NCBI GenBank assembly: GCA_026874595.1
Contig: CM049321.1
Span: 50,449,297 to 50,513,296, forward strand
Source: Sipunculus nudus
Lineage: Eukaryota; Annelida; Sipuncula; Golfingiida; Sipunculidae
Length of the DNA stretch: 64,000 nucleotides
Direction: 5' to 3'
Numbering within the stretch: position 1 is the stretch's first letter; each line of letters begins with the position of its first letter. The notes under the pieces are model-generated. The model had not been told where the DNA came from. It saw only the letters and a list, made by a program, of their open reading frames with translations, and ran no database searches. A program made the position numbers and the translations under genes. Positions 1 through 64,000 of the stretch are shown here, one piece after another.

Positions 1-928
1 TTTTTTTGCACCTCATCCAGTTCACTTCTGAACTATTTTTTATCCTCCTGTAGATGTTGTAATTGTATATCATAGCACGCCTGGAATGAAATGCAGGAGT
101 ATTTTATATACCTCTACAACGCGAATGCGCTTTACGCTTAATGATCGTCTTCAGTGTTCGGTTCCTATTAGTCACCAATGCTAGCTGTGTCAAATGAAAT
201 TAAATAAAAGCTGGGGATTGAGAAAGGTGGCTCAATGTTAAAGATTACATAATTTTTATTTAATGTTTCGTATATACTAATATAAAATATAACAGACCCA
301 AACACCCAGTGCTATTCATGGGTAAGGCCTGTTTTAAATGTCTATTAATGTTCCTACGTATGCTAAATATATATTAACCAAATGATTGCTTTTTCTTTAT
401 CTAATGTATCTAATAATATGCTGTATTTAGTAATACTAGCATATTATCCGTTCTTGCGTATAGACCGGTGCCCGCGACTTCTGCTTGTATCACCCGGTAC
501 GGGTTTCAGCCGCTGGATACACTGGTATTGTTTCTGATATTTTTCTTAGATGGCGCTGTGGTCGACACTTTAAGAATTTCCAAAATAATGTCAAATTTCT
601 CTTTTTATTTGGGAAATAAACCCCCACCCCCATCCCCCGAGGACACACTTGGCGTAATTTAAGGTGTGTTCGAGGGGTTGCGTGGCAACGATAGTGCCAT
701 CTTCCGTTTTCATATAGATTTGATCCTTTCCAAGTATAAAATTTTATGATTTGGTTGTAAGATTTATGGCCTTCACATTTTCCTCGTTTTTTTCACCATT
801 TTTGCTCACGTTGTTAGATCGTGTATAAACGTCTCGCCAAATCGAATGACAACGCATATATGCGCACACAAACACATGGGAAGGGACGCGCCGTGTTGCA
901 ATATTTAGGACATGTCCAACGCATGCCA

Positions 929-952
929 CCCCCCCCCCCCCCCCCCCCCCCC
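929..952. repeat. Poly(C) run (24 nt)
   Basis: There are 24 consecutive C residues inside repeat copy D1. The matching place in D2 (about 7,290) has an A run and no C run, so the homopolymer arose after the copies diverged. Confidence 0.95.
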
Positions 953-1987
953 GATCACACGGACAATTCCCAGCCTGATTAAGCATCTTTCGGTCGCGAA
1001 ATCGTGTGAAAATATGTAAAAAAGGACGCGGACATTAATTATAACGCCTACAAATCGCGTGTTTGAAAAACGTATAAACACGCCTGCATCGCGTCCGATC
1101 GGTTGCTCATCGTTAAAATAAAGAGAGTCGCTTACTTTATAATACGATTGATCTCACATTAATAGAGAAGACCCTTGACAATTATATGCGTGATGGCGAT
1201 TCTATTGAGACAAAGTAACATGTTAATATTGAAGAAATGGTAATAGAAGAAATAAACTGTCACTCAATAAAAAAAAAACAGGAGGCTGTGTGATGACGCT
1301 GCTTATTAATGGGAAGGAGAAGTGTGTGGCAGTGATAGTAGTGAAGAGTCCAGCATTGATGAGTAGAACGAAGGATGATGACATTATGAATAAACAAATT
1401 ATATACTAATCTAAATCAGAAAATGAATTTTCCTTCACATAAAGTAATTTAGTGCTTTAGTCCCTGAAGAAAAATGGCTAGTTTGCTTATAACTAAGATA
1501 TCTCTAACCGACTTGTTAAAGTGAGATAGGCATGTATTTATTAAATCGGGTCTGCCGTCAGTAATGTAAGACTACATAAACAGTTTCCCGGGAATTTGGC
1601 TCATTCTTACCATCAAAGTCGTATTTGTTGAAAACGTCCGAACATTCAGAACTACGTACGTACCTATTAGAGTTTTTCTTGCCAGCGACTAAAATATATT
1701 GTACTGTATATTAGAACGTGCAGTCGATACCTTTCTATGCAGTTTGAAATTGAAATTATACAGTTGTTATTCTGGATTGATACATTTTAAAATTTAGAGT
1801 TATACCCATCTCATGTATACTGAAAACCAACTTATATAAGCAGAAGTAAATAAATCAATGTTATCGATGACGGTTATAGAATATAAAAAAAAAATAGGTT
1901 CTAAAAACATTCTGTAATGTTTCAAAAATAATAATAAATATTTTGTCATTTTTTTCATAATATATCCATACAATTGATATTATATAT

Positions 1988-1989
<2 letters not shown>

Positions 1990-2057
<68 letters not shown>
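1990..2057. repeat. (AT)n microsatellite
   Basis: About 34 uninterrupted AT dinucleotides inside repeat copy D1. They are absent from the corresponding part of D2. Confidence 0.97.
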
Positions 2058-2058
<1 letters not shown>

Positions 2059-2127
2059 TCTAGGAATGATTCAACGCCTAAAAAAAGGGCATCTGTCAAT
2101 GATGACCCGTATACCCTTGGCCTTAAT

Positions 2128-2373
2128 CTACTCCAATGGTGGGCCACATAGGCCGCATTTTATACTGCCGTTGAATGCTTGATCGAAATAAGTCAGTTTT
2201 AAAAATTTCTCCAAATTTACGTTGAACCCAAATACTTTTATCTTCAAGTTGCGTCTCAAGTCTAGCTTACATTTCTGAAATGGTTCCCAGCAGGACCACG
2301 ATTTATCTTGTACGAACTCTGCTGAAAGTTTTACATTATTTATAGAGTAATTGCAGACGTTCGATGGGGTCAT
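2128..2373 (-). CDS. Unassigned 81-aa open frame
   Basis: An ATG-initiated frame of 81 codons with balanced composition and six Cys; the last two form C-x2-C close to the C terminus (KCGLCGPP). It lies in a part of copy D1 (about 2,060-2,600) that has no counterpart in D2, so it may belong to an insertion inside D1. I see no signal peptide or membrane segment and recognise no family. An in-frame stop lies 11 codons upstream of the ATG. It could be a decayed exon or chance; confidence that it is coding is low. Confidence 0.2.
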   Translation of the reverse strand: MTPSNVCNYSINNVKLSAEFVQDKSWSCWEPFQKCKLDLRRNLKIKVFGFNVNLEKFLKLTYFDQAFNGSIKCGLCGPPLE

Positions 2374-3055
2374 GAAGTGTTCTTCGAGGGACAGATAATC
2401 TCATATCATAGACCAGAGAATTTTAAACCCCCATAGCTTTAACCATAAGGATACAGTCCGCTGGTTTACAAGTTTTCCTCCTTTAGGAATATGATAAAAC
2501 AAATATCGTTAGGAGTTAATGAATCTCAGGAAATAATTCCGGTTTGGGCATTTCCATGGAATATAAACATGTTTTCTTTATCATTTTCGTCCCATCAGCT
2601 TTAATATGTCCGTAATATGAACTGTTGGGTTTGAAGTAAGAGCTTTGTAGGCGACTTTCATGAAAACCTCAAGCAGAAACAATTGCTGCTGTATTTTTTT
2701 CCAAAGCAATACTTGAACAGGTATCCATTTATTCCCAATCATCCATTATTTAATTAAAATCAATAACTTTTATGGCGCCATCCATGTGTTATCTTCTGTT
2801 CCAGGCTGTCTGCATTTGGCTATTTACTGACGGGTTTTAAAGGTCACCGGCTGTACGCAGCAATATTGTTTGAATTGTTTAGTCGGAAGTTTTAGTCAAA
2901 TAGAGGCTACGTAGGTCTTCTGAAGACCAGGTTTTAATGTTTGCCAAGCTTCTTCCATAGACACATTAATCGAAGATAATCAAATGATTTTTTGTCGTCT
3001 AAACAGTATTGTAAACTAGGTAAAATCATTTTTGTATAATGGAAATATCATGATG

Positions 3056-3445
3056 CCGACTTCTGTGGCACAGGGATACAGCGCACGACTCAAAGCCGGG
3101 AGATCGCGAGTGCGATCAAATCTCAGCCGAGGCGTTGTGGTTTTTCACGGTCTGCCTCCACTCAGGGTGGGCGCTCTGCAGGCTTAATGGGGGGACCTTG
3201 CCCAACAGTCATGTTTCACTCACAAACGAGTGCGCCTATCGGGGTCTCCTCGGTGTTATGACCCAGCAATGGGGATGGCACACCTATGGCCCGCAGAAAT
3301 GGTACACTGAACCTGGTTGACACCAAGATAACCTCGTTAAAGCCCATGTCACATTGTCCGAAACTTGAACCGAACTCTACAGATGTAAATAGTAATTGTT
3401 AAGCAAGCATTAAAATAATTGATGCGGTTACCTCCACAAAAAAAA
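3056..3445 (+). repeat. tRNA-derived SINE (type 1), full-length copy
   Basis: The head resembles an RNA polymerase III promoter: an A-box-like TGGCACAGGGATA near 3,066 and a degenerate B box near 3,115 (GCGATCAAATCTC). The body contains landmarks seen in the other copies, namely TTTCACTCACAAACGAGTGCG, a TTATGACCCAGCAATGGGG stretch, a GGTTGACACCA stretch, and a tail ending in a TTACCTCCAC motif before an A run. Related copies are at 10,460, 33,900, 36,553, 36,903, 37,458 and 63,520 (plus) and 24,455 (minus). It is too diverged from a cloverleaf to be a functional tRNA. Confidence 0.75.
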
Positions 3446-3540
3446 ATAATTATTTTCAGAAGGAGGGATTGTGTCCTGTATATCACAAGGGGAAGACTAG
3501 TTGAGCGACATTTAGTGTCCTTATTTTGGTGAGTGTGTGT

Positions 3541-3571
3541 TGGGGGGGGGGGGGGAGGGGTGGGGGTGGGG
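3541..3571. repeat. G-rich tract
   Basis: Runs of G broken by single A or T residues, with a run of more than ten G at the start. The pattern could form a G-quadruplex on the plus strand. It follows a GT-rich stretch. Confidence 0.85.
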
Positions 3572-3699
3572 TACTCCTGTCGATTGTCGCCACACGTGTT
3601 CTCTTTAAACAATGTCGATGAACCAGAAAATAATATATATTACAATGACAAGAATTACACTATGAAATAAAATGTGCAGCACCTAAGTTTTTAAAGTGG

Positions 3700-4620
3700 C
3701 CGATTCCGATATCGGACATCTATTTAAGGGGTTAATTCCGATATCTTACGTCTATAAAAGGGTTTTATTCCAATACCTGACGTCAATTAGGGGATTTATT
3801 TCGAAATATGACGTCTATTTAAGGGATTTATTAAGATATCTGACGTCAATTAAAGGGATTTATTTCAATATATGACGTCTGTTAAAGGGTTTTATCCGAT
3901 ATCTGATGTCAAATAAAGGATTTTATACGATATCTGATGTCTATTAAAGGGTTTTATTCCGATATCTAACGTCTATTAAAGGATATTATTACGATATCTG
4001 ACGTCTATTAAAGGATTATATTCCGATATCTGACGTCTATTAAAGTATTTTATTACCATATCTGACGTTAATTAAAGGAATTTATTACAATATATTACGT
4101 CTATTAAAGGGTTTTATTCCGATATCTGACGTCTATTAAAGTATTTTATAACGATATCTGACGTCAATTAAAGGGATTTTATTACAATATATGACGTCTA
4201 TTTACGGGTTTTATTCCGATATCTAACGTCTATTAAAGGATGTTATTACGATATGTGACGCCTATTAAAGGGTTTTATTCCGATATCTGACGTCTATTAA
4301 AGGATTTTATTACGATATATGACGTCTATTAAAGGGTTTTATTCCGATATCTGACGTCTATTAAAGGATTTTATTACGTTATATGACGTCTATTAAAGGA
4401 TTTTATTACGATATCTGACGTCTATTAAAGAATTTTATTACGATATCTGACGTCAATTAAAGGAATTTATTACAATATATTACGTCTATTAAAGGGTTTC
4501 ATTCCGTAATCTGACGTCTATTTAAGGATTTTATTACGATATCTGACGTCTATAAAAGGATTTTATAACGATATCTGACTCTATTAAAGGGAATGATGAC
4601 GATTTCTGAGGTCTACTAAC
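3700..4620. repeat. 32-bp minisatellite, about 29 units
   Basis: Head-to-tail units of about 32 bp run without spacers. Each contains two palindromic cores, GATATC (or GATATAT) and GACGTC, joined by CTATTAAAGG and TTTTATT. In the middle of the array units with GGGTTTTATTCC and GGATTTTATTAC tend to alternate, which gives a weak 64-bp higher-order period. Several units read TGACGTCAATTA, containing the full TGACGTCA palindrome. The outer units at both ends are the most diverged, as expected for an array homogenised from within. There is no open frame. Confidence 0.95.
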
Positions 4621-4710
4621 AAAAGATACTCTTTGTACATTTATTTTTAAAAAAGGGACAGAAAACACCGATCACACTGCAGAAAAGCAACCCCGTGTTT
4701 GTTTCACATT

Positions 4711-4723
4711 GGGGGGGGGGGGG
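4711..4723. repeat. Poly(G) run (13 nt)
   Basis: A G homopolymer located between the minisatellite and the LINE fragment. Confidence 0.95.
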
Positions 4724-4799
4724 TCAAAATAATCAAAAGACATTCAACAAAGACATCTAGCAGCAAGGGCGTTTTTTTTTTTAACTAGAAACCTTTAAA

Positions 4800-5540
4800 C
4801 TACAGCGCATATGCAACATTTTTCTTTTATACTACTTACCCTAGCTGTATTTTCATTTAGAACCACTTGTTCCTCAGCAAATCTGATGTTATCTCCTATT
4901 ATATTCTAAATATTTTTTTCAACTTCATTCCATAGCTGCCTTAGCTCTCTACATTAACAGAAAAAATGTTCAACATATTCCGTATCTCCACATAAAGGAC
5001 ACTTATTAGTGCCATTTTTACCCATTTTGTGTAATAATATTTTCCACTGCATCATTTTCAATCATATTTCATTTGTACATTTATAAACCATCATCCAGTG
5101 TTCTCTTGAGAACTTAAAGCAGGATATTTTCTAGTACAAAATGTTGCAGGTTATATTTGTTCTACGCGTACCCTTCTCAGTTCATCGGATATGCTTTGTG
5201 TTATATTTTTCTCTTTTATCATTATTTAGAGGGATATTTTCTGTTCCCTTATTTCTACAGTCCCCTATGCAAGGAAGTTTTTTTACTGTTGAACACAACA
5301 CATTATACTCTATTACTCTACCCGGAGTGCGTCCTAATACTTCTATTATACTTCCATATGATCGCACTTTCTTGTTCACTAGCATCATATAATATACCTT
5401 TTCCTATCCAGCTTTTTGAGTATGGTTTGAATGCACATAAAGCAATTTTATTATTCCCTAATATGCTTGACCTTGAGGCTGCCTTAAACTCACGGTTCAA
5501 ATTTAGAAAGTTGATTAAAATATATTTGAAAAAAAGCTGA
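4800..5540 (-). pseudogene. Broken LINE ORF2 C-terminal part (Tx1/L1-like)
   Basis: Read on the minus strand, this segment encodes the region downstream of the reverse transcriptase in L1/Tx1-type ORF2 proteins. Towards its 5' side is a KPYSKSWIGKGILY-type stretch (about 5,410). Around 4,975-5,010 there is a zinc-knuckle-like motif, CPLCGDTEYVEHFF followed by C, then a stop where a residue should be, then C, and then a REL-QLWNEVEKN stretch. Frameshifts and stops interrupt it throughout, and no catalytic domain remains. It lies between the two D repeat copies, so it inserted in or near the spacer. It is a different family from the intact-length LINE at 16.4-22.1 kb, whose motif is CKFCNVNENAEHMLYEC. 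Confidence 0.7.
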
Positions 5541-5590
5541 AGTTTTGTGGGAACCCCTATATACACCGATATTGAAATATTTAGTTGATT

Positions 5591-5594
<4 letters not shown>

Positions 5595-5661
<67 letters not shown>
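5595..5661. repeat. (TC)n-(TA)n compound microsatellite
   Basis: About 16 TC units run directly into about 17 TA units. Open frames across it (repeating Y-I or R-E on the minus strand) are artefacts. Confidence 0.97.
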
Positions 5662-5665
<4 letters not shown>

Positions 5666-5729
5666 TACATTTTGAATAGTACAACGAAGTATGAGGTTAC
5701 ATTTGTTTAGGTTGTTTTCTAATTTACCA

Positions 5730-6340
5730 TGTATTAACAAGTTGATAGTTTATGTGGATATCAGGTTGGCCTAATCTCGTTATAATGAGTGTTATTCATG
5801 GAGTTAATACAGCCGTAAAAAACTGTATGAATGAACTAATTTATTAATTGAATTGGCTTTAACAAGGTTGCTCATTCAGAGTCATTACGTGTGGAATCGA
5901 TTATTGCATGGCATTGCTCCTTTGGAGGTGCTGACATTGTGGTATAAAATAGAGCTTAAGAAGTTTAAGTCTGATAAACCCCGTATTTTACGGCAGGGGT
6001 GAGTCCTTAACCTCTTTGTTGCCACTAATTGGAAAGGATTATCAATAGTTATGTACATGATTTATGATAATAGGGATAAGGAGCTTAACGACCGATGGCT
6101 CTTTGACCGCTTATGGTTATTATATTAATGACGTTTATGTTCTCCGCGTATTTATTGAATATTTCTTATCTTGACAACCATTGTGGGAGCAGTTGGAAAA
6201 TTTGTCTTTGTGTTTTGTATATAAAAATATGTTCTTTAGATACCTTGACAAACCTTGTTGATTCTTTGGCAATTATTTTAAATAAGAAAACTATATAAGC
6301 GCTCTAGGTACAAAATATGTTTACCTTATGGAAACCGTTG
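5730..6340 (+). pseudogene. Possible coding relic, unassigned
   Basis: Between about 5,890 and 6,120 the plus strand reads with one frameshift or stop through phrases such as HYVWNRLLHGIAPLEVL, KFKSDKPRILRQG and VLNLFVATNWKGLSIVM. The composition looks like real protein rather than random AT-rich frames. I do not recognise the family. It lies in the spacer between D1 and D2 and is probably the remains of a mobile-element protein. Confidence 0.3.
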
Positions 6341-6493
6341 ATTTAATTTTAACAATATAATCAAACCATATTTATCCCCAACATGGTGTAAGAAAGGAGC
6401 ACGTGGTACCTTGTCTTTTCCAAGCAAATTTACATACACAAGCACACTCACACCAAAATGTTAGTTGTTAAATGAATATTGATTACATCAGTT

Positions 6494-6597
6494 TTGTCTT
6501 GACACTGCAACTCATCCAGTTGTCTTGACACTGCAACTCATCCAGTTGTCTTGACACTGCAACTCATCCAGTTGTCTTGACACTGCAACTCATCCAG
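6494..6597. repeat. 26-bp tandem repeat, four exact units
   Basis: Four identical 26-bp units, each ending in CAACTCATCCAG, run directly into the start of repeat copy D2. Copy D1 has only one related CTCATCCAG at its edge (position 13), so the expansion is specific to D2. Confidence 0.97.
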
Positions 6598-9400
6598 TTC
6601 ACTTATGGGAAATTTTCTATCCTCCAATAGATGATTTAAATGTATATTTAAGCACGCCTGGAATGAAATGCAGAGAAGTATGCAATATACCTTTACCACA
6701 AGCATAAGCGTTACGCGTAACGTTCGTCTTCAGTGTTTTTATTTTTTTCGTTTATACTAAGACAAAACATGATCTTTTTTGTCAATATAACAAACCCAAA
6801 CACCCAGTGCCATTCATCGCCTGCAGTTGGCGCAAGCGTGATGAGTATGGCCTATTTTAAATGCCTGGCAACGTTCCCACGTATGCTAAATGTATCTTAA
6901 ACAAATGATTCTTGTCTTTATCTTATCCCTCCCACCCGAAGACACACTAGCGGTAATTCCATACTCCCCAGGACCAAATACAGTTTTTTTTCGAAGTTTG
7001 TTCGAGGGTTTACGTGGCAACGATAGTGCCATCGTCTGTTTCCATATTTCTTTTTTCTTTTCCAAGTATAGACCTTTATGATTTGGTTGTAAGATTTAAC
7101 TGGCCTTCACATTTTCCTCGCTTTTTTTGCAGCATTTTAGCTCACGTTGTGAGATCGTTAAAGTCTCGCTTAATCACATGACAACGCATTTATTCGCACA
7201 CAAACACATGAGAATACATACAACGTGTACTAACGTGGATAGAGACGCGACGTGTTTATATATTTAGGACATGTCCAACGCAAGTGAATGCCAAAAAAAA
7301 AACGCGACAAAACGCACAACACCGTATGGTCACTCACAGAAACGTAAGATAGCGCACACAAACATACAACAAATTATAGCTAAACCCACGTGACGTGAGA
7401 TCGTTTAAAAATGTGTCAAAACGTCCAAAGAACGCGGACATGAATGAAAAAGCATACTTATCGCGGGATTAAAGAACGTAGCCTGCATCGCACCAAATCG
7501 GTTGCTCAACGCTAAAAAAATGAGATTCGCTTAATTTGTTATACGATTGATCTCACTTTAATATATAAGACCCCTGACAATGATATACGTGATGGAGATT
7601 CTATAGAGATAAAGCAACATACTGATATTGAAGAAATGGTCACAGAAGAACCAAAATGTCACTCAATAAAAAAAAACAGAAGGCTGTGTGATGATGCTGC
7701 GTATTAAAGGGAAGGGGAAGTGTGTGACAGTGATAGTAGTGAAGAGTCCAGCATTGATGAGTAGAACGAAGGATGATGTCATTTTGGATAAACAAATTAA
7801 ATACAAATCTAAATCAGGAAAGCAATTTCCCTTAACATAATGTGCTATAGTCGACCCCTGATAAAAAATGAGAAAATAATACTTGTAACCACAGCAGATA
7901 TTTATATATAGGACACAGTGCTCTTATTTTGATGTGCTTGAGATGTCTAGTTGTTCAGTATTTTGAATCACCATTTCCTTATACACTTGGATATCTCCAA
8001 GCGACTTATTTAAGTGGGATAGGTGTATATTTATTAATTTGGTCTGCAGTCCGTAATTTAAGACTACATAAACAGTTTTCCGGGACTCACCATTCAGAGG
8101 ATAAACGCTTAAGTGAAAATGTGGCAGGACCTGTTATTATGTTAGCGTTTTATTAAAAAAAAGTGTGTCACTTGGTTACATAAATGAGGAGGTCACGGTT
8201 ATCATTTTTAATTAGTTCCAGATACAATTTATGCACATTATATGCTTTCTAAGGTTTAGTTCGAATGCCTTTCAGATTCTGATGATCTTAAAAGCCCAGT
8301 TTTACATGCAATGAGGTAATGCTATATAGTTCTGTAGGGCTGAGGGTTTAAATCCCAATTTGCTGTTCCGCAGAAACTCTTAAAAAGCAATCTTGGCTGA
8401 CATTCAGACAAAAAAAAATCATGAAGAATGAAACGAAAAAAAAAAGCCGGATAAGAGGGCCATGTAAAGATGGATTAATTTGTTTAAAATACCTATCGCA
8501 ACAAACCTTAAAGCGATACGGGATGAGTATTTACTTTCACTGAATGCCATTTCCTCGAGATTTGCCGTAAGTTTATTATTTCCTGCTTATTAATATTAAA
8601 AAAAATGGTTTGGTAGAGATTATAATTTATTGTATATAAAACCGAAATGGACATCTCCCCAAAGATAATTTTTTATGCTTCATGGCTTACATGTAAGCTG
8701 TCACTTACAAACGCTTTGTATGTTTTTATAAGCTCTAACTACACTTACCTTGTGTGAAGATGATTCCGTATAACCTCATAAGGGTAACAGGTTCCTCAAT
8801 CAATTAGTTTATGATCCAGAAGTCAAACACATGCATTATCTCTTCAAACCAGTGGAACTTGTGTTTGGCCAAGAAACTAGCAATCATAAGCTCAAAACAA
8901 AAATACTTACTGAAGAAACGTTCGGAAAATGTATTCAACTGTAACCATGCACCAAGGGCACCCAAAAAAAAAATAAAAAAAACATGTACTTTAAGATGTT
9001 CGTAATATGAACTATTGGATTTGAAGTGAGAGTTCTGAAGGCGACTTTGATGAAAATCTCAAGCAGAAACAATTATCGCTGTTTTTTTTTTCCAAAGCAA
9101 TACTTGAACAGGTATTCTGTTATTCCCAATAATCCATTATTTACATTCAATAATTTTTATGGCGTCATCCAACTGTGTTATCTTTTGTTTCAGGCTGTCT
9201 TCAATTGGCTGTTTACTGACGGGATTTAAAAATAACTGGCTGTATGCAGCAGTTTTGTTTCAATTGTTTAGTCGGAAATTTTAGTCAAATTTAGTCAACA
9301 TAGGTACTTTGAAGACGAGCTTTTAATGTCTGCCAAGCTTCTTCCATGGACATATTACATAAAGATAATCTAACGATTTTTTTCGTGTCGTCCGAACGAC
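6575..9400 (+). repeat. Diverged segmental repeat, copy D2
   Basis: Same orientation as D1, at an offset of about 6.4-6.6 kb. Shared landmarks are AGCACGCCTGGAATGAAATG (6,652 and 75), GGCAACGATAGTGCCATC (7,016 and 684), GTAGTGAAGAGTCCAGCATT (7,736 and 1,337) and AACCTCAAGCAGAAACAATT-like sequence (9,055 and 2,665). The 8,100-8,990 part is unlike D1. An exact repeat element type cannot be assigned. Confidence 0.75.
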
Positions 9401-10200
9401 ATTAGATTAATGTAACCAAATAATATAATTCAAATACGGAAACGGGCAATAAAAATAGGATTAAAATATGCTCTCTCCACTGTTTGTTCTCAACACATTT
9501 GTTTTCCTTTGGGAAAGCTAATGTTACTTTGAAGAAATACGTGAAGATATCGAGACCCTCATATGATTAAGTTGGTAGTCTGGTACTTATAAATTTCATT
9601 AACTGGTGGCCAAACTCTATATTTATAGCTTAATGCTGATGAACAGCTATAGTACAAGGTGATGAAAACCAATATAGTTAAATGAATCCTCGGGCGATAA
9701 AAATAAACATGGCGAGAATTTACAAATTAGTATATAACTTTTTCTTGTTTATGTTAAGTTTGGATTAAGAGTCTTTAATGGCCAATTTGATGCACGTGCA
9801 TATTGCTGATTGTTTCGTTCATTTAATATGTCATTTCAACATTTAATCACCTCAAATAAATAAATCTAGTTTATTTCATTTGGCTTTTTTTATCTACTAC
9901 TTACCGGGTCAAATAATTTAAAATAGCGAAATACACGTCATATTTTCTGCCTATTTATCTTTCTCCATCCAATGTAGTGTGTAAATGAAATTATCAAATG
10001 AAAACAGTCCGACTTCTGGAAAAATGAGTTACTTTTCTGATCAGAACGTAGGGGTTAACGTTTATTTCTTTACTCATCTCTCCAGGATTTCCGTTTAATT
10101 GACAGTGGAGGTGTCAAGGAAACTCATGTAATTTTACGTTGAAGGGCAAGTTCTATGGGAATTTACTTTAATGTTCCAATCAACCTGAATCTGACAGTAG
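9400..10200. other. No recognised feature
   Basis: AT-rich sequence with no sustained reading frame, tandem structure or similarity to other parts of the window that I can see. Confidence 0.5.
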
Positions 10201-10204
10201 CACC

Positions 10205-10459
10205 AGACAGACTGATAAGGTATAGAACTCGCCTATGAATAGGTCTCTTGTTATCCATGCACGGAATATCCTTTCCCAAAAGAATGCCGTATACAATTTT
10301 CAAATCCATGCATTCTATGTTTTCCTGTTATACTCTTTACCAACTATACCCAAGATGTGATATGGATATTTCTCTTTCTAATGGGTTCAGAAGACATGCC
10401 ATAAAACACAAAGAGAAGCTCCATCAATTTCATTCCAGGTTTATATTTATGTTTATTCT
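10205..10459 (+). repeat. Dispersed repeat shared with 61.46 kb
   Basis: The stretch ACTCGCCTATGA followed by a CTCTT-rich part at 10,226 recurs at 61,475. Weaker similarity continues for about 100 bp (a TACTCTTTACC motif in both). It lies immediately upstream of a SINE tail, so it may be an alternative SINE head or an adjacent element. Confidence 0.45.
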
Positions 10460-10690
10460 GCCTCCGTGTTATGCCCCAACAATGGGGATGATTATAGACC
10501 CGGGAACTGCAATGGCAGTAGACACCTGGTGACACCAGGATACAAAAAAAACATATGAAAAGGAAACAAGTGCTACTGCCCTGTCACGTAGTCCCAAACC
10601 TAAATGGAACTCTGCAGATATACATACTTAAATTAGTAATTATATATGAGAGCATAAAAAATGGAGGCGCTTACCTCCACTAAACAAATA
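10460..10690 (+). repeat. SINE (type 1), 3' part
   Basis: Contains the SINE body and tail landmarks GTTATGCCCCAACAATGGGG, GACACCTGGTGACACCAGG, an AACTCTGCAGATATACAT stretch and the terminal GGCGCTTACCTCCAC before an A-rich tail. The tRNA-like head is missing or replaced by the segment at 10,205-10,459. Confidence 0.7.
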
Positions 10691-13195
10691 AAAAAAATAC
10701 CCATGTCTTTTAAACATGCTGACATTTCCTTTCGTCAGAATCAACACATCTGACGACCTGTAAAGTAAGTGAGAGTATTATCAAAGAGAATGGTCAGGGA
10801 CCTCGAGCCGTTGGGCCGTACCTGTAAGAACGAATTCTGTGATTCAAAGATTGTATGTTTCCTAGCACCGAGTCCTTTTTTTTATTGTTACTAATTGTAC
10901 TCTTTCTCGTATTTTTTTTTCATTAAATTATTATGTGATTTTTTTTATTCGTGAGATTTTCATTGAAAGAGGGTTACGCTTTTGTTGTTCATATGGGCCA
11001 TTTAAGGATTTTATGGCCAACTATAGCACAATTTTGTAGCCTTGCGAATTGGCGAATTAGCAAGCTATCTCATGGCCTATTAAGCACAATTCTCACCGTG
11101 AATTTTTCATCATGTTTATAAAATTTGTAGGGTTAAGCTGTCAATATTAATTGGACCTTTGTGTGTTGAAGTGTCAGAATTCATGAACACCTTAGATGAA
11201 TTGCCGGGCACTTACATTATTGTGATGGCTTAGCCTTGATTACATGGCAACTCTGCCCAGTTTAATTTCACTTTCAAGCACCTTCGTTAAACCTTCGTTC
11301 AATGTAGCTTTTGTTACCCTTTACGTAAAGCTATGTTTGGTTGAACCATTTCGTATGAATCTTAATGAGAGATAAACTTTGCATTGACAACCAGTAAAGA
11401 ACTGGGGCCAAGCCCTCAGCACTTGGCTCTTGTATTTCCAATTTTAAGTTCATTATACTGCAACCCTGAGTATTGCAAGTTTATCTCTCACGAAGCCCAA
11501 ATCTCTACAAAAAATCTTACCTCGACGTATAAATGGGGAAAAAAAGAAAAGTATATCCTCTTCGCTGCATAATTTGGTGACAGACTGAGCAGAACAATTC
11601 GTTTGTGTCATTATCTTAAATCACAGGCCTCGGAGAGTTTTTTCTCATATATTTGCCTATTTCTTGGCTGATAAGTCAATGCTTCAGCGACGTGACCTTC
11701 ATTTACTGGAGGAAATGGGTGTAGCAACTAATTATGATTTTCAAAGCGTCCCAAGTGGGTAATTACCTGTTGCACTTAAAGAAATATCTATCTCATTGAA
11801 ACACAGTTTGAAAGTCCATAGAATGAAATGCTGGCTTTTTTGGTCATAAGCCATGAATGAATGAGATTGAAAGCAATATATATACTGTCCTGGTAAATTC
11901 TATGTGACCGAATATTTATGTGAAGAGACCTGAAGCGGTTGGACGAGCTGTGAACAAGCTGACAACTTAACCGGGAAATATTCTGTATATAAGGCACGTG
12001 AAAGATTTAGACAATTGAAAAAAGAATCCAGTGGCTGTGATTTGACTATTCTGAGAAAGGATGCCTGTGTTTTGTTGACCTCACCGTGTTTTGCGCAAAA
12101 ACTAGTTTTAATGTACAAAATAACTCTCATAATTGTAAAGCTTCTGCATTTTTGTTCCATGTATTGTATTATCCGTATCATATGCAAAGTGGATACAAAA
12201 GAATGGTCCTTTACATGGTCTCATTCAAAAGAAGACTCCCATTTAGGTTGTTCTTTCTTTGCGTCAGTGTTAAGGAAAAATACCATCTGCAAAGCTATAT
12301 GTTACTTCCTGCCTACTGATGTGAAAAGGATTGATGTGGAAACAAATTTATTGTGAGGAGTCAATGATATTATAGAACTGTTGTCACATTACGTAAAACC
12401 ATAAACGTTGGCTTTATGTGTTTACATCTTAACTTCTGTTTATGTGTTATTTATTGCAGAAAAGAACGGATGAAAACGTCTTAACTTTGTCTGACAATAA
12501 TATAAAACGTCTGAGATTACACGAGATTAAGCCATATTTGATAAAGTTATTATCAAACCTAAGTGTTAACATGCTTTTTTGTAACATTTAACATTTTATA
12601 AAATTACAGAACTGTTCAGATATAGACAGCTGAGTAAATATTTGGCTTTATTTTGTCACCAACTCCAGATGCAATTATGGCAAACTATTATGATTGGTCA
12701 ATATTGAAGAAAATAACAAAATAAATAAATCGAGATTATCTGGGAAACTTTCTGGGTGTAAGGTTGTCAGCATAAAGGCTTATGTCAATCTTTGTCAAAT
12801 GGAAATGGGGGTCTCTCCTTTTGCAGCTCTAACTATAAATGTTTATTACTATTTCAAGGAGACTGGATGTAGCCAGACATTGGATGTAGATGTATGGGCG
12901 TTCACTTTACATACAATCTTCAATCAACAAACACGGGACTAAAAACATGGCAAGATAAAGTATATTAATCAGAAAATAAGGTAAAATTCACCTAGTCCTT
13001 GGGTATTTTACTTAGTACATTTTACGTCACGTATTCATTATATCAAAGAGAACCCAATAAAGAAAATATGTACAGTTGCAACTGTCGTTACTTTGTATCA
13101 CTGCGTCTTAATAATACTCCGTAAACATGTACCAGCGACCTCTTAAAACAACTTCGAAAGGGAGGACCTAATGCGTACCAGACGGTACACATCCG
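10690..13195. other. No recognised feature
   Basis: Several frames of 60-115 codons occur (for example 12,015-12,356 plus and 11,900-12,187 minus), but they overlap each other on both strands, lack recognisable domains and look like chance frames. The sequence is AT-rich, and I see no tandem repeats or RNA genes. Confidence 0.45.
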
Positions 13196-13539
13196 ATAAT
13201 CACCTTTGCAGGAAGTCGTACATCGTAGTCATCCTTTCACCAAGGAGTACCCCTATCACGTATCACTATACAGGTTAACCATCTAAATTTCTAGTTCATA
13301 CATGTTTTAGTCTACAGGACCACACCAGATATAGCTGTGAACTATACATTCTTCACAAAATGTACGAATATTCGATATAGCCGAAATCTAGATATTTACG
13401 CCGGGATACCCTGTTCGGCAACGCATGTGTCGTCACTAACAAGTATGAAAAAAAAACTCTTACTTCATTTACCCGACTGAATAAGGTTCACTGCTCATGT
13501 CCGTTAGTAGGAACTAGCCCAATAGTGACCACTGTGTCA

Positions 13540-14135
13540 ATCGGTCCGTCCTTCCGTCCTTCAGTCGGCAACGCTTTCTATCGCACGCGATATCTCAACA
13601 AAAACATGCTTGATCATTTTCAAATTCACTGGGATCATGAGGGCTCGAAACCTTTTGAATTCCAGACCGGTCGGACTTCAAATATGTCCGCCAGAGCGCA
13701 ATCGATGATTTTATTTCGCAAGTGATATCTTAACAAGACCAGGTTTGATCTTCCTCAAATTCAAGGGGATTATTGGAAGATATAACGGCACCAGACCTAT
13801 CCAATCACACACTTTTCGGAATTTAATAATGGCCGCCATACCAAAAATGATTATTTCTTTTACTGTGACCACCTTGTCAATTGGTCCGTCCATCCGTCTC
13901 CCGCCCGTCAGTCAGCGACGCTTCCTATCGCACGCGATTTTTCAACAAGAACAGGCTTGATATTGCTCATATTACGAGAGATGATTGATGCATATGAGGG
14001 CTCCGGACCTATCGAAATCCAGACCTGACCGAATTCCAACATGACCACCTCAGAACAATCGGTTATAACTTCTTACGCACGCGATATCTCAACAAGATAC
14101 TTGATTTTCTTCAAACTCAAGGGGATGATTGGTGC
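13540..14135 (+). repeat. Degenerate internal tandem units in copy A
   Basis: Units of about 115-130 bp recur with the pattern GCGATATCTCAACAAGA, a GCTTGAT core, a CAAATTCA-GGGGATGATTGG core and an AATATGGCCGCCA-like core. Two units are preceded by a TCGGTCCGTCC-rich lead (13,540 and 13,880). The matching array in copy B is at about 41,770-42,600 and has more units. Confidence 0.65.
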
Positions 14136-15039
14136 CTAAATTTCATAAAAAAACGTTTTCCGTTATTTGTTAGTTGGCTATCTCATTAATCCTTTTAATG
14201 GTTCTATAAAGTGTGCAGGAAAGTTACAATAACCGGGCTGCTTTTCGCCGGTCATAATGTCGGGAATATAATTCTCCCGAAGGAATCAGAAAGTATATTT
14301 CTACTTTATGTTGATAAATTTCGTACTCGTAAATGCAAATATATCTTCCATACCATGAACCCTTATCACATACTGGAGGGTGCATACAACTATAGACAGA
14401 CATACAGATAACATGATCGTACTTAATATTACTACTACAAAAACAAATCTTGCTAGAAGGTAAGATTGAGGCTGGTTAGGCCAAGAGGGTACAGCCGCCG
14501 CAATAGAAAAACAGAAGAATAAACAGCATTAAATCCCAATTGAAAATGGAGTGTAATTGTGCACAGAAATGGTTACATAGTGCTTAATTCAAACATTAAA
14601 TGGAAAATTGATCACACTCTTAAAATCAAAAGGAACGACCATGATTCTGATTGTATATTTCTAAAAAAGATGAAACCTGTGTTTCCAAAAATACAAATCG
14701 ATTGATAAGAAACCTTATCTGATAGAACACACATTTCACCGTGTGTTCCATGCAAATCAAGCTCCCTTTGAACGGTTCAGCAGGAAAATGACTCAGATTT
14801 CTTCAAAATTCTACTATATTATACGTACAGAAGATTCGACTAATTCCAGTTCTATAATAGATTTCTTTTCGCGTCAGTATGCGAAAAGAAATTAAGATAA
14901 ATCATTATCAGAAACATACAATTCATCTTTTTTGTTTCAACAGCTGTTCTAAACAGCTATCTCTGGTGATCGGAACCAAGGTCTCCTGTCAAAAGCTGAT
15001 GCATTACATATTCAAAAGAATTTCTCAAAACTGTTAAGG

Positions 15040-15372
15040 ATATCTTTTCAGGTCCGACACGCATGATTCCCATCAGAACATGTCCAACAAAAACGAAAAA
15101 CAAATCGGAAACGTCTCACTGGAGATCAATGTTGTCTGAAGTTCAATGAACGATTGTCATTGGATGTGGCTCCCATCTGTCTCCTTAGGAAGTTAAACCG
15201 CGGTCAACACGTTTATCAAATCGAGAACGGAAAAAAGAGCCACCCTCTGGAAATCACCTTAGATAATGTGACAAGAAAGGGTTTGATCATTCCGTATGAA
15301 AGAACGAATGATGGAAAAGCATATTTTCCCATATTTTCTGTCGTCTTTCTGTCTGCCCCTGCTTCCTTCTAG
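15040..15372 (+). pseudogene. Coding-like remnant shared by copies A and B
   Basis: Both copies keep the same reading frame over about 70 codons (here from about 15,085; in copy B about 43,550-43,715). Shared residues include NRKR, GDQCCL-FNERLS, APICL, KLNRG-HVY, and further on IIPYERTNDGKA. A TTTTCAG acceptor-like sequence precedes the frame in both. In copy B a stop replaces the residue after HVYLI, and in copy A an in-frame TGA lies 5' of the block. I recognise no domain. It may be the remains of a transposon protein or of a captured exon. Confidence 0.35.
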
Positions 15373-15397
15373 CTAATCTTTCCAACTCTCGTTTTAT

Positions 15398-15399
<2 letters not shown>

Positions 15400-15432
<33 letters not shown>

Positions 15433-15610
15433 CTTTTCATTTCTTCTTTTTTCTCTGTTTCTCTCCCTTTCTGTCTCTCTCCCTGAACCCCTCTTTAATT
15501 TTACTTCTGCCTCTGTTTCTCTCTGTTCTCTGTCTGTCTATCTGACTGTCTGTCTGTCTGCCTCTCTCTCTCTCTCTCTCTCTCTCTCATTCTTTCTCTC
15601 TCTGTGAATT
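15400..15610. repeat. (TC)n and (TCTG)n low-complexity block
   Basis: A pyrimidine-rich block with pure TC runs near 15,402-15,430 and 15,563-15,590 separated by CTGT-rich sequence. Copy B has the same block at 43,888-44,082. Confidence 0.9.
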
Positions 15611-16408
15611 TCCTGGAATATGAGCTCATAAATTAATCACTTATTCCTGCGTTTATTCAATTTCCCCAAAGGCTTTGACTTCGGGAGGGTTTGACTCAAG
15701 CGCTATACTAGGCACTAGGAGGTGACTGTACCAATTCAACTAGAAAGAAAGGACACGAATCGAAGCAAGGAACAAATGTAAATGCAGTTAAACATCCGTT
15801 TAACTGCTCACGTCATGCACATACGATAGGAGAGAGTGTATTTCCTTTGACATTGGTCCATCGGTCTAATAGATTGGATCAATATAATAACTACAATTCT
15901 CCTGTGTATTTGTGTATGTAATTTTGTGACAACTCGAATGTTAAGGTTGAATAAAGACGGAGAGGATAACGTTGGTCATAATTATTAATTATTTCTGGTA
16001 TTTAATTTAGCAACATCTCGTTTATAATATTTATCTGCAAACAAAAGGCGGTTGACGTTCTACTGTAAAGAAGATAACATTATAGTGTAATCAACTTTAT
16101 ATTGTATTTATCTTAATAAGCATTTCAGCCACGAAATCCATCATCAAAGTGCCATTAAACTAATGAATTCTCTCAAATAATGAAGTAATGAAATGTGTCT
16201 AACGTGGAGCTATTAACCATGTATTCAGTTAAATGATCGGTCAATTTAATTTGTAATATCCGTGAACTTTTACCCCGTTACGACGCTTTTTCCGTCCTCT
16301 GGCATCACATGTCAAGCAAATTCTAAATTATAATATAACATTATCAATATCTTTTAATCCCCGAAAGTGAATTTATTCCCTGAAATTGATTATTTTGCCA
16401 CAATTTCA

Positions 16409-16425
16409 CTTGTATGTAAAACTTT
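16409..16425. repeat. Target site duplication, 3' side of LINE
   Basis: CTTGTATGTAAAACTTT, 17 bp, is identical to 22,142-22,158. The uninterrupted copy B has one related site, CTCGTATGTTAAACTTT, at about 44,846. The duplication merges into the element's poly(T). Confidence 0.93.
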
Positions 16426-16435
16426 TTTTTTTTTT
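16423..16435 (-). other. LINE poly(A) tail (as plus-strand T run)
   Basis: Thirteen T residues, followed by G and further T-rich sequence, mark the 3' end of the minus-strand LINE. The first three T are shared with the target site duplication, which is typical of target-primed reverse transcription. Confidence 0.9.
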
Positions 16436-16703
16436 GTTTTTGTTTTAATCACCCTTATTGCAATATACTCTGCCTTTGACAAAACCATATCCACTCCGAC
16501 AGATAGAGGGGATGGAATGAATACTTCAAAATACTTATTACTTTTTATCTGTCAGCACAATAACAATTAAGAATATAATGAAAAATAAATAAACATACAA
16601 CATTAACATACAGATGAAATACTTTCTTTAATTTTTATAAATCTATCAAAGAAAATTTGATTCAAGTTAGGATATTTTAAATATTTCTGCATATATACAT
16701 GTT

Positions 16704-19700
16704 TCATAATATCTTGTGATACATATTGTCGTATTTTTTACTCTCTGATAGGCTAATTTCATTATATTTACAATGCATATTGTACTTAAAAATGGCATAC
16801 GTAGTTACTGATATTATGAAATTGTTCATTTTTACAAAATTACCATCCAGTGCGTATTTATGACCAATTACGAGCGTTTCCCAGTTTATCTGGATATGAA
16901 GTATTTTCATAATATTTTCCCATATCCCCCTCAATAATTTACATTCATACAGCATATGTTCAGCATTTTCATTTACATTACAAAATTTACAAAGATGGGA
17001 AATACTCGAGTTCCATTTGGACACGTTGGTACCTGTTGGAATAATGCCATGTAATAATTTGAAATTAAATTATGATAGTTTTTTCGTTTGCATGTTTTTA
17101 ATTTTACACTGATAGACTTTTGTCCAACTTATTATTTTTTTTTTATTTTTCCTGCAAAATAATTTGATGTTTGGGAGAAGACATATTTCTTCTTACTAAT
17201 TCACTGTAAAAGAATTTTGATTTTTTCTTATATATATAAATATTATGTTTACCAAGCGTGTATGTGTGTTCTAGATAAACCGATTTCTTTATAAACTGTT
17301 CTTTTGGAAATAGAGAAAGAGTCTTTTTAACGGCATTTTTAACCTTTATATATTCCGATATCCAATTGTGTTTTATTTTTAATTTCTTTAAAAGGTTGCT
17401 GACTGATATAAAAGTGCCATCATTGTTCAGAACATCTCGAATATAAATTATATTTTCTTCAACCCAAGCTTTAAAATATAAGCATTTATTATTGATCATA
17501 AATTCAGTGTTACCCCATAATGGTTGTTTTAAAATATCTTCTCGTGAAGTAATCTCTCTTTTAACCTTACATTTATTAAAAGCTAATATCACTTCTTTAT
17601 CAAACTGGGGTATATGTTTCAATATGCAAAACTGCTTTATTGATACACAGTTTGTGTTAAATACCCAGTCTGTATGGAGCCCACAGTTGTGTAAATAATA
17701 TTTAAAGATATGTTTCCATTTATTTTCTTCATAAAGTATTCTTGGTACCCATGCAGCTTTAAATGAAAGTAACCAACTATTGATATCGATCATTTTAAGA
17801 CCGCCTTCCTCTATATCTCTTATTAAAACTGACCTTTTAATTTTTTTCTGTTTTATTCCAAATATAGTCATAAATAACTTTGTTTATTCTTTTTTCGAAT
17901 CCGTCCGGAATTGGTAGTACCGAAGCTTGAAATGCTATTTTGGATAAAAGTATTGTCTTAACAATTAATATTTTTCCAATTAAACTTAGATTCCTCAACT
18001 TCCAAATTTTTATGTTATTCTCTATTTTATTTATTTTATCTTCCCAGTTTAGTTTTTCTATACATTTCTCATCATATTCAAACCAAATTCCTAAGCATTT
18101 CACTGGCCGTTTTGTCCATTTTACTCCTATTGGATCTTTATGCCTCTTATTATTTCCCAGATCTAAAGCGGTAGTTTTTTTCCATATTTAGTTTTAAACC
18201 AGCTAGGTTTCCAAATTCATAAATTTCCTTAAAGGCAGTTGAAACTGAGTTATCATTTCTCAGAGTCAAAGTAGTATCATCTGCATATTGGCTAAGTTTT
18301 ATTTCTTTACTGCCAAAAATAAAGCCGTTAATATTATCATTTGTTCGTATTTTTTGTGCCAATATTTCAACTGAAATAATTAAAAGTAATGCAGATACTG
18401 GACAGCCCTGTCGTATACCTCTTTTCATTACATTTTTTTGAAGATAACCATCCGTTATTTTTGGTAGTGAAAAGTGGGTTATTGTAAATAGTTTTAATCC
18501 AGTTGATAAAGTTCTGACCAAAAATAAATTTTTTTAAAAGTTTCAAACATAAAATTCCATTCTAAGCTATCAAAAGCCTTTGTAAAATCGAGAAAAATTA
18601 ACCCCCTTCTTTATTATATTTCTTAGCAAATTCAAATATGTCCGTGATTAGGCGTAAATTATTTCCGATGTATTTACCTTTAATATATCCGGTCTGATCT
18701 GTGTCAATTATTTTTGGTAAAATATTTTGCAACCTATTTGTTAATACTTGTGCTAATATTTTATAATCAGTGTTACAGAGGCTTATAGGTCTATAATTAT
18801 TTAAATTATATTTGTCTCCTTTCTTAAATAATATTGCTATTACAGCTGTACGCATTGTAGTACATAATTTATTGTGACGATACGATTCTATAAAAGCATT
18901 ATATAAAAACTCTTTTAGGTCATCCGAAAAAGTTACGTAGAATTCAATAGGGATGCCATCTAATCCTGGGGACTTGTTTTTCTTCATTTGAGTAAGAGCA
19001 ATTTTAATTTCATCCATTGCATTTCTTCATCACATATATCTTTATCTTCATCACTTATAACATTTAAAGATTTTATATTATTTTAGTATTTCTGTATCTC
19101 TTTCACACATGGATCGTGTGATGTATATAAGTTTTTGTAATAATTATTTATATGATTTAGTATTCCTTCATCATCTTCTATTACATTATTGTTTTCTCTG
19201 ATTTTATAAATAGTGTTATCTGACAGGTTTTTATTTTCCAGCTTGAAAAAGTATTTCGTACTCTTTTCCCCTTGGTCAATCCAATTAGCTCTACTACGTA
19301 TTTGAGCACATTTTGTTATATTATCAAATATTTCATTTTTTTTCTAATTCAAGTAAATGCTTTTCTTCTTTTAATCTTTCTATATCCTTAGCTATTGAAT
19401 TTAAACTAATAAGCTGTGAAATTTGTTTAATCCTTTTGTCTATCATAGCTTATCTACTATTTTTTTTCTTTTCTTTTCGATTTAGAGTAGTTAATACTTG
19501 CTTCTTTTATGTTAATTTTTATCATTTCCCAAGCTAGCCTCGCAGAATTGTGTTTATAACGGGTGTAACTAGAGGCAATGCAGTCTTTCATCAGCCCAAT
19601 ATAAATTGGATCATTTAATAGGCTGACGTTTAGTTTCCAATATCCCGGCCCTCTAATGCTTACTTTAAAATCCAGACATAACTTTATAGCTTTGTGATCT

Positions 19701-20428
19701 GACAGCCGATGTTCTTTTTGCTCTGACAGTACGTATTCACAGTCATAATTTAAGCAGTTCCAGAGTTCCGATTTAGAGATAAAGAAATAGTCAAGTCTAC
19801 TGCTTACATTCCTTTCTGACCATGTAAATCGGTTATTTAACCTGCCATAACAACTCCATATATCAGTTAGCTTTAAAGTATTTAACATATTTTCAATAGT
19901 ATTCTACTTTGGTCTGCCATATGTGACATCGTGCTCCTGTCATCATCTTGCAGACGACAATTAAAATCACCTCCCATAATGATACACCTTAAAGAATCAC
20001 TTTTTTGCCATTAACCATTTCTCTAAGTCCTCAAAGAAAAGTTTCCGTTCCCTTTCTTTGTTCGGTGCATAAACACATACTAAGCATAATTTTTTACCTT
20101 TGTATTCCGTATTCAACAGTATTTTTCTACCATTTTTACATCAATGAATATTTAAAATTTTTATATTTATTTTATTTGATAATAGTATTGCAACACTTCT
20201 GCTATGTGGTGACGATGCATGACTATGATATATTTGACCTTTCCATGAACTATTAATTATATTCGATGATATTTTAGTGCAATAGGTTTCTTGTAAAAAA
20301 GTAATATGAACATTTCTATATGTTAACCATGTATATAATTTCTTCCTTTTATCATAATTATTAAGACCTCTTATATTTAATGAACATATATTTAATTGTC
20401 TATTCAAATCTGTCATGTGGTTTTCCAT
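16704..20428 (-). pseudogene. LINE ORF2: endonuclease, reverse transcriptase, zinc knuckle (broken)
   Basis: At about 3.7 kb this is the size expected of an L1/Tx1 ORF2 (about 1,240 codons), and it begins with an ATG at 20,428. Order of domains: an AP-type endonuclease (20,428 to about 19,640: SLNIRGLN, FLQET, VCVYAPN, GGDFN, RLDYFF, LSDHKA); a linker (19,440-19,060, NWIDQGEKSTKYFF); the reverse transcriptase (about 19,017-17,850: SPGLDGIPIEFY, NNYRPISLCNTDYKI, FLDFTKAFDSLEW, RGIRQGCPVSA, QYADD at about 18,280); a thumb and connection region (18,103-17,143); and a knuckle C-x2-C-x7-H-x4-C (about 16,941-16,991). An in-frame TGA follows NIH at 20,141. Two opposite shifts near 20,010 and 19,890 leave the GGDFN part in another frame, and more shifts occur near 19,320, 18,600-18,500 and 17,100. 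The catalytic aspartates of the RT that I can see are intact. Confidence 0.9.
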
Positions 20429-20475
20429 TGTCTTTCGTTTTTATATCCTTTATTTATTTTTTTTTTTGTACTTTG

Positions 20476-21806
20476 TTAATAATATTCTCCATCAATTTCT
20501 TCAAAAACACGATCTTCGACGACACCTCTTTGTTCAGATTGTGGGCTAAAGTCATATCTGCGAGATTTCATTGAAACTCTTAAGCTTGTATGTTTTTGCT
20601 GATTTGTTGACTGTTCGGATAGTTTTCGTTTCGGTGTTCCCATGCCTTGAAAAAACTGGTTGGACTCTTGGTCTTGTGCTGAGGCTATATTGCTAGTTGC
20701 TTTTATCTCTGTCATGATTTTCCGCACTATAAAAGGATCTTATTTTCTCAAGTGTGGCACCATATAAGTTCCTACCAGGCCATGCATCCACCTTGGTGAC
20801 TCTGGAGAGAAATTTGGACAGCCCTGTTCCCCACTGTTTATCTTGAACTGTGTGGGCGATCGGTGCTGTACCTGATTTCATGAGAGCTTCTTTGAATTCA
20901 GGGATCTGTTCTGCTTTCTCTAACAGGATATTTTCCAAAATTTCAATTTCATGTCTGTCCACAGATTCATCAGAGTGCAAGATCTGGCAAATTCTCTTGG
21001 CAACTCCTGCATGTTTAGCGTTTTCAATTTCATTGGCCAACGCATCTTGGTCCAATTCATATGCGCATCTATAATGAAACGCATGTTCAGCGCTTTTAAA
21101 AGTTTTCCCGTACATTTCCAAAGAACAAGGGAAGGAGTTGGAGAGAATATCATCATGGCCAGACACAATTTCCATTGATTGATCAGGTATGTAATGCTCA
21201 CAGTATTTGCTACCTGGTTTGTGACCTTTCTTGTGACATACTATACAGGTCAGGTCCTTGAACTGATCATTATGAAAAAAATCTGCACTGAAATGGTCCA
21301 ATTTGTCCATTTCGTGGTAGTGGGTTTGCCAAAGGCGATTTCACAAAAACAAATCTGTTTCCATTTTTGTAATGTGTCAGGAGTCCTTCTTTTGTCCCTT
21401 CATATTGATATTTTATTTCAGAAAGTAACTCAAGCTTATATTCTGACTGTAAGTGTTCAACAATAGATTGATTGTCAAATGAGAGGGGGACATCTGCAAT
21501 TGTGACTTTGATGGGTGCTGGGAAATTGTCTGAATTTCTTGCACTATAAGGGTTTGTGTCGGAAAGTTGTACAAACTTATTCCGTAGAGACAGTCCCTCT
21601 GTCAAAAGTTTTATTCTTGCATCAATTGATTTCACATATATTCTCCACAGATTTCTTATTTTTTGTGCACCATCAATATTGTCCGAGCCAACAACCTGAG
21701 CTGCAGCAGAACAAACTTCATAAGGTCTCATAGAGTTTTTAATGTTTGTATCGGAAAGCACAGTGTCATTTTTAAAGAACACGGGCAAAGCAGAGTCGTG
21801 TTCCAT
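20476..21806 (-). pseudogene. LINE ORF1: RRM-like, CCHC knuckle, NADAR domain (frameshifted)
   Basis: The first frame (21,806-21,270, ATG, 178 aa) has a conserved gag-like segment (residues 46-88, with RNLWRIYVKS and LSDTNPY) and an RRM-like fold (about 98-176, starting PIKVTIADVPLSF). Seven T residues at about 21,275 break the frame; removing one T phase would join it to the next (21,310-20,693, 205 aa). That part holds a zinc knuckle C22-x2-C25-x4-H30-x6-C37 and then a NADAR domain (about residues 51-191). The NADAR part has SNSFPCSL, the conserved Glu in SAEHAF (73-78), D157-x2-W-G161 and PGRNLYGATLEKIR (178-191). A third frame (20,727-20,476) gives a basic Ser/Gln-rich tail with TPKRKLSEQ. 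RNA binding is expected of the first half. Nucleotide or ADP-ribose chemistry is inferred from the NADAR family. It lies 48 bp upstream of ORF2, as in other two-ORF LINEs. Confidence 0.85.
20738..21160 (-). other. NADAR (YbiA-like) domain within LINE ORF1
   Basis: About 140 residues follow the NADAR pattern in order: an SNxxP start with a YGKTFKSAEHAF helix carrying the conserved Glu, a helix rich in Ala with AKHAGVAKR, a long helix ending EFKEALMKSGTAPIAH, the VQDKQWGTG strand (D-x2-W-G), and a C-terminal PGRNLYGATLEKIR helix. No stop or frameshift interrupts it, in contrast to ORF2. NADAR proteins include the YbiA N-glycosidase type, and some reverse ADP-ribosylation of guanine in DNA. Which activity, if any, this domain has is unknown. 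A chance match is unlikely because all the blocks are in the right order and spacing. Confidence 0.82.
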
Positions 21807-22141
21807 TCTGACAATTCTATCGTGTATTCAGCGCTTCGGTGAACAGGGTACCTGAACACGCGCCACACAAATCTGTGCCCTAACCGCAGGGCTTTCACTG
21901 AATGGTTCACTGAGCAGACAATCACAGGATCCAATAATGCAATTCAATAATATTACTGTCAGTTTTACAAAGAATTCTTTGCAAAATTTACCTTATATTT
22001 TTACATCATTCGAAACTGTCCCTCATGGGTCTCTCAGCAAATTTTCATCAATATTCAGCTGGTAATACAGGTATAATTTGCCATAGAAAGAGAGAGTCTC
22101 TCAGAGCACACGTCCACTCACAACGAGCACACAAGCGCTCT
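21807..22141 (-). promoter_or_regulatory. LINE 5' UTR, presumed internal promoter
   Basis: A stretch of 335 bp from the target site duplication to the ORF1 ATG. It must carry the element's own promoter if this is a full-length copy, but I see no specific motif. A GA-rich AGAGAGAGTCTCTC palindrome lies near 22,090. Confidence 0.5.
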
Positions 22142-22158
22142 CTTGTATGTAAAACTTT
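22142..22158. repeat. Target site duplication, 5' side of LINE
   Basis: CTTGTATGTAAAACTTT, identical to 16,409-16,425. Sequence downstream (ACGCC-GCAGCGCTTTAG) continues the dispersed repeat exactly where copy B continues at about 44,863. Confidence 0.93.
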
Positions 22159-22735
22159 ACGCCGGCAGCGCTTTAGAAAACAAATTCTGTGTGACAAGTT
22201 TTAGAATCCAATAATGCTAATGAGGTCTTAGCAATTTCTTTTCCAAGACAGGATAAAATATATATTAACAGTTCCCTGATTTGCCACTCACAGCAATTTT
22301 TTTTTTTATTATTATTATATTAAACTAGGCCTCCAGACCTAATGCGAACCTGTGCAATGGGATATACATGAGGTATTTTGCTTCCATGCTGGACCGTTAC
22401 TTTTCAAGTACATGTTTGACATGTATATGTACAATGCAAGCACTGAGCATTTTGAACCAAAGTACAATACCAATTACACAAACGTCACTGCTGAACTATT
22501 TGCATAGGTGTAAACAACGCAAAATGAATATAAGTGGCACAACCAGTCTTATGTACGAGGAAGCCATTAAAGATGTATGGACATAAGCAATTTCAGGCTT
22601 CAAACCACTCTTTGGCTATTTGCACAGATGCATGAAATAAAAAGATACAGGTAGATGAAAGCGATTATGTGTATCCGCCGAAATCAGAGTAGTACAGGTG
22701 AAGTGAGTCATCGATTGAGTGGTAAGGGGAAATAG
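22142..22735 (+). repeat. 4-kb interspersed repeat copy A, right part
   Basis: Continues copy A beyond the LINE and matches 44,846-45,430. Both end at GAGTGGTAAGGGGAAATAGA, after which the flanks differ. A short (ATT)n or poly(T) tract sits at 22,300. Confidence 0.85.
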
Positions 22736-22859
22736 AAAAATACTAATGATAACATAGTTCAACTGGGATGTGCTTAGTCAAAGGTTTTATAGAATAATTA
22801 AAAATGCTTGGGAAGCAGACCCACGCAAAATACTCCATTTTGATTGGTTTTATAGGCAA

Positions 22860-23125
22860 ATTGGCTTAACGTAGTGCCAGGAGAATTCGCGTGTGGATGT
22901 AAATTGTCGCAACAAAACCACTGTATTATATTTCCCTTAGCCCATCCAAGATGCCATATTCTGTCATTTTTGTACTTCAGAAAATAACAACTCCATGTAT
23001 GTTGAGCAAAAATATTTCTAAGTACATAAAAATTTATGTCGCTAAGCTCACATGCTTAAGGTGTTGACAGGAAACCTTGGAGGCGGATGTAAATTACCGC
23101 ATAAACCGCTGTGTTACAGCTATGG
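22860..23125 (+). repeat. Two weakly similar units
   Basis: A GTGGATGTAAATTGTCGCA stretch (22,895) recurs as GCGGATGTAAATTACCGCA (23,083), each followed by AAACC-CTGT. The period is about 190 bp and the similarity is limited to about 60 bp. Confidence 0.4.
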
Positions 23126-23229
23126 TGTGACGTTAAGTCGAGAGTTATCTCCCTCTGTCCACCATAGTTTTTATCAAAAGACAGCTCGATAGAAAATCTG
23201 TAGTAAATCCACCGTTTATTCTGGTTTTA

Positions 23230-23605
23230 GTTAACATAGTTACTGCATGCCATCAGGGCCACACAAAACTAACAATTAGATTCGGTAACATCAAACCAGT
23301 TTTGAATGCTCTACACTGGTTTCCAGTTGAACAGCGAGGGATATTGAAGTTCTGACTCTGGTATATCAGTGACTCTATAGGCTTGCACCCCAGTATCTTC
23401 AGGAACTATCGCAACCACAAATCCAAGCAGTGCACTGCGTTCTGCTGACAAATTTTAATCTTAAATGATAAGCATACACTTGTATATTTTTTATGATGTT
23501 TATCAACTCTTTTGTACAGCGTTTTAGAGCACTCTGTGGATTTTACGCTTTATAAAATAATTTTTTATTATATTATAATTATTTTTATTATTATTATTAT
23601 TAATT
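23230..23605 (+). mobile_element. LINE 3' end (CR1/L2-like) with (ATT)n tail
   Basis: From 23,290 the plus strand encodes NIKPVLNALHWFPVEQRG, matching the LHWLPV-x2-R block near the C terminus of CR1/L2-type ORF2 proteins. After one stop it continues to a GLHPSIFRNYR stretch. The following 3' UTR (about 23,500) has TTAGAGCACTCTGTGGATTTTACGCTTTATAAA, given here only as a location, and ends in ATT repeats, as is usual for these elements. It is a 5'-truncated, inactive copy. Confidence 0.7.
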
Positions 23606-23609
23606 AGTT

Positions 23610-24450
23610 AACTCTTCTTTCTAACTTTTTCGGAGCAGGTTTTATCTGTGAATGATTTCTACGTTCTCAGTATCGGCGAGTTTAACTGTGTTTTAATGTT
23701 TCCCTTACTTTGTCATATTTTTCCCAAATGTACATTAATCTTACTTTCGATTTTGCTAATATATGCTCAATTTATTATATTCAAAATGGCTAACATTTAA
23801 TTACTTGGGTTCTGATTATATTCCTTTCTGTTATAGTATACACACATTTTAAATGTGTAGAGCACTTAATATGTTCTAAACAAAAGCTTATTCTTCATTG
23901 GAAACCCTCCACACAATACTTTGTTCAGGGTTAAAGGGGTATGATTACTAAATCATGATCTCATCCATTCTTTTATACAATTTTTTGTTGCATTCTGGTT
24001 GTTATGTTACTATGCTAGATCACGCGTTGCCTTGGGACAAGATTTGCGCCAACTTTGACTAAGACTGTAATGGTAACGACCTAACTTTTAGTTTCAATGC
24101 TTTTCTCATTCTTAATTTAAGTATGTTAATCTGCAGGATCCCATGTTGGTTTGTGACCACATGACAAGGCGGATCATCAGCTTCCTCTCATTTCATATTC
24201 GATCCGGATATGCTAGCCCGGTTTCTTCCGCGCCTGCGGGACCTGTGTATTTAATCAATCTCATTTCTGTGTTATAACGCCGCAGAATCCCCCTAAACGT
24301 AAACTCAAAGCACCCGCTATGTACCGACGCCTCTTAGCACATCAGCGGTGTAGGTATAAAAGTAATGAAGAGGTTAATGTAGTCCTTCAAAAATATTTGA
24401 TAAAAAATTGTTTCAAGGCAGATTACATATCCCGGTCGTCCCACATAACC
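23610..24450. other. No recognised feature
   Basis: AT-rich sequence with no sustained frame and no obvious repeat. Confidence 0.45.
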
Positions 24451-24454
24451 TAAA

Positions 24455-24690
24455 TCGAAGAGGTTCGATATGCGTAAAAACTATCTCTGGAAGGTTGGCG
24501 TTCATTCGTGAGTGATAGACAACTTTTGGACACCGTCTCAGACTGTTGAAATCGAGTAATCACCTTGGGTGGGGGGCCGACCGTAACAAAACTCTCACTG
24601 CTCCTCGGTTGAGATTTGAACCAACGATCCCCATGCTTTGAGTCTTGTGTTCTACCCTCAAACCACATACGTCGTGTGAATTCTTGAAAT
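24455..24690 (-). repeat. tRNA-derived SINE (type 1-like), reversed
   Basis: On the minus strand, starting near 24,672, are an A-box-like TGGTTTGAGGGTAGAA and a good B box GGTTCAAATCTC (about 24,613-24,624), followed by CAACCGAGGAGCAGTGAGAG and a CGGTCGGCCCCC stretch. The layout matches the plus-strand copies at 3.06 and 37.46 kb. The T-rich plus-strand strand end is not clear. Confidence 0.65.
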
Positions 24691-26080
24691 GTCTAGCAAT
24701 TGTATCAAATTCACAGTACTACTCTAGAAGCCCTTTGCCAGATCCTCGGCCTGGTTCCACGTAGTTGAACAAAAGCTTAGATTAATATGTAAAAGGTCAC
24801 ATTTCGGACCCGTCAGCAAATTGGCTAAATCATTTTCATAGGACCCGGCTTGTTAATGGTGAAAGAACGTGACAGTTTTAAATAAATCTCATTATAGCCA
24901 GTAAATATTTCAGATGAGTTGGGAGGTGAGAAAATAGTTTTTGTTTCAATAGGTTTGACGTGCGTTTAGTTTGGCTGGTTGCTGTCTTTTCCTGATTAAC
25001 CGGAATCAATGTTTAATATCAAACACAGAAGAAGAAGAAGAAGAAAAATTGAAAGGATTTAACTTTAAAATTTAAGAAAATATTGATTTAATGTGCTTAA
25101 ACAGTTCTGGAGTAGAGCCCCTCGTGATTTTGAGAGCAATCAACTTATTCTCAAGTGGCTGGACCTATTCACCGGGGAGAATGTATTATAATTGAACAGT
25201 TTTAATGGACAAAGGTTAGCAAGGTGTGCTTGATTACTCGATTTCGTCCTGTCATTCATTATTTTACGTCAGTCTAGTCTACTTTTTTCTGTATGGACAG
25301 CGAAGTTCGTCCGTCCGTACGTGAGATATCTTGTGCAACGGATATGATTGTTTTGACAAAATTCATCTGACCTTTCAACCAATAGATTATCACGCCAGAG
25401 TTCGGTGCTCAGCAAAATCCATGTATATTTAGTGAGTTTAGGGTTCAGCAGGCTCTTTCGTGATGCCGCCGCGATAACTTACCAAGAACATGATGTTTAT
25501 TAATAAAACTCACTATAAATATGCACTAATTGAGTTTCTCATCTGAATTCCTTTTTTGCGTAAAATTAATGAGATCAGATGTCCTTTGATGTTTAGATTA
25601 ATCTCATGAGATTGTTGAAGAGCGAATGCAGCAAGACCAGAGCGTACGATATGTAATATTTAAATGATTCCCTGAAACTGACGGTATTAGAACTTTCCCA
25701 TTAGGCAATTTTTTTTTTCAGTGAAATGTTGATATCCTGATATAGCGAGCACAGCGGATATTTATAACAGCATTTTGCCGGTGATGAATGAGATACAACT
25801 CACTTGTGCTGATTAGAATATTTGCCGTAAAACCACAACAACAAAAAAACAGGTATAGAAATTTAAAAACATATCCATGGAGATTTCCTCTTCACTTCCG
25901 TGTCCAGGGATGAAATTGGTAAAGCTGAAACATACAATATCTTTTTTGCTGCTGACTCCAGGATCAAATATTTTACAAGCTGCAATAAGTTTGATTCGAC
26001 CGAGGAGAGCTGATAACTTCCACAGAGTTTGTCTACTAGTGAAGGATACTTTTGTTACAATTATTTTCTCTTTTTCCCTA
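24690..26080. other. No recognised gene; (GAA)n at 25,027-25,045
   Basis: Only a short GAA microsatellite and a GTCCGTCCGTACGTGAGATATCTTG stretch near 25,308, which resembles the internal units of copy A, stand out. Confidence 0.45.
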
Positions 26081-26165
26081 TTTTCGCCCTCGTAGGCGCT
26101 AGATCTCCAGTACAGAGGCCTGCAGGCTTGACTTGCGATCGGTCTTGATTGCAGACATCCTGTTC
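26080..26165 (+). repeat. Short dispersed repeat, copy 1
   Basis: The CTCCAGTACAGAGGC and CTTGCGATCGG parts recur at 26,878-26,940 (TTCCAGTACATTGGC, CTTGCGATCGG) with similar spacing, so this is an old local duplicate about 780 bp away. Confidence 0.45.
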
Positions 26166-26699
26166 CAGTTAATATTTAATTAGAGAACGGGTTTGTGCCC
26201 GCTACGTGCAAACAGTACTAAGGCCACCTCAACTGAATTTCAAGAGCAAGAAACAGCCTCCAATTCTCTAAATAAATAATTACGCCAGATTAATTTTTTA
26301 TTGATCGTCAATGCTCAGTTTAATTTACAGGTTGGAGTTTATGGGATTATTATAGTTAGGGCTGGGTGTCTGTCTGGTTATTCCGATTTAATATGAATTG
26401 CAATGCATTAAGTAGGATGACCGGTATATGATTTGACGATGCGCATTGTGTTCTTTGTGTAAAATATTCTTAATTAAATTTCAATGGATGTTCTGCATAT
26501 GTCTTGTTTCTTGATATTAATTAAATGACAACGACGATAATGAAAACTTCTCCTGCTTAGCTTGTTCTAAATATAGCAAATGAAAATAGTTCTAGCTTTA
26601 TAAGTACTTAAGGTTTTAGCTTGATTTATTTGTATCCTCATTTTATGGAATTCACAATGTTTACTCGATACCACAACACAGCATTCAAAACTTATCGTT

Positions 26700-26945
26700 A
26701 ATTGTACCCATGCAGCTTATCGATTCGTATCGATATATCGGGTATTGATATAACCCTAATATTTGAACAATATTGTATGGATTCCCCCCCCCCCCCCCGG
26801 CCCCACCCGAAGGCAAAACCATTTATTTCATTTTTTCTCCTCCTGTTTTCCATTCTTATCTCAGTGTATGAGCTAGAATTCCAGTACATTGGCGGGGAGG
26901 CTCCCTTGCGATCGGACGTCGATTGCCGACACATAGATTAAGGAA
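26700..26945 (+). repeat. TATCGATTCGTATCGATA-type repeat, poly(C), and short repeat copy 2
   Basis: Begins with an ATCGATTCGTATCGATATAT palindromic stretch, also seen in reversed form at 33,537. A run of about 14 C follows at 26,785, and then the second copy of the 26,080 repeat. No credible coding frame. Confidence 0.5.
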
Positions 26946-27089
26946 ACAGGACTGTCAAAATGATCCTATATTTAAATTCAAACAAAAAGTTGTTTCGAAT
27001 ACATGATATACCTTTAAAGTATACCTCATTTTAAATCTGTCATAATTTTCTTTTTGATAGTACACATATTTTTTAACAATGGGCCAATG

Positions 27090-27290
27090 AAGGTTCGAAT
27101 GGATCTTGTTATTGATCCGGAACATGATCCGGAGTCAGGAACGACATTGAGGAAAAATGTACAGTCATTTATAAACGAAAGAATTAGGGATATAGGCCGA
27201 ATAAGAGAATACAAACACGGTCTTGTAAGCATCCAACAATATGGAAGCCCACAGACTTGCATTCCTTAGATTGCAGATTACAAGTTTTCT
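27090..27290 (+). repeat. Dispersed repeat R2, copy 1
   Basis: Shares with 35,650-35,860 (reversed) and 39,810-40,070 a block containing GATCCGGAACATGATCCGGA, an AATGTACAG-CA-TTA stretch, a CGAATAAG-GAATAC stretch and a GCATTCC-TA-ATTGCAGATT end. In this copy and the reversed copy the same frame is open, giving R-x-D-x3-D-P-x-H-D-x2-S-G-T. The peptide is unassigned. Confidence 0.55.
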
Positions 27291-27294
27291 AAGT

Positions 27295-28960
27295 GTTCAG
27301 TCCATAACGGAGACTGGCATCCTGTAGATATCTTTCCCTGGGTAACAGTACGTGGTTTTTGCGTCTTTGACTGCAAAAAGAGAAACTGAGCTAAAACCAT
27401 TACCTTAACTGTATATTTGTTTCAACAAGATCGCGTTTAGAGTTCGTTCTGACCTTATATTACAATCTGTATTACAGAGGGAACCAATGAGATTCTTATT
27501 GCAGGCCTTATGTTATGAGATCTCAAGGTTTTAGCCTGAGCAATGGAACGCGGCTGTTTTGCCTGCGCTAAGTTTATTAACTTTGGGCAGTCCACTTGAC
27601 ACCCCATCGCCATGTCCTGACTTTTACATACGATGGACTTGAGACAAAATTGGTACCGCGGACAATTTTCTCTGATATCAGAACTGCGGTAATAGTGCTG
27701 CCCAACCTTTATAAAATAATAATGGGATGGTTACTTGTTATATCAGTCTAACCATTTAATCATTGAGAGATGAATAGTCTCATCTTTTGGTGTAATTTAT
27801 ACAAATTATTCCTAAATTTTAAAATAGGCAGATGTTTTATGAGAATACAATTATCTGAATCATGGCATTATAACTAATTTATCCTGGAACTAAGCATTAA
27901 TTAACAGTAACTCTTTTAAATCTAATTAATGATCTTCAAATTCGAGAATAAATATAATCATTAAACATTTTGCTAAATTACAAAATTTTCGTCCTTGAAT
28001 TTCAGCAGACACCAAAATCTGAGTCGGTGTCATTAAGATGTCAGTAAATACGTGATCTTAAACACGTGACTTCAGAGTTTTATGGCGTTCTTGTTTCGCA
28101 GTACCAACAGTGAATAGATATAAGATTAATACATGTTCTACGCTTGAAGTATAAATATATTTCCTTCTTTATTCAATAAAATGATAAATACTATAACATT
28201 ATGTTTAGAAAGAATCTTGTTTAACATTACTTTATAAATAAGCTGCGTTATAGAGTTTATTCATTTTGGCTTTACTCATATTGTCACTTTTTTATACATA
28301 ACTTTTTATTTACACAATAGATTTGTATAAATGCCATATATATAAAATGTCACCATACAATATATCACATAGCATTCAAAATTTTATAATTGGGTCGGAC
28401 GTCTAAGCATATCACTTCACTTGTGAAAAATCTACATACAGGCAACTTTGCTGTAAAATAATTTGACTTATATCATTGCCGCTTCTTGACCAAATGATAA
28501 TCAAATTTTGCAAGAAGGATGGTTTTGTTTACAAAATTTGCGTCTTGCATTATAAACTGCCTTGTGCTCTGTCTTCCGTACTATACCAACCAAAAATAAC
28601 AAAAATTCGCTTTAATATATATCTAATGTAAATCAAGATAGGGACATACTTTTCTTTATACCCTTAAAAAACTTTATTAAGTTACACTGCTGTCTTTTTT
28701 TGTGTTTTTTTTAGTTTTTCCTACATTTTGTTTTTTGGTCATTAGTCTTTGATAGGTCTTTATTACGGAGCTTTTGTACACCATTTACACAAACAAGTTA
28801 GTCAATTGACGGCATGGACATGGGGAAATCTCATTATTGTTAAAACTATTCGACTGAGTATTCCAGGAGAGAACGAGTATTGGTCAGAGACAACTGTGGA
28901 TCCTGTAACCTAATGCCAGTAATAACGGTGCCGTTTTAATGGAAAGTTTGCAATATATAT
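27295..28960. other. No recognised feature
   Basis: AT-rich, probably intronic if the receptor exon at 29.54 kb belongs to a gene extending upstream. I could not identify an exon for TM1-TM6. Confidence 0.45.
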
Positions 28961-29069
28961 ATATATTGATCAAAATAAGGATTTCCTTACATTGTATCAA
29001 ATGCACAAGGACAGGCCTTCGTCCTTAATCCCTAAACACTGAGGGAGACAGGTCTCCTTGTTCCCCTGA

Positions 29070-29450
29070 AAAAAGGTCCATATCTTGGACTCGGACTTTG
29101 ACCCGGCTGCATTGGACTCGGACTTTGACCCGGCAACATTGGACTCGGACTTAGACCCGGTTGCATGGGCTCGGCCTTTGACCCGGGTGGCTTGGACTCG
29201 GACTTTGACCCGGGTGGCTTGGACTCGGACTTTGACCCGGGTGGCTTGTATTAGACTTCGACCCGGGTGGCCTGTATTGGACTTTGACCCGTGTGGCTTG
29301 TATTTGTATTTTAACCCGGGTGGCTTGTATTTGAATTTTAACCCTTGTGGCTTGTATTTGGACTTTGACCTTGATGGCTTGTATTTGGACTTTGACTCGG
29401 GTGGCTTGGACTCGGACTTTGACCGCGTTTTTTTTGGACTCGGAATTTGA
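29070..29450. repeat. 27-bp minisatellite, about 14 units
   Basis: Units of about 27 bp with TTGGACTCGGACTTTGACCC at their core followed by GG-TGGC. Because 27 is divisible by three, the plus strand encodes a nine-residue periodic LDSDFDP or GLYLDFDPG-like peptide through much of the array, and the minus strand another. The first units carry GCTGCATT, later ones GGTGGCTT or CTTGTATT, so variant units are grouped. It ends about 90 bp before the receptor exon and so is probably intronic. Confidence 0.93.
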
Positions 29451-29541
29451 TGGTGTGTACTCGACTAGTGTGTACCACATTAATGATTTATTTTAAATAT
29501 TTACTGATCAATCTCTCAATGTTTTAAATTTATCTATACAG

Positions 29542-29762
29542 AGATGGTCCTGTACGCCTTCCTCCTTCTGGCCGGGCTGAACAGCTGCGTCAATCCGTGG
29601 ATCTTCTTCCTCTTCAACTTGAACCTACTGAGACGTACCTTCCTGTGCCGAAATCGACAGAGTACGACTTTATCCAGGCTGCGAAAATTCTTCCGGCCGG
29701 AAAAACCGCCAGTCATCCAAACTGCCCATTCGCCACCTTGTGTTATGAAAATTGAAACTTAA
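29542..29762 (+). CDS. Last coding exon of a class A neuropeptide GPCR (vasopressin/oxytocin receptor-like)
   Basis: The exon begins after a TATCTATACAG acceptor at 29,541 and ends at TAA (29,760-29,762). It encodes TM7, LLLAGLNSCVNPWIFFLF, with the class A NP-x2-(Y/F) motif as NPWIF, then helix 8 (NLNLLRRTFL), a Cys suitable for palmitoylation (LCRNR) and a short Ser/Thr- and Pro-containing tail ending VMKIET. The LNSC-NPWI wording is closest to vasopressin/oxytocin-type receptors. In the known vertebrate genes of that family an intron separates TM6 from TM7, as here, and the first two bases (AG) complete a split codon (phase 1). The protein would sit in the plasma membrane and couple to G proteins. 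TM1-TM6 are not visible in the window. A related peptide receptor (GnRH/AKH or CCAP type) is the main alternative. A frame beginning at ATG 29,544 is open but that ATG is not a start. Confidence 0.75.
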
Positions 29763-30110
29763 GCAAGGGAAAAATATAATGAGCCAGCAACAATTTCAAT
29801 GCATCTTCAGATGCGATGTTTCACTTTATCCGGAGGGTGAAGGTTTCAGCTTCAACAGACTGGTACAGGATGGTGTTAATTATAACATTATAACATATGT
29901 TTACAATACAGAACCCGTTCTTTCACCCACGTGGGCTATGTTCGTGGTAGTTGAGGGTGGATGGATAAAAACTGGTGTTTCTTTTAAATACATAACGGCC
30001 CCGTCTTAAGATGTATTTCCTAAACCTGATCCGTGTGCACATAAAGTAGCTAAGTGTTTACTCAGGGGGATGAAGGAAATGAAAGACGTAGTGTTTTTTT
30101 TTTAGGATTA
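29763..30110 (+). other. Probable 3' UTR of the receptor exon
   Basis: Directly downstream of the stop. It contains an open frame of 85 codons (29,752-30,009) with no recognisable domain. No canonical AATAAA is seen before 30,110, so the transcript end is not defined. Confidence 0.4.
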
Positions 30111-30175
30111 CATTAATTGCATACAAAAGACGAATTTGGTGAGTTGTCGAATGGCAAATTACGTAAGACGATATA

Positions 30176-30183
30176 TATACATA

Positions 30184-30240
<57 letters not shown>
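30176..30240. repeat. (TA)n microsatellite
   Basis: About 25 TA units in the pure part, flanking the hairpin element on its left. Confidence 0.95.
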
Positions 30241-30243
<3 letters not shown>

Positions 30244-30365
30244 AAGTGGTATAGCCGTGTTAGTCAGAAGTAGACTTTCATGTAAAGAGAAAAGGGACGC
30301 CTTATAGACAGACTAAAAAAAAGCAAGTTAGTCTATCTAAAAGGCGTCACTCTTTCTGTTTGCCT
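30241..30365. repeat. Short hairpin element between AT microsatellites
   Basis: Arms at 30,294-30,314 and 30,330-30,350 form an imperfect 21-bp inverted repeat (GACGCCTTATAGACAGACT against AGTCTATCTAAAAGGCGTC) around a 15-nt A-rich loop. It is preceded by GTGGTATAGCCGTGTTAGTC. The TTAGTCTAT and ACTAACACGGCTA (reverse) parts resemble a short motif I associate with dispersed, possibly Penelope-like, repeats in many animal genomes. That comparison is from memory and unverified. Confidence 0.5.
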
Positions 30366-30445
30366 ATATAATATATAGATATATAAATATATGTATATAT
30401 TTATATATATATATATGTGTGTATATATATATTTAGTTCTAAGTA

Positions 30446-30489
<44 letters not shown>

Positions 30490-30626
30490 TGTGTTTGTAA
30501 AAGTGTGTGTATACATGTTAATATGTATATGTACATATTAGTGGTAATGTAATGGGCCGTTTTTATCAATGTATGTATTATTATTGTTATTCTATTTTCT
30601 TAGGGTGTCGAGTATTACTACAGACA

Positions 30627-30667
<41 letters not shown>
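30366..30667. repeat. AT-rich block with two (AT)n runs
   Basis: Pure AT runs at about 30,451-30,486 and 30,629-30,667, with AT-rich imperfect sequence between. The frames across it are repeats of Y-I and not genes. Confidence 0.93.
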
Positions 30668-30670
<3 letters not shown>

Positions 30671-30679
30671 TAAATTTAT

Positions 30680-31475
30680 ACACTTATATGCGACTTTTAT
30701 TGATGCATAGAATGCCAGACACAAACCCACATACATCATTTCCTGTAATGAGGGATAGTAAACTGAAGTCTCTGGTACTAGTTTCTATCTGCCCTGCACA
30801 ATTTTCTGGATATATGTTCTTTGTATGAACCTCAATACGTTTTGGCCTTATCTTAGTGACTTATAACAAAATGCAAATTGAAATCCACCGCAGTAGACCT
30901 TTACTTACTTTCTTGTCGATATGACGGACCCGAAAGCTCAGTGTTAATCGCTGTCGACAGGTGTCGCTAATGGCTTATTAAAAGTTTGTTAATATATTTA
31001 TTAAACACACATACTTTCATACAGCAGGTGGAAAACCACCCCCATGTAAATGATTATTATTTTCACTCATGTGACTTTATCATCAAATATACTCCAAAGG
31101 AACAGGAAAGTAAGAGGTATAAAGGAAAACGTGGCTATATATATTCTGATATCACTGATGATGTCAGTCTGATCCGACTTTCCTGGTCTGTCAGACCCTG
31201 TTCGGTCTAGTAACCTTTCCGCCCCTGGAGACACAAAGCCAGGGCAGCCGTGACAGGCGCTTGAACTATCGGTTATTGCATATCGAAATGATGTACAAAT
31301 AACATATATACAGACAGGGCACACGCAAGCAAACACAAACATACGTGATATTTAACCCTTATACTGAGGCAAACGGAAATGTGTTTGTGAAATATATGTT
31401 TTCTTTGATTTGATATTTCAATATATTAATATTTTTAGTTAATCACATATTAACATATAATTCTTTATCATTTTA
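30680..31475. other. No recognised feature
   Basis: No sustained frame or clear repeat. A TCCGACTTTCCTGGTCTGTC stretch near 31,175 has a partial inverted partner close by, but nothing decisive. Confidence 0.4.
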
Positions 31476-31480
31476 TAGAA

Positions 31481-31586
31481 TACAGTAAAACCTCACAAAC
31501 ACGACCACTTGCAGGACCATCAAAAGTGGTCGTCTTAGCGGGGTGGTCGCGATAGCTGGGTAGTCGTCAGGCGAGATCTCACTGTA
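31481..31586. mobile_element. 106-bp MITE with terminal inverted repeats
   Basis: Starts TACAGTAAAACCTCAC and ends GCGAGATCTCACTGTA, which are imperfect inverted repeats bounded by TA. The interior has two arms with CGACCACTT and AAGTGGTCG (at 31,502 and 31,525) and GGGTGGTCGCGATAGC. The size, the TA boundary and the CAGT end suggest a non-autonomous Tc1/mariner-pogo-type element. It has no coding capacity. Confidence 0.7.
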
Positions 31587-31589
31587 GTT

Positions 31590-32900
31590 TTGATAGAATT
31601 TCTAGCAACTGTCAATGTGCAAAAGAGCTATGGTCCTAGTCATACAGCTATTCGTAATTTAAATTGTGACGTTGTGCATACATTTTAATCAAAGTGCATT
31701 ATTGAACATTATTGTTGCTGCATTTTATAAACATTGGAATTTTTAGGAAAATTGCATTCACTTGGCCACAAAATTTGCGATTGACGATATGCTCATTAAG
31801 CTTAATGTAGTTTTTTATTGTACTATCACGATTTCAGTAAATTATATTGTATTCTAAGCTGTCATTTTTTTCTCACACTGTTATATCCTGGACGGAGCTT
31901 AGCCGTGAACACAAGATTCAGTAGGCTGGTCAGCCTGTACTTAAGTCTTAACTGAAGTCATAGGCGGGAACGCACTCTAACAGCCGTCCGTGTTATTGCA
32001 TCAAAACCACCGTAAACAAGTTAATCTTTACTTTAGGGAACGAATGGTGAATGAACACTAAATTATATACGTGAGCTCACAAACCAAAATGTAAATTCAT
32101 CCGACTCTATGGTAACAGGCTTATTGCTGAGTGGCTACTGTCCAGTTACCAGTACGGAACACGTTTGTTTTCATGCGGTCAGAGAGTCAACAAACATGCA
32201 GGGGTACTTTCCAATACGCCGAGTCAAAACGGAATTGTTCTCACACATGTTAGGTATTGTAAGTAAATACAGACTATATGTAACGATTCATCTTGTTTTA
32301 TTATATGTGACAGCGTACCTATAGGTTTGGATACGTTGTCATAATGATAAACATATTTGCATCCTCATAGTGCGGCCCTCCTCATAGCGCGGTCCGAAAC
32401 TGTCTGCTCTCAGAGGACCGAACTGAAGCTATACTCAGCTCCGATAATTCAAAATTAGGAAAGCATCATTAAGATGAGACCATTGGACCGAATAACTTCT
32501 AGCCACCCGGCATTATAGGTATTTAGCTGATAGTCGACCGGCCTATGATTAAAATGACCTGCAAATTTTAATTAAAAAAAAAAACTAAATCATGATCAAA
32601 ATGAAAGTAATTTGTTTTTGGGTTCATTTTTAAAGTATAATTTGCTCCATTCGATCTAGAAATTTTATTTTGAAGTTGAAAATATATAGACATTCACTGT
32701 CGAAATTTTTAAGGGTATTTGCCGTTATGAGAGGAATGGAATAAGAAAGGTTGGTCTCTCAAGCACGACACGAGTCAACTTTGACCCCTCACAGCCAATT
32801 ATTATAATGATTTTCAATCAGAAATTACTAACATATGGTTCAGCCGTTACGACATGTTTTTAAGGAAAAGAAAGATTTTTATAACGCTTCGTTTTGTTAT
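31590..32900. other. No recognised gene; MITE-like fragment near 32,366-32,440
   Basis: A stretch near 32,370 (GTGCGGCCCTCCTCATAGCG and AGCGCGGTCC) has the internal repetition seen in MITEs with CAGT ends, but the terminal repeats are not visible. The rest is unassigned. Confidence 0.35.
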
Positions 32901-33040
32901 GCTGGTTTATATCTGTTTAGCCTGACAAACCAACTGACTTCCCCCCTTAAATTACATTTTTAGCCGCATATGCCTAAAATGCAGCCAAAACGTGTCCGCC
33001 ATCTCAAACAAATTCAATAAAAACACTCCAATAAAAGCCA

Positions 33041-33400
33041 CTAGAAACGTCGCATGTATTTCATAAACTGCGTTGGATGAAATTTGTCAGGATACCTCCA
33101 AGTGGCCTGAAAAAGACTCATGACTTTTTCGGCCTCTTCTAGACATTTTGATAATGTTATATAATTAAGGAAAGACCACGTTTGCATGGGCCTTTTTGTC
33201 AGATGTTGCATATTGTTAGTATCGCATGTGGCATACTGATGTAAACGCTCTGGCACGCCACCTTTTCCTCCCGTAGGGACCGACGGTGCTGCCCACACAG
33301 CCTGACTTTTCCGTTCCCGCGCACGACAATGTGACCATCTTCTTCCCCATTAAATGACCTGATAAAATCCCCATATATGTAAAGGCGTGGGGAACAAAAT
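33041..33400 (-). pseudogene. Unassigned coding-like frame
   Basis: The minus strand is open from about 33,350 to a TAG at 33,041. It encodes a basic stretch WSHCRARERKSQ, a Gly/Pro part, and then a helical-looking QTWSFLNYITLSKCLEEAEKVMSLFQATW and KFHPTQFMKYMRRF. Base composition is less AT-rich than the surroundings and the amino-acid composition is protein-like. No ATG sits at the upstream end, so it may be an exon or the end of a transposon protein. No family recognised. Confidence 0.3.
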
Positions 33401-33534
33401 CCCCGTTCGCTTATGTCATTACTATTTAAAATAACACGCTGATGTTCGTGAGGAATGACTTAAAAGTTATATTACATGTAAAACCTCATGAAACAAACTT
33501 ACATTTATATTAGGGCTTTATTATTTACCATGAA

Positions 33535-33610
33535 ATATCGATACGAATCGATACGCTACATAGATACGGTTCACGATATTCTTTGAATTCGGTATTGTTG
33601 CATTGAGTAA
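33535..33610. repeat. ATATCGATACGAATCGATA-type repeat
   Basis: A palindromic TATCGATACGAATCGATACG stretch followed by a GATACGG and CGATATTC part, related to the sequence at 26,715. Likely a dispersed short repeat. Confidence 0.45.
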
Positions 33611-33899
33611 ACACAGTGACAGCCAACAAGTATGGCTACAATTAAAACTATAGCTAAACCTTTACGTATTCATAGAACTCTTCAAATTTATTATTCTTTA
33701 GATCAAGCAAGGCAAAAGCATTTTTAATAAACGGGTTATTTTTTTATTTAATTAATAATAATCATAATCAAACACAATGTACTTAAAACTATTCGTATCC
33801 TCACAGCTTTTATTAAAATATTATGCACAAAGAAAAACAATGTTTAACGGAACTCATGACATAGGGCACATCTTGAATTGACGAATGAGGAAGCAATTA

Positions 33900-34065
33900 G
33901 ATTTTTGAGGAAATGGGGATTATAACACGACCACCAGGTGTGGTAGAAACGGGTCTATCCTGGGTGACCCCAAGATATAAATTAGGATGATCCTCAAGGG
34001 CCCTCTGCTAAGAAAAAGAACAGGCAGCATCAGAAACGGAGGCGGATACCTCCACCAAAAATCTT
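33900..34065 (+). repeat. SINE (type 1), diverged 3' part
   Basis: Contains AATGGGGATTATAACACGAC, GGTGACCCCAAGATATAA and the terminal GGAGGCGGATACCTCCACCA, matching the ends of the SINEs at 10,684 and 63,900. The middle is shortened. Confidence 0.55.
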
Positions 34066-34493
34066 TATAAAAATATGTGTGACATATCAGCTAACCAACA
34101 TACATGTCTCCCGTGTCACAAGTAGCGGCAGCGAATATGTCGGTCACGAGGTCGTCACCTGCTTTCGAGACAAGTGCCAATTCGGTTACTCTTTAGCCAT
34201 TGACTCTGGGATTATTTGTAAGACATGCGTCCAATGGGCTAATTTTCACAACTGACACATTGCCATGTAATTTCCGGATTACAAATAAATTTAACTTGCC
34301 CAGTGACACATTTGTCTCCGAAAATGCAGTTACGATTGGACATTGTTAAAATATTTAGGCCGTGCCTTCTTAAACAAATGAGTGTAATCGATTCTGAAAA
34401 ACGTGTCAATTGAATGAATTCGTCCACCCCCATCGGCTAATTACCCCTAGCTATGCCAGTTTTCATGGGGCACTGTTGGGAAGTACAGTGAAA

Positions 34494-34700
34494 ACTGGTC
34501 TAACGGACACCTCACTGAAGCGAAGAACTAGCTATAACGGACAAAAAAGTTAAGTCCCTTCAAAATTCCCTATATGTTATGTATAAGCGGAACATCTATA
34601 ATGCGGACACCTCACTACTGCGGACGACGGACAGCGGATTTCAACTCAAACTAACATTCTAAGAGTAAATGAACCTGACAAATACGGACACGGTACGCCA
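34494..34700 (+). mobile_element. MITE-like element with TACAGTG end
   Basis: Begins TACAGTGAAAACTGGTCTAA and has repeated CGGACACCTCACT blocks (34,505 and 34,604) and GCGGAC motifs, a pattern of short elements whose ends resemble pogo/Tigger transposons. The right terminal repeat is not evident, so the end is a guess. Confidence 0.5.
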
Positions 34701-35640
34701 TCTCCGGTGGACACTGATCACTCTCCCCGGACAACATCAAAGGCCACCGTTACTGTTGTTCCCGGGACTGGAACACAAAGGATTGAGCAATCCAAAGTTG
34801 TTACCTTAATGTGTGTAGGTGTTCAAGGCACGGTGTGATGTGCTCATAGGATAAACACAGCAAGGGTGAAGCGGTAAACATCCTGTCACTTTATTTCACC
34901 CTTGATCATTCACACGTTGCGAAGCTGCATATTATTCGCTCGACCCCGGGGTCATTAAAATAATTAAACGGCTGCAGATTACCCGTGCGTCCCTGATTTT
35001 ACCACGCAATACCTAAATGTAAACGCTTTCTTGCAGCAGGCTGTTTGAAATAAATTAATTAGTTTTCCTCAATATAGCTCAAACTGATCTGCTCAGTGTC
35101 AACCAAAAGCTCGCTCCGTAGTAACGCGTATCGTGACGCCGTGAAAGTTCCTCGGGGTTAGTTTAATCTCGGGTGCCATATCGATCAACACCAAAGCAAA
35201 TCAAACCAAACAACCATTATTAAAGAAAGTTTATTTAGGGCTAAAGTTTGCCAATGATACATTTTACCAATGGGCCCTTGTGATTTGGCATTAGATTTGT
35301 TGCTCTTTCTTCTTTTACAAAAGTAAAAATCAAATAAATTGCCCTCATACTGTCACGAAACAACCCAGTGTACGAGAGAAGTATATGCTAATGTAACTCT
35401 TGCTAACCAGCCTTTCCTCCCGGCAATTTCTCCTATCCGCAGATTTACAAATTAAATTAATTACGTCCCTTGGCACAGAGTTGTAAATACAGATAGTTCA
35501 TTGTTTAAATAGTTATCTTCCGTAGTCTTTCATAACTGAGCGCAATAGTTTTTATATGTTAAGTTCTTCGGATTCTTCAGTGTTTAGGATCACACATTTA
35601 AACAATGTGCTTTGAAAAAAAAAAAAGATAACCGGTATAA
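34700..35640. other. No recognised feature
   Basis: No sustained frames. Nothing repeats elsewhere in the window that I can see. Confidence 0.4.
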
Positions 35641-35644
35641 CCTT

Positions 35645-35862
35645 GTATTGGATATGCATTTGAAGGAAAACAAGCCTCCGCCATATGGGCATTCACCTAT
35701 TCGTACCATATTCCCAGGTTCATTCGTGCATAAGTGATTGTACATTTGTGATATTCCTTGATATGAAGTTCCTGAATCCGTATCATGTGCCGGATCCACA
35801 GCAAAATCTAATCGATACCTTTTTGTACCATTCCCCAATTGGCCTTTAGGTTTCATGAGATT
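35645..35862 (-). repeat. Dispersed repeat R2, copy 2 (reversed)
   Basis: On the minus strand it reads GATTAGATTTTGCTGTGGAT, CCGGCACATGATACGGATTC and a TGTACAATCACTTA stretch, as in copies 1 and 3. It keeps an open frame of the same phase as copy 1 (RLDFAVDPAHDTDSGT). Confidence 0.55.
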
Positions 35863-36179
35863 CCGTTCATGATTGTGTGATTTATTTGTGTCAACAAACG
35901 CACACAAACACACAAGCACTCACACAAACGGGGATGAACGCATACCATCCATTCGGAGGCAATTAAGAGAATGCACACTCTCATAGACAATCCACAGCCA
36001 AGAAATTCTACTGTGAAATTTAACGAGAAAAACATAAAAAATTCAGTCCCATATTTAGGTAAAAGTTTGCAGTCAGACACTTTACCCACTCGGTCACCGG
36101 GACTAGCTGAGAAAATAACAAAATGTAGTTAATGGAACGGAACGACTATTTCGTCAACGCTTTTTTTAAATTAAGAGAG

Positions 36180-36552
36180 AATGACAGATAGGTCCCAAAA
36201 ACTGGTTTTCCTAACGGTTTATCTCATTTTGGGCTCGAGGAATATTAAGTTGTCAGATCAAGGTTCTAATATCCAGAAGAGACAGGTTAGAACCTTAAAC
36301 ACTCTTACTTTATTACAGAAAGTGCTGAGTTGTTTTATATAGCACTCAAGACTGAACGGAGCCTGTCACAATCAATGGTTCCTACATGTATCACATACTG
36401 GTGACTCCGATACTGGTGAGTTCTGCCATAGTAGGGTTCTTATATTCCCAGAAGACCTGTATGTATAACCAATGGTCGTATTAATACAGCCTGGTGGTAC
36501 AGGTTTTTTTGGAAGACTGTCAAGAGTACTGAATGATTAGTACAATTATGAA
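36180..36552 (+). repeat. Local tandem duplication, unit 1
   Basis: Matches 37,050-37,450 with CTAACGGTTTATC, TGTTTTATATAGCACTCAAG (36,333 and 37,198), GACTGAACG, a CCTGTATGTATAACCAATGG part and a CTTGGAAGACTG-like part in the same order. Each unit is followed by a SINE head, so SINE and flank were duplicated together. Confidence 0.8.
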
Positions 36553-36885
36553 CCGGCTTTTGTGCCATAAGGTAGTCAACGTCGGGAGATCCTGAGTTTG
36601 AATCGCAGCCGATGCAGTGAGATTTGTCATGGTCGGCCTCCTAACAGAGTGAGGCTCTTTTATGTGAAGGCTGTGCCAAACGGCCGTTTTTCACTGACAA
36701 GCAAATGCTCCATTCGGGGGTTTCTCGATGGTATGGCACAGGAATGGGTTCGAAAACATACCTTTGCCCCCCCCCCCCCCCGTGCCTGGTTAACAATAGG
36801 ATATTAAATGAGAGGATGCGTTATAATACTTCTCTTTAACGTAGTCAGAACCCGAAATTGAAATCTGCAGACTGTAAAGATTACT
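36553..36885 (+). repeat. SINE (type 1) within duplicated unit 1
   Basis: Head with GTGCCATAAGGTAGTC and a B-box-like GAGTTTGAATCGC (about 36,593), then GTCATGGTCGGCCTCC, CACTGACAAGC and GGCACAGGAATGGG landmarks. A run of about 16 C interrupts the body at 36,766. A tail with GAAATCTGCAGAC is present. Confidence 0.7.
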
Positions 36886-36902
36886 GCATAATTTATGAAA
36901 TT

Positions 36903-37050
36903 ATGAACTGGCTTCTGTGGCACAGGGTAGTCAAAGTCGGGAGATCCTGACTTCTAATCCCAGCCGAAGCGGTGACATTTGTCATGGTCAGCCTCCAACC
37001 AGGGTGAGAGCTCGTTTTTCACTGACAAGCGAGTGCGCCATTCGGTGGTG
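36903..37050 (+). repeat. SINE (type 1), 5' part
   Basis: Begins CTTCTGTGGCACAGGGTAGTC and keeps CTTCTAATCCCAGCCGAAGC and the TGACAAGCGAGTGCGCCATT part, and then passes into unit 2 of the local duplication. The 3' half is missing. Confidence 0.7.
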
Positions 37051-37455
37051 ACAGACAGGTCTGAAGAACATTTTTCTCTAACGGTTTATCCGAATTAGGT
37101 TCAAAGGGTGACAAGCCGTCAGATGAAGCTCTCTCTTATGGCGGTAAAAGATGGGTTAAAAGCTTAAACACGTACTCCATAAGTAAAAGTGGGCGATTGT
37201 TTTATATAGCACTCAAGACTGAACGAACCCTGCCACAAATAATTGTTTCCACATGTATAACATGAATTCGATAGTGATGAGTATGTACATGATAAGGTTC
37301 TTACTTTCCCCTGGGGAACTGTATGTATGTTTGATAATCGTATTATTACAACCTGGTCGTAGCGATACGATACAGTGGTAACGATTTACTCCTTGGAAGA
37401 CTGATGAAGGGACTGGATAATGACTAATGAGTGCAATTATGAAGTATACTGAGTT
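37050..37455 (+). repeat. Local tandem duplication, unit 2
   Basis: Second copy of 36,180-36,552 at an offset of about 870 bp. Substitutions and small indels show that it is not recent. Confidence 0.8.
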
Positions 37456-37457
37456 GA

Positions 37458-37800
37458 GGGCTTCTGTGGCTCAGGGGTAGTGCACAGGAGTCAAAGCCGG
37501 GAGGTCGTAAGGTCAAATCGCAGTCGGGGGTGGGGGGGCTTGAGCTTTTCCCGGTCGGCCCCGACGCAGGGTGAGCGATCTGCAGGCTGAATGGCCAGGC
37601 TGTGCCCAATAGCCGTGTATCACTCACACACGAGGTTGGACCCCCTTTGTTATGACCAAGTAAAGGGCTTGATTACACACCCAGCGCCTGCAGGTTTGGT
37701 AGACACCGGGCCTGGTGATAACAGGATACAATCATTATATGATAGAAAGCCTTGTCATTTAGCCCCAAACCGAAATGAAACATTCTTTCTTACTCTGTAA
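37458..37800 (+). repeat. SINE (type 1) after duplicated unit 2
   Basis: The clearest A box of the family, TGGCTCAGGGGTAGTG at 37,468, with a B-box-like AAGGTCAAATCGC at 37,508. The body has CGGTCGGCC, GGCTGAATGGCCAGGCTG and GGTTTGGTAGACACCGGG parts, and the tail is near a TCTGTAAATATA stretch. Confidence 0.75.
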
Positions 37801-37809
37801 ATATATTTA

Positions 37810-38310
37810 TAAACCCCAGATAACTCCTTTCAGGAAAGGTCATTATAAAGCCTCTGTAACGGATGTGTGAGCTTGATAATTTACAAGCTGTAAGGAAACA
37901 CATCAATGTTGACAAACGGATAAACCATACAACCTATGGTGGTTGGTTACATATATACGGAAGCTCAATGCTCACTATTGGCAAAAGACGCTCCTTGCTT
38001 AATGTGTTTGGAATAGTTTGTCCCCTACCCCCCCCCCCCCCACACACATATTATAAGCATGTTGTTGTAAGCAAAACGAACAACCTTCGCGTGCAGGATC
38101 AGCGTGTTCTTGCCTATTTTCAATGAAACGTTTAGTGAGTGTCTTTAGTTAATAAATGTCACATATCGGATAGGTCCAGATGTTGCTTGTCTTCGAAAAA
38201 GGGCATGGTTTGTCTTGTTCTATTTTCTTAAAGATAGAGAGCCTTTCTTCTTTTATTTAAAAATGTTGAAATTATCGGTATGGTATTACGCGATCATTAT
38301 CTGCTACAGG
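37810..38310. other. No recognised gene; short poly(C) at about 38,028
   Basis: A C run of about 13 nt, preceded by a TACC and followed by a CA-rich stretch. A frame of 87 codons (37,863-38,126) crosses it and shows no domain. Confidence 0.4.
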
Positions 38311-38311
38311 C

Positions 38312-38312
<1 letters not shown>

Positions 38313-38381
<69 letters not shown>
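38313..38381. repeat. (TA)n microsatellite
   Basis: About 34 TA units. The flanks are unrelated to the other TA arrays in the window. Confidence 0.97.
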
Positions 38382-38382
<1 letters not shown>

Positions 38383-38384
38383 TG

Positions 38385-39400
38385 GGGCCCACGTGCATTT
38401 CTGTGCTTTAAGGTCGTTTATACCAGAAACCCAGTTTGAACCCACTGGTCAATCGAAAAGGGATTATATTAAAGCCGATTCAACGAGTGATAAATAATGA
38501 CTATCTTTGTTTTGAATACTTGGGGAAAACTATATACAACAATACTACCTAATGGGATGCAATTTCGCAACACGTTAATCACTTATAACTTGTCTTGGTA
38601 TTTATGCTGAAGACATCATAAGAGCATATTGGGTGATAACACCGTGGTAGGGTACCATAAACAAAAACAAAGTATGGTATAACCATCAGGTCGGAAAACC
38701 ACTCAATGTGATGAGGCCCCGTAAACATGGCCGATTTGTTTAGCCTAGTAATTTTTATAACATGTTAACAACTCATTGTAGGGACTGATATTCGCACATT
38801 CTTCATATTTATATTTCAGAATATTTCCTCAAAAAGAACCAAGGCTCCTGTTCATGACATGATTTAATGACAAAGATTTGGATTTTGTTTTCTTTCCAAT
38901 GCGGATAAAACTGATCAAAACACTAAAGAACCAGCCCGCTCTTATTTTATTATACTGAGTACAATTTTTTTTATAAAGTCTTTTCATTTTCTTCTTTTAT
39001 AGTTAATTAATGCTTATAACTAAGCGTCAACTCATATTCTCATCTTCGTATTTGTCACATTTTTATCCAGACTGTTATGACTCATGTGCACTTCACTTAA
39101 GCCTTTCTCTATGCTGCGATACTTTCATCTATGTTTTTAATCAAACCCCTTTCCTTCGTATACTTAATATATGAACACACATACTGTTCACATGTCAACT
39201 TCTGTATACTTCTACTTCGTGCTTACATTACCGCGCTAATGCTCAATATAGTTTAATTTATTGCAAACTGACACATTAAGTCAAATGGTCATGAAGGACA
39301 TAATATTCCATAAAAAAAATATTTCTATGTATTAAAGTACCCGTATGTAAACATAATTGTATTATGATTTATTGTGATAAATAAATACATTTGTAAATAA
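38385..39400. other. No recognised feature
   Basis: AT-rich sequence, no sustained frames. Confidence 0.4.
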
Positions 39401-39404
39401 AAAA

Positions 39405-39640
39405 AAACCTGGCGCAGACACTGATCTCGCTAATTTCCCGAGACCGTAGCGTCGCCGTCGAAGGCTGAATGTTCCCCAGAAGACTTCTTATAGGTTCCAC
39501 GCAAACAGCCACATGATCCGGTTGGGAAAAGCATAACCGCCATCCGTAACCGGGACCACACGCCACACTCCACAAATACCCATCTGAAATTATTCACCGA
39601 GATTCCTTTCTCCATGCTCACCGTTCATCCTTCGGGACTG
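39405..39640. other. CpG- and GC-richer island, unassigned
   Basis: This block stands out from AT-rich flanks with many CpG (for example AGCGTCGCCGTCG near 39,449). Two overlapping minus-strand frames (39,575-39,369 and 39,621-39,430) are open across it, and neither gives a domain I recognise. It could be an exon, a 5' region or the remains of a foreign insertion. Confidence 0.3.
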
Positions 39641-39809
39641 TACACAATACAAATTCAGTTTTAAGTGTGAAATAAAGAATCAAGTGTCACCTACAATATT
39701 TTCCAGAATGTCTGTGTGTGTATATGGGTGTTTGTGTGAAAGTGTGTGTGTGTATGTGTTTACTCACAATATAATCATGAGAAAAATCTTATGAAATAGA
39801 CTTTGGTGG

Positions 39810-40070
39810 TAATTCGGCTGATATTCCGGTTCCAGGAAGGACTTCAAGGAATATTAACAAATGTACAGCCACTTACGCACTAATGAACCTTTGAATATGT
39901 GTCGAATAAGTAAATGCAAACATTGGTTGGAGGAACTTCAGCATGAATGAACCTGGGAGCATTTGCCGAATTAGATAATGCAAACACGTTTTAGGGAGCG
40001 TCCAACAAGAAGGACCGGCCACATGGCGCAGGCCTGCATTCCCTACAATGCAGATTTCTAATTTATATTT
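39810..40070 (+). repeat. Dispersed repeat R2, copy 3
   Basis: Contains CTTCAAGGAATATTAACAAA, ATGTACAGCCACTTACGCAC, AATGAACCTTTGAATATGTG, a partial internal duplicate (ATGAACCTGGGAGCATTTGC at 39,945) and the GCATTCCCTACAATGCAGAT end. The coding-like frame seen in copies 1 and 2 is lost. Confidence 0.55.
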
Positions 40071-40074
40071 GCTG

Positions 40075-41435
40075 GTCTGCTTACTCTCGGAATCTTTGAA
40101 CCAATATTTAAAATATATTCCAATGTCCAGGAAGAAAAGTGGAGGTTTAGCATTATAATCCTGGTGAAAACTCCGCCATAAAAGGCGCTTTCTCCCATTA
40201 CGGGGTTTAACACCTTTTAGTCCCAACCTGAGTCCGCCCCTGACAAATTGACAAATAGCCAGATGGCCCGAGATACAATAATTTCTATGATAAATGTGAC
40301 GTGTTCAATCCACTGGAGCCGCGATAGTAGAAATGTCATTGTCGTCAGGGTTAAAAACACGTGGACAAGACACTTCAATTTAATGCCTGAGTCTTTTGCC
40401 TCCCACATTTTGGCAGACTGTTTTTTTTTTTTTTTTGGTGAAGGTGTGTGCTTATGTGTTGAGGGGCTGATGTTGTTTGAGCCGGGGGCACCGATCTGGA
40501 ACAGTCTGAAGATCTGCCGGCTCCACATAGATTAGACGCACCACTTGGGCCTTGGAAGAAAATAATTTTCCGTCTGTCTGTCAGGAGGTAGAAAAATCAG
40601 ATCATTCACTTGCCCCAGTAAATCCCATTAGGTAAGATCATCTTGATTTTGTGGGGAACCTTGATTCTCAGGGAAGATTTTGAATTATCCAGTAACATTC
40701 CACCATTCTTAACATCAAGGCTTTCACCGTACCTTCCGAGCGGCAGCCCTTGTCTATCCTTCAACTATACTACCTTTATTTATTTTGCATTGATTATACA
40801 AATAATTAAAATATCTAGTGCAAGGTACAACCCAAGGCTTCGTTGGGTTCGGGAAACTCTGGGTCTCAAGGAAACCCGCCGCCCATGGACAGGATATAAC
40901 AAACCACTCTCAAAGCCAACCTTGGTTTTAAACCAGGAACGCCTACCGTTTTGCCACTCGATTGGCCAGAACGCATTCTTGTTAGACTGACCAGTAATAT
41001 TAAGGTCAATTAATCGAGTTGTTACGTGTTACTTAAATTTTGTCCGGGTTCGATCACATAATATGTATAAACCCAAGAACGACCAACAAATATTCACCAA
41101 TATTTAAAATAACAAAATCACTTTTTACAATAAATACAAGATATAAATAATATATTTGGTAATATTCCCCAATCATATGTTCTTGTTACATTCCCAATAT
41201 GTTGTTCATGTGTTGAGACACCCGATATAGGAAAAAAGATATTGCGGTAATCCTTTGCTTTAGAACTAAAGGTGTCTCCCATCCGAATTCATGAAAACAA
41301 CTCCTCGGGCCGGAGAAGGAATTTTTATTTGCGATTGTCAAGAAGTTCACATAAAACGTTAAGTTTGACAATTCAAGTATTTAACACAGGATCGTTCATT
41401 GCCACTTAATTCGTAGCAGGATTAACGTCTGTTAA
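40075..41435. other. No recognised gene
   Basis: A GTG-led frame of 115 codons (40,643-40,990) has one hydrophobic stretch (TTFIYFALIIQIIKI) but no known domain and no conserved neighbours. A run of about 15 T lies at 40,422. I treat the interval as unassigned. Confidence 0.4.
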
Positions 41436-41769
41436 GATGGATACATGGTAATCACCCCTTCACCAAGGAGTACTCGGATCTTGGATCACTCTACAGATTA
41501 ACGATATAAAATTCTAGTTAATACAGGTTTTAGTCTACAGGACTACACCAGGTAAAGCTGTATATTTTCTCCACAAAATGAAAGAATATTCGACATAGCC
41601 GAAAACTAGATATTCGTCGGGATACTCTATGCAGCAACGCAGGTGTCGTCACAAACAAGTATAAAAATACTCGTCCTTCATTCAGCCGACAGACTAAGGT
41701 TCATTGCCCCTCACAGTGTCCATTATTATGACCTCGCTCGAAAAGCAGTGCTTTATAGTGAACACCGTG

Positions 41770-42600
41770 TCAGTCGGTCCGTCAGTCCGTCCGTCCTTCC
41801 GTCCGTCAGTCGGCGACGCTTTCTAACGCACGCGATATCTCAACAAGAACATGCTTGATTCTTTTTCAGCAAATTCACAGGGATTATTTGGGCTTTTAAT
41901 GGCCCCAGAGCTATTGATCTAGACCTTATGGAATTCAAATATGGCCACCAGAGCACAATCGGTGATTTTTTTTCGTAAGCTATATCTCAATAAGAACATG
42001 CTTGATCGTTCTCAAATCAACAAGGATGATTGGAAGCTATGATGGCTCAAGATCTATCCAATCACAGACTTGTTGGAATTCTAATATGGCCGCCAAAGCA
42101 AGAATGATTTTCTTTCCAACGCCATGTCTCAACAAGAACATGTTTGATATTACTGATATTTACGGGGATGATTGACTAGGAGAGCCACATTCTAATCGAA
42201 TTCCAGACCTGTCGGAATTCCAATATTGCCACTAGAGCTCAACCGGTGATTTTTTTTTTCGCGCGCGATATCTTGAAAAAAAACCATGCTTGATCTTTCT
42301 GTAACTCACAGGGATGATTGGTGCCTCTCTGTCCCTGTCAAATTACAGACCATCAAAATATCTATTATGGCCGTCAGACCAAAAGAGATTTTCTTTCGCT
42401 CACATTTTCAGAATAACTTTGATCTTTGTCATATATACAGGGAGGATTGGAGATTATAAGGACTCCATCCCTATCTAATCGCAGACTCATCCAAAATAAA
42501 ATATGGCCTCCAGCGTATAATAGGTGATTTTGTATTGAACACATTATTTCAAACATATCTTCTTTAATACGATTCAAACCAGTAGGATTTTTGTTTACTC
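41770..42600 (+). repeat. Degenerate tandem units in copy B
   Basis: About six to seven units of about 115-130 bp, each with a CTCAACAAGAACATGCTTGA core, a CAGGGATGATTGG core and an AATATGGCCGCCA-like core. Preceded by a GTCCGTCCGTCCTTCCGTCC lead. Confidence 0.7.
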
Positions 42601-43549
42601 ATGCATATGTTCCTGTTTGTTATATGTTTAAAGTGTAAACTAATTTTTTTACCCATATGTAAACTTGTCCAGCACTACCAGAAACAATCTGTTTAATTGT
42701 TCTATAAAGTGTGAAGGAAAATCACAATCAACAGGCTGCTCTCGCCGGTTATCATGCCAGGAATTAAATTCTCCCGCAGGCATCAGAAAAATCTTCTCAC
42801 ATATATTTGCATATGCTTATATTTCTTCCATACCATGAACTCTTATCACGGACTATAGGATGCATACAACTGAATAGACATACAGATAACATAACCAGAC
42901 TTTATATTAGTACTGCAAAATCATATCTAGCTACAAAGGTACCATTAAGGCTTATAGGCTAAGAGGATACAGCCGTCGCAAATGACAAACAGAAGAAAAA
43001 AAAAGAATCAAAACTCCATTGAAACTGGATTGTAACACGCGGTTGTGAACTGTGCACTGAAATGGTTACACAGTACTTAATGCAAACGTAAAGGAATAGT
43101 GGATCACACTCCTAAAATAAAAAAAGAACGACCTGGATTCTGATTGTATATTTTCAAAAGATTAAACCAATGATTCCAAAAACACAAAATGATTTATACG
43201 AAACCTAATTCGACATAACACACATTTTATCTTGTTTTCCATCAAATCAAGCTCCCTAGTCACCGCTACAGCAGGAAAATGACTAAAATTTCTTCAATAC
43301 TCTAATATATTATACGTAAAAAAAGATTCTACAAATTGCAGTTCTTTAATAGATTTCTTCTAATATCAGCATGCGGAGAGAAATCAAGATAAATCATTAT
43401 CAGAAACATACAATTTATCTTTTTTGTTTGACCAGCTGTTCCCAATAGCTATATCTGATGATTGAAACCAAGGTCTCCTGTCAAAAGCTGACGCATTACA
43501 TATTCAAAAGAATATGGGATAAGAAATCAAATATATATTTCAGGTCCTA

Positions 43550-43715
43550 CACGCATGGTTCTCACCAGAACATGTCCGACAAAACCAAAACAAACCGGAA
43601 ACGTCCCAGAGGAGATCAATGTTGTCTGGAATTCAATGAACGATTGTCATGGGATCTGGCTCCTATCTGTCTCCCTGAGAAGTTAAACCGCGGTCATCAC
43701 GTTTATCTAATCTAG
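43550..43715 (+). pseudogene. Coding-like remnant in copy B
   Basis: Same frame as the remnant at 15,085-15,372, with NRKRPRGDQCCLEFNERLSW, APICLPEKLNRG and a terminal stop after HVYLI. Similarity continues at DNA level past the stop. Unassigned. Confidence 0.35.
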
Positions 43716-43887
43716 AACGGAAAAAGAGATTCCCTCTGGAAATCACCGTAGATAATGTGTCAAGAAAGGTTTTTGATTATTCCATATGAAAGAACGAATG
43801 ATGGAAAAGCACATTTTCCCTATCTGTCGTGTTTCTGTCTGCCCCTGCTTCCGTCTTTGCCAATTTTCCATCTCTCGTTTTATTACT

Positions 43888-44041
43888 CCCTCTCTCTCTC
43901 TCTCTCGCTCTCGCTCTCAGTCACTTCCCCTTTTATTTCTTCTTTTTTCTATGTTTCTCTCCCGTTCTGTCTCTCTCCCTGATCCCCTCTTTAATTTTAC
44001 TTTTGCTTCCATTCCTCTTTTTTCTCTGTCTGTCTATCTGA

Positions 44042-44082
<41 letters not shown>
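43888..44082. repeat. (TC)n and (CTGT)n block in copy B
   Basis: Pyrimidine-rich, with TC runs at both ends and seven CTGT units near 44,040-44,067. Equivalent to 15,400-15,610. Confidence 0.9.
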
Positions 44083-44083
<1 letters not shown>

Positions 44084-45477
44084 GGTAATTTTCCTTTAAT
44101 ATGAGCTAATAAATTAATCACATATTCCTGCGTTTATTCAATTTCCCCAAAGGCTTTGGCTTCGGGAGGGTTGGACTCAAGCACCTAAACTAGGCACTAG
44201 GAGGTGACCTGTACCAATTCAACTAAAAAAGAAAGGACACGAATGGAAGCAAGGGACAAATGTAAATGCATCATCCGTTTAACTGCTCACGTCATGAACA
44301 TACTATAAGAGAGGGTGTATTTCCATTCGGCATTGGCCCATCGGTCTAATAGATCGGATCAATATAATAAATACAATTCTCTTGTGTATTTGTGTGTGTG
44401 ATTTTGTGACAATTCGAATGTTAAGACTGTATAAAAACGGAGAGGGCAACGTTGGTCATAATTATTAATTATTTCTGGTATTTAATTGAGCAACCTCTCG
44501 TTTATAATATATATCTGCAAACAAAAGGCGGTTGACGCTCTACTGTAAAGAAGATAACATTATAATGTAATCAACTTTATATTGTATTTATCTTAATTAG
44601 CCTTTCAGCCACGAAATCCATCAACAAATTGCTATTAAAGTAATGAATTCTCTCAAATAATGAAGTAATGAAAAGTGTCTATCGTGGAGTAATTAACCAT
44701 GTATTAAGTTAAAATGATAGGGTGCTTTTTCCGTCCTCTGGCATCAAATGTCAAGCAAATTCTAAATTATAATATAACATTATCAATATTTTTTAATCCT
44801 CGATAGTAAATTTTCCCTGAAGGTGATTATTTCTCCACAATTTCACTCGTATGTTAAACTTTACGCCAGCAGCGCTTTAGAAAACAAACACTGTGTGAAT
44901 CCAATAATGCAAATGAGGTCTTAGCAAGTTCTTTTCCAAGACAAGATACAATAAATATTAACAGTTTCCTGATTTGCCACTTGCAGCAGTTTTTATTATT
45001 ATTATTATTATATTAAACTAGGCCTACAGGCCTAATGCAAATCTTTGCAATGGGATACACATCAGGAATATTGCTTCCATGCTGGACCGTTACTTTTCAA
45101 GTACATGTTTGACATGTATATGTACAATGCAAGCACTGAACATTTTGAACCAAAGTGCATATACCAATTACACTAACGTGACTGCTTAAATATTTGCATA
45201 GGCGTACACAACACAAAAATGAATATAGATTGCACAACCAACATGTGTAAGAGAAAGCCATTTAAGATGTAAGAACATAAACAATTTCAGGCTTCAATCC
45301 ACTCTCTGGCTATGTGCACAAATGCATGAAACAACAAGATGCAGGTAGTTGAAAGCGACTATGTGTATCCGCTGAAATCAGAGTAGTACAGGTGAGGTGA
45401 GGCATCGATTGAGTGGTAAGGGGAAATAGAGTGAGATAGATGTCTGCCATGTAAACATGATTATAAATTGCACCAAC

Positions 45478-45900
45478 AGTGGCCAATCCTGCAAATCACT
45501 GCTGAAAAAAAGGGCATTAATTTATACTTCAAAAAGGAAAGGTAAGTGGCGCCAACTGTCTGATTTACGAGAAAAATTTCCAAGATGTATGAAAATACCA
45601 AATTTCCGACCAATACCTTGACCCACTCCTGAGATATATAGGCAATTTTCACCCAAACCACATTTGCGAATGTACGCCACAGGAAAACGATTGCAGATGA
45701 TGCCACCAGTCTTGAGTACAAGAGGATGGAATCCAAGGTCAATTGATATGCATAATTTACTGCAAATCACTCCTGAGAAAAGGGCATTTATTTATTTTTT
45801 ACAAAAACAAAGGTAAATGGCATCACCTGTCTGGTTTACGGTCAAACGTTCCGAGATGGATGAACATGCCAAGTTTCAGAAATTTGAAATTGTAAGGTCC
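45478..45900 (+). repeat. Two-unit diverged tandem repeat
   Basis: ACTGCAAATCACTCCTGAGA (45,757) recurs as CTGCAAATCACTGCTGAAA (45,489). Both are followed by AAAAGGGCAT-TA-TTTAT, AAAGGTAA-TGGC, a CTGTCTG-TTTACG part and a CCAAGATG or CCGAGATG part. The period is about 275 bp. No host exon seen. Confidence 0.65.
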
Positions 45901-46170
45901 CTACTTGAAATAACTTTAAATTAAACAGACTTGCACTGACTTGTTTAAAATAGTACAATAAACTTACCATGAAAACACCTCATCAAGCTGTTATAGTAGT
46001 CAGACTGCAGCAGATAGGCTTCTTTCAATCCTTGCACGGTACCATAGTTATTTATAAAGCTGACAGAATCTTGGCTAGTGACCAACATCCAGGCACTGGC
46101 AAATCTTGGCAATCTGCCAATGGTAAACCATCTGTACACAAAAGTGGTCCCTACTTGATATAACTAAACA
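45896..46170 (+). repeat. Direct repeats around a 230-bp segment
   Basis: GGTCCCTACTTGAAATAACT (45,896) and GGTCCCTACTTGATATAACT (46,147) bracket a segment with open frames on both strands (64 codons each) and no recognised domain. It may be a further tandem unit or an insertion with long direct repeats. Confidence 0.4.
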
Positions 46171-46479
46171 CAAAATGCTTTTCAGCTGACTTTGTATAAA
46201 AAAAAAGAAATTATGAATATATAAAACATATTACAAATGCATACTGAATGCAAAATTATAATAAAGATACATCTCACTGATGGCAAATACTTGAATTATA
46301 AGTTGTTGAGTATGGATATCAATTATTTATAATCCATGTACAGCCGTCTTACATAGCCACAGAGAGATAATCATTGCCTGTTATGATGACAAATTTAAAT
46401 CATAAATCTAAAATTTTTAAAAGCTTTTAAAAAACATGCTTGTCAATATTAACCATAGATAACCTGAAACTTGAATGTC

Positions 46480-47430
46480 TAGTGGCATGGTGTAATAGAT
46501 GCTGATAAACTGGTGCCAGGCTAGATGAAACTGCTTCACACAGCTAACATATATGGTAAAATGAATCAATTCAATCTCCATAATTCAGCCAGAAAACATT
46601 TATGTGAAACCATTTAAGAACAATTATTATACGAATTATTCTGGGGATTACGCTTGTAAAATGTTAAACAAATTGGCTTTAGTGGCATCAGATGAAAAAC
46701 GTTTTGCAGGTTTAAAACTCAGACAGGAAGATACAGCAAACTGGCTAAGTTCAGCTTCCAGTAACTCAGCCAAAAATTATTGAGCCAAAACCATTTGAAC
46801 AAACTTGAAATATCAACATCTGAGGATAATTAATGTATGAGATTTAAGAATTTGGCCCAATGGCTTTGAGAAGAGCTTTGTAGCCACTGAGCTAAAACGG
46901 ACTGCTATGGCTTATGACTAAATTCAGCCTCCCATAACTCAGCCAAAACTCTCAGAACAGGGACCATTTGAACAAACTTCAGAAAGCACTACCCTAGGAT
47001 CACTACCCTAGTGCGATATTAAACAAATTGGCCTTATGGTTTCAGAGAATAGTTTTTTTTTGTAGCCCTCAGTATGGTACAGGCACTGATGACCCCCTTA
47101 CAAGAAATGCCGACACAGGTGGCACCAACAATACCTTTATTTCAGATAATACTCATGTGACAAGCATTGGCATAAAATTTGGTGATGATGGCTCCAGCCG
47201 TTTCTGAGATTTAAATTTTAGTATGCTTTTTGGACTGATGATTAAGTTCAACTTCCTGTAACTCGGCCAAAAATCACCAAAACTGGAACAATTCGAACAA
47301 ACTTGAGAGAGATTTTTTCTGGAATTATGTCTATGAAATATTGGACAATTTGGCTGGACAGTTTTGGGGTATAAGATTTTTAACGTACGGACGACTGGGG
47401 ACGGCAAACAAACGACGCTGCTCCATCGAA
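46480..47430 (+). repeat. Degenerate tandem array, units about 165-310 bp
   Basis: A motif of the form TTCA-CTCCATAACTCAGCCAAAA, then CCATTTGAACAAACTT and AAACAAATTGGCTTTA, recurs starting near 46,568, 46,760, 46,925 and 47,238. The last unit runs into TTTTTAACGTACGGACGACT and a GGACGGCAAACAAACGACG end. No coding capacity. The structure looks like a dispersed tandem repeat typical of bivalve intergenic DNA (family knowledge from memory). Confidence 0.65.
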
Positions 47431-50400
47431 TAAGCTCACAGGTTCGCTAAAAGAACAGTGAATTACCCGTGCGCAAATATAGCTAAAACATTTGCTTGTT
47501 CTGTTTTTTCTGAATCATGTATTTCCTTGTTCCCTAATGGGTGTGCTTACATGCAAAAAAATTAAATGAACACCTAATATTAACTTATTGTCTAAATTGG
47601 CTTTAACAAATTAATAAGACTCAAGCAGTGATAGTTATTTCACATATTCTTCATGGAACTTCCGTTTAATTATTGTATAATTTCTTTACAGATGTATGAA
47701 TATTTTTTCTGCAATAATAGTAACCCACCTAGTGACAAGTTAGAGATTTTCCTATTTGTGATACAATGAGCTCACACTACAATCAGTTTCCAATTCCATA
47801 TAGGAAAAATCACACTGACAACTGTTTTTCTAAATAAAAAAAAAATTATTAACTGAATCATTGTAAAATATTCAAAGGCGTTATCAGAAAAAGATTTGCA
47901 TTTCTTGCACATACACATATATTTTGTATATATTTGTGAGTCATGGTAATTAACGGCAATTTCCAATGGTATGAAATTCTATCATCATTGTCACCATCAT
48001 ACTTTCTTTTGACTTGTTTAATATCAAAACAAATACCTGAAAAATGCCACTGTCAGACACATATCCAACATGGAGCATATTACAGATTAAAAAACATTGT
48101 AAATAACACATTCAAAGGTGCCTGTCGAGTGAGATCAGAATAGTTAATTCAATTTATTGATTGTGAGTGCCAAATAAACATTTTTTTCTATTCAACATTT
48201 GAAAAAATTTATAAAATACCACCTGGTGCTTTAAAGAAATGTGTCAGACCAAAATGATTAGCCTAAAATATATTTAATGACCCATACAATGAAGAAAAAT
48301 GAAATACGCAAAAGAAAATTAATAGATGGCATATGTCGATTTGTTAGGTGATGTCGTAACATTTTAAAAAAAAAACCTTGCCTAATAAAGGGATATAAGA
48401 GCAGAGACCACACTTATTTTGTAAATCAGGGGTGTGTAGTTTTTACCTTTTTATAGTCGGCCTTTCTTCCATAAAATTTCATATAATCAGGAGCCAAAAT
48501 GATAATGACAAAATCTGGTTGGTAAATATGTAGAAACACACCATAATAGATTTTTATTTTTTAAAATCATTTGTTTCTTTCAAGGAATGTCCGGGCGGTC
48601 GGATCTCAAAATCAGTAAATTTCTGCTGGTAATAAAAATAAAAATGTTTAATGCACCTGGGGTAAAATTTATGGGTTAAGAAAAAAACCCGAGACGCTTG
48701 TGTCTCATAAAGATGTTACAGGTGATTTAGAAATGCAGATAAGTCGTTAGCAGTCGCGCGAGATAGTTCATATTGCTCTTATCAATCAAAGAAAGTCTCC
48801 TTTGCGGACATTTTTGCAGACATGAAATTGTATAAAACTTTTCAAGGGTTTGCTTATTCCTTTCAGTAATCTCTACGGATGCATTAAAATGATTTTAACA
48901 GTCCCAACACATGCCCTTCCACCTAGACGTTTCTACAGAGCTAAAAGCAAACGGTCGTCTGTGTAAGAAGTCGTTTTGTCTGTAGTAGATGAATGTACCA
49001 ATGCCATTTGGGTCCTGTTTGTCTTCCAAGGCAGCCGCAAAGCAAAAGAAGCATTTATTGATGCTTTCACGTAAAAAAAGGAAGCTTCAGTGTTAACAAT
49101 AAATCAAATGATAGGACTTATTCCATGATGAAGCAAGCTTGAAGGCATTTTAAAGAAGAAAACTGTATGCAATCTTGCTTAACAAACCCTATCATATGTT
49201 TTAATGTCTTATACGCCATGATATATTTGATATGTGCGCGATATCAGTAAACATTTACTCCAATATATGACCCTTACGTGTGTCTGCTTGTCGCTCTGGC
49301 TAGCTATGTGTCTTTCTGCCGCATGTGCCTTTATCGCTGTGTATATTGCTCTAAGCTAGTTGTTAATGTTGAAATGTTTTACTTAGATGGAATACATGTT
49401 TATATACAGGAATAATTTCTTAGTGCAAACATTTTATTTGAAAATCGTGTAATTTATGATAAGTGCATGCATTCGTACAAAATAAATATCAAAATGTTTA
49501 TAGAATTGCGAAATCATGTTCAAAAATTATTATTGAATTTGGAAATTAAAGATGAGATGAACTATGCAACTGATATTTGTATAAGAGCTCCGAGGGATAG
49601 CCTTCAGTCTATAAAGGTCAGATAGGTGATTGCGCCACTTTAAGATAGACAAGATGAGTGTCATAACGAGTGTATCATCACATGTACACATGACATGTCT
49701 TGTATTCAAAAAATGGCATTTTTTTATATGTGAATTAATATTTAAAATATTCAAATTAGAATTGAGAACTAGAATTGACCACAAGTCTGGCCATAAGAAA
49801 TGACAATATATGGTAGTAGTGTACACATGCACGATGAACAAGCTAAGATGTCTTATTATCAAATAACATATTATAAACAAAGATTCACATACACCAAGCC
49901 AAACCCCAACCATTAAAAATATCTATTTACTTTCATTTATACCCCAAAACCCATGAGGAAGTGTGATTAAGTCAGCTCTCAACTTCCCATGGGTAATCCT
50001 GAATCTGCACTCAACTAGTACCTCAGAAACGTCCAAGTTAAAAATGACACATGCCTATATTATGTAACGGTTTAAAAAATATACTAATATACAAACTAAC
50101 ACTTATATATGCACACAAAAGTTCATATTTTAAAATTTATTTATTTAACTTAATTGGTTGAAGAGTTTGTATCCGAGGTTCCATGGGACGCTGATAAAAC
50201 AGTGATGGTATAATGATTTAGATTTCAAACAAAACTAGCGGCTGATATACCGTCAATATTTAATGTAATGGAAAAAAAAATAATTGACATTTTAATATAA
50301 ACACCAAGCAATGTAACACTTTTTTCCCTTTTATCATTTTTTTGTCAGGTAGAAAGACAGATTCAAAGAAGTGTAATTGTTGATAGAGTAATGTTGATGG

Positions 50401-50810
50401 CGTAATCTTGATGGCGTTAGACTACTGATTGCAGTGTACTGAGTTCACGTCCACTTCAGATCGTCTTCCTCTCTAATTTTATACCACAGAGCAAAAGTCT
50501 TTACCACAAGGTTTACTGGTGAATGGTTTCTGGTCATAGTCAGCTAGCAAAATTTGGAGCAAACTAGAAATCTTTTTTTTTTAAAGCCTATGTATATCCG
50601 CCCACGTTCTGTCAACAGTTCACCGTGTTCTTGAATTAAGGCCGTGGAAGGATTACAAGTTGGTAGTTTTTGATACACCTGAGTTTTTGTATCATTTATT
50701 ATTTTTTTTATTCTTCTAGGGTAAACAAATAAGCCACTGTGTTACTCGGAGAACATAGGTCACAGTGATCGACTTTCAAGAGTCCAAGTAGATTTTTACG
50801 GACCTTCCTG
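47430..50810. other. No recognised feature
   Basis: AT-rich. A 127-codon frame on the minus strand (49,913-49,530) has hydrophobic stretches but no domain and is probably chance. The 50,405-50,460 part resembles a tRNA-like SINE head weakly. Nothing else is supported. Confidence 0.4.
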
Positions 50811-50814
50811 GTCC

Positions 50815-51410
50815 TAATGGAGGACCGACCTTTTGTAGTTAGGTTTTTGTACTAATCTCATTGAAGCACAAAGCATTCAAAATTAAAGGAGTTAAATAGT
50901 GGCTTTATGGTAATAGGTAACTGAATGAAAGGGATTGAAAGCACCTCCTCAGTCAATATTTGTGGAGTTTAATATATTTTGAATGAGAAATAAAGAGAAA
51001 GCCAACGGCTGTTCTTATTTAGATTACCATGTTGGTTACTGTCCTGAGTCCGTGAAAGGAAACATGATTGTCTATGTGGAAATACCCTCATCTAAAAATC
51101 CGATCAAAAATAGATGGGTAATAAACAAACCAACTGAAATAAAGAGACAATTACTTACATTTAGCAAGAAATCTTTGTTGATTAGGGTTTGGCTGACTAT
51201 ATATCACGTTTATTGATAAGAGATGGAATAAGGTTTCAGAGTGATAAAGTACGGACGAGCAACATCGAAGACTATAATACGTAGTCCTGTCACCATGTCA
51301 TACGTAATTGGTTGTAATATAATGTGAAAAATGTAAGCATAAATGAAAGAATAGGAAGTGAGCACATTTTCATATTTAAGTGTCAAATTGACTTTTCTGA
51401 GTATTTTGTT
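50815..51410 (+). repeat. Dispersed repeat R3, copy 1
   Basis: Strongly similar to 62,375-63,190: GGAGGACCGACCTTTTGT, AGTGGCTTTATGGT, CTCAGTCAATATTTGTGGAG, GTCCTGAGTCC-TGAAAGGAA and AAACAAACCAACTGA are shared in order, and later CGTAATTGGTTGTAAT-like sequence. A frame of 77 codons is open here but its reading is not conserved in the other copies. Confidence 0.75.
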
Positions 51411-51844
51411 AGCCAACGGATGTTTTCATCATTTAAAAAAAATCATTATACCTTATTGAGCAATTAATCGAGTGTAACCCGAGCTCAAAGATGTATAGGT
51501 AAAGACAAATCAAAATGAGATACACTATACTGATGATAGACCTCTTCATAGTCATTATAGGTATGAGACAATGCTTCATGTTGGTGTTGCTTATCTTTGA
51601 CTGGTTATTTACTCAGCTATTAAGTGGACAGCGCCAGAAAACAGTACTGGAATCCAGTGGACATCTGCATAGCGGATCACATAAAACCAGGTCTACTTGT
51701 GGGGAGAAGTTGAGGCTCCATGCTCCTCATGGAGTGAAGAAGATGGCATTTGTAGTTTGAATGAGTTACATAAATGTGAAAAACAATCTCCTCTGAAATG
51801 AGTGTAAAGATGAGCAGTTAAATTGCAAACAAAATCAGATAAAT

Positions 51845-52440
51845 ATTATATGAAACCATGTTGGTTACTCTTCTGAGTAACCATGAAAGGAAGCATGATT
51901 GTTTATATGCTAATACACTTCATCTGAAAATCCGATCAAAGATAGATAGATTAAAAACCAAACCAACTGATATAAAAAAGAAAATTACTTACATTCAGAA
52001 AGAAAAAACTTTGTCGATAAGGGCTTGGCTGGCTATATGTTACTGTTTTTCCATAAGATATCTAAAAAAAAAAATCATGAATTCTTAAACAAAAATTCTT
52101 CGAGCCCAACTGGACTTAATGGGAAATAGGTATCCATGATGACTGAGAATTTGTTGACAGAAAAAGGGTATGACATTTGAAATGATCAATCCAATCATAT
52201 GACACAAACCTTCAAGAGACAAGTCAATCCTCTAAGCCCAGGTACAAACTGTTATCACCAAATATCAAGGGATTTCTTTTATATCGTCAAACACTGAATA
52301 ATGGTCCGGATCTATGGAATGGTTGCGTTTTTGCTTGGTAGAGCCAGGGATTTTATTACAAATAGGAGAGCGTAGCAACAAGGACGAAGAACGTTTAAAA
52401 AAATCTTTTCTACTGGAGACGTCAATCCATGTTCATGTAA
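51845..52440 (+). repeat. Dispersed repeat R3, copy 2 (partial)
   Basis: Matches the middle of copies 1 and 3 (AACCATGTTGGTTACT, GAAAGGAAGCATGATTGTTT, CATCTGAAAATCCGATCAAA, ACCAAACCAACTGATATAAA). The later part (52,310-52,440) resembles 62,996-63,100. Same orientation as copy 1, about 880 bp downstream of the matching point. Confidence 0.65.
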
Positions 52441-54055
52441 CGGAACAAGCCCTTCAAATATAGCATATCAGATTACAGTGAAAAAAAATAAGGCAAAATA
52501 AGGACTAAAGAAGAAAAACTAAAGCAATACAAAACTTTCAGCCAGTCCCATGGAAGCCTGTTGAAAGGGAATATATTTACTAGAGATGATTGCCCTTTTT
52601 ATGGAAAATGTTTAGCTGTATAGGAGAACATACGACATGGTAAAGGTTTTATGATACAGTCATCTACTTTGGAAAGGTCGCCTTCAGTGACTGCAAATGT
52701 TTTATGATATTTCAGCGACCTTCAAGGGGCATTTTAAGATGCGAACGTTTTTTTTTAGGCATTCCTGCTGGGCATACCGTCCACACATTTGTATTTTGTT
52801 TTTAAATATTCGAAACAAATAATCAGTTATCACATATTAAATGAAAATTGCGAATGGGTGAAAGAATGACAGTTATTACAATCAACTTATCTGTCATTAG
52901 ATTGGGATGAATGATTGTTTTATCTCCGTTTTCTTTCTAATCTCATGAGAGATCATGAATAAAATCCCCGGAGAAGATATTTATGTATACATCCTTTTAA
53001 TTTAATTCAAGTAATACAACTTGACAATAACTTTCCTGCTTTGGACATTATTTTTCTACAAAACCTTTCCCTGCATCAGGAATAGTAATCCTTACTATTG
53101 CGGCCAAAGTGTGAGCATGGCGCCCTGCGACCAATCCCTATCGAACCTGTCCTGTTTTCCGACCGACTTGCTATAAATTAAAATTTACTCTTAATTCAAC
53201 AAGAGCTTACCTACTTTCAGTGCCCCCTCATACGGTAGCTTAGGGCTCACACGGGAAGCTTTGTCTTCTCCCAAATTATTATATCACCTTTTTTAAACAT
53301 TATCTGCTATGAATTCCAGACAGCAAATTTTCTATCTGTGAATGCATATTCCTTGGAAGACAGTAAAAACCTGTATATCCCGTGTCTGTCATACATTTAA
53401 CTCCTGTCATCATTTATTTATTCTGTGACGTCACAAAGAGCATAAAATGGCATTATGCCTTCCACTTAATTAAACCCTTGGTGTCCTCACAGACGGAAAG
53501 CATTATGGCCCATTGTTACATTCTTTCAAAGAGTGTCGTTATTTGTAAGCTTCATTTGGTCTGCACCGTCAATCTCTAGCAGAACCTACCGAAGCGACGT
53601 CTGTTGAATAATTGAACAATTGTTCTTTTCGGATTATTTTTGTTGAAACATATCATCACCAACTGGTAAAATTAATTTGGAGTCCTGGACGTCATTGTGA
53701 AATGTGGATAGGGTAAATACGGAAATGTGTAACGTACTGCTTTTATTTACTAAGACTCAAGTAAATATTGATTTTAATCATTGCAATCATCCGTCTGACA
53801 TCGAATGTTATATGGCACGGTGTATTAATTACTGCCACCAATTTTACCAATCCTGTTGTGGTTGGAGTCTTTTGATATTTTTCTCTCTAGTGTAGCTTGC
53901 TGGAAAAAAGTTTTATCTGGTGTGAACAAAAAATTTGTCTGGCTTCTTTAGGCCTTTATCAACACATTAAACCACAGACAGCTGAAGGGGACCGCAAACT
54001 TCTGAACTAAAAAAGATGTGCACAATGGCTATTCCAGTGCTTTCATATACATATC
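52440..54055. other. No recognised feature
   Basis: No domain-bearing frame or tandem structure. Confidence 0.4.
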
Positions 54056-54265
54056 TTTATTCGTACAACGAAGTACAGTACATTATATGCAATGAAAAGA
54101 AATATGAAATAAATGAAAGATATACAGAAAGAAGGAAGGAAAAATGAAAGTTCAGTCCGTACCTATTACAAAATCAGATGATAATAAATCAATTAGCGTT
54201 TTAACCTGATCGGAGGTCAAACGCGAGGTACATATCCCATCTTTGCATTCTATCAATTCTGACAG

Positions 54266-55601
54266 TTAATCTAAGTTAATGGATGTTTTTACCATCATCA
54301 ACTGTTCCTTAAGTATCTGTATATTTTTAATGTCGCGTTGTATCCCATGGATGTGCATCTGACTTTCTAGATATCGTAAGTTACCTACAAGTACACCAAT
54401 TGAGGTATAATGAGCTCTCTTTTTCAGAAGATTTACAAAGTCATTTGCAACAACCTGCATGTTCAGAAATAAATTTATAAAGCGTGAGACGATTATATTT
54501 ATCAGAGCCGGAGAGCCCGCCAATCCATGTACAATATTCTTGTGCGAGTTATATGGTAAGTACCATAGGTGACGCAGAGCCTTATTATATGATGTACTTA
54601 ATCGATCAATTGACTTATGCTTTAATAACCTGGTTTGACAGCCGTAAAAGGAACAACAATAAGAGTGAAATAACCTGTTCTTAACCTTGCTAGACAGACA
54701 TCCGAAATTCGCCGTTAAGGTGTTAAAGCTTGCAATAAATTTTACTCTTTTACCGAAGACGTCATTGTTATCTGACAAGTTCCAAGTTACTGTATTCCCC
54801 AAGTACTGTACAGAATCCTGCCATTCTAGAGCTACACCATTTAAAACGATTTTATCTGATCTAGCTGGATACACCCTGTTAAAAATAACACATTTTGTTT
54901 TCTTTGCGTTATATAACATATCAAATTCTTCAGCAAACGTTTCACATTCTTTAACCATCTGTTGAAACCCCGTCCGATTCGGACATAAGAGCGTAAGATC
55001 GCCCGCATAGCCAACAGCACCAGCAAAATAATTTCCAATATAACATCCTATTCCCTTATTTGGGAGACGTTTTAAAAGCTCGTCCATATAAATATTAAAC
55101 AGAAGGGGGGATAATACACCCCCTTAGCGTACACCATTATTAGCACCATAATGTTCAGATTCAACATCATTCCATTTTGTCTTAATAACAAGTCTCTGTT
55201 AGATATCTGCTAGTATAATGACAGTAGGTGAAACATTGCGTTTCATGAGTAAATACAACAACTTGGGAATATTAATTCTGTCAAAAGCGCGTGACGCATC
55301 AACAAAACAACTGTAAACTGATAGCCTGTTCCATATGTAACGTTCAATATGTAACCTCCTTCAGCACTACTGTGCACATGTTAGTCGAATGCCCCTTCTT
55401 AAAGGCATATTGCAGTGGAGAAGAGCCAAGATTATCTACATTTTTCTGAATAATAAAACTATCAAGTAATTTTCTGAAACAACTTGTCAATGAGATACCC
55501 CTGTAGTTATCGCCACAGGTTAGGTCACCTCTTTGGTCTTTCGGTATAGGTATAATTACGCAAGTATTCATATCCGCTGGGACATGTCCATGTAAAATCA
55601 T
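54266..55601 (-). pseudogene. Reverse transcriptase of the degenerate LINE (YADD changed to YAGD)
   Basis: The frame from 55,601 gives GDNYRGISLTSCFRKLLD and LQYAFKKGHSTNMC. After a break comes CFVDASRAFDRIN (the first catalytic Asp region), then NNGVR, a stop and GGVLSPLLFNIYMDELL. The frame 55,087-54,266 (273 aa) begins inside this and carries GYAGDLTLLCP where other elements have YADD, so the middle catalytic aspartate codon has become glycine (codon at 55,001-55,003). The remaining C-terminal part, with CVIFNR, VQYLGN and RNL-YLESQMHIHG, is uninterrupted. Reverse transcriptase activity would be lost. Confidence 0.85.
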
Positions 55602-55620
55602 AAAATGAAATAAAATTTAT

Positions 55621-55621
<1 letters not shown>

Positions 55622-55683
<62 letters not shown>

Positions 55684-55686
55684 CAA
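55622..55686. repeat. (TA)n microsatellite inside the LINE
   Basis: About 25 TA units preceded by CACACACA, located just upstream of the RT coding part. It interrupts the linker between endonuclease and RT, so it grew after the element had inserted. Confidence 0.95.
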
Positions 55687-56599
55687 ACGGTGTGTTTCAC
55701 TTATGAAATGGTCAGACTGTAGAATCAATCTTACATCGGATTTACCAAATTTTAAATGATGTTCATCCATCCTAACGTCGGATACACCAATGTTGAGAGT
55801 ATCCTTTGGTGATATGTTTTTGATTGCCTGATTAACAATATTATTAAGTTTCTCCGCTTTATCTGGAAGGTTATTATATAAGTGTCTGTATTTTTCCCCG
55901 AAGTGATTTGCAATTCTGTACTAGTAAATTTATTATCAACAGTCCTGGTCTGTGAAGGGCCACCTGACTTCATCTTTTTTACCTCGCTCCATAAGTCTCT
56001 GTCACGACTATTATTTATCATTTCTGCCATACGTTGCTTACGTAGGTTCTTTTTTTTGTCTTTGGCAGTTTCTCAATATTCTGTGATATTCTGCACGGGT
56101 CCTACATCTAATAACAGCCACATGTCCTGTATTTGGGCGACCATTCTGTATCCATAGCCAGTGTCAGAACAAGGATTGTTTTTTAATTGGTTTTAACGTC
56201 TCTGACCAGTATGGTATTCGTTTTCTGTTAAAGCTTGTTTGTTTTCGGTATGGTAGCCAATTGTAACTTGCATATACACAACTTTGAACAATGTCTGCAT
56301 AAAAGTTACCTCTATTTTTTTGTGGGTATGTGATGAACATGTATTGTTGGAGCATGTTATAATATCATTTGAAATATTAATTTTTTTCTAAATTTATATC
56401 GACTGTGTTTTTGTATCCCTGAATCGCATCCTTAGTTGCATTAAACCGTGCTGATCACGTTTAGGGTAAATACCACAATTAATTCTGTATTTATCTACAC
56501 AAATATCACATTTCCTAAGCACCGGATTATGATAAGAGGCATTCGATGGGTCATCTATAATTCCCACATGACAAATTGATTTATAAATATCACCTTAGC

Positions 56600-57150
56600 A
56601 GATGAAGTGATCAAGTGTGGAAGTACCCTCTCCCTCACAGTTCCTGGAAGTCTGATCAGGCAGAGCCTGCGGGCTATTCCAAGCAAAATATAGATTGTTA
56701 TTAGCACAGAAGTGTTTTAAGGACTTTGTATGACTATTATGCCTGCAATAATAATGGGATTTTCATTGTTAATTTCGAGTGCTTACTGAAGCTTATTTAA
56801 GGTGTCAAGAAATTCCTCATTAACATCAGTTTTGGAACGATTATCACACGGTAGTATATGCAAATTAATATAACACTAGAATCGTCTGACAGTCTCAGAG
56901 ATACTGCGAATAATCGATTTCACCCCAAGTTTAGTGGCTGGACACAGGCAGAGAGTGATTGGCGCCATAGTTTGGCCACTCCTCCATGTGGCCTACAATA
57001 GAGTATATCTCAAGAGCTATCAATACCTGTTTGAACTGAGAACATATACTTATCATGTATAGAAGCTAGAAATGATTCTCGTTCCTTAATCAATCATGTC
57101 TCCTGTAAAAATATTAAATCTGCGCGATGTGCATCGATAAGTGTTTTGAT
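56600..57150 (-). pseudogene. Endonuclease part of ORF2 of the degenerate LINE
   Basis: Fragments across several frames on the minus strand include DAHRADLIFLQET (about 57,120), a CRPHGGVAKLWR part (about 56,985) and VIYLHILPCDNR (about 56,850), all in the order of an AP-type endonuclease. Stops and frameshifts are frequent. No single frame exceeds 100 codons. Confidence 0.65.
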
Positions 57151-57229
57151 TTAATACCTTTTCATATCGTTTACTATACCCGTTGGGCTATATGATATAA
57201 TTTTCAAGTTTTTCAGATTGTTTGTTGGC

Positions 57230-58515
57230 ATAGCAATAAACCTAATGGTGGTTTTAATTTGTAGATTTCTTATCCGGGTACTCTCTCTTTATATAGAATT
57301 TTCTGCACCTAATACCAGTCGGCCAGAATGCCTCATCCATTACTTTATCTTATCATTAACATTTATCTTAATCCTATACCATTTCATTAATGAATCGCCA
57401 TGTGATACTTTCTCAATACCCATCACATTTACTCCTTCGTTAAGAATATATTCCCTCAATTTACTATCATCTACGTGATTACCGACTCCATTCACAAAGA
57501 GGTTGACAGTTCTTGGACAAACTTTTATCGTGTCGTGATCCTTCTTACCGATAACCGTGGGCTTGTTTCGTCTTATCTGTCATCGTTTCTCATGTTTCTG
57601 AAACTTGAAACCGTCGTTTTCAGTGTGGTTTGCACCTGGATCAGTTTCAAGCAAAGAGCTTGCTTTATTTTCCGTAGAGATTTTATTCTTATTTATAAGC
57701 CTGCGGCCAGGGCCTTCTTTAATCACGTCACTGAGTAGCCTGGGTGAGGGTTCCTTGCTAGTATCCTGAAGGGAATGGCTTGGGCCTACACCTTTCAAGC
57801 GTCCCTGTTACTTTCAACTTTGTTCAACTACTGCCTGATTCACATTCGCGTTAAGGGCTGCAACTGAATCAGAAGTTTGCTCTCATCTTACTTCTACCAA
57901 CTTAAGTCTCTGGTCTAATTTGTTTATCTTATCCAGGACTGCTAAATGTTCCATCTGTTCGAGTGCAAACCTTGCTAATCGTTCAAGGTCACATAAACCA
58001 AAAATCAGGAGACTGATATTTTTGTTGTCCAGTTTTTGAAAAGCAGATACAATATCCGCTGCATCAGCTTCTCTTGCTGTTCTTGAATTTGATGTCACCC
58101 TTCTTGGTTGCTCACCAAGTATTTCTGTGCTACCGACTGTCCATAGCAGGGTTTTCGCTGTACAGATTTTATTTCTCTCGTAAAACCTGCTAACTACAGC
58201 AAGTAAATTATCCGCTGAAAACCTATTTATGTAGTACTGGACGTATGACAGCAGACAGTTATTGATACAGTCATATAATTCCCTTGTTTTATCTACATTA
58301 GATGTGTTGCCTTCGCTTCTCGATTTCCTCCCAGCGTTTGCTGATTCCTCCGCATTGTTCTTGTTTACTTTGTCCTCAGTTTGCTGGCGCCCTACATATA
58401 TTTTATATACCCTTGGCCCTTTTTCAATGGCACAGTCTAGGTAAAACAGGTCATCATCTATACGAAGGTCCATATATTTCTTTTTCTGTTTGCACTTCGA
58501 GCATAAGCGGGCCAT
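57230..58515 (-). pseudogene. ORF1 of the degenerate CR1/jockey-like LINE
   Basis: ATG at 58,515 opens a 210-aa frame to 57,883. The N terminus has a reduced zinc-finger-like C5-x2-C8 and C28; a complete PHD-type finger, as in some CR1 ORF1 proteins, is not present. The centre has YVQYYINRFSADNLLAVVSR and a KTLLW block, and the C-terminal helix has LDKINKLDQRLKLVEVR, a likely coiled coil. After 57,883 the protein continues in broken frames to a block with VMGIEKVSHGDSL, KIMDEAFWPTGI and CRKFY (about 57,320-57,240). RNA binding and particle formation are the expected role. The start lies about 45 bp from the presumed 5' end of the element. Confidence 0.7.
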
Positions 58516-58559
58516 CAGCCTATATTTATTTATATATGTATTTTTAATAAATATTTTCT

Positions 58560-59285
58560 ATTAATATCGTTATCATAACATATCTGTTGGGTATTACCTA
58601 ATATTACACCAGCAACTTCATATTAAGCCAGTTGTCGCTGGGCGATAATTCAAGGAATCCACTATGGCAACCTCAATATCCCCGATTAAAAGCTCGCGAT
58701 TTGCCAAAATTTGAACAGTTCTCTAACCAACCTTGATCTGTTTGATAGTCCTTTTTCACGCACAATCTATTGTGTTACAATTTCCGTTGAAATATTCCTC
58801 TCTCCCGTTAAAAAAAAACTAAGAATTTTGGCTCGTTTGATGCGTAGTCATGAAATCACGTCCACCGCATAAATCGATGACGTCACTGGGTCATTTCGGG
58901 AGCGTCTGTAGCAAATTTAACTGATTGGATTTTTCTCATTTTGACATGCACACTTTTTTTCAGTATTTTTTAAAAGAAATTTACATTGAAGAGTATCGAT
59001 TGACATTGAACGATATTTATATGTCGATCACCTCGCTCAGATACAAAACGTAACTAAATGACTTAGATACGTTATAAGTATAGGCGATACGATCCATGGT
59101 TCCCGGCTAGTCACCTTATCAGTCTCCCTGAAGATTAAGTATTTCTTGTGAAAATAGTTGAAAAGTAAGTTATTACACATTATATGACACAAGATCTTTT
59201 TACTACTGAAATATAATGACGCAAAGCTATATTTGACATAAATCTTATGCATGTATCAATTATTGATGATATGATTTGGTGGACA
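58560..59285. other. No recognised feature
   Basis: May include the 5' UTR of the LINE at 54-58.5 kb, but no boundary is visible. Confidence 0.4.
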
Positions 59286-59289
59286 AAAT

Positions 59290-60325
59290 ATGTTTAAGGA
59301 ACCTTGAACAATGTGTAGACTTCCAGAGTGCTCAAAATTATTTTTCCCAAAAGTCCTTAGAAAATACGTGACAGTTACCTTATTTAAGAAAATTTGACCA
59401 AGAACTCCTTAGATACTTAGTGAAAAGTTTCTATATTAAACTGCTACAATAAGTGTCCTACTGATTTATAGGGTACTCAAATCATGTTCTTTCACATGTC
59501 TCACGGAATATATATCTCAGCGACCACCTTTTAGATGTACAATGAGACAATTGCCACCCTTTACATTAAGAAAGACATTTATTTTTATATCCACCAGTTA
59601 AGATCTGTTTGCCCTCTCCGAATTTCTAGGTGTTCAGAATTAGTTTTTAACAGCTAACATAATATAGGTCACAGTGACCTAAATTCACGTTTCAAAACAG
59701 ACTTTCGAAGGACATTAATATATATCAAATTAGAAGGTTCTGGGTCCAACAGTAAAGGTTGTGTGCCTTGTTTGACTATCTGGGTGCTCATGGTCACATT
59801 TTAGGCCACTCACCTGCAGCATATTGGCTATTATGATGTTGTTGGAGATTTCAAAGGAACCTCCCTAGGGAATAAAAAGTCTCATTTAATCTTATCTCAA
59901 TTTAAAGGTGCTCAAATCATGACTTTTTTTCGAATATCTTGTAAATATTACCATGACCTTATTTTATGTTTGCCCTGAACCTCCCCAGGGAATAAAAAGT
60001 CTCATTTAATCTTATCTCAATTTAAAGGTGCTCAAATCATGATTTTTTTTCGAATATCTTGTAAATATTACCATGACCTTATTTTATGTTTCCGATTAGA
60101 ATGTTATATTAGAAGATACTAAGCCAAATAGAAACGACTTGTGTCCCACATTATTCTCTGGGAGCACAAAATCATATTTTTAACCAGTAGTTCAAAGAAT
60201 ATAGGCCATGATGACAAAATGCTTAAGGTTTTCAAGGTGATTTGCCTAGGATCTATCTCGATGTACAGACAAAAGTTTCTAGGATCAATTTGAGTTTACC
60301 TTACTCTTTTGAGTTTATACGCTTA
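59290..60325 (+). repeat. Degenerate tandem array, unit about 110-125 bp
   Basis: A core of the form GGTGCTCAAATCATG, a T-rich part, and ATAT-TTG-AAATATTACCATGACCTTA or GGTCACAGTGACCTAA recurs across the block (for example near 59,330, 59,472, 59,630, 59,790, 59,907, 60,027 and 60,168). Most units are strongly diverged; two are nearly identical (59,857-60,095). Confidence 0.65.
59857..60095 (+). repeat. Near-identical 120-bp tandem duplication
   Basis: GAACCTCCCTAGGGAATAAA at 59,857 recurs at 59,977 as GAACCTCCCCAGGGAATAAA, and the next 110 bases are the same except for single differences (C/T in CATGACTTTT versus CATGATTTTT, and CCTAGG versus CCCAGG). The period is exactly 120 bp. Confidence 0.95.
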
Positions 60326-60875
60326 AACGATAAATTTCTGTTGCCGTTTACAGAACGACAGACCATCTACATGAAAGGCAATGATACACCCTTAAAGTCT
60401 GCTTTACATCGTCGGTAAATCTGCAATACTATTATAATAGAAAATATTATTTGAAGACGCGGAAACAATTTTGAATAATCTCGTGGACTTTTGTCTGAAA
60501 ATTTAATGAGGGTTTTACTAATATAAACTGGAATTCTAGCCTTTCGTTTTTAATTATACAGAGTTTCTTTTTTATGAATAGATGAACATCGGCGTGCCGC
60601 CTGTATTGAATATGACATCGCCCTTGTGAATAAGCTCTAATTATTTAACGCCATTGTAACCCCTCAAAAATGAATGTTGCCGTATTGCCGCCAAATTTTT
60701 TTTTCGAACCGTAGGTTAATTGACATCATATGGTGATTTTATCGTCGTTTTACCTCTACGAGTACACGAGGGCTGGTTCTGGTGACAAAGGAAATACGAG
60801 TAATTATGTACCCTTATTAATATAACCAGAGTTACAGTGACGACATGTCATGTCATTGGTTCTTTTCAACTCATC
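60325..60875. other. No recognised feature
   Basis: No sustained frame or repeat. Confidence 0.4.
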
Positions 60876-60880
60876 AGCAT

Positions 60881-61095
60881 AGCCTGACAGCTGAGTGGTA
60901 ATACGCTTGGCTCTCTCCGCTGGCTATGCTGGTTCGATCCCCGGCGAAGCTAGGAGAGTGGGTTGTAGGTGACCGTCCAAGGCCGGTGGTTTTCTCTGGG
61001 TTCTCCGGTTTCCTCTACCCCTGCAGACTACCGAACGCCATCAACGGAGCCATGGAGTGTGGTGCGATAAATTATTATAACTATTTTAATTAAAA
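60881..61095 (+). repeat. tRNA-derived SINE (type 2)
   Basis: The head has an A box AGCTGAGTGGTAATACGC (about 60,890) and a near-consensus B box GGTTCGATCCCC (about 60,932). The body includes GGCCGGTGGTTTTCTCTGGG, TTCTCCGGTTTCCTCTACCC and CCATCAACGGAGCCATGGAG, and it ends in an AT-rich tail TAAATTATTATAA. The head does not fold to a complete tRNA and is fused to an unrelated body, so it is a SINE and not a tRNA gene. It is distinct from the type 1 SINEs. Confidence 0.8.
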
Positions 61096-61265
61096 TCCAT
61101 GTTAAATAGATAAGTTGATATTTATTTAGCCTATGACGGCATTTCTTCCTAATATTGCCGACTGGCTACCCTGCATACAAGCGGACCATTAATGAAGCCA
61201 AATGGCAAATAAACATTTTCAGGCCGTAGGTTTACTTACAAAACTTGTTTAAAGGAACGTTTGTG

Positions 61266-61269
<4 letters not shown>

Positions 61270-61336
<67 letters not shown>
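61270..61336. repeat. (TA)n microsatellite
   Basis: About 33 TA units after a TGTGTGTG stretch. Confidence 0.97.
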
Positions 61337-61339
<3 letters not shown>

Positions 61340-61454
61340 GTTCGTTTAGCATCTAGCCATTTATTTTATGGAGAAAAATCCATTCAGCTTTACAGTTATT
61401 CTTTTGAAATTTTCTTCATTGTCCCGGTGATTGTGATCTTAAAAGTATTGTCAA

Positions 61455-61585
61455 ACAGATTGATGGTTTATGAAACTCGCCTATGAGTTTATCTCTTATT
61501 ATTTAAGCACAGCATGCCACCCCTCCAAAAAAGGCCTTAGTTTTTACTCTTTACCCACCATTCACAAAATATGATATTGAAATGT
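61455..61585 (+). repeat. Dispersed repeat shared with 10.2 kb
   Basis: TGAAACTCGCCTATGAGTTT followed by TCTCTTATTATTTAAGCAC and TTTACTCTTTACCCACCATT matches 10,220-10,360 at a diverged level. Confidence 0.45.
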
Positions 61586-61589
61586 ATTG

Positions 61590-62370
61590 TCGTGCATGGC
61601 CAATCACGACGTTGTAAAAGAATAACACAGGCTTTTTTTTTCTGCCATAATGGAGCCAGTCATACTGAAGTAGATGGCCTTTGCTTTTTTCTCATTCGGT
61701 TTGTATTTTTGCTCCACATCTTTTAACTTTTTCTACTACATTTTTACACCATGTGATTTGCGGTTTACCTATACATATTGTCCTTATTTCAACTATACTT
61801 TTTTATCGTATTTTGTTTGTATATATATTATCTATTTATCTAAATTATCCATTTTAATATTCCTTTGCTTTTATTTTATCTATTCGTAACGTTATGATTA
61901 GTCTACGATTTATCTCCCACTTCATCTAAAGACCTGTGAAAAAATGCACTATCAAACGGTCATTGACCTCAAGCATAGAGGTCACACATAATAAAGGAAT
62001 TCTATGGGTTCGACGCGTGTATATTTTAGAACACCGGGTCTTCGTTGTTCTTGTAACCAATTACTGTCCTATCCCGATTTACTTCATGGTAATCATTTCC
62101 TGAATTGATAATGGGAAATTTTATTTTTGAAGATTTAATTGAAAACCGATTACATTGGCGTCGTTCCTTTGTGCCATATAGGAATTAGACACGTTATTGA
62201 ATCCTTCCTCAAAACGTTTATTTTTTTTTTACCTCATCATATGTAAGAGTCCTTCGAAAGGTATTCTCAGCATATTCCTACTCCATGGCCACAGCATGCA
62301 TGCTTCAGCTGCCTGACAGTAAGTCCCTGAGGGACATGGATGTGGGAACCAAATTATGGTTTAAAAAACG
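61590..62370. other. No recognised feature
   Basis: Pyrimidine-rich AT sequence with a hydrophobic chance frame (61,674-61,889), no domain. Confidence 0.4.
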
Positions 62371-62374
62371 TCCT

Positions 62375-63190
62375 AAGGGAGGACCGACCTTTTGTTGTAA
62401 GGTTTTTGTACTAATATCATTAAAGCACGAAGCTTGGAAAAATTAAAGGAGGGAGATAGTGGCTTTATGGTGATAGGTTAATAAATGAAAGGGATAGAAA
62501 GCAGCGTCTCAGTCAATATTTGTGGAGTTTAATGTATTTTGAATGCAAAAAAGGGAAATCTAACGGTTTTTCTTAATTAAATAATTATTTTGATTAATGT
62601 CCTGAGTCCTTGAAAGGAAGCATGATTGTTTATGTGATAATACATCCCATCTGAAAATCCAATCAAAAATAGATTGGTAAAAAACAAACCAACTGATATA
62701 AAAAGACAAGTACTTACATTTAGGAAGAAAACTTTGTTGATTAGTGCTTGGCTGACTTTATATCACGGTTACTCCATAGGATATCTCATGATTGGTACAT
62801 CTCAAGAATGTATGTTTCGGAATTCAAATGCAACACTGAAAAAAATAGACTGGCCATCGGGCACAAATCAACGAATCACCCCCGGTCACTCATAAATGCG
62901 AGTGGAATAAATGCGACATCTCATTTTAACCTGTTCAAAATATAGCAAATAGGGAATGCTGATCTATCTCAATAATACACAAGGAAAACTTCAGCACTAA
63001 AGTGTCAAATGGTGGTTTTATCTAGAAGAGCCGGGGAGAAAATTCAAAGAAAGATTTAAAAAATAAGTGTAAAAATCTGTGTTTCCATCGGTTCCTACGT
63101 AATCGGTTGTAATTACGTGTAAAAGAACGAATGAAAAGTTATCGGTTTTATTTTAAAGTGCTAATTTGGTTTTTATTTTCTGAGAAAGCA
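62375..63190 (+). repeat. Dispersed repeat R3, copy 3
   Basis: Matches copy 1 (50,815-51,410) from GGAGGACCGACCTTTTGT onward and copy 2 in its middle. It is the longest copy. The flanks of the three copies differ, so it is an interspersed element. No terminal repeats or coding frame are visible. Confidence 0.75.
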
Positions 63191-63519
63191 TACAGCCTGT
63201 GAAGCAATAAATACAAGTTAAACATGAACTTCGAAAAATAGCGGTGATACGATTTAGTTGAACTGAGTTAAAAGATTAACAGATAACATACAAAACGAAT
63301 GGGCGAACATACAAAGAATGATCACATACAACAGCTATCAGATAACGACTGCCGATTGGTTCTTCCTTAAAGACACGTCGTGATTGGGCACCAGACACAT
63401 AAATCTCTAGAACACATCTTTTGAATGTAAGTTGAATGATATGACCCGAAATATTGAATGCATAGCCTCTTGATTTGGTTATTCATTATGAGAAGACATG
63501 TCGCCCATCAACTTAGGAT

Positions 63520-63910
63520 GCTTCTGTGGTTTAGGGGAAGAGTAAAAGACTAACAACCGACACAGGACTCTCAACCGAGGCGATAAAACATTTCACGTTT
63601 GAATTCCACCCAGTATAAGAGCTATGCAGGCTTATTAGATAGGCTGTGTTCTATGGTCGTGTTTCACCTTGAAATCAGTGGGGAATTCCTCGGTGGTCCG
63701 ACCTAGCGAAAGGAACAAATTCTAACACAGATTCCCGCAGGTTAAGTAGTCAGCTGGCCTGGTTAACACCAGGATATAATATGAGAGGAAATGTGTTCTA
63801 TTGCTCCATCAAATTTTCCGAAAGCGGAATGCCAATCTGCGGATGTACATACACCAAGATAAGCTAGCATTTAAAAGCAGTGGCAGATACCTCTAACCAC
63901 AACAATATTA
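63520..63910 (+). repeat. tRNA-derived SINE (type 1), full-length copy
   Basis: Head CTTCTGTGGTTTAGGGGAAGAG (63,521), a decayed B box around 63,565-63,600, then GTTTCACCTTGAAATCAGTG, GGTGGTCCGACC, CTGGCCTGGTTAACACCAGG and AATCTGCGGATGTACATACA, and a tail with CAGTGGCAGATACCTCTAAC. It matches the copies at 3.06 and 37.46 kb. Confidence 0.7.
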
Positions 63911-64000
63911 AAAAATATAATGGGAGACTAATTAAAATACGAGTTTGAGAGCACAGTATGTCTGATGCAATTGAAAAAAAAAATATTACGGTCATTACCC

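Follow-up and report, generated by a model that had tools for sequence, protein, structure and literature searches.

The ORF1 proteins of LINEs are RNA chaperones. NADAR domains of the YbiA family are reported from the Pol protein of Ectocarpus Gypsy elements and, via Repbase, from several Crassostrea gigas families of Tx1 LINEs, where they are part of ORF1, and the role proposed in the same work for retroelement NADARs is the processing of RNA intermediates (PMC12477816); since that report, the presence of a NADAR in ORF1 of a Tx1 LINE is already known. Those NADARs that have been assayed hydrolyse N2-guanine-ADP-ribose (PMC11543638, PMC11125620). The catalytic residues are E43, K50 and E125 (Phytophthora nicotianae numbering), and D130 and W133 are among the ligand contacts. 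The lysine K50, which corresponds to K95 of E. coli C7, is essential, although the K95R form of C7 is active in vitro; at the third catalytic position DarT1-linked NADARs have Asp and phage NADARs have His (PMC11543638). The phage protein gp30.3 hydrolysed guanine-ADP-ribose in vitro (PMC11125620), and clams are reported to possess a guanine ADP-ribosyltransferase, CARP-1, with N2-guanine activity described in six edible clams (PMC11209040).

Here we examine a LINE of the sipunculan Sipunculus nudus whose ORF1 carries a NADAR. It lies in the window, by which we mean the whole 64,000-nucleotide stretch of DNA that was analysed. Comparison of its copies and relatives leads us to place a probability of roughly 0.55 on the reading that, in this lineage, the domain is a worn, reader-type binding module descended from a hydrolase, and that its knuckle-NADAR part has been reused by host TRIM-like genes.

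Structure of the element

The features of the element, all on the minus strand of the window, are:

16426-22141, minus: L1-type LINE insertion, full-length, about 5.7 kb, ends approximate
22142-22158, minus: target-site duplication, 5'-side copy, about 17 bp, the same word recurring at 16409-16425
16409-16425, minus: target-site duplication, 3'-side copy, past the A-rich tail
21270-21806, minus: N part of ORF1 with its start codon and tandem RRM, in a frame of its own (open frame 21270-21827)
21200-21247, minus: zinc knuckle CX2CX4HX2GX3C (P0001 residues 22-37)
20735-21139, minus: NADAR domain (P0001 residues 58-192)
20476-20739, minus: ORF1 tail, an open frame and the third frame in the window copy
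16704-20440, minus: ORF2 remnants from Pfam matches, with endonuclease, reverse transcriptase and zf-RVT pieces in several frames
44843-44862, minus: empty-site paralogue from flank matches, where both LINE flanks adjoin without the LINE

The limits of the insertion follow from dispersed copies elsewhere in the genome, three of which (L009, L010, L013) start at window positions 22136-22138 and two of which (L009, L013) stop at 16422-16430. A diverged, LINE-free duplicate of the LINE flanks, representing the empty site, is found inside the same window at 42686-45430: positions 14188-16425 match 42686-44862 at 82%, positions 22139-22736 match 44843-45430 at 88%, and the word of the target-site duplication occurs there once more, with two differences. 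ORF1 of the window copy carries frameshifts both before and after the NADAR, and the tail is joined to the NADAR in one frame in the intact copies L006 and L008. Within ORF2 the Pfam endonuclease pieces fall under the cut-off; the reverse transcriptase piece matches, among solved structures, the LINE-1 ORF2 protein (PDB) with an E value of 4e-16 and R2 with 5e-6, and L024, a member of the sister family described below, matches human L1 ORF2p at 1e-57 and R2 at about 2e-10. Among solved structures ORF2 is thus much closer to the ORF2 proteins of L1 than to R2, and by its ORF2 type, target-site duplication and dispersed copies the window element is an L1-type LINE. The label Tx1 is kept as the word of the original prediction and of PMC12477816.

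Six copies on sequence C16 of the same genome (L001-L004, L014 and L017, 50.3-51.5 Mb) contain the window LINE together with its flanks and are 97-99% like the window. As separate insertions these were rejected, since L014 and L017 match the window past the element on both sides and L002-L004 match it past the 5' end, the stretches compared ending inside the element; because they match beyond the element, the six were counted as one duplicated locus. The C16 segment with the LINE (present six times, among the loci read, within about 1.2 Mb) is a recently multiplied chromosomal stretch.

Identity of the ORF1 domain

The original prediction had placed a NADAR inside the ORF1 of this LINE and proposed a profile search of the translation as a check. 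The domain is genuine: the window protein scores 62 bits against the Pfam NADAR profile PF08719, above the curated cut-off of 35.1, the domain of the window's family has the YbiA fold, and both the conserved Glu (in SAEHAF; E43 in the numbering of the P. nicotianae structure 8bau) and the D-x2-WG motif are present. The window protein alone found no NADAR among solved structures at E values up to 1; a profile of the family found 8bau and the YbiA structure 2b3w. Fold comparison of the homologue P0003 places RRMs at residues 6-92 and 94-183, and residues 378-445, which form the ORF1 tail, are disordered in the model (pLDDT below 50). The build of ORF1 is RRM-RRM-zinc knuckle-NADAR-tail, in an L1/Tx1-type LINE. 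Assignment as a riboflavin-intermediate N-glycosidase was rejected, the equivalog TIGR02464 scoring 55.9 for the window protein and 57.3 for L006 with a cut-off of 73.7.

Replacement of active-site residues

Active-site positions were read from rows aligned to 8bau, and are given here in the order E43, K50, E125, D130 and W133. The window copy has E, C, H, D and W; L006 and L008, the two copies of its family (family 1) with a fully open ORF1, have E, C, L, D and W; L022 and L027 of a sister family have E, R, L, D and L; L033 has E, K, Y, D and L, and L035 has E, R, N, D and W. Throughout family 1, K50 is Cys in all 18 copies examined, and E125 is His in 12 (the window copy included, and six of the 12 being the one duplicated locus) and Leu in the other six. 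The DarT1-type catalytic Asp (C7 D171) is absent from the family, which has His or Leu there; among the residues that mark hydrolase competence its Glu at E43 is retained and a Lys at K50, where Arg is tolerated in vitro, is missing. To our knowledge there has been no test of Cys at K50/K95. In this alignment the window's family has lost residues that studied NADARs need for guanine-ADP-ribose hydrolysis (K50 gives way to Cys, E125 to His and in some copies to Leu), and the sister family has lost more of them (K50 gives way to Arg, E125 and W133 to Leu), E43 and D130 being kept in both. The Leu subfamily at E125 may reflect one hitch-hiking change, and the His-type copies need not be dead at this position, since His is the phage type and gp30.3 is active in vitro.

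Relatives from other assemblies include some with the full E/K/E set (such as P0025, P0026, P0029 and P0030) and Lys-His types (P0017, P0018 and P0020), and three fusions of L1 type (P0024, P0031 and P0032) also keep E/K/E. Among 33 Tx1-type rows, Glu is found at E43 in 31 of 32, Lys at K50 in 21 of 32, Trp at W133 in 30 of 33 and Asp at D130 in 23 of 33; at E125, 14 have Glu, 12 His and 7 another residue.

These patterns bear directly on the two options of the original prediction, which held that the NADAR could be erasing ADP-ribose or could use its fold only for binding. As an active eraser, it would strip guanine ADP-ribose from element RNA, cDNA or target DNA and so evade a host guanine ADP-ribosyltransferase. 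The hydrolysis of N2-guanine-ADP-ribose by the NADARs assayed to date (PMC11543638, PMC11125620) and the complete sites of these E/K/E relatives fit such a role, for which a bivalve N2-guanine writer of the CARP-1 type would be a fitting opponent (PMC11209040). The window copy itself has E43, D130 and W133 intact and the phage-type His, which are also points against reading its site as worn. We nevertheless consider active erasing rather unlikely: K50 is invariably Cys in family 1, E125 is Leu in both of its fully open copies, and the sister family, having lost E125 and W133, is still under purifying selection (see below). With these replacements erasing is not the likelier reading for the window's family, for which we favour binding, the option of the two that agrees better with the residues found. 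The eraser view would have a fair chance for relatives whose sites are complete, and some for the His-type copies.

A different possibility is that the fold serves ORF1 multimerisation or the docking of a host factor and holds no nucleotide ligand. Three contacts to ADP-ribose, R79, Y84 and R93, do vary more than most columns (ranks 95, 103 and 105 of 124 by entropy), and the pocket has been altered in several lineages, with at least nine changes at E125 and at least eight at K50 on a 43-row tree, for which the third residue of YbiA was manually entered as Glu to correct a shift of one position in the alignment. E43, in contrast, which contacts the distal ribose, is nearly invariant and ranks ninth of the 124 columns, and of those that precede it three are nearly empty; this suggests that a ligand is still held and makes a purely structural role decidedly improbable.

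The reader-type binding module that we prefer would operate inside the ORF1-RNA particle, where its ligand would be ADP-ribose or a modified nucleotide, or else a partner protein. Since E43 stays, a ligand would still be bound, and hydrolysis would be lost or low in the window's family. The ancestral domain would have been a hydrolase, one that may still be in use in other LINE families. A point against this reading is that mutations of pocket residues in two NADARs of C. elegans SNA-3 impair its function (PMC9303266), so pockets of this kind can matter in an RNA setting.

Selection on the NADAR

The sister family, which lacks the Trp of the catalytic site, is under strong purifying selection: between L022 and L027, both with Leu at 125 and 133, pN is 0.21 and pS 0.89 (saturated) over 129 NADAR codons, with a Fisher p of 6e-32 on site numbers worked back from rounded pN and pS. 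Comparison of L006 with L011, an old copy that is a pseudogene with seven stops, gives omega values of 0.21 (NADAR), 0.07 (knuckle), 0.41 (N part) and 0.53 (tail). Where dS is unsaturated, the omega of the NADAR is only moderately low (0.55 for L006/L035 and 0.40 for L027/L035), and between families dN is higher in the NADAR than in the N part (0.57 versus 0.39 for L006/L022; 0.25 versus 0.18 for L022/L027). Values of dN/dS within family 1 were rejected as evidence, many NADAR values against L006 being near or above 1 or undefined; they are unusable because the copies are mostly 96-99% alike and too young.

On these codon comparisons the NADAR of ORF1 evolves under purifying selection, its fold retained while the hydrolase site went, although ORF1 has parts under tighter constraint. 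The original prediction had seen a hint of selection in the unbroken NADAR frame of the window copy; an intact frame alone proves nothing, and it is the dN/dS between families that bears the claim out. That the NADAR is idle and merely carried along in ORF1, as the life of knuckle-only relatives without it (L029-L032) might allow, is highly improbable in the face of this selection, of amino-acid changes fewer than in the ORF1 tail and of retention of the domain across diverse ORF1s.

Distribution in the genome and in other assemblies

A search of the 1.43 Gb genome with the window protein, in which 150 of 164 candidates were scored, gave at least 106 match rows, a figure in which pieces of single copies are counted separately and TRIM-like genes are included. 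The Pfam NADAR profile gave at least 141 (150 of 204 candidates scored), and had matches in 3 of 14 control genomes. The ORF1 N part has 151 matches, and cross-matching of 88 of these with 86 of the 106 rows found by the window protein, both chosen by hand and with a few loci appearing twice as pieces, placed a NADAR match downstream in 50 of the 88; of the matches above 40% identity only one lacks it. The domain is therefore common to other copies, and the one-off fusion that the original prediction had considered as an alternative does not apply. Four of the 38 cross-matched N-part matches without a NADAR match were read (L029-L032): they are open RRM-knuckle ORF1s of more distant relatives, three of them near-identical, with no NADAR beside them among the Pfam NADAR matches listed for the genome. 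On an unrooted tree of the N part these four rows separate from 33 others with support of 100/100, one of the 33 "NADAR" rows (P0005) having no NADAR match of its own; the split fits one gain or one loss of the domain.

Public data provided 22 homologues and 8 further proteins. In P0024, P0031 and P0032, and in L044 of the own genome, a NADAR follows an L1-like ORF1 that is, by eye, of different build. These fusions lie outside the Tx1-type clade on NADAR trees from which the near-copies L008, L024 and L038 and also P0005 are excluded (94/93; 95/85 in the tree with stand-alone NADARs), from which it follows that LINE ORF1s probably took up a NADAR more than once. In L044 itself (C7:46705950-46707200) the ORF1 ends in a NADAR with Asn at E43, Arg at K50 and Asp at E125.

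Several further NADAR loci were seen in the genome. L042 and L043 (C14:61.54 Mb and C4:22.38 Mb, also C17:19.12 Mb) are dispersed frames, almost the same in sequence, in which an unassigned end follows a canonical NADAR, perhaps another NADAR-carrying repeat family. At C15 13.10-13.22 Mb several partial NADAR matches lie close together and cover two sections of the profile, and these might be exons of a repeated host gene. Included in the Pfam matches are the stand-alone genes L045 and L046 (C5:80.12 Mb and C3:77.79 Mb), with near-canonical pockets and, in L046, Asp in place of the third-position Glu; both cluster with the oomycete NADAR 8bau (97/86).

TRIM-like host genes ending in a NADAR

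Five open frames of 541-676 codons end in a NADAR, which scores 74-95 bits against Pfam in all five. Four (L034, L039, L040 and L041) are located at 28.22-28.93 Mb of C5, and L036 is on C3. RING and B-box are above the Pfam cut-offs in L034, L039 and L040 and the B-box only in L041; L036 has neither above cut-off and is TRIM-like by eye only. The frame of L034 is:

132-2159 of the locus, minus: open TRIM-like frame with terminal knuckle-NADAR module (L034)

The knuckle CX2CX4HX2GX3C stands ahead of the NADAR in four of the five genes, as it occurs in 34 of 36 Tx1-type ORF1 rows and in all four NADAR-less relatives; the three L1-type fusions lack it. The third catalytic position is Gln in all five genes, and in all six pairs of the four C5 genes the knuckle and NADAR together have an omega of 0.11-0.23, which denotes purifying selection. 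In the tree with stand-alone NADARs of the own genome, Tx1 LINEs and TRIM rows form a clade (95/85) apart from the stand-alone genes and other fusions; support for the TRIM rows next to the LINE rows is only 93/84, and a tree uniting the Tx1 LINE rows without them is not rejected (p-AU 0.346). Because of the shared knuckle and this clade, the simplest reading is that the knuckle-NADAR of the TRIM-like genes came from the LINE, sister groups being possible at that p-AU.

Primates reused cyclophilin at the end of a TRIM protein in TRIMCyp. The host may likewise have given its TRIM-like proteins a terminal knuckle-NADAR module taken from the element, and by this analogy we tentatively suggest, while holding it doubtful, that these genes are restriction factors of the TRIMCyp kind, their targeting end built from the knuckle and NADAR of the element's own ORF1, with the NADAR as the interface of an element-host contest. 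Were this true, such an interface would explain selection on the fold despite decay of the hydrolase site.

Comparison with known systems

The Tx1 LINEs of C. gigas resemble the present element in having a NADAR in ORF1, which is described for several of their families from divergent Repbase hits; the accessible part of their account is without catalytic-residue, selection or host-gene analysis, and they are compared here by description only (PMC12477816). The Ectocarpus Gypsy Pol shares a NADAR in a retroelement and differs in being from an LTR element, another protein and another lineage (PMC12477816). What is new here is the Cys/His/Leu pocket, the selected sister family, the NADAR-less relatives and the TRIM-knuckle-NADAR genes. 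No earlier report of a worn site under selection, of NADAR-less relatives or of TRIM-knuckle-NADAR genes was found in the open-licence PMC literature. A selected NADAR in ORF1 links retrotransposition to the chemistry of nucleic-acid ADP-ribosylation, and full-site relatives beside a worn-site family offer a ready comparison of eraser and reader.

With YbiA and the P. nicotianae NADAR (2b3w and 8bau), the window's family has in common the fold, E43, D130 and W133 (PMC11543638); it differs in the Cys at K50, the His or Leu at E125, changes at R79, W89 and R93, and the fusion of its NADAR to RRMs and a knuckle. The phage NADAR of gp30.3 has His for the catalytic Glu, as does the window copy; it is a phage protein, likened here by description (PMC11125620). 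SNA-3 of C. elegans, with three NADARs and a part in SL1 trans-splicing, is likewise an animal NADAR protein in an RNA-protein setting, and the key residues of its first NADAR are not conserved, like the worn site here; it is a nematode host protein, impaired when residues of its second and third NADARs are mutated (PMC9303266). The TRIM-knuckle-NADAR genes provide a testable case of a host gene made from a LINE ORF1 module. Their analogue is TRIMCyp, also a TRIM gene with a captured terminal domain, in which that domain is cyclophilin and the hosts are primates, whereas a restriction function of the TRIM-NADAR genes is putative.
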